A DNA stretch of 25,123 nucleotides from the IMG/VR virus record IMGVR_UViG_3300025132_000270, positions 1 through 25,123 of that record. One strand, given 5' to 3'. The DNA comes from a virus. Under the pieces are notes generated by a model. It saw only the letters and a program-made list of their open reading frames with translations. It ran no database searches and was not told where the DNA came from. The position numbers were made by a program, and so were the translations under genes. This document shows positions 1-25,123 of the stretch, piece by piece (the stretch's first letter is position 1; each line of letters starts with the position of its first letter).

Positions 1-203
1 ATATTTCGGTTTTCAATAGCTGTTTCTATTTCGTGTTGCATATCTTCAAAAGCTTGTTCGTGTTCCTCTAATATATTAACATGAGCCATATTTGAACAGA
101 TATTTAAATGACCTTTGGCAATTAAATTATCATTATGAAAGACATTAATTCCTTTGCTTTCGCTGTCAATTTGATTTGTAAAAAATACTTTTAAATTTTC
201 CAT
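1..203 (-). CDS. Hypothetical protein, N-terminal part (C-terminus outside window)
   Basis: Reading the minus strand from the ATG at 203-201 gives an open frame of 67 codons that runs off the left edge. The protein begins MENLKVFFTNQIDSESKG and continues acidic and helical, with many Glu and several His. I do not recognise a family. It lies downstream of another minus-strand gene (275-619), separated by 71 bases that carry two small hairpins, so the two are probably co-transcribed. The leader before the ATG is A/T-rich (AATTAAATAAAATT), as for other genes here. The gene belongs to the minus-strand arm of the phage genome, opposite to the structural genes; such arms usually hold early genes, which is inference here. 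Confidence 0.7.
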   Translation of the reverse strand, partial: MENLKVFFTNQIDSESKGINVFHNDNLIAKGHLNICSNMAHVNILEEHEQAFEDMQHEIETAIENRN

Positions 204-229
204 AATTTTATTTATTTAATTAATACTAC

Positions 230-279
230 TCCCCCAGAGGGGACGCTCTAAGCCTAAAGCCTTTTTAAAGTCGCTTAGA
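230..279 (-). other. Two adjacent hairpins between two minus-strand genes
   Basis: The inverted repeat TCTAAGC (247-253) / GCTTAGA (273-279) spans the stop codon of the upstream gene. A second hairpin, TCCCC (230-234) / GGGGA (239-243) with a 4-base loop, follows in the minus-strand transcript and ends about 26 bases before the ATG of the 1-203 gene. The G/C-rich stem stands out in an A/T-rich spacer. There is no long U-run after it, so it is not a clear terminator. An mRNA processing or stability element is possible but unproven. Confidence 0.4.
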
Positions 280-619
280 CGACTGAATTAATTTCTTCGC
301 TGTATTCCTCAATTACTCCGTTGTATATTATTTCGTAAGCCATTACGTTGTAATTATCGAATTTTTCCCCTGTCATTTCGCTGACAGATTCAAACGGGCA
401 ATAGTCAAATGCTTCAGCAATTTTTTGAGCTTGATAGTTATATATTACTTCTTCCAGACCGTCAATTATTTCGTGTATATGATCGTAAACATCTCCCTCA
501 TAATTATCTTTTGAAAATCCGTAATCATCAACTAAACTGTCATAAACTGAGGGAATTACAACCTCTTTAACATATTTTTTTGTAAGTGTCTTATTTTCGT
601 AATCTTTAAATGTTGGCAT
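275..619 (-). CDS. Hypothetical acidic protein, 114 aa
   Basis: Starts at the ATG at 619-617 (MPTFKDYENKTLTKKYVKEV) after an A/T-rich leader and ends with TAA at 277-275. The protein is strongly acidic and rich in Tyr, Glu and Asp (for example DDYGFSKDNYEGDVYDHIHE). No signal peptide, membrane segment or catalytic motif is visible. I do not recognise the family. It is the first visible gene of the minus-strand arm and is followed by the 1-203 gene in the same direction. No clear TAnnTTTG promoter was found upstream on the minus strand. Small acidic proteins are common among early phage genes that bind host factors, but nothing here proves that role. Confidence 0.75.
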   Translation of the reverse strand: MPTFKDYENKTLTKKYVKEVVIPSVYDSLVDDYGFSKDNYEGDVYDHIHEIIDGLEEVIYNYQAQKIAEAFDYCPFESVSEMTGEKFDNYNVMAYEIIYNGVIEEYSEEINSVV

Positions 620-828
620 AATTATATGTTTAAATTAATAATGTACAATATATGAATAAATTTTGACTAAACTACTATAAAATCGTAAATAAATGTATTT
701 ATTTTTTAATTATTTTAATTGCTCGGTTGATCTTTCGTTAATTCTCTTTTGTTTATTGGTGTTAAAAATGCTCATTTTCTGCCTTTCAATCTAGAATAAA
801 AAAAACTAGGGCGAGGGATTAAGGGAAT

Positions 829-845
829 GTTAAGAGCGTCTTAAC
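829..845. repeat. Perfect palindrome GTTAAGA-GCG-TCTTAAC
   Basis: Seven-base arms GTTAAGA (829-835) and TCTTAAC (839-845) are separated by GCG. Twenty-three bases further on lies a related palindrome (868-885) sharing the TTAAC core. There is no U-run after the arms, so a protein-binding operator is more likely than a terminator. Confidence 0.5.
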
Positions 846-867
846 TTCCGATAAATGAAAAAGGAAT

Positions 868-885
868 TTAACCAAGGGTTAACCG
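868..885. repeat. Palindrome TTAACC-AAG-GGTTAA followed by CC
   Basis: Arms TTAACC (868-873) and GGTTAA (877-882) are separated by AAG. The right arm continues into GGTTAACC (877-884), which is itself palindromic. Three closely spaced half-sites of one word suggest cooperative binding of a dimeric regulator. Function is inferred only from symmetry and the gene-free position. Confidence 0.45.
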
Positions 886-1049
886 TTGGGCGATAGGGGC
901 TATCAATAACCACCAAAAAAAACGCCAAAAAATCGGAGCCAACGAAAACAAAACGATCCGAGCCAAAAAAAAAATTTTCGTTTTTCTTTTGAGCCGTGTC
1001 TACCTGTGATAGTATATTATCTCCCACCCCGGTGTATCTAAAAAATTTG

Positions 1050-1057
1050 TATCTTTG
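1050..1057 (+). promoter_or_regulatory. Promoter -7 box TATCTTTG
   Basis: Exact match to the Bacteroidetes -7 consensus TAnnTTTG, 16 bases before the ATG at 1074, giving a very short leader. No TTG-type -33 element is evident at the usual distance. Confidence 0.65.
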
Positions 1058-1073
1058 AGCAAACACGTGTATT

Positions 1074-1295
1074 ATGAAAAAAATAAATAGAGACAACAAG
1101 ATCAGCGATTTCGTTGACGGGTTGTATGTAAAGAACGGCAGGTTAATCAACGGCCGTGAACCAGGAATGACTGGTATTCAGAGCGCTGCCAACATGAAAA
1201 GGATTATTGATGAGGACAGAAAGATAAAAATGATAGCAGATGGTATAGAGCGAGCTGAGTTTAACAAAGAAATGAGAAAAGATATATTTGGATGA
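1074..1295 (+). CDS. Hypothetical basic protein, 73 aa
   Basis: Begins MKKINRDNKISDFVDGLYVK at the ATG just after the promoter box. It is charged and mostly helical in appearance, with no membrane segment or known motif (central NGRLINGREPGMTGIQSAAN). I do not recognise it. Its own promoter upstream and a strong terminator immediately downstream make it a one-gene transcription unit at the head of the plus-strand arm, a position typical for a small early regulator. That role is inference. Confidence 0.75.
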   Translation: MKKINRDNKISDFVDGLYVKNGRLINGREPGMTGIQSAANMKRIIDEDRKIKMIADGIERAEFNKEMRKDIFG

Positions 1296-1321
1296 TTTGT
1301 TGGTTATTATCTAGGTTAATT

Positions 1322-1350
1322 AAAGCTACTTTCGGGTAGCTTTTTTTATT
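1322..1350 (+). terminator. Rho-independent terminator
   Basis: Perfect 8-bp stem AAAGCTAC (1322-1329) / GTAGCTTT (1336-1343) with a 6-base loop TTTCGG, followed directly by a T-rich tail (TTTTATT). It ends the 1074-1295 transcript 26 bases after its stop codon. Confidence 0.85.
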
Positions 1351-1352
1351 TT

Positions 1353-1363
1353 AAAAATGAGCA
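1353..1363 (+). repeat. AAAATGAGCA motif, copy 2
   Basis: AAAAATGAGCA at 1353-1363 recurs exactly at 1641-1651 next to the groEL promoter. The 10-base core AAAATGAGCA recurs on the minus strand at 769-778. All three copies are in intergenic DNA around the first plus-strand units, which suggests a shared operator half-site. Confidence 0.45.
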
Positions 1364-1371
1364 CCAATCGA

Positions 1372-1574
1372 TGTTGATTTTTAAAAAAGGTGTTGATTTT
1401 TACCCATGAGTTTAGAATTTTTCATCATCGGTTTACTTTTGGTCCTCTACATCATGTACGAGCAATCTTCTAACGACTAAAAAATTAACATTACCAACAC
1501 CTAAAATGCTTGTTTCGATGTTAATAATTAATATCTAACTAATTGATTATCAACACTGATGTTGAAAATGTTGA
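1372..1574. repeat. Cluster of TGTTGA boxes
   Basis: TGTTGA occurs at 1372, 1391, 1560 and 1569 on the plus strand and at 1550-1555 on the minus strand, with a variant TGTTAA at 1519. The first two lie in 12-base direct repeats TGTTGATTTTTA whose starts are 19 bases apart. The block 1550-1574 has one inverted and two direct copies. An A/T-only-looking tract follows (about 1585-1630). The arrangement resembles iterons or an operator array. Confidence 0.5.
1406..1480 (+). CDS. Possible 24-aa single-pass membrane peptide
   Basis: ATG at 1406 opens a frame for MSLEFFIIGLLLVLYIMYEQ plus four residues, ending with TAA at 1478-1480. Residues 4-18 form a hydrophobic helix long enough to cross a membrane, with an acidic start and a polar tail. 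No promoter box or leader motif is visible directly upstream, and the TGTTGA repeat lies just before the ATG, so this may be a chance frame. It is reported because other 24-aa-class membrane peptides occur in this genome (16061-16135). Confidence 0.3.
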   Translation: MSLEFFIIGLLLVLYIMYEQSSND

Positions 1575-1674
1575 TTTTAATTTCAATTTGAAAAATAAAT
1601 TTAAGTAAAAATAAAAAAATATATAAGTAAAGTAGAGACCAAAAATGAGCATCGCCCATTTTAAAAAAAATTAT
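1481..1674. other. Intergenic control DNA upstream of groEL
   Basis: This stretch has no supportable gene. It contains ATTAACAT (1484-1491) facing ATGTTAAT (1518-1525), part of the TGTTGA cluster, a very A/T-rich tract around 1585-1635, and the imperfect palindrome at 1642-1662 next to the groEL promoter. Confidence 0.5.
1642..1662. promoter_or_regulatory. Operator-like imperfect palindrome at the groEL promoter
   Basis: Left arm AAAATGAGC (1642-1650) and right arm GCCCATTTT (1654-1662) are inverted repeats with one mismatch around ATC. It ends 12 bases before the groEL -7 box, where RNA polymerase contacts the upstream promoter. The left arm is shared with sites at 1354 and (minus strand) 769. 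A repressor or activator site is the natural reading. Confidence 0.5.
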
Positions 1675-1682
1675 TACCTTTG
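1675..1682 (+). promoter_or_regulatory. Promoter -7 box TACCTTTG of the chaperonin operon
   Basis: Matches TAnnTTTG, 30 bases before the groEL ATG. The leader between them holds the repeated words TTTAATC and TAATTTAATC that recur before other promoter-proximal genes in this window. Confidence 0.6.
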
Positions 1683-1712
1683 GTTTTAAATAAAATTTAA
1701 TCTAATTTAATC

Positions 1713-3290
1713 ATGACTGAATCGGGAGGATATTCACCAAAGGATTTGCATTTTGGCAAAGACGGACAATCAAAACTTATATCGGGAATAACTAAACTGT
1801 CTGACGCAGTGTCAAGCACGCTTGGTCCTATGGGCAACACAGTGCTGATTGAATCGCCGCAGCATACCCACGGCATAACAGTAACCAAAGACGGAGTGAC
1901 TGTAGCTAAATCAATACAACTGCTTGACCCGGTTGAGAACCTAGCGGTAAAGATAATGAAAGAGGCGGCTGACCGAACGGCTGCTGAGGCAGGTGACGGG
2001 ACCACAACGGCGATCGTAATCACTCAGGGTATAGTAAGAGCAGGCCTTGAGAAAATAAAACCCCAGGATAATAAAACTCAGATACTGCGTGACATTGTAA
2101 AGGCCAGTGAGGGTGTGATAAAAAAACTAGCCAAACAAGCACAGCCTGTAAGTGAGAAAAAATTAATGGACGTGGCAACAATCTCAGCGAACAATGACCC
2201 TGAGGTAGGAGGGATAATTGCAGATACCTACAAAGCGGTAGGTGAGCATGGGATCGTTACAGTGGAGAAGAGTCAAACCTCAGACACTACCTTTGAGACC
2301 ACCCATGGGATAAAAATAGATCGAGGGTACTCCTCACACCTGTTTGTAAACAATCACAAAAAAGATGAGTGTATACTTGAAAATGTGCACATCCTGGTAT
2401 GTGATGGGGATGTGAATAACATTCTCTCTATAGAGAAAGTACTCAAACCCATCATTGCCGATAATAAGAAATTATTAATAGTAGCGCCTTGTTCACAAAA
2501 CGTTATCAACACTTTAGCTGCTAACGTGATGAAAAATAACTTGAAGCTTTGTACCATCTCACCTCCCAACTTTGGGTACAAGCAACATGAGCTGATGAAT
2601 GACATAGCACTCTCAGTTGGCGCTACTTATTTTTCTGAGAAAACAGGGGATGACCTAAGCATGATAAACTTTTCAGATCTGGGGAAAGCAAAAAAAGTAA
2701 TTGTTGGCGCAGACCAAACAATAATTTTAAAAGATGATGACCATGTAGACCAAAGCCAGATAGACAAAAGAGTCGATGAGCTATGGGAGGCCCATAAAGG
2801 GACAACGAAAAAAATAGATAAAGAGTTTATAGCATCCCGCATCGCTTCTCTCACCGGAGGTGTGGGTGTAATTCGAGTAGGTGGGGCAACTGACCTAGAA
2901 CAAAAAGAACTGATAGACAGAGTAGATGACGCTGTGTGCGCCGTACGCTCAGCTCTTGTGGAGGGGATCCTTCCTGGAGGCGGAGTAGCGCTATACCAGA
3001 TAGGGATTGAAATGATGAAATCGCAAAAAATCGCTGACGCGATTTTAGGGGAGGCAATTATTCAGCCGTTAAAACAGATATTCTGTAATGCAGGATTGCC
3101 TTATGGCAAAGATGATGTGACCATCGGTACTAACGTAAAAACGGGAGAGACCGGTGACATGATCAAAATGGGGATCATAGACCCCATGAAAGTAACTAAG
3201 ACCGCGCTTCAAAACGCTGTCTCCGTTGCAAACACTATTTTATCAACCAACGCCATAGTGACTATGGCCCGAACTTATGAAACAAAATGA
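1713..3290 (+). CDS. groEL: Phage-encoded GroEL-type chaperonin, 525 aa
   Basis: Group I chaperonin that folds proteins in a double-ring ATP-driven cage, acting in the cytoplasm with GroES. Conserved nucleotide-site motifs are present: LGPMGN (37-42, with Met for the usual Lys), KDGVTV (59-64), GDGTTTA (94-100), RVDDA (403-407, holding the equivalent of the catalytic Asp398 of E. coli GroEL), PGGGVAL (421-427) and GIIDP (487-491, Asp495 equivalent). The apical domain is recognisable around 190-370. At 525 aa it is shorter than the ~545-aa bacterial proteins and lacks the C-terminal Gly-Gly-Met tail. It is the first gene of a three-gene operon and its TGA overlaps the next ATG (ATGA). Sampled lines are richer in G+C than the terminase gene. 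The likely job is folding capsid or fibre proteins; the identity is firm, the client inferred. Confidence 0.96.
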   Translation: MTESGGYSPKDLHFGKDGQSKLISGITKLSDAVSSTLGPMGNTVLIESPQHTHGITVTKDGVTVAKSIQLLDPVENLAVKIMKEAADRTAAEAGDGTTTAIVITQGIVRAGLEKIKPQDNKTQILRDIVKASEGVIKKLAKQAQPVSEKKLMDVATISANNDPEVGGIIADTYKAVGEHGIVTVEKSQTSDTTFETTHGIKIDRGYSSHLFVNNHKKDECILENVHILVCDGDVNNILSIEKVLKPIIADNKKLLIVAPCSQNVINTLAANVMKNNLKLCTISPPNFGYKQHELMNDIALSVGATYFSEKTGDDLSMINFSDLGKAKKVIVGADQTIILKDDDHVDQSQIDKRVDELWEAHKGTTKKIDKEFIASRIASLTGGVGVIRVGGATDLEQKELIDRVDDAVCAVRSALVEGILPGGGVALYQIGIEMMKSQKIADAILGEAIIQPLKQIFCNAGLPYGKDDVTIGTNVKTGETGDMIKMGIIDPMKVTKTALQNAVSVANTILSTNAIVTMARTYETK

Positions 3291-3514
3291 AAACACTAAT
3301 TATTTTACTGCTATTTAATTTGACGATCGAGAAAACTTTCTGCGACGGATGGGACGATGGATACTGCCAGGGATGGGAGTTTGTCAAAGGACCTGAGTTT
3401 AGTATATGCCCTTTGCCTCCACTGTGCCCCCTGCCTGAGATTTATCAGGAAGAGTACAAAGACGGATATCACCGAGGATTTTTAAAAGGACGTAAAGACG
3501 CCAAAGAAAATTGA
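3287..3514 (+). CDS. Small exported Cys-containing protein between groEL and groES
   Basis: 75 aa. The start MKTLIILLLFNLTIEKTFC looks like a signal peptide or short membrane anchor. Behind it are two related motifs, DDGYCQGW (23-30) and KDGYHRGFLKG (58-68), flanking a Pro/Cys segment (CPLPPLCPLPE, 41-51). Cys 19, 27, 41 and 47 could form disulfides if the protein leaves the cytoplasm. There is no convincing lipobox. It overlaps groEL by four bases (ATGA) and groES by four (TTGA), so it is translationally tied to both. I do not know its function. Its fixed place between two cytoplasmic chaperonin genes is odd for an exported protein. The coding call is strong; localisation is inferred. Confidence 0.75.
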   Translation: MKTLIILLLFNLTIEKTFCDGWDDGYCQGWEFVKGPEFSICPLPPLCPLPEIYQEEYKDGYHRGFLKGRKDAKEN

Positions 3515-3768
3515 AACCCATAGGCAAAAATATTCTGATAACAACTATCGAGGAGGAACTAAAAACCTCCTCCGGGTTGTTGCTCTCTTCTGAGGACGCT
3601 AGTCAGCTAAGGTATAAGAAAGGGAGAATTGTAGAGGTAGGGACCCAGGTAAAAGAAATTAAAAAAGACAGCGAGATATACTACGACAAAAGAGCAGGGT
3701 ATACCATGCTAATAAACGATACGCCTTATACTGTTATTCAAGAGACTGACGTTGTTGTTGTCTTATAG
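3511..3768 (+). CDS. groES: GroES-like co-chaperonin, 85 aa, TTG start
   Basis: Cap protein for the GroEL ring. The N-terminus KPIGKNILITTIEEE matches the first strand of Cpn10 proteins. Residues 15-32 (with GLLL at 22-25 in place of the usual Ile-Val-Leu) are the mobile loop that docks on GroEL, RYKKGRIVEVG (34-44) follows as the core barrel, and the end TPYTVIQETDVVVVL matches the last Cpn10 strands. It is shorter than the ~95-aa bacterial protein. There is no in-frame ATG near the N-terminus. The start is TTG at 3511-3513, overlapping the TGA of the preceding gene, which implies coupled translation. Its 3' end overlaps the convergent minus-strand gene by 35 bases. Confidence 0.88.
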   Translation: MKPIGKNILITTIEEELKTSSGLLLSSEDASQLRYKKGRIVEVGTQVKEIKKDSEIYYDKRAGYTMLINDTPYTVIQETDVVVVL

Positions 3769-4183
3769 CATCGTTTCGCCGAATGGTAGCATCGCGATAA
3801 AGCTTGAAGGTGTAAGGTATTTTAGTCTTTTTGAAAAAAGGGTTGTTGTCTTTGTGCTCGGGCATAAGCCCACCGTTTAAAATATCATAGACCCAACCAA
3901 CCATTCTAGTAGCTTTGTATGTAAGACCATAGATGGCTTTTCTTGTGTTGAGCTTAGGTTTATAGTTTTCTATCCACCCGTCTTTAATCATTCCATGGAA
4001 GCGAGCGCTGTCCCACTGGAAAAGTTTTTGGTATTCTGTAAATTTTTCTAAAGAAAAGTATTCTTCGCTATATAAAAAAAATAAAAAATCTAATTGCTCA
4101 GTACCTATTCCATATTTCTCTTTTACTAGTTTTCTTACTATTCTCCAATACTTCATGTAGTCGTTAGGTCGCTTAGATTTCAT
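3734..4183 (-). CDS. Putative winged-helix DNA-binding protein, 149 aa
   Basis: Minus-strand gene from the ATG at 4183-4181. Helical N-terminus (YMKYWRIVRKLVKEKYGIG), then a stretch that reads like a winged helix-turn-helix: EKFTEYQKLFQWDSARFHGM as candidate recognition region, DGWIENYKP as turn and wing, and YGLTYKATRMVGWVYDILNG as the closing helix. The tail is basic and Gln/Arg-rich (RRNDAIRQQQRQSLE). This layout is like MarR-type regulators, but I cannot name the family. It lies alone on the minus strand between two plus-strand operons, shares a promoter region with the late operon, and is therefore a candidate regulator of late genes or of itself. The coding call is firm; DNA binding is inferred. 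Confidence 0.8.
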   Translation of the reverse strand: MKSKRPNDYMKYWRIVRKLVKEKYGIGTEQLDFLFFLYSEEYFSLEKFTEYQKLFQWDSARFHGMIKDGWIENYKPKLNTRKAIYGLTYKATRMVGWVYDILNGGLMPEHKDNNPFFKKTKIPYTFKLYRDATIRRNDAIRQQQRQSLE

Positions 4184-4197
4184 TTGATTAAATTTTA

Positions 4198-4205
4198 TAA
4201 CTTTG
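4198..4205 (+). promoter_or_regulatory. Promoter -7 box TAACTTTG for the late operon
   Basis: Matches TAnnTTTG, 19 bases before the ATG at 4225. Only three bases separate it from the opposing minus-strand box; the two halves CTTTG (4201-4205) and CAAAG (4209-4213) form an inverted repeat. Confidence 0.6.
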
Positions 4206-4208
4206 TAT

Positions 4209-4216
4209 CAAAGATA
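4209..4216 (-). promoter_or_regulatory. Promoter -7 box TATCTTTG for the minus-strand regulator
   Basis: Reverse complement of CAAAGATA. It lies 25 bases upstream of the minus-strand ATG (4183) and faces the plus-strand box 4198-4205. The leader up to the ATG contains AAAATTTAATCAA, like other leaders in the window. Confidence 0.6.
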
Positions 4217-4224
4217 AACAAGTT

Positions 4225-4569
4225 ATGGCAAATGATAAAAAAGAGGTAAGACATTATGCAGGAGCGTTAGGAATATTTATGCTAATTGTGCTCCTATTAC
4301 TGTTCTTAAGCTTTATTGAAATACCTCCAGTTAACAAAGATTTATTTGTAGCTATTGTAGGAACTTTGGTTTCTTCGCTAGGCATGGTGGTATATACGAT
4401 CATTGGTCAGCAACCAGATGAGGTAAATAAACTTCAAAAGAAAAACGAATCGCTTTCATCCATTAACAATCAGATGGAAACACGTAATGATCAATTAGAA
4501 CAAATGATAATTGACATGCAAAAAGAAATGATTGAAAAATTAACAGAACTTAAATCAATTAAAAAATAA
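4225..4569 (+). CDS. Two-helix membrane protein with coiled-coil tail, 114 aa
   Basis: Two hydrophobic segments (about 14-32 and 41-62) joined by a short loop (EIPPVNKD), then a polar coiled coil to the C-terminus (about 66-112, with NKLQKKNESLSSINNQMETR). The topology fits an inner-membrane protein with both ends in the cytoplasm. Holin-like proteins and membrane-anchored structural accessories both look like this. It lies far from the endolysin (15603), so a holin role is uncertain. It is first in the long late operon, directly behind the divergent promoter. Short gap to the next gene. Confidence 0.75.
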   Translation: MANDKKEVRHYAGALGIFMLIVLLLLFLSFIEIPPVNKDLFVAIVGTLVSSLGMVVYTIIGQQPDEVNKLQKKNESLSSINNQMETRNDQLEQMIIDMQKEMIEKLTELKSIKK

Positions 4570-4573
4570 CATT

Positions 4574-4693
4574 ATGGCTAAAGCTAAAAAAACTGCAGAG
4601 AAAAAATCTGCACCTAAAAAAGAAAAAAAAGTAGAAGCTCCAAAAACTAAAAGAATTTGGAACGGAGAAAGCTACGATATTGTTAACATTTAA
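4574..4693 (+). CDS. Very small Lys/Ala-rich protein, 39 aa
   Basis: ATG four bases after the previous stop. The first 26 residues are a Lys/Ala/Pro/Glu-rich, probably disordered tail (MAKAKKTAEKKSAPKKEKK), followed by a short folded-looking end TKRIWNGESYDIVNI. The N-terminal half resembles histone-like nucleic-acid-binding tails in composition. It belongs to the island of tiny basic genes and is probably translated with its neighbours. Confidence 0.65.
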   Translation: MAKAKKTAEKKSAPKKEKKVEAPKTKRIWNGESYDIVNI

Positions 4694-4702
4694 AATTAAA
4701 TT

Positions 4703-4858
4703 ATGCCTACAGTAAAATTACCTAATGGAACTAAAAAAACTTTTCCTTACAACGCAGTTGGAAAAGCACAAGCCCATGCGTTTATGAAAATGTCTAAAGG
4801 GAAAATAAAAAATAATCCAGGCTATGGCATGGAGAAAAAAACAAAGTCAGGGTATTAA
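4703..4858 (+). CDS. Small basic protein, 51 aa
   Basis: Begins MPTVKLPNGTKKTFPYNAVG and ends NPGYGMEKKTKSGY. No membrane segment. The first strand-like part (VKLPNGTKKTFPY) followed by a helix (AVGKAQAHAFMKMSKG) suggests a minimal folded unit. Its TAA overlaps the next ATG (TAATG), indicating coupled translation. The family is one of the tiny basic proteins often seen near structural genes of marine phages. Function unknown. Confidence 0.7.
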   Translation: MPTVKLPNGTKKTFPYNAVGKAQAHAFMKMSKGKIKNNPGYGMEKKTKSGY

Positions 4859-5013
4859 TGGCAGGACGAACTAAAAAAAAAGGAAACAAAATTTGCTCAG
4901 CTGGTATAGCATGGGCGAAACGTACTTTCGATAAGTACCCTTCGGCTTACGCTAATATGGCTGCAAGTAAATATTGTAAAGATCCTAATTACGCTAAAAA
5001 AAGTAAAAGATGA
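4858..5013 (+). CDS. Small basic Cys-containing protein, 51 aa
   Basis: Begins MAGRTKKKGNKICSAGIAWA and ends YCKDPNYAKKSKR. Two Cys (13 and 40), many Lys and aromatic residues (KRTFDKYPSAYANMAASKYC). The start overlaps the previous stop (TAATG) and its TGA overlaps the next ATG (ATGA). The basic charge suits nucleic-acid or capsid-interior binding, which is inference. Not recognised beyond membership of this island. Confidence 0.72.
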   Translation: MAGRTKKKGNKICSAGIAWAKRTFDKYPSAYANMAASKYCKDPNYAKKSKR

Positions 5014-5099
5014 AAAATTATAAACAACCCGAGTGTCACTGTGGTAATACCTCAAATAATGATGGTCATTGCGATGGTTCAGATCAAACATGTAAATAA
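5010..5099 (+). CDS. 29-aa protein with a CDGSH-like iron-sulfur motif
   Basis: MKNYKQPECHCGNTSNNDGH leads into CDGSDQTCK. The core C-x-C-G-x-T...C-D-G-S resembles the CDGSH iron-sulfur domain, in which three Cys and one His hold a 2Fe-2S cluster. Differences: nine residues instead of eight between the second and third Cys, Asp where the ligand His should be, and an extra Cys four residues further. Whether it binds a metal is open. The gene overlaps the previous one (ATGA) and is followed five bases later by the next ATG, which supports it as real despite its size. Confidence 0.6.
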   Translation: MKNYKQPECHCGNTSNNDGHCDGSDQTCK

Positions 5100-5104
5100 T
5101 ATTT

Positions 5105-5242
5105 ATGAGTAAGCTAAGTAAAAACCAACGCAGAATTGCGAGAGTCGCTTTTCCTATGAATAAAATTACAGGCGCAGATTTTAAAAAGATGCGTGCAATG
5201 AAAGGCAAAAACAATCATGGGAGAGCTCAAAAAATGGCGTGA
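5105..5242 (+). CDS. Small basic protein, 45 aa
   Basis: Begins MSKLSKNQRRIARVAFPMNK and ends NNHGRAQKMA. Strongly basic, Cys-free, likely one or two helices (ADFKKMRAMKGKN). Its last 26 bases overlap the next gene in another frame. It sits in an unbroken run of same-strand tiny genes, which is the main support for it. Similar short basic proteins accompany structural genes in other marine phages; the function is unknown. Confidence 0.65.
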   Translation: MSKLSKNQRRIARVAFPMNKITGADFKKMRAMKGKNNHGRAQKMA

Positions 5243-5450
5243 TCAGAAGTGGGTTCGCATAGGCACAGACGGAAAGATTAAGGGCGCTTGCGGAACAAGC
5301 AAGAATAAAAAAAACCCTGATAGATGCTTACCATTAGCTAAGGCAAAGCGGTTAAGTAAAAAAGCTTTAGCCGCAACGGCTAAAAAGAAAAAAGCTTCAG
5401 GTGGCAAAAAACAATTTATAAAAAACACACGAGCAGTAAGAAATGCCTGA
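5217..5450 (+). CDS. Small basic protein, possibly DUF5872-like, 77 aa
   Basis: N-terminal motif W-R-D-Q-K-W-V-R-I-G followed by GKIKGACGTSKNKKNPDRCL (Cys at 25 and 37) and a Lys/Ala tail (LAATAKKKKASGGKKQ). This W..W..IG...G..CG......P.C pattern is like small proteins of the DUF5872 type, known from algal viruses, marine phages and bacteria. That recall is from memory and uncertain. The two Cys could coordinate a metal or form a disulfide. The gene overlaps neighbours on both sides (26 and 8 bases). Confidence 0.72.
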   Translation: MGELKKWRDQKWVRIGTDGKIKGACGTSKNKKNPDRCLPLAKAKRLSKKALAATAKKKKASGGKKQFIKNTRAVRNA

Positions 5451-5766
5451 TAAACCTACTATATCACAAGACTCTAATGTTAGTTTAGATATTAAGGCTC
5501 TAATAGGAATGGTTATAGGAATAGTCTCTATAGCTGGCGTTTGGTTTTCTCTTACAGCTGAAATTGCACAACTTCAATTAGATGTAGTGCGAATGGAAGA
5601 TACTGTTGGGCTTAATGAAGAGTTTAGAATTAAATGGCCTAGAGGAGAGATGGGAGCACTTCCTGATGATGCGAAACAAGATCTTAAAATATTGTATCTT
5701 CAATCTGAAGTTGAAGAGCTTAGAAAAATAGTTAAAGAATTAGAAATAGCTAACGCAAAAAAATAA
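5443..5766 (+). CDS. Membrane-anchored coiled-coil protein, 107 aa
   Basis: A polar N-terminus is followed by one membrane segment (about 18-39, IKALIGMVIGIVSIAGVWFS), then a coiled coil (EIAQLQLDVVRMEDTV), a conserved-looking linker NEEFRIKWPRGEMGALPDDA, and a second coiled coil (LQSEVEELRKIVKELEIA). The single N-terminal helix with an extended helical tail suggests an inner-membrane protein; an accessory lysis (spanin-like) or virion-entry role is possible. It overlaps the previous gene by eight bases and its TAA shares a base with the next ATG. Confidence 0.75.
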   Translation: MPDKPTISQDSNVSLDIKALIGMVIGIVSIAGVWFSLTAEIAQLQLDVVRMEDTVGLNEEFRIKWPRGEMGALPDDAKQDLKILYLQSEVEELRKIVKELEIANAKK

Positions 5767-6056
5767 TGGCTACAAAGTCTAAAATGAAATGTAATGTCGT
5801 TACCAAAAGCGACAGAGCCGGAAAGAAAAAAATGGTGAAAGCCTGCGAAGGGGGAAAAGAAAAATTAATTCACTTTGGAGCTACGGGATATGGACACAAT
5901 TATTCTGCTGCCGCAAGAAAATCTTTTCGCGCAAGACACAAGTGTGGTACCGCTAAATCAAAACTTACTGCGCGCTACTGGTCGTGCAAAAAACTCTGGG
6001 CTGGACCTGGGGGATCTACAAAAAGTTCACCTAAAAATAGGAAAGGAAAATATTAG
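5766..6056 (+). CDS. Basic Cys-rich protein with an RxxFxARHxC...ARYWxC motif, 96 aa
   Basis: Central motif HFGATGYGHNY, then RKSFRARHKCGT and KLTARYWSCKKLW, with a basic Gly/Ser tail. Cys at positions near 9, 27, 59 and 74 and two His make a small zinc-binding fold possible. The FG....R.SFRARH.C....ARYWSC pattern is, as I recall, shared by small proteins of marine phages and fused to larger phage structural proteins; this needs a search. The coding frame is coupled to the previous gene (TAATG). The promoter box for the next unit overlaps its end. Confidence 0.75.
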   Translation: MATKSKMKCNVVTKSDRAGKKKMVKACEGGKEKLIHFGATGYGHNYSAAARKSFRARHKCGTAKSKLTARYWSCKKLWAGPGGSTKSSPKNRKGKY

Positions 6057-6064
6057 TATCTTTG
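6057..6064 (+). promoter_or_regulatory. Internal promoter -7 box TATCTTTG
   Basis: Exact TAnnTTTG match directly after the stop of the previous gene and 26 bases before the ATG at 6091. It is the only gap of this kind between 4225 and 15083 and probably provides extra transcription of the fibre genes. Confidence 0.6.
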
Positions 6065-6090
6065 TATTTATAATTTAAAATTTTATTATT

Positions 6091-6291
6091 ATGAAACAAG
6101 GTTACAACGCTAGATTAGATGAGTCTCTAGGAGCTCGTCATGGCAAAAAATCTCAGTCATTCAAAGACAGAAGAGATGAAAGTAAAGCGATGTCTAAAAA
6201 AATATACGGACATGCATACGGAGCTGACCATTCAATGAGCTACGAAAAAAGAAGTGTAAAAAAACACGTGGGATCTTTAATTAAAAAATAA
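6091..6291 (+). CDS. Small basic protein, 66 aa
   Basis: Begins MKQGYNARLDESLGARHGKK, continues with a charged helix (SFKDRRDESKAMSKKIYGHA) and ends KKHVGSLIKK. No Cys, no membrane segment. The opening KQGYNARLDESLG seems familiar from small proteins of marine flavobacterial phages, without an assigned function. First gene behind the promoter at 6057; its TAA shares a base with the next ATG. Confidence 0.75.
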   Translation: MKQGYNARLDESLGARHGKKSQSFKDRRDESKAMSKKIYGHAYGADHSMSYEKRSVKKHVGSLIKK

Positions 6292-6455
6292 TGGCAGAAG
6301 GAAAAGGATGTGCAGACACAAAAAAAGGTTGCATTAGAAAAAGTGGCAGCACTTTTTATATACTAAATAATAAAAAAGGTGGAGTTTGGAGAAAAGGTTT
6401 TAAATCTAGACGAGCTGCTGTTAATCAATTAGCAGCGATGCACGCCAATAAATAA
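6291..6455 (+). CDS. Small basic Cys-containing protein, 54 aa
   Basis: Begins MAEGKGCADTKKGCIRKSGS. A pair of Cys (7 and 14) precedes a strand-like part (TFYILNNKKGGVWRKGF) and a helix (KSRRAAVNQLAAMHANK). The size, charge and Cys pair match its neighbours. The start shares a base with the preceding stop. Too short for confident fold assignment; a nucleic-acid- or capsid-binding role is possible. Confidence 0.7.
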   Translation: MAEGKGCADTKKGCIRKSGSTFYILNNKKGGVWRKGFKSRRAAVNQLAAMHANK

Positions 6456-6462
6456 ATATAAA

Positions 6463-6618
6463 ATGAAATCAAAAGGATTTGGTGATACAGTAGCAAAATT
6501 TACAAAAGCGACAGGAATTAAATATGTCGTAGATAAAGTTGCTGAGGCTACAAATTCTGATTGCGGTTGTGATGAAAGACGTGACACCTTAAACAGAGTA
6601 TTTCCTTATAAAAGATAA
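6463..6618 (+). CDS. Small protein with CGC motif (GFGDTVAKFTKATGIK type), 51 aa
   Basis: Opens MKSKGFGDTVAKFTKATGIK, an amphipathic helix, followed by VVDKVAEATNSDCGCDERRD and LNRVFPYKR. I recall very similar small proteins (G-x-GD.....T..TGIK..V.......DCGC..R.D.LN..FPY) in many T4-like and other marine phages, where they remain unassigned. The DCGC motif could bind metal. It ends six bases before the first structural gene, so it closes the tiny-gene island. Confidence 0.78.
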   Translation: MKSKGFGDTVAKFTKATGIKYVVDKVAEATNSDCGCDERRDTLNRVFPYKR

Positions 6619-6623
6619 ATAAT

Positions 6624-7127
6624 ATGGCATATCAAAAATTACAAGCAGGAAAAGCATGGTCGGTTTACCCAAGTGATAATACTGTTATCCCTAACACAGG
6701 TTTAGGCGGGGCAACAGGAACAACCACAACGGGTTCGGCAACACAGCTTATAGATGCAAACAGAGTGGGCACGGATCCCGACGACATGATAACCTTAAAC
6801 TTTTTAGAAGCAGGTATTAAACCAGGGATGATTGCGGTCAATACAACCGACGGAACGCAAACAACAATTAATAGAGTTGTAGATGGAACAACTCTAGGGG
6901 TAGATCAAAATATATTTGCAGTTACAGCTAAAAATTATGCAATATATGGGGGCACTCAAGAAGGCGCTGTTCTTTATATAGGTACAGCAGGAAACATAAG
7001 GGTGACTACGGTTGCTGGAGATGATGTAGTTTTTCAAGGAATTAATACGGGAACATTTTTCCCTGTTAATGTAATAAAGGTTTGGAATACATCTACAACA
7101 GCTTCTCAAATCATCGCGCTTTGGTAA
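6624..7127 (+). CDS. Probable virion surface (decoration or fibre-base) protein, 167 aa
   Basis: MAYQKLQAGKAWSVYPSDNT opens a Thr/Gly/Ala-rich beta protein with few charges. The C-terminal half (GAVLYIGTAGNIRVTTVAGD, then VVFQGINTGTFFPVNVIKVW) has the pattern G-A-V-L-Y-x-G..G.......GD.V.F.G...G.F.PV.V..VW, which I associate with a small structural protein widespread in marine phages and located near fibre genes. No membrane segment. It starts the structural block and is followed 24 bases later by another short gene. Structural role likely; exact location in the virion unknown. Confidence 0.75.
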   Translation: MAYQKLQAGKAWSVYPSDNTVIPNTGLGGATGTTTTGSATQLIDANRVGTDPDDMITLNFLEAGIKPGMIAVNTTDGTQTTINRVVDGTTLGVDQNIFAVTAKNYAIYGGTQEGAVLYIGTAGNIRVTTVAGDDVVFQGINTGTFFPVNVIKVWNTSTTASQIIALW

Positions 7128-7151
7128 TAGGGATTATTATATCATTATAGT

Positions 7152-7340
7152 ATGCCTAATTTAATTGCCACAGGTATATACATCGGAATCAATCAGTACG
7201 CAGTAAACCCTCCGTACGGTGGTTCAGACATAGTAACAGAAATAAACACCCCTGGGATTGGCCTAGGTCCTGTACAAATGGTAAGTGAAGCAGGAACTGG
7301 ATTACCAAACTCAGATTTAATAACAGAAAAACTAATATAA
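7152..7340 (+). CDS. Small uncharged protein, 62 aa
   Basis: MPNLIATGIYIGINQYAVNP and a Gly/Pro/Ile-rich remainder ending LPNSDLITEKLI. Low charge and no membrane helix. The composition suits a small virion protein or fibre adaptor. It lies between two structural genes, with one base between its stop and the next ATG. Family not recognised. Confidence 0.65.
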   Translation: MPNLIATGIYIGINQYAVNPPYGGSDIVTEINTPGIGLGPVQMVSEAGTGLPNSDLITEKLI

Positions 7341-7341
7341 A

Positions 7342-8907
7342 ATGGCAGTTAAATTTTCAGATTTCAGCCCAAAAGCTTTGGTTAGCGAGGTAACCGAAGT
7401 AGTAGGTTATTTAACCTCAGGAGAGCTAAACGTAAGAATACCTCCAGCAAATCTTGATACTACTTATGTGGTGTCTACCGGAAATGCCGGAGCTTCACCA
7501 ACAATAAATCTTCAGGGAACAAAACCTAATCAACCAGCTATTAGCCCTACAAGCGTAAGCCTTACAGGCTCAGGAGCTACATTGCTTGACGGGAATGGAA
7601 GTACCACTATTAATTTTGAAAGTACGGAATATAGGCTTAATGCAGACGATGTGGGTTCGCCAGGAACTATTCCAGTTAAACTATCTGGATCAGGCGGAGG
7701 TGATACGGGTGATGTGTCGATAGTAAATTTAGTAGGAGCAGGAGGTATTGGTATTACTTCTTCAAGTAATACAATAACTATAACAGATTCGGGAGGCGGA
7801 GGAGGAACCGTAACTTCTGTAGCGTTAGATGCTACTGCGTTTTCGGCTTTTTCTGTAAGTGGCTCCCCAATAACAGGATCTGGCACTTTAACTTTAGGTA
7901 TTAACGGCGGATCAGCTGGGCAATTTTTAGATTATACAGGCGCGTGGTCATCACCAGCCGGTGGATTTACTAGCTTTGATATAACAGGAGATAATGCAGT
8001 AACTGAAACAGTAGGAAACAATGACACTATTACTTTTGTAGGAGGAACAAATATTGCTACCGCTGTAACAGCAACTGATACTGTAACTATTAACCTAGAT
8101 ACAGCGGCTACTATATGGACTTTAGCTGGAGGAGATGGAGCAGGAACTAGCCAAGCAATAACCCCAGGTAATACTGCAGCATTTAAAGAAAACGAAGGAA
8201 CAGTTGTAAATAGTGTTCAAGTCGGCGGAGGGGTACAAACTAAAGCAGCTGCTACAGATGAACTATTGTTTGATCAAACTTCTGAGCAAATAGTTACCAT
8301 GGTAAATCCAGGAAGTGGTAATTTACTTTACATAGACGGGGCTTATCAAGGAACAATAGTCTTACCCCGAGGTTTTACTTATGAATTTAACCAAGACGCC
8401 GCATCAAACAGCGGACATCCTATTGAGATTGGTGAAGTATTAGATGGATCAACACCATACGCAACAGGTATTCAATATTATGGGAGCGCTTCAGCAAACA
8501 CTTTGACTCCAGTTTCACAAGCAGATTATGTTAGCAATAGCACCACATATTCTAGTGGAAGTGGAACAGCAAGAGTGAGAATAAGAATAAATCAAAATTC
8601 ACCCGCTTTATATTATTATTGTTCTAACCATTCAGGTATGGGTGGCTCGATAGCTTATGGTGGTTCAAGTGGAGGATTTGGTTCAATAAATCAATTTCAA
8701 GGAACCGGTTCTTCGTTAGGAGCATTAACTCTAGGTTCTACTCCAGCTGCAGCACAAAATTGTTTAGTAAGCATAAGTGGAGTTACTCAAAACTATCTAG
8801 ATGCAGCGGGGTCAGCTAATTGGACAGTAACATCTAACACATTAACATTTGCATTTAACCCACCGGTTACTGCAGTAAACGGAATACAGATAACGGTAAT
8901 CGCATAA
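7342..8907 (+). CDS. Tail fibre protein with a cupredoxin-like domain, 521 aa
   Basis: Residues 1-250 are Gly/Ser/Thr-rich beta repeats typical of phage fibres, including GGTVTSVALDATAFSAFSVS followed by GSPITGSGTLTL. Residues about 310-440 resemble a cupredoxin fold: TIVLPRGFTYEFNQ, then SNSGHPIEIG (His359) and later LYYYCSNHSGMGG (Cys427, His430, Met433), the ligand set of a type I copper site. Similar YYYC.NHSGMGG domains occur in marine phage fibres and other marine proteins. The last 80 residues form another small beta module (FQGTGSSLGALTLGS to QITVIA). The role is host surface recognition or fibre assembly. Copper binding is inferred from the four residues only. Confidence 0.82.
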   Translation: MAVKFSDFSPKALVSEVTEVVGYLTSGELNVRIPPANLDTTYVVSTGNAGASPTINLQGTKPNQPAISPTSVSLTGSGATLLDGNGSTTINFESTEYRLNADDVGSPGTIPVKLSGSGGGDTGDVSIVNLVGAGGIGITSSSNTITITDSGGGGGTVTSVALDATAFSAFSVSGSPITGSGTLTLGINGGSAGQFLDYTGAWSSPAGGFTSFDITGDNAVTETVGNNDTITFVGGTNIATAVTATDTVTINLDTAATIWTLAGGDGAGTSQAITPGNTAAFKENEGTVVNSVQVGGGVQTKAAATDELLFDQTSEQIVTMVNPGSGNLLYIDGAYQGTIVLPRGFTYEFNQDAASNSGHPIEIGEVLDGSTPYATGIQYYGSASANTLTPVSQADYVSNSTTYSSGSGTARVRIRINQNSPALYYYCSNHSGMGGSIAYGGSSGGFGSINQFQGTGSSLGALTLGSTPAAAQNCLVSISGVTQNYLDAAGSANWTVTSNTLTFAFNPPVTAVNGIQITVIA

Positions 8908-8916
8908 AACAGCAAG

Positions 8917-10032
8917 ATGGCAACAACCAAAGTAACTACGGATGTAATTGACATGAGTGGTAATGCCGGAGGGCTAACCTGGGTGAAGGGCACTACAGCT
9001 CAGCGAGAGGCTACTCCTTCCACAGGAGTGGGTACCCTTCGAGAAAACACTGAGACAAACCGTACTGAAATATATACCGACCCAACTGGCGCTGGTGAAT
9101 GGAGAAATTTAAAGGAAGAAGCTGCTAGCTATACTTTTGCTCTTTCTTATTTAGTTGTTGGTGGCGGAGGTGGCGGCGGAGCTTCTTTCGGAGGTGGCGG
9201 TGGAGCAGGTGGTTATACTTCCTCCAGTTTTACCGCAAGCGCAGGCTCATTTACAATAACAGTAGGCGCCGGAGGGTCTGGAGCAAGTTATGCTACAAAT
9301 AATGCGGGCTCTGGAGGACAGTCGATTTTTAGTGGAACAGGAGTTAGTGTAACCGTGGATGGCGGCGGCGCCGCAGGAAGTACTACTTCAATTTGCCCTC
9401 CTACCGATCCCTCTTCTTTTGGTGGAGGAAACAGTGGATCGACCGGAGGATCTGGTGGCGGAGGTTCTGGATTTAGAGGTGGTGGATCAGCCACAGGTGG
9501 AGGAAGTGCAAGTGGAGCAGGAACTGGAAATGCTGGGGGACAAGGAGTATCTACTTCTAAAGACGAAGGTGGTGGTGGAGGTGGCGCTGGAGGCCCTGGA
9601 ACAAACGGAGGCTCAAGCGCTTCAAATGGAGGTGCCGGCGTAGCGGACAGTATAACAGGAGTAAGTGTTATATATGCTGCTGGTGGCGGAGGAAATGTTG
9701 GTTATGGAGGAGATACAGGAGCTCAAGGAGGAAATGGAGCTAGTTTTGGCGGTAGCACTGCTCAAAGTAATGGATATGATGGGAATGCTAATACCGGTAC
9801 CGGAGGCGGCGGAGGAAATGGATGTACAACTGGAGGTACGGGAGGCGATGGAGGTTCAGGAGTTATTATATTAAGATGCACAAAAGCTTCTGCTGTGTTT
9901 TCATCAGGAGTAACAGTTAACGGAACAGCAGGCGGGGGAACAATAAGCGGAGATACTTCTAATATGCCCGCCGGAGAATATTTTTATAAAATCACAGTAA
10001 CAACAGGAGGAAGTGAAACGGTAACTTTTTAA
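8917..10032 (+). CDS. Glycine-rich tail fibre adhesin, 371 aa
   Basis: An N-terminal module (about 20-68) contains LTWVKGTTAQREA, then a Gly-R/N-T segment and GEWRNL, related to the start of two other fibres here. From about 82 to 318 the chain is dominated by Gly runs with short polar or aromatic spacers (GGGGGGGASF, GGGGGAGGYTSSSF). It ends with the strand GGSGVIILRC, the usual close of glycine-rich domains built from packed polyglycine helices, as in the T4-like gp38 adhesins. The C-terminus (GGSETVTF) matches that of the paralogue at 11083. Such proteins sit at fibre tips and determine host range. Confidence 0.85.
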   Translation: MATTKVTTDVIDMSGNAGGLTWVKGTTAQREATPSTGVGTLRENTETNRTEIYTDPTGAGEWRNLKEEAASYTFALSYLVVGGGGGGGASFGGGGGAGGYTSSSFTASAGSFTITVGAGGSGASYATNNAGSGGQSIFSGTGVSVTVDGGGAAGSTTSICPPTDPSSFGGGNSGSTGGSGGGGSGFRGGGSATGGGSASGAGTGNAGGQGVSTSKDEGGGGGGAGGPGTNGGSSASNGGAGVADSITGVSVIYAAGGGGNVGYGGDTGAQGGNGASFGGSTAQSNGYDGNANTGTGGGGGNGCTTGGTGGDGGSGVIILRCTKASAVFSSGVTVNGTAGGGTISGDTSNMPAGEYFYKITVTTGGSETVTF

Positions 10033-10034
10033 TT

Positions 10035-11078
10035 ATGGCACACTACGCAAGAATATCAAATGAGGAGTTCACGGTAAGCGAGAGAGCGAGGCTTCGCGAG
10101 GCAAAGGATGAAAAGAATGTTATTGAAGCAAGCAACAGAGCAAGCGAAGAATACAATACACTTAAAAAAGCATATGAAGATTCTTTCACATCAGCAACTC
10201 TTCAAACCCTTGAAGGTGAGTTAGCTGTGTTACAATCACAGTATACTCCTGAAATGACTGAAGAGGAGAGAGAAGCACTTGATACTTCAATAACAGCAAA
10301 GAAAGCAGAGATAGATACTGAGAAAGCAGCACTTGTTCCGGGACAAGAAACAGCGCTAGCTAGTCTTAACGCTAAAGAAGCTGAAGGCACAGAAGCTTTA
10401 ACCTCTGAGATTGAAACACTTAACGCCACAATAGCTAACGCCTTATGCAGAGTAACTGCAGTATATCCGGGGGCCGAGGAAATAGAAATGGTTCCAGGTG
10501 ACAGTTCGGCTATAGATGCTGAAATATACGCGCTTGAAGAGAGTAAAAAAAATATTGATTTCACACAAGATGAAGAGGTATGGAAGGCAGAATTGGAAGC
10601 TATACAAGTTCAAATAAGAGCTAAGATTGAAGAGAAAAAAGACATTCCTAAAGTAGAGAAAGACAATACAGTGTACTGGGAAGGATACGCCGGAGGATGC
10701 AAAAGAACTTCATATAACACAAAAGGCGGTGAACATAAATTAGGAGGCGCCCCTTTTAGAAAAAATTACGCCGGCATAGGGCATCTCTACGATCCAGTTA
10801 GAGATGCGTTTTATAGCGAGTCTCCTTATCCTAGTTGGACGCTTAATGAGTCAACTTGCTATTGGGAAGCTCCCACACCGATGCCTGAGACTGGAGATGG
10901 GTGGTGGTGGAAAGAAGACACAACAGAGTGGGTAGATTATCCTTATACCTCTCCCATTTCTCCTCAACCTTTTCCTAGCTGGACGTACGATGGACTCAAA
11001 TGGGTTCCACCGGTGGAAAAACCAGAAGAAGGGTGTTATATGTGGATAGAAAGTGAATTAAATTGGGTAAATTGTTAA
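10035..11078 (+). CDS. Fibre protein: coiled-coil stalk and Trp/Pro-rich C-terminal domain, 347 aa
   Basis: Residues about 10-210 are a highly charged coiled coil (for example NRASEEYNTLKKAYEDSF and EEKKDIPKVEKDN). A conserved junction follows (TSYNTKGGEHKLGGAPFRKN then YAGIGHLYDPVRDAF). The last 85 residues hold Trp/Pro motifs (PYPSWTLNESTCYWEAPTP, GWWWKEDTTEWVD, PFPSWTYDGLKWVPP, MWIESELNWVNC) that repeat a P-S-W-T......W pattern. The same junction and W-rich end occur in cyanophage fibre and tail proteins, as I recall. It lies between the two glycine-rich adhesins, so the three may form one fibre. Start two bases after the preceding stop. Confidence 0.82.
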   Translation: MAHYARISNEEFTVSERARLREAKDEKNVIEASNRASEEYNTLKKAYEDSFTSATLQTLEGELAVLQSQYTPEMTEEEREALDTSITAKKAEIDTEKAALVPGQETALASLNAKEAEGTEALTSEIETLNATIANALCRVTAVYPGAEEIEMVPGDSSAIDAEIYALEESKKNIDFTQDEEVWKAELEAIQVQIRAKIEEKKDIPKVEKDNTVYWEGYAGGCKRTSYNTKGGEHKLGGAPFRKNYAGIGHLYDPVRDAFYSESPYPSWTLNESTCYWEAPTPMPETGDGWWWKEDTTEWVDYPYTSPISPQPFPSWTYDGLKWVPPVEKPEEGCYMWIESELNWVNC

Positions 11079-11082
11079 TAAT

Positions 11083-12159
11083 ATGGGACTAACTAAAGTA
11101 GGAGCAGGAGTAACAGGTTTAGACCAATCAGGTCAAACAAGTGGATTAAAAATGCCTACGGGCAGTGGAGCTTTTTCGGGAACACCCGTCGAGGGAATGA
11201 TGCGTAATGATACAAGTCAAACCTCTGAAGGCTCTAATAGTTGCATGCAACATTACAATGGAACAGACTGGATAAACTATGTAAACACTAACCCTCCCGT
11301 CGATGTTACATATCTAGCTGTAGCAGGAGGAGGAGGATCTGGAGGCAGCGTAGCAGGTGGCGGTGGCGCTGGTGGTCTTTTAACAGGAACTTTGGTTTTT
11401 AACCCAGGGATTACTTATACTTTAACTATAGGTGAAGGAGGAGCAGGGGGAACCAATCCTTCTGCTGGATCAGCTGGATCCGACTCTTCTATTAGTGGAT
11501 CAGATATTACCGACGTAACAGTAACAGGAGGAGGAAGAGGAGGAGACCGTAACGGAAACTCAGCTACCGCTGGAGGATCTGGTGGTGGTGGAGGTGCTCT
11601 TACTTCCACGGCAGCAGGTGCAGCAGGAAATACACCAAGCACCACTCCTAGTCAAGGTAATAGCGGAGGTACTGGAACAGACGGTGGCAGTTACCCAGGC
11701 GGCGGCGGCGGAGGAGCCGGAGGAGCCGGTAGTTCTCCGGGCCCAGGAGGTATAGGAGCAACAACTACTATTATAGACACGAGTGATGCTGCTACTTACT
11801 CAACTGGAGAGGTAGATGGTGGAAATGTATATTTTGCTGGTGGCGGTGGAGCCGGCTGTAATTCAGGCGGCCCGCATGCAGGAGGATTAGGTGGAGGCGG
11901 TAACGGAGCACAAAATTCAGGAAGTATTGCTGTAACAAGCGGCACGGCAAACACTGGCGGCGGAGGCGGAGGCGGTGAAACTGGAGCTGGAGGTGTTGGA
12001 GGAAGCGGCGGAAGAGGCGTTGTAATACTTCGTTATGATGGATCAAAAACTTTAACTGTCTCTGGATTTACTGCATCTTCAGGCCCATTTACAGCAAACG
12101 ATGATGCAACTAAAAAAATATTTATAGCTAAACAAGGAACAGGAACAGTAACATTTTAA
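11083..12159 (+). CDS. Second glycine-rich tail fibre adhesin, 358 aa
   Basis: Paralogous in layout to the gene at 8917. The N-terminal module (about 21-66) reads GLKMPTGSGAF...EGMMRNDT...HYNGTDW, the same LPxG / RNT / WDGxxW plan as the 973-aa fibre that follows. Residues about 81-312 are Gly-rich (AGGGGSGG, AGGGGAGG-type runs) and close with GGRGVVILRYDG. A short beta tail ends GTGTVTF. Expected at the tip of a fibre. The spacer residues between Gly runs differ completely from the first copy, as expected if the pair binds different receptors or evolves quickly. Four bases separate it from the gene before. Confidence 0.84.
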   Translation: MGLTKVGAGVTGLDQSGQTSGLKMPTGSGAFSGTPVEGMMRNDTSQTSEGSNSCMQHYNGTDWINYVNTNPPVDVTYLAVAGGGGSGGSVAGGGGAGGLLTGTLVFNPGITYTLTIGEGGAGGTNPSAGSAGSDSSISGSDITDVTVTGGGRGGDRNGNSATAGGSGGGGGALTSTAAGAAGNTPSTTPSQGNSGGTGTDGGSYPGGGGGGAGGAGSSPGPGGIGATTTIIDTSDAATYSTGEVDGGNVYFAGGGGAGCNSGGPHAGGLGGGGNGAQNSGSIAVTSGTANTGGGGGGGETGAGGVGGSGGRGVVILRYDGSKTLTVSGFTASSGPFTANDDATKKIFIAKQGTGTVTF

Positions 12160-12161
12160 CT

Positions 12162-15083
12162 ATGGCATTAACAAAATTAACAAACCCGGATTTATTTGAC
12201 TTTAGCGACTTGAATACAGCGTTGCAATTACCTACAGGAGATACGGCAAGCAGGCCTGGGTCGCCAAGCACAGGAGAGTGGAGATATAATACCGATGAGA
12301 AATATGTAGAGTTTTGGGATGGATCAGCCTGGAGACAGATAGACACTGAAGCGCTACCCAACCCTGATGAATTTCCTTCTGAGCACTTTAGCGTAAACAC
12401 TTATACCGGCACAGGCACTACACAAACCATAGACGCTAAGTTTGTTGAAGCTGCAAATTTTAATGGAAGTAGTTCAGTAATTACATTACCTTCAAGTGTA
12501 AACCAAAGCAATAATTTTTCTTGGTCTTGTTGGGTCTATTTTAATAGTTTAACTGATTATGATACACTTATCGGTTTACAAGATATTTACAGAAATTATT
12601 TAGATATTTTAGCTAATGGAACTGTTGGATTTTTTGATGGCAACCAGTTATCTTCGCCTTCAGGAACTATTACTACATCAACTTGGTATAACATAGTGAT
12701 TACAAAAAACAGTACACTTGCTGGAGGTAAAGCAAGAATTATGTATGTTAATGGAACAGAAGTAGCAAGTGATACAACTACAACTAGTTCTATTTCAGGT
12801 ACAGGTAGTGGATTAAACTTAATTGGGGCTTATAATAGTGTAGGTAGTACAAGCGCTTATTTAGATGGAAAAATAGATCAAGTAAGATTTTTTAACACAG
12901 CGCTAACACCCGCTCAAGCCGAAGATTGTTATACAGACGAAACAACAACAACTGCTGCTACTCTTAATTTTCCGGCAGGAGCAGGTTGTATAGCTGCTTA
13001 TCAGTTAGATGGTGACGCTTCAGATTTAAGCGGTACCTATGGAGGAGTTACAACAGACATTGGGTATACAGGATTAAAATTCCAACCGGATTTTGTGTGG
13101 ATAAAGGCAAGAAATGGAACAGGGCAGCCAACACTTTTTGATTCAATTAGAGGCGTAGAGTATTATTTAGAAACTAATAGTACTGCTGATGAACAATATT
13201 ATCCAGGATATGGCTTAACTGCTTTTGGTACTACTAGTTTTAGTGTATCAGATATAGCGAATGGAGGTTATAGAGTAAATGGAGCTAGCGGAGGTCTGTA
13301 TTCAGGAACACCTCCTGATTATGTAGCTTGGTGCTGGAAAGCGGGAGGAGCTCCAACAGCCACAAATTCAGCAGGTGCAGGTGTAGCGCCTACACCAGGA
13401 AGTGTTATGATAGACGGAGTTTCTTCAACAGCAGCTTTAGCAGGTAATGTTCAGGCTGAAAAAATGTCTGTTAATACTGCTGCTCAATTTTCAATAGTAA
13501 ATTTTATAAGTCAAACAGGTTCAACTAACCAAGTTCCTCACGGATTAAATGGAGTTCCTGATTTATTTATTTTCAAGAGAACTGATAGTTCAGAAAGTTG
13601 GTGGACATATACGCAGGTTATTGATGGTAGTTTAGATTATTTTACATTGAATACTGATGATTTAAAGAGCGACGCAACAGAAACAGCACCAACAGCTACA
13701 ACCGTTTATCAACCAACATCTTCATCAGGAAGAGATTATATACTTTACTGTTTTAAAAACGTAGATGGTTATCAGAGAGTGAGCACCTACTTAGGGTCAG
13801 GAAGCGCCGCCGGTAATTATGTTTACACTACCGACGATGGCACAGCAACAGGTGCCAATGGGTTTGAGCCTGCATTTTTAATGATTAAAAAAAGCGATGG
13901 TACAGGTGATTGGATGATTATCGACAATAAAAGAAGCCCAGCCAACCCAAGGGCTCATGAACTTTTTCCTAATGAAGATGATGTGGAAAACGATTTAATA
14001 GCTGTTGATTTTTATACCAACGGCTTTGAATTAGTTACTACAGACGTTGATTATAATGAGTCCGCAAAGACTTATTTATATTTGGCAATAGCTGCTAACA
14101 AAGACTCTTCAGTTCCAACTTTAGCTAATAGTTTTAATGCCACATTATTTACACCGACAAATACTTCTGATCCATTATCTGTTTACGCGGATTTTAAACC
14201 TGATTTTGTATGGTCAAAATATTTAGGTTCAACTCCTTCTGTAACAAGTCATTATTTAGTAGATTCTCAAAGAGGGTTGTCTTCTTTAATGTATTCAGAT
14301 AGAACTGATGCGGCATATACTGCTAGTTATTATGTGAAATCGTTTGATCCAAACGGAATAACATATATAAATAATTTATTTAACAGAACGGGTACGGATA
14401 CTGCAGTAGCTTGGTTTTGGAAAGCAGGAGGATTAGGAACTATTAATAATGATGGAGCCACTACAAGTGTAGTGTCTGCCAATGCTGAAGCTGGATTTAG
14501 CATCGTAAAATATGTGGGCCCGGCAGGAAATTCTACAGTCGGTCATGGTTTAGGGGCTCCGCCTCGGATGGTGATTCAAAAGCAATATACCGCATCAACT
14601 GATTGGTATGTTTATTTCCCAGAAAATGTAATTGATGCAAATCTTAATTATATGGAGCTCAACGATACTGTTGGTATTACGTCCACCACTTCCACTAATC
14701 CTAATTCTACAATTATTAATACTGCAGCTTCGGGACCAATTGTTGCATATTGCTTTGCAGACGTTACGAATTATATGAAGATAGATACATATTCAGGGAG
14801 TGGGGTAAGTGGAAAGCAAATTACAGGATTAGGGTTTACTCCTAAATTTGTAATGATAAAAAGAGTAAATAACACTGACGCTTTTAGCAGTTGGTATATG
14901 TTTGATAATGTCCGGCTAAATGGAATATATTCCGATCAATTAGAAGCAAATACAAACGCAGCGGAATCATCAGTTACTTATGTTTCTTTTTTTAGTGGAA
15001 GTGGTGGCGGATTTCAACTGGACACAACAGCTTCAAATTTAAATAATAGCGGTAGTGAATTTGTATATATTGCAATTGGATAA
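12162..15083 (+). CDS. Large modular tail fibre with LamG-like lectin domain, 973 aa
   Basis: N-terminal anchor-like module: LQLPTGDTASRPG, GEWRYNT and EFWDGSAW (21-58). About 95-275 forms a LamG/concanavalin-A-like domain (AANFNGSSSVITLPSS at its start, WVYFNSLTDYDTL, STWYNIVITKN, YLDGKIDQVRFFNTALTPAQ at its end), expected to bind sugars. The remainder contains at least two divergent copies of a ~300-residue unit. Markers are F.PDFVW.K, then VAW(C/F)WKAGG, FSIV.(F/Y)....G....V.HGL...P......, and a closing Y(L/I)AI. The second copy ends the protein at SGSEFVYIAIG. The same units occur in marine phage fibres. Largest gene in the window and probably the main receptor-binding fibre. Confidence 0.85.
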   Translation: MALTKLTNPDLFDFSDLNTALQLPTGDTASRPGSPSTGEWRYNTDEKYVEFWDGSAWRQIDTEALPNPDEFPSEHFSVNTYTGTGTTQTIDAKFVEAANFNGSSSVITLPSSVNQSNNFSWSCWVYFNSLTDYDTLIGLQDIYRNYLDILANGTVGFFDGNQLSSPSGTITTSTWYNIVITKNSTLAGGKARIMYVNGTEVASDTTTTSSISGTGSGLNLIGAYNSVGSTSAYLDGKIDQVRFFNTALTPAQAEDCYTDETTTTAATLNFPAGAGCIAAYQLDGDASDLSGTYGGVTTDIGYTGLKFQPDFVWIKARNGTGQPTLFDSIRGVEYYLETNSTADEQYYPGYGLTAFGTTSFSVSDIANGGYRVNGASGGLYSGTPPDYVAWCWKAGGAPTATNSAGAGVAPTPGSVMIDGVSSTAALAGNVQAEKMSVNTAAQFSIVNFISQTGSTNQVPHGLNGVPDLFIFKRTDSSESWWTYTQVIDGSLDYFTLNTDDLKSDATETAPTATTVYQPTSSSGRDYILYCFKNVDGYQRVSTYLGSGSAAGNYVYTTDDGTATGANGFEPAFLMIKKSDGTGDWMIIDNKRSPANPRAHELFPNEDDVENDLIAVDFYTNGFELVTTDVDYNESAKTYLYLAIAANKDSSVPTLANSFNATLFTPTNTSDPLSVYADFKPDFVWSKYLGSTPSVTSHYLVDSQRGLSSLMYSDRTDAAYTASYYVKSFDPNGITYINNLFNRTGTDTAVAWFWKAGGLGTINNDGATTSVVSANAEAGFSIVKYVGPAGNSTVGHGLGAPPRMVIQKQYTASTDWYVYFPENVIDANLNYMELNDTVGITSTTSTNPNSTIINTAASGPIVAYCFADVTNYMKIDTYSGSGVSGKQITGLGFTPKFVMIKRVNNTDAFSSWYMFDNVRLNGIYSDQLEANTNAAESSVTYVSFFSGSGGGFQLDTTASNLNNSGSEFVYIAIG

Positions 15084-15097
15084 CTTAAATAAATAAT

Positions 15098-15397
15098 ATG
15101 GAAACAACAATTTTAATACTTATCGGATTAGTAATACTACTAATCGTAATAAACATAGTCTCAATATGGCTATCAAAAAAAGGTCTTACTAAAGACGAGA
15201 ACAATAACATGATTCCGGACATCTTAGAGCATAAATTTGCTCAAATGAAGAAAGATGTATCTAGAAAAGTAGATCGTGTCGGAGAAGAGCTTAAAGATGT
15301 TACTAAAGCTATAAAAGAAGTAGGTAATCAAATCGGAGATGTTCCAAGCGCAATGCAAGGGAAAAAAAGATCTGGTAAAAAATCTAAAAAAAGATGA
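15098..15397 (+). CDS. Single-pass membrane protein with basic coiled-coil tail, 99 aa
   Basis: A hydrophobic helix at residues 4-25 (ILILIGLVILLIVINIVSIW) is followed by SKKGLTKDENNNMIPDIL, a charged coiled coil (about 45-85) and a Lys-rich end (GKKRSGKKSKKR). Orientation is probably N-out, C-in. It opens the lysis gene cluster and overlaps the next ATG by four bases (ATGA). A holin, holin regulator or spanin-like accessory role fits the place; the sequence alone does not decide. Confidence 0.75.
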   Translation: METTILILIGLVILLIVINIVSIWLSKKGLTKDENNNMIPDILEHKFAQMKKDVSRKVDRVGEELKDVTKAIKEVGNQIGDVPSAMQGKKRSGKKSKKR

Positions 15398-15477
15398 ATT
15401 ACGTGCAAGACACTACTCTAGGGAAAATAACTGTAAACTATATTTATGTTTCATCTAACCAAAATAACTGTGACTGA
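15394..15477 (+). CDS. Possible 27-aa peptide
   Basis: ATG overlaps the stop of the preceding gene (ATGA) and gives MNYVQDTTLGKITVNYIYVS plus SNQNNCD, ending at TGA 15475-15477. It overlaps the start of the holin candidate (15446) by 32 bases in another frame. It may be a real coupling peptide that carries ribosomes to the 15446 start, or a chance frame. No homology can be claimed. Confidence 0.3.
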   Translation: MNYVQDTTLGKITVNYIYVSSNQNNCD

Positions 15478-15619
15478 TATAAAAGTTTATGCGCTAACGG
15501 CTGGAGCCCTAGCCACTTCAATGACGGATATTGACGTTATTCTTAAAATTATTGCTACCCTGGTAGCGATAGGATACACTTTGCATAAATGGTATATAAT
15601 GCATGGAAAAAATAAGTGA
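15446..15619 (+). CDS. Holin candidate, 57 aa
   Basis: MFHLTKITVTDIKVYALTAG begins the protein. A first hydrophobic stretch around 14-25 and a clear membrane helix around 29-46 (DVILKIIATLVAIGYTLHKW) are followed by a short basic tail (MHGKNK). Small size, two hydrophobic stretches, a charged end and direct overlap (17 bases) with the endolysin gene are the classical features of a class II phage holin, which forms lesions in the inner membrane to release the lysin. A competing holin candidate lies at 16132. Too short to be noticed by long-ORF methods but well supported by context. Confidence 0.68.
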   Translation: MFHLTKITVTDIKVYALTAGALATSMTDIDVILKIIATLVAIGYTLHKWYIMHGKNK

Positions 15620-16064
15620 GCACGTATCGTATAAAGAAGGTGTTAAATCTAATACAGCAAGTAGACTAGGTATAGAAAACACTCCAGGCTCTTACGAGCT
15701 TTCTAATATGGGAATACTAGCGGATAATATTTTTGAACCCTTAAGAAAATGGGTAGGAGGGCCTATAAAGATTAATAGTTTTTTTAGATGTGAAGATTTA
15801 AACCGAGCTATTGGCGGAAGTTCCCGATCACAACATTGCCAGGGGCGCGCGATTGACCTGGATGATACTTTTGGACATAAAACAAATGCAGAGATGTTTC
15901 AGTATATTAGAGAAAATTTAAATTTTGATCAAATTATTTGGGAGTTTGGTGATGATACTAATCCCGACTGGGTTCACGTGAGCTATGTATCCGAAAGCGA
16001 AAATAGAGGCAGAGCGTTAAAGGCTGTAAAAGAAAACGGAAAAACTAGCTATAAAGTAATATGA
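15603..16064 (+). CDS. Endolysin: M15-type zinc D,D- or L,D-peptidase, 153 aa
   Basis: Cuts peptide cross-links or stems of peptidoglycan at the end of infection. The M15 zinc motif is visible: SQHCQGRAIDLD gives ligands His78 and Asp85, and PDWVHVSYV gives His125, with Asp122 three residues before it where M15 enzymes keep an acidic catalytic residue. Residues 50-68 (WVGGPIKINSFFRCEDLNR) match the preceding part of the family, in which an S-x-x-R pattern is usual. The length is that of a single-domain phage lysin, with no cell-wall-binding domain. No signal peptide, so release depends on a holin. It overlaps the holin candidate before it and, by four bases, the membrane peptide after it. Confidence 0.9.
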   Translation: MEKISEHVSYKEGVKSNTASRLGIENTPGSYELSNMGILADNIFEPLRKWVGGPIKINSFFRCEDLNRAIGGSSRSQHCQGRAIDLDDTFGHKTNAEMFQYIRENLNFDQIIWEFGDDTNPDWVHVSYVSESENRGRALKAVKENGKTSYKVI

Positions 16065-16135
16065 AAATAATTTTAAAATCTGCGCTTTACGGCTTATTAA
16101 TTTTTTATGTTAGTTTAATTTATATAACATCATGA
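16061..16135 (+). CDS. 24-aa membrane peptide in the lysis cassette
   Basis: MKIILKSALYGLLIFYVSLI plus YITS: two positive residues followed by one long hydrophobic helix, that is a minimal membrane peptide. It overlaps the endolysin stop (ATGA, 16061-16064) and the next gene start (ATGA, 16132-16135), so exact fit on both sides supports translation. The place right behind the lysin is where phages often encode spanins or holin regulators, but it is too short to span the periplasm. Confidence 0.6.
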   Translation: MKIILKSALYGLLIFYVSLIYITS

Positions 16136-16629
16136 GTAAACCTAAGAAAAAATTTGGACAAACTACAGTAGGTCGGCTTTTAAAAGCATCGGTAGGACTT
16201 ATTAACCCTACATTAGGAAAAATTATACAAGGAGATATGTCGGTGGAACAAGTCGTCTCTTCTATTAAAAACTCAGACGCCCCCGCAGAAGATAAAATTA
16301 GAGCTCAAGAAATGGTGTTAGAAGCTTATGAAGCGGAAGTAGCAGATCGAGCCAGCGCTAGGCAGCGTGAAATGGCGGCATTAGCTGCCGGGTCTAATGA
16401 TATACTTTTTAAAACCGTGGGATGGGGAATCACGATTTGTTTTGTCGGTGTTGTAGCCGGAGCGATAGGTTTGTGGGAAGTGCCAGAAGAATCCCAAAGG
16501 CTATTTGATATGGGTTTTGGAGCGGTAGTGGCGGCTTTTACTCAAGTTATTGGATATTATTTTGGATCTTCAGCAGGAAGTAAACATAAAACTAACATGA
16601 TGAGTGATGGCCAAAACAATCAACTATAA
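16132..16629 (+). CDS. Holin of the GTA/3TM type, 165 aa
   Basis: The N-terminal half is soluble and charged (FGQTTVGRLLKASVGLINPT, then AQEMVLEAYEAEVADRASAR). The C-terminal half has hydrophobic segments at about 95-114 (TVGWGITICFVGVVAGAIGL) and 127-147 (MGFGAVVAAFTQVIGYYFGS), closing with YFGSSAGSKHKT. The AR.RE...A....D...K..G..I.........VIGYYFGSS.GSK.K pattern is that of phage holins of the 3TM family (GTA holin type), as I recall it. It follows the endolysin within the lysis cassette. Two other small membrane proteins compete for the holin role, so the group may act as holin plus regulators. Confidence 0.75.
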   Translation: MSKPKKKFGQTTVGRLLKASVGLINPTLGKIIQGDMSVEQVVSSIKNSDAPAEDKIRAQEMVLEAYEAEVADRASARQREMAALAAGSNDILFKTVGWGITICFVGVVAGAIGLWEVPEESQRLFDMGFGAVVAAFTQVIGYYFGSSAGSKHKTNMMSDGQNNQL

Positions 16630-16744
16630 TACCCATAAAACAAAGTCTAAAATTAGAAGACCTGGAGTTCACTCTAAAACCAAAACTTCTTCTTTAAAGT
16701 CGTCTAAAAACTATCGCAAACTCTATAAAGGACAAGGGCGTTAA
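16607..16744 (+). CDS. Small very basic protein, 45 aa
   Basis: MAKTINYNTHKTKSKIRRPG followed by VHSKTKTSSLKSSKNYRKLY and KGQGR. More than a quarter of the residues are Lys or Arg; no acidic residue is seen. It overlaps the holin gene by 23 bases in another frame. The RRPGVHSKTKTS.LKSSKNY.K.Y.GQGR pattern seems familiar from phages of Bacteroidetes. It resembles the 4574-6618 island in composition, so it may be the same class of nucleic-acid- or capsid-binding proteins. It ends the late transcript just before a new promoter. Confidence 0.7.
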   Translation: MAKTINYNTHKTKSKIRRPGVHSKTKTSSLKSSKNYRKLYKGQGR

Positions 16745-16752
16745 ATAATTTG

Positions 16753-16760
16753 TATCTTTA
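16753..16760 (+). promoter_or_regulatory. Promoter -7 box TATCTTTA for the packaging/head operon
   Basis: One mismatch to TAnnTTTG, 22 bases before the ATG at 16783. The leader contains AAATCAAATCTA, repeated before the scaffold gene. The position fixes the start of the next gene: a possible upstream TTG at 16750 would precede the transcript. Confidence 0.55.
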
Positions 16761-16782
16761 TATTCAAATTAAATCAAATCTA

Positions 16783-17007
16783 ATGGATATAAGGAAAATT
16801 TCTGTAGGTCCAGATTATAAGTCTGGCGCAATGCACTACTTGGTGGGTCAAGAAATTTTAAACGGAAAATATTTTATTCATCTTATTCAGTATATAGAAG
16901 CTTCGGGTTCAATAAAAATATGGATTCAAAGAAAAGACGAAATTCTTTTATGGAAAGAGTTTAATTCTCAAATTCCTGTTTCTATAGAATATAATATAAA
17001 CTTTTAA
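16783..17007 (+). CDS. Hypothetical beta-rich protein, 74 aa
   Basis: Start chosen at ATG 16783 (MDIRKISVGPDYKSGAMHYL), because an extension to the TTG at 16750 would run through the promoter box. The body alternates hydrophobic and polar residues (GKYFIHLIQYIEASGSIKIW), suggesting a small beta sheet with exposed aromatic residues. No family recognised. Its TAA shares its last base with the next ATG (TAATG), and the run of coupled genes continues to the large terminase, so it is a packaging-operon gene. Confidence 0.75.
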   Translation: MDIRKISVGPDYKSGAMHYLVGQEILNGKYFIHLIQYIEASGSIKIWIQRKDEILLWKEFNSQIPVSIEYNINF

Positions 17008-17570
17008 TGAAGTCACCGTTTTACTTTATTGTACAACCAATAGGAGGTAAAAGATATAACAACACTAAAAATATATCAGGCCTGGACTTTATTACGAGCT
17101 CCTCCGAAGAGGATCATAAATTTTCTAATAGAGAAGCGCTAGTTCAACAATTGCCTCTAAACTATCATGGAAATATAAGAGTTTCTGATACTCTTTTAGT
17201 TCATCATAATGTTTTCAAATACTATAACGATATGAGGGGTAGGCAACAAAGTGGTAAAAGTTATTTTAAAGATGATTTGTTTTTTATAGACAATGATCAG
17301 TTCTACATGTATAAACAAAACGGCAAATGGTATAGCCATGACCGCTATTGTTTTATAAAGCCTTTAAAAACAAAAAAATCTTTTATATTTAAAAGAGGAC
17401 AAGAAGAGCCGTTAATGGGAGAAATGAAGTATCCTAATAAGTATTTAATTTCTCAAGGAGTAGAAAAAGGTATGCCCGTTAGCTTTAAACCAGAGAGTGA
17501 ATATGAGTTTGAGGTTGATGGGGAAAAGCTGTATAGAATGTATGACCATCAAATAACTTTAATGCTATGA
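17007..17570 (+). CDS. Uncharacterised beta-barrel-like protein, possibly GroES-fold, 187 aa
   Basis: Begins MKSPFYFIVQPIGGKRYNNT. A disordered-looking loop (SGLDFITSSSEEDHKFSNRE, about 24-43) lies between two strand regions, followed by VSDTLLVHHNVFKYYNDMRG and KDDLFFIDNDQFYMYK. The order N-terminal strand with V-x-P, flexible loop, V.VSDTLLVHHNVF resembles the core of Cpn10 proteins (V.P, mobile loop, V.VGD.V....). The second half (EEPLMGEMKYPNKYLISQGV, YEFEVDGEKLYRMYDHQITL) is unknown. A GroES relationship is only a weak structural guess. I recall close relatives in other marine flavobacterial phages beside terminase genes. Overlaps its successor by four bases (ATGA). Confidence 0.6.
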   Translation: MKSPFYFIVQPIGGKRYNNTKNISGLDFITSSSEEDHKFSNREALVQQLPLNYHGNIRVSDTLLVHHNVFKYYNDMRGRQQSGKSYFKDDLFFIDNDQFYMYKQNGKWYSHDRYCFIKPLKTKKSFIFKRGQEEPLMGEMKYPNKYLISQGVEKGMPVSFKPESEYEFEVDGEKLYRMYDHQITLML

Positions 17571-17845
17571 GTTCAGAATTATTAAAAGTACAAATAATAG
17601 AAGCAGGAAGAAAAGCAGTTGAGCAGCTTATTAAAGTGGCTAAAGAAAACATTATTAAGCCTGATCCAGAGGATGAGCTAGCTGCTGATAGGCTAAAGAA
17701 TGCAGCCGCTACTAAAAAGTTAGCTATTTTTGATGCATTTGAAATACTCAACAAAATAGATGCAGAACAAGAAAACATAAACATGTCTGTTAATAATCAA
17801 AAGACCGACACAAAACAAGGCTTTGCAGAAAGAAGATCAAAATAA
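17567..17845 (+). CDS. Candidate small terminase subunit, 92 aa
   Basis: An entirely helical-looking protein (LLKVQIIEAGRKAVEQLIKV, then ADRLKNAAATKKLAIFDAFE) with a basic end (QGFAERRSK). It directly precedes and overlaps (23 bases) the large terminase gene. That is the usual position of the small terminase, which recognises viral DNA and regulates the motor. There is no obvious helix-turn-helix. The assignment is by position, size and helical content only. Confidence 0.5.
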   Translation: MSSELLKVQIIEAGRKAVEQLIKVAKENIIKPDPEDELAADRLKNAAATKKLAIFDAFEILNKIDAEQENINMSVNNQKTDTKQGFAERRSK

Positions 17846-20069
17846 AATATACAGCACAGTTGTAAACTATATACCCAGCGGTATTATAAAGCGCAAAAAC
17901 AAAGGACGCACTTGGTTTTATGGGTATAATGAAAAATATGACGTGGTTGTGATTTCTAAATCAGGCCAGATAGGAGAAGTAGTAGAGATAAGCGGGCTAC
18001 ATATAGCTCTTCCGCTCATAGATGGTAAGGGTTATAAAAGATCGGAGACAAAAGCAAATCAATATTGGGAGCGTAAACTTTTACCTAGAGAACTTTCTAG
18101 AATATCCTCTATATTTCAATGGAATGAAATGCCCTCTGCATTTAAAAATAAATGGGTGGATTATATTGAGGGAGAGTTTGATAGGCGCGAATTAGGATAT
18201 ACTTTTTATAATAATGGAAAACCAACTTATATTACCGGAGCTCATTATATGTATTTGCAATGGACTACAATAGATGTAGGGTATCCAGATTTTAGGGAAG
18301 CTAACAGAATCTTTTTTATTTATTGGGAGGCTTGTAAAGCTGATAACAGATGTTTTGGTTTAGATTATTTAAAAATCAGACGATCTGGATTTTCGTTTAT
18401 GGGTTCTTCTGAGTGTGTAAACACTGGAACTTTAGCTAAAGATGCAAGGGTAGGTATATTATCTAAAACTGGATCAGATGCTAAAAAAATGTTTACAGAT
18501 AAAGTTGTACCTATAGCCAACCGGCTACCATTTTTTTTCAAACCGATACAAGATGGAATGGATAAGCCAAAAACAGAATTAGCTTTTAGAATTCCGGCTT
18601 CTAAAATTACTAAGAAAAATATGTATGACATAGCTGATGATGAGCTTTATGGTTTGGACACCACTATAGATTGGAAGAATACGGATGAGAACTCTTATGA
18701 CGGGGAAAAGCTTTTGCTTTTAGTACATGATGAAAGCGGTAAGTGGTTAAAACCAAATAACATTTTAAACAATTGGCGAGTAACCAAGACGTGTTTAAGA
18801 CTAGGAAGCAAAATTATTGGTAAATGCATGATGGGGTCTACCTCTAATGCTCTAAATAAAGGAGGGGATAACTTTAAAAAATTATTTGAAGATTCCAATA
18901 TAGCCAACCGAAACTCAAATGGGCAAACAAAAAGCGGTATGTATTCTTTATTTATTCCTATGGAGTGGAATATGGAAGGGTTTATTGATAGGTACGGAAT
19001 GCCTGTTTTTTATAAACCAGAAAAACCAGTAATGGGGGTGGACGGTGAAATGATAACAAATGGCGCTATAGATTATTGGCAAGCTGAAGTAGACTCATTA
19101 AAAAAAGATCCTGATGCTTTAAACGAATATTACCGTCAGTTTCCTAGAAGCGTATCTCATGCATTTAGGGATGAAAGCAAATCTTCGCTGTTTAATCTGA
19201 GTAAAATATATCAACAGATTGATTACAATGATTCTTTAATAATAGGTCAGCACGTTACAACGGGCAGATTTTATTGGAAAGATGGAGTAAAAGACACAGA
19301 AGTTATATTTAGCCCAGACCCTAAAGGAAGGTTTAAAGTTTCGTGGACACCAAATAAATCATTAACAAATAAAAAACAAAATAGAAATGGCACTTACTAT
19401 CCAGTAAATGAACACATCGGAGCGTTTGGCTGTGACTCTTATGATATATCAGGCACTGTAGGTGGCAGAGGATCTAATGGAGCTTTGCATGGATTAACTA
19501 AGTTTAGCATGGAACAGGCTCCAAGCAACGAGTTTTTTCTAGAATATGTTGCTAGGCCGCAGACTGCCGAGATATTTTTTGAAGAAGTGTTAATGGCTTG
19601 TGTTTTTTACAGCATGCCTATTTTAGTTGAAAACAATAAACCAAGGCTTTTATATCATTTTAAAAACCGTGGCTACAGAGGGTTTAGTATGAATCGTCCT
19701 GATAGACATTTTAATAAACTTTCAAAAGCTGAAAAAGAGTTAGGAGGAATTCCCAATACCTCTGAAGATGTAAAGCAGTCACATGCGGCAGCTATTGAGT
19801 CATATATAGAAAAACATGTGGGTTTAGATATAGAAGGAACTTATAGATCTACTAATGATATGGGGACTATGTATTTTATGCGAACCTTAGAAGAGTGGTC
19901 TAGATTTGACATTAACAACCGAACGCATTTTGACGCGAGCATTAGCTCGGGTTTAGCAATAATGGCTAATCAAAAAAACCTTTATTTACCTGAGCAAAAA
20001 CAAACCAAAATAAATATTAACTTTGCAAGATATGGTAACAGTGGAATTTATAGTGAATTAATTAAATAG
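17823..20069 (+). CDS. terL: Terminase large subunit (TerL), 748 aa
   Basis: DNA-packaging motor and nuclease. The ATPase part shows Walker B LLLLVHDES (297-305, Asp303-Glu304) and a coupling-like motif MGSTSNA (337-343). In place of a classical GxxxxGKS loop there is RRSGFSFMGSSE (186-197), the form I associate with crAss-like phage terminases. The nuclease domain has GAFGCDSYDISGTVGGRGSN (533-552, Asp538 and Asp541), Glu603 in PILVENNK, and a C-terminal Asp-Val-Lys-Gln-Ser-His stretch as third acidic site. No ATG occurs for about 100 codons, so TTG at 17823 is taken as start, overlapping the small-terminase candidate. It is followed immediately by the portal gene. Confidence 0.88.
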   Translation: MQKEDQNKIYSTVVNYIPSGIIKRKNKGRTWFYGYNEKYDVVVISKSGQIGEVVEISGLHIALPLIDGKGYKRSETKANQYWERKLLPRELSRISSIFQWNEMPSAFKNKWVDYIEGEFDRRELGYTFYNNGKPTYITGAHYMYLQWTTIDVGYPDFREANRIFFIYWEACKADNRCFGLDYLKIRRSGFSFMGSSECVNTGTLAKDARVGILSKTGSDAKKMFTDKVVPIANRLPFFFKPIQDGMDKPKTELAFRIPASKITKKNMYDIADDELYGLDTTIDWKNTDENSYDGEKLLLLVHDESGKWLKPNNILNNWRVTKTCLRLGSKIIGKCMMGSTSNALNKGGDNFKKLFEDSNIANRNSNGQTKSGMYSLFIPMEWNMEGFIDRYGMPVFYKPEKPVMGVDGEMITNGAIDYWQAEVDSLKKDPDALNEYYRQFPRSVSHAFRDESKSSLFNLSKIYQQIDYNDSLIIGQHVTTGRFYWKDGVKDTEVIFSPDPKGRFKVSWTPNKSLTNKKQNRNGTYYPVNEHIGAFGCDSYDISGTVGGRGSNGALHGLTKFSMEQAPSNEFFLEYVARPQTAEIFFEEVLMACVFYSMPILVENNKPRLLYHFKNRGYRGFSMNRPDRHFNKLSKAEKELGGIPNTSEDVKQSHAAAIESYIEKHVGLDIEGTYRSTNDMGTMYFMRTLEEWSRFDINNRTHFDASISSGLAIMANQKNLYLPEQKQTKININFARYGNSGIYSELIK

Positions 20070-22505
20070 ATGAAGGACGTTAAAATTAATATTTCATCTG
20101 TAGGGTTTCCAAGTCAGTTTGTATCGGACGCAGAAAAAGCCACCGACGAGTTCGGATTACAGATAGGTCAGGCGATACAATACGAATGGTTTAGAAAAGA
20201 TTCAAATGGTTGTAGGTATTACAGTCAATGGAGAGATTTTAATAGACTAAGACTTTATGCTAGAGGTGAGCAGTCTATAGCTAAATATAAAAACGAATTA
20301 GCTGTCGACGGAGATTTGTCTTATTTAAATTTGGATTGGACACCTGTGCCTATCCTTCCTAAATTTGTAGATATAGTTGTAAACGGAATGCAAGACAGGC
20401 TTTTTAAAGTAAAAGCATATGCGCAAGACGCCTTATCTCAATCAAAACGCAGTAAATATCAAGACATGATAGAAGGGCAAATGGCCGCTAAACCTGTCTT
20501 AACTACTATAAAAGAAGAATCCGGTTTTGATCCTTTTATTATGGATCCAGATGAATTGCCTGCATCGGACGAAGAGCTTTCATTATATATGAATTTAAAC
20601 TATAAGCCAGCAATAGAAATAGCAGAAGAAGAAGCTATAGATACTATGTTTGCCGAAAACCATTATGAAGATATTAGAAAACGAATTGATTACGATCAAA
20701 TGGTTGTAGGTGTGGGTATGGCAAAGCATGAATTTTTACCAGGAGCAGGTGTAAAAGTTTCTTATGTGGACCCAGCCAATGTAGTGTATAGCTATACTGA
20801 AGACCCTTATTTTAAAGATTGTTTTTATTGGGGAGAGATAAAAACGGTGGGTATAAGCGAGTTAGTAAAGATAGACCCTAAATTAACTAGAGAAGATTTA
20901 GAAAAAATTTCTCAATATAGCCAAAGTTGGTACGATTATTTTAATACCGCTCAGTATTATGAAAACGATATATTCTATAGAGACACTTGCACGTTAATGT
21001 ATTTCAATTACAAGACCACTAAAAAAATAGTGTACAAGAAAAAAATTAATGACGTTGGCGCATCAAGAATGATAGAAAAAGATGACACCTTTAATCCCCC
21101 CGAGGAAATGCTTGAAGAAGGTAAGTTTGAAAAAATAGAAAAGACTATTGATGTATGGTATGATGGTGTTATGGTCATGGGCACTAATATAATTTTAAAA
21201 TGGGAGCTTGCAGAAAATATGGTAAGACCTAAGTCGTCATCTCAACATGCTTTACCCAATTATGTTGCTGTTGCACCTAGAATGTATAAAGGAGTAATAG
21301 AATCTTTAGTTAGAAGAATGATTCCATTTGCTGATTTAATTCAAATGACTCATTTAAAGCTGCAACAAGTAATAGCCAAAGTGGTGCCAGATGGAGTTTA
21401 TATAGATGCAGATGGATTAAATGAAGTAGACCTGGGGACAGGAGCAGCTTACACCCCAGAAGATGCTTTGCGTTTATACTTCCAAACAGGTAGTGTAGTG
21501 GGCAGAAGTTACACTCAAGAAGGTGACTATAATCAAGGGAGAGTCCCTATTAAAGAATTAACTAGTAATTCAGGTGCGGCTAAAACACAGATGCTTATAG
21601 CTAATTATAACCATTATCTGGATATGATTAGGTCGGTAACAGGTCTTAATGAGGCTAGAGACGGCTCTACTCCTAACCCAGACGCCTTAGTAGGGGTGCA
21701 AAAACTTGCCGCATTAAATTCAAATACAGCTACCCGCCATATATTAGATGGAAGTCTTTACATATATCGCACGTTGGCTGAAGCGCTAACGTATCGGGTG
21801 GCTGACATATTAGAGTTTTCAGATTTTAAAGATGATTTTATTAATAAAATAGGAAAGTATAATGTTAGTATCTTAGGAGAAATTTCTCAGCTTTACATAT
21901 ATGACTTTGGGGTATTTATAGAACTGTCTCCAGATGAGGAGCAAAAAGCGATGTTAGAGCAAAATATACAAATGGCTTTATCGAAACAAGATATTAACCT
22001 TGAAGATGCTATTGATATAAGAGAAATAAAAAATTTGAAACTTGCAAATCAATTATTAAAAGTAAAACGTAAATCTAAACAAGAGGCAGACGAAAAAAGA
22101 GAAATGCAAAAACAAGCTATGATTTCTCAACAACAACTCAAGTCTCAAGAGATGGCTGCCCAAGTTGCCGTTCAAAAAATTGAATTAGAAGCTCAAGCGG
22201 AAATGAAGGTAAAGCAAGCTGAAATTGCTTTTGAGATAGAGAAACAAAACAATGAAGCTAACCTTAAAGCTCAGCTTATGAAACAAGAGTTTGCTTATAA
22301 TCAACAACTTAGGAATGTTTCAGAAAATGCTTTAGCGTTTAGAGAAGGAGCGAGAGAAGAGGCTAAAAAAGAAAGAATAAGCCAACAAAACACAGAACAG
22401 TCTCAATTAATAAATCAAAGAAAAAATAATTTACCTCCCAAAAATTTTGAATCAAATGAAGATTCGATGGACGGATTTGACCTTGCAGAGTTCGATCCTA
22501 GGTAG
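20070..22505 (+). CDS. Portal protein, 811 aa
   Basis: Ring protein at the vertex through which DNA enters the head and to which the tail attaches. Recognisable stretches include WRDFNRLRLYARGEQSIAKY near residue 60, a central DPANVVYSYTEDPYFKDCFY (wing/clip region), a helical SLVRRMIPFADLIQMTHLKL and SVTGLNEARDGSTPNPDALV in the stem. A long Gln/Glu/Lys coiled coil follows (about 655-770), ending in an acidic tail. The length of ~800 aa and the C-terminal coiled coil suit crAss-like portals and exceed most other families. ATG is one base behind the TerL stop. Identity by motif memory and the terminase-portal-scaffold-capsid order. Confidence 0.85.
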   Translation: MKDVKINISSVGFPSQFVSDAEKATDEFGLQIGQAIQYEWFRKDSNGCRYYSQWRDFNRLRLYARGEQSIAKYKNELAVDGDLSYLNLDWTPVPILPKFVDIVVNGMQDRLFKVKAYAQDALSQSKRSKYQDMIEGQMAAKPVLTTIKEESGFDPFIMDPDELPASDEELSLYMNLNYKPAIEIAEEEAIDTMFAENHYEDIRKRIDYDQMVVGVGMAKHEFLPGAGVKVSYVDPANVVYSYTEDPYFKDCFYWGEIKTVGISELVKIDPKLTREDLEKISQYSQSWYDYFNTAQYYENDIFYRDTCTLMYFNYKTTKKIVYKKKINDVGASRMIEKDDTFNPPEEMLEEGKFEKIEKTIDVWYDGVMVMGTNIILKWELAENMVRPKSSSQHALPNYVAVAPRMYKGVIESLVRRMIPFADLIQMTHLKLQQVIAKVVPDGVYIDADGLNEVDLGTGAAYTPEDALRLYFQTGSVVGRSYTQEGDYNQGRVPIKELTSNSGAAKTQMLIANYNHYLDMIRSVTGLNEARDGSTPNPDALVGVQKLAALNSNTATRHILDGSLYIYRTLAEALTYRVADILEFSDFKDDFINKIGKYNVSILGEISQLYIYDFGVFIELSPDEEQKAMLEQNIQMALSKQDINLEDAIDIREIKNLKLANQLLKVKRKSKQEADEKREMQKQAMISQQQLKSQEMAAQVAVQKIELEAQAEMKVKQAEIAFEIEKQNNEANLKAQLMKQEFAYNQQLRNVSENALAFREGAREEAKKERISQQNTEQSQLINQRKNNLPPKNFESNEDSMDGFDLAEFDPR

Positions 22506-22529
22506 CTAAAAACGTATTTCTTTTTTTAT

Positions 22530-22537
22530 TAATTTTG
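22530..22537 (+). promoter_or_regulatory. Promoter -7 box TAATTTTG for the capsid genes
   Basis: TAnnTTTG match 23 bases before the ATG at 22561, in the only sizeable gap (55 bases) between 16783 and 23739. The leader AAATCAAATCTAATCAA repeats the one at 16770. Extra transcription of scaffold and capsid genes is plausible because capsid protein is needed in hundreds of copies. Confidence 0.55.
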
Positions 22538-22560
22538 TTTTATAAATCAAATCTAATCAA

Positions 22561-23739
22561 ATGAATATAAAAGTCAGAGAAGTCACAGACGTGGTTGAAA
22601 AGTCTAAACAGCAAATTGAACAAGAACTTTTAGACAAACATGAAGCTCAGCAGAAGCTAGAGTTTGATGACAAGAAAGAAGAAAAACAGGTAGTTAAAGA
22701 AGTGTCTTCTGAGCCTGAACAAAAATTAGAAGAGCCGGTAAGCGACCCTGAACCTACCGAAACTGTTGAAGAGCCGGTAACGGAAACAACAAAGGTTGAA
22801 CAAAGCGAGCCACCGGAAATAAAAGAGACAGACGTTCTTTCATTTATTGAAAAAAGATATGGTAAGCAGATTGGTTCTTTAGAAGAGCTAACAGCTGAAA
22901 GAGAAGAGGCTGAGCCTCTGCCAGAAGATGTAGCTGCTTACTTTAAATATAAAAAAGAAACAGGAAGAAGTTTAGAGGACTATGTTAAATTACAACAAGA
23001 CTTCTCTAGCATGAATCCTGACTCTTTGCTACGACAGTATTTAACTGTAACAGAAGAAGGTTTAGACCCTGAAGATATTGATTCCTTAATGGAAGAATAT
23101 GATTACGATGAAGAGGTTGATGAGCCCGCAACTATAAAGAAACTTAAACTAGCAAAGAAAAAAGATATTGCAAAAGCTAAAAAATTTTTTAGAGAACAGC
23201 AGGAATTATACAAACAGCCTCTTGAGTCAAGAGAAAGTTCAGCCCCGCCCTCTAAAGAATATGAAGCTTATAAGCAATATATGAGTGAAGCTAAAACGCA
23301 ACAAGAAGAAGGCGATCGCAGAGCAAATTGGTTTGCGAAAAAAAGTGATGAATTATTTAATACCGAGTTTAAAGGTTTTAAATTCAAGGTAGATGATTCA
23401 GAAGTAATGTTTTCTCCTGGTAGCCCAGCTGATTTAAGAAAAGCCCAAGACACTCCAATGAATTTTATAAAAAAATTCTTGGATGAAGGAGGGATGCTTA
23501 AAGATGCCGCAGGATACCACCGCTCTTTAGCTATAGCAATGAATCCTGAAAAGTTTGCTCAGTTCTTTTATGATCAGGGCAAATCAAATGCGACTGAAGA
23601 TGTTATGCGTAAGACTAAAAATATAAATATGACTGAGCGCACAACACCGGAGGTTTCAACAAAAGGAGGAATGCAAGTTAAATCAGTGTCTCAACCTTCG
23701 AGTAGAGGCCTGAAAATTAAAAGTATTAAACGAAGTTAA
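22561..23739 (+). CDS. Scaffold-like head assembly protein, 392 aa
   Basis: The N-terminal third is a low-complexity acidic/Gln-rich region (EQELLDKHEAQQKLEFDDKK, many E-E-P-V repeats). The centre is helical and charged (FIEKRYGKQIGSLEELTAER; VAAYFKYKKETGRSLEDYVK; PEDIDSLMEEYDYDEEVDEP). The C-terminus becomes basic (GLKIKSIKRS), which in scaffolding proteins is often the part that touches the capsid shell. The position between portal and major capsid protein, length and composition all point to a scaffold, which shapes the prohead and is then lost. There is no protease motif. The assignment is by context and composition. Confidence 0.72.
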   Translation: MNIKVREVTDVVEKSKQQIEQELLDKHEAQQKLEFDDKKEEKQVVKEVSSEPEQKLEEPVSDPEPTETVEEPVTETTKVEQSEPPEIKETDVLSFIEKRYGKQIGSLEELTAEREEAEPLPEDVAAYFKYKKETGRSLEDYVKLQQDFSSMNPDSLLRQYLTVTEEGLDPEDIDSLMEEYDYDEEVDEPATIKKLKLAKKKDIAKAKKFFREQQELYKQPLESRESSAPPSKEYEAYKQYMSEAKTQQEEGDRRANWFAKKSDELFNTEFKGFKFKVDDSEVMFSPGSPADLRKAQDTPMNFIKKFLDEGGMLKDAAGYHRSLAIAMNPEKFAQFFYDQGKSNATEDVMRKTKNINMTERTTPEVSTKGGMQVKSVSQPSSRGLKIKSIKRS

Positions 23740-23768
23740 ATTTAAAAATTAATTAAAAATTATATATT

Positions 23769-25123
23769 ATGGCTGGACAAGTAAAATCGACTCCAACATT
23801 TGCGCTAACACCGAGTTCAGAAAGAACTCCTACAGCTCAAAACTATTTAACCAATGCAGATTTTGATTGGTTAAATCAATATTTACCTGATACGTACGAA
23901 AAAGAATTCGAGCGTTATGGTAACAGAACAATCTCTTCTTTCCTACGTATGGTAGGAGCAGAGATGCCTACCAACTCTGACCTTATCAAATGGGCAGAAC
24001 AAGGTAGATTACATACTAAATACACTCAAGTGGGTTCAACGGGATCTGCAACAGATGATCAAGTTGTCTTTCAAGTAAATGACGTACTAGATCCTACAGC
24101 AGCAGAACAAGTAATTAGAGTAGGACAAACAGTAGTTATTGTACAAAATGATGGTTCAGGTACTAACAAAGCGGTTGTAAGCGCTGTTGATAATAGCCTT
24201 GGAGGTAGAGGTAGATTTACAGCTGATTTTTATGAGGCTGGTGGATTAGTAACTGCAGGAACAGGATATACTAACGCTGATGTTACTGTATTTATTTACG
24301 GATCAGAATTTAAGAAAGGAACTGCTGGAATGGTAGGTTCTCTTGAATCTAACGACTTCATCTTTGACAATAAGCCTATTATTATTAAAGATACTTACAA
24401 TGTATCTGGATCTGATATGGCTCAAATTGGCTGGGTAGAAATAACTACTGAAGATGGAGCAACAGGATACCTTTGGTATTTAAAATCTGAGCATGAAACA
24501 AGACTTAGGTTTGATGATTATTTAGAAACTGCAATGATTGAAGCTGTACCTGCAGAGCAAAACTCTGGTGCTGCAGCAATATTAGGTAGCTCAGGAGCTG
24601 CCGCTGACCCAGGAGCTGGTTCGGATGGTATATTTTATGCTGTTCAAAACAGAGGAAATATCTGGGATGGTGGTAACCCAACTACATTAGCGGACTTTGA
24701 CAATGTAATTAGTAGACTTGATAAGCAAGGAGCAATTGAAGAAAACGTATTATTTGTTGACAGACAATTTGCTTTTGATATTGATGATATGTTAGCTGCT
24801 CAAAATTCTTATGGAGCAGGGGGTACATCATACGGTCTATTTGACAACGACGAAGAAATGGCGTTAAATTTAGGATTTTCTGGATTCAGAAGAGGTTATG
24901 ACTTCTATAAAACTGACTGGAAATACTTAAATGACCCTACTATGAGAGGTGGACTTCCAACAGGAGCAGGTTCAGGACGTGTAAACGGACTACTTGTGCC
25001 AGCTGGATCAACTAGTGTTTATGACCAAATTCTTGGTAAAAACGCTAAGAGACCTTTCTTACATGTTAGATATAGAGCTTCTGAAACAGAAGACAGACGT
25101 TACAAAACTTGGATTACTGGTTC
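23769..25123 (+). CDS. Major capsid protein, N-terminal 451 aa (continues beyond window)
   Basis: The ATG at 23769 follows an extremely A/T-rich leader (AAATTAATTAAAAATTATAT), the kind linked to strong translation in Bacteroidetes. The frame is open to the window end. The protein begins MAGQVKSTPTFALTPSSERT, then NYLTNADFDWLNQYLPDTYE and FERYGNRTISSFLRMVGAEM. A beta-rich middle (VVFQVNDVLDPTAAEQVIRV) follows, and late stretches YDQILGKNAKRPFLHVRYRA and SETEDRRYKTWITGS. No signal or membrane segment. The order terminase, portal, scaffold, this gene and the size (>450 aa) identify the shell protein, expected to have the HK97 fold. The closing motif resembles crAss-like capsid proteins as I recall them. 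Confidence 0.85.
   Translation, partial: MAGQVKSTPTFALTPSSERTPTAQNYLTNADFDWLNQYLPDTYEKEFERYGNRTISSFLRMVGAEMPTNSDLIKWAEQGRLHTKYTQVGSTGSATDDQVVFQVNDVLDPTAAEQVIRVGQTVVIVQNDGSGTNKAVVSAVDNSLGGRGRFTADFYEAGGLVTAGTGYTNADVTVFIYGSEFKKGTAGMVGSLESNDFIFDNKPIIIKDTYNVSGSDMAQIGWVEITTEDGATGYLWYLKSEHETRLRFDDYLETAMIEAVPAEQNSGAAAILGSSGAAADPGAGSDGIFYAVQNRGNIWDGGNPTTLADFDNVISRLDKQGAIEENVLFVDRQFAFDIDDMLAAQNSYGAGGTSYGLFDNDEEMALNLGFSGFRRGYDFYKTDWKYLNDPTMRGGLPTGAGSGRVNGLLVPAGSTSVYDQILGKNAKRPFLHVRYRASETEDRRYKTWITG

Follow-up and report, generated by a model that had tools for sequence, protein, structure and literature searches.

Why does a gene for a small, apparently exported protein lie between the two genes of a phage chaperonin? 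The question is raised by a virus record of 25,123 bases (the whole of it was analysed and is called the window here), in which the gene for a 75-aa protein separates groEL from groES. The original prediction took this middle product for an exported cysteine protein and offered three roles for it, namely a client of the chaperonin, a regulator, or a moron-like gene of the cassette.

The chaperonin operon and its relatives

The operon contains the following features.

1675-1682, + strand: Bacteroidota-type -7 promoter element TACCTTTG (TANNTTTG), 38 nt 5' of groEL
1693-1701, + strand: AAWTYWAAT leader motif, between the promoter and the groEL start
1713-3290, + strand: groEL, group I chaperonin, 525 aa (ORF, Pfam, PHROG)
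3287-3514, + strand: gene of the 75-aa, putatively exported Cys-hairpin ("DGY") protein (ORF, family profile, dN/dS)
3511-3768, + strand: groES, 85 aa, TTG start (ORF, Pfam, PHROG)
3734-4183, - strand: 149-aa gene in convergent orientation, overlapping the groES 3' end (ORF; phrog_17028, 6e-9)

The coordinates confirmed the predicted three-ORF layout. The 75-aa gene overlaps groEL by the 4 nt ATGA (3287-3290) and groES by the 4 nt TTGA (3511-3514), and these stop-start overlaps on both sides bear out the claim of translational coupling. The groES start is TTG in the window and ATG in relatives. Both chaperonin genes are those of a group I system, with a full-length Cpn60 that has the ATP-site motifs and a Cpn10. 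GroEL matches Pfam Cpn60 (2.1e-47) and phrog_5725 (3e-130) and retains KDGVTVAK, GDGTTT and RVDDA; its nearest solved relative is a reconstructed ancestral Fibrobacteres-Chlorobi-Bacteroidetes chaperonin. GroES matches Pfam Cpn10 (2.9e-12) and phrog_3188 (5.9e-13) and keeps a mobile-loop-like stretch, SSGLLL.

The upstream signals are shared by the relatives. TANNTTTG occurs in 49 of 59 non-redundant groEL upstream regions (4.4 expected from shuffles), nearly always 24-39 nt 5' of the groEL start, and the AAWTYWAAT leader in 47 of the 59 (2.6 expected). On the + strand, no TANNTTTG site was found between 2288, within groEL, and 3910. The convergent 149-aa gene, whose like is also present in L140, L145 and L147, marks the operon end. 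Because there is an upstream promoter, no further TANNTTTG site but that at 2288, and a convergent gene at the end of groES, groEL, the cargo gene and groES are probably one transcription unit.

The leader motif also appears elsewhere in the window (4693 and 22544-22557, and 4195 on the - strand), just 5' of phage start codons and often 3' of a TANNTTTG promoter element, and may serve throughout the phage as a signal for regulation or translation. Downstream of the operon lie M15 endolysin, terminase and portal genes. Short lysine-rich ORFs (51-96 aa) follow one another at 4703-6618, separating the structural genes from the chaperonin operon; one of them matches phrog_23735, for which PHROG gives no function. 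At 8917-12159, a 347-aa protein is flanked by two very glycine-rich ones, of 371 and 358 aa, that are probably part of a fibre or of the virion.

A complete chaperonin pair had been considered rare among phages. This may hold for phages at large, but it did not survive for this lineage. The GroEL search of IMG/VR returned 80 loci, and wherever the record is long enough groES follows 3' of groEL on the same strand; in the loci without groES, the record ends within or soon after groEL. The widest gap was seen in L041, where groES lies about 3.5 kb beyond groEL. Among cultured phages, Elemovirus, Cellulophaga phi38:1 and Maribacter phage Panino also carry both genes, the last according to its authors (PMC11590407), and a 2017 paper had already remarked on GroEL in Flavobacteriaceae phages of this kind (PMC5332604). 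Elemovirus (Flavobacterium phages vB_FspP_elemo) resembles the window lineage as a podovirus of about 60 kb with groEL followed by groES. However, its two genes are in direct contact with no gene in the junction, and its GroEL is only about 37% identical to that of the window. In phi38:1 (gp005-gp007), a small hypothetical gene does lie between the chaperonin genes, but the order is groES, a 90-aa gene, groEL; the likeness is one of position.

A small protein with a signal segment and paired cysteines

The 75-aa gene shows the marks of selection. Between the window and L003 its dN was 0.14 against a dS of 1.5, and dN/dS ranged from 0.08 to 0.22 in six pairs of the family, so the gene encodes a real, functional protein under purifying selection. 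Both of the DGYxxG motifs that had been noted are present, as DGYCQG (residues 24-29) and DGYHRG (residues 59-64). The residues that bear on export are as follows.

3287-3334, + strand: predicted signal peptide region MKTLIILLLFNLTIEK (hydropathy, family-wide conservation; cleavage predicted)
3341-3343, + strand: Cys19 (C1), predicted partner Cys47
3365-3367, + strand: Cys27 (C2), predicted partner Cys41
3407-3409, + strand: Cys41 (C3), predicted partner Cys27
3425-3427, + strand: Cys47 (C4), predicted partner Cys19

The N-terminal hydrophobic run goes beyond what composition would give (34 of 20,000 shuffles were as high), and all full-length relatives have such a run at the N-terminus, preceded by one or two basic residues. 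The suggestion of a signal-peptide-like start was thus upheld. Structural disulfides form outside the cytoplasm. C1 and C4, C2 and C3, and C5 and C6 each occurred together or were missing together in 43 of 43 modules, and in 30 of 30 after 80% redundancy removal, although these counts reflect few independent changes on the module tree (2, 3 and 4) and the statistics should not be overread. Unpaired columns in the 43 modules showed no such agreement. The two main pairs occur in three states: both, only C1-C4, or only C2-C3. Because the cysteines come and go strictly in pairs, nested disulfides are predicted. The signal-type start and the paired cysteines together support, at the level of sequence, the claim of an exported Cys protein, with cleavage and oxidation as predictions. 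Sec export and envelope oxidation to a helical hairpin with the nested disulfides C19-C47 and C27-C41 are strongly indicated.

AlphaFold2 gave a pLDDT of only 52 on the single sequence; with a 21-sequence alignment the values were pLDDT 82 and pTM 0.69, with helices at 2-34 and 60-74 around a Pro/Cys loop. No fold match to this model was found in the PDB (E <= 0.001) or BFVD. In alpha-hairpinin and CHCH proteins, two helices are joined by nested disulfides with twin Cx3C or Cx9C motifs. The protein predicted here has a similar helix pair and nested disulfides, but its spacing is C-x7-C ... C-x5-C.

Judged from its sequence, the 75-aa protein is a member of an unnamed family of small, apparently exported domains. 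It falls under no Pfam, PHROG or NCBIfam family and has no match among PDB sequences. The single-sequence search gave no match in phage records and two loci in IMG/VR; such searches reached close relatives only, and profile searches were therefore needed. One profile, A3, proved too diverse to serve in a pattern scan. None of the cultured phage records gave a match to the family. Several weak matches were discarded. Streptomyces phage matches had E values of 0.1 and above, the weak PHROG and NCBIfam matches covered only the GYxxG stretch or fell below any cut-off, and L091 from the genome scan was a chance match within an amylase-like protein. The Yae1/Lto1 deca-GX3 family was matched by L090 only (Yae1_N, 11.2 bits at E 0.32, where the cut-off is 27.5 bits), and the Alvin_2107 sulfur-globule family (NF049856) reached 20.7 bits at best against the NCBI cut-off of 60.

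Cargo at the groEL-groES junction

Sixty-four distinct groEL-groES junctions were compared. Twenty-five are empty, with groEL and groES in direct contact or overlapping, and the 39 filled ones hold about 19 ORF families. The cargo includes PhoH-like and PAPS-reductase-like proteins, small membrane proteins, a lipoprotein-like protein (L011) and others, with the 75-aa family accounting for 9 loci. The PhoH-like ATPase (11 members; Pfam PhoH 1.8e-52) is encoded by a 218-aa gene that one sub-clade carries as a stable alternative cargo, at the junctions of L017, L020-L023, L025-L027, L029, L038, L040 and L075. The PAPS-reductase-like cargo belongs to phrog_424, of the moron class, and PhoH too is a recognised type of moron.

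When the empty junction of L068 was set against the filled ones of the window, L003, L140 and L147, the difference was exactly one ORF, and the ATGA-type joints were kept. On the GroEL tree, the 75-aa gene appears in separate places of one supported clade of 18, which takes at least 4 changes, and 17 of the 18 members carry some cargo. The columns behind the module tree are too few to show whether the junction copies are one clade. In conclusion, the groEL-groES junction is a variable cargo slot in which whole ORFs are exchanged via stop-start overlaps, and this is well supported.

One of the small membrane proteins, of 60 aa (ISQNLAIPFW...), is junction cargo at L007:2787-2969, L009 and L010. 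A relative of it at L141:5673-5858 adjoins an exported Cys gene in an unrelated phage without groEL.

These empty and filled junctions and swapped cargo families bear out the moron-like reading of the original prediction. As with phage moron and auxiliary genes, the 75-aa gene is inserted between conserved genes, is absent from close relatives or swapped there, and is shared by unrelated phages. A moron in the strict sense has its own promoter and terminator. The 75-aa gene is not one, because it has no promoter of its own: no TANNTTTG lies near it and it is coupled to the operon on both sides.

Distribution of the family and the likely role of the protein

Does the protein serve the phage chaperonin as a substrate or regulator, and is that why its gene is kept between the other two? 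The position and the tight coupling with groEL and groES speak for it, and within groEL phages the family was found only in the groEL-groES junction, so that some functional tie to the chaperonin is conceivable. But of the 24 viral loci in which relatives turned up by profile search, only 7 have the member flanked by groEL and groES. The other 17 are phage records of 5-106 kb taken whole, all without groEL; some are fragments, and others are contigs of 67, 95, 104 and 106 kb. Conversely, the protein is missing from 21 of 24 groEL-phage records, many of them about 60 kb long. With the bacterial loci added, the neighbour check placed most relatives away from chaperonin genes, so the gene does not always accompany the chaperonin. 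Other gene families occupy the same slot, and the export-type start and paired cysteines fit poorly with GroEL, which acts in the cytoplasm. Since the gene is swappable cargo and the family occurs in many flavobacterial viruses and some hosts, the protein is probably not a chaperonin partner, and we regard the client or regulator idea as very unlikely.

Outside the viruses, 13 of 399 genomes from the order Flavobacteriales contain the module, as do 2 of 395 from the phylum. Phage members are single-copy modules, while secreted Flavobacteriales proteins have 2-6 tandem copies: two in L097 (135 aa), three in L096 (210 aa) and six, behind a signal peptide, in L090:5557-6780, from a Fluviicola MAG. 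Some bacterial proteins have a single module, and it also occurs as a C-terminal domain after low-complexity linkers. One bacterial member with the C2-C3 pair only (L130:6185-6487) lies about 2 kb from a tyrosine-recombinase-like gene and is probably on a mobile element. The tandem and C-terminal host forms suggest that the phage module could mimic or compete with host proteins, for example by blocking or replacing a host surface protein that affects phage entry. Against this, the host genes are rare and patchy, which leaves such mimicry rather improbable. A part in lysis or envelope breakdown late in infection would suit a small exported protein, and genes for an M15 endolysin and for small membrane proteins lie at 15098-16629 of the window. 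But some 12 kb separate the chaperonin operon from the endolysin, and the operon is apparently transcribed on its own. In non-chaperonin phages, moreover, the gene is often in replication regions, for example 3' of an ERF-family gene or near primase-like genes, and not in lysis cassettes. A lytic role is therefore hard to credit.

The reading we prefer, with a probability of about 0.62, takes the 75-aa gene for moron-like cargo in the groEL-groES slot of flavobacterial podoviruses, with a product that acts in the envelope. The groEL promoter and translational coupling would let the protein be expressed together with the chaperonin, and shared position and expression would be its only tie to it. 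It would then be exported via Sec, oxidised in the envelope with the hairpin pinned by its two disulfides, and do its work either in the periplasm or on the infected cell's surface.

Superinfection exclusion or another envelope change would be the most likely activity. Superinfection exclusion is our leading guess, since small exported phage proteins are well known in this role and since in other phages the gene lies in replication, and so probably early, regions, though taken alone the odds are somewhat against it. Ltp of phage TP-J34, a superinfection exclusion lipoprotein, has a serine-rich spacer and is the product of a lysogeny module (PMC3952083). The 75-aa protein may share its working principle, as an exported phage protein with a repeat domain that acts outside the cytoplasmic membrane. 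The likeness ends there: Ltp is a lipoprotein of a lysogeny module, while the window protein has no lipobox, its conserved Cys19 standing in EKTFC after the hydrophobic run, and the 75-aa family gave no Pfam match to the Ltp repeat domain. A more novel idea than superinfection exclusion is that the protein competes with the tandem-module proteins of hosts. Single modules in phages and tandem arrays in hosts could also belong to a conflict system at the cell surface, between phage and host or phage and phage, with the junction as a standard docking site; we hold this to be doubtful.

The analysis removes the tempting but weak idea of the 75-aa protein as a chaperonin client, and it gives an uncharacterised exported phage family a definition by its signal segment, Cys pairing rule, domain boundaries and distribution in phages and hosts. 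It also shows the groEL-groES junction of one flavobacterial phage lineage to be an exchange site for whole-ORF cargo. Because PhoH, PAPS-reductase-like and apparently exported cargo can be read at this one site, the junction is a useful place to seek host-takeover genes.
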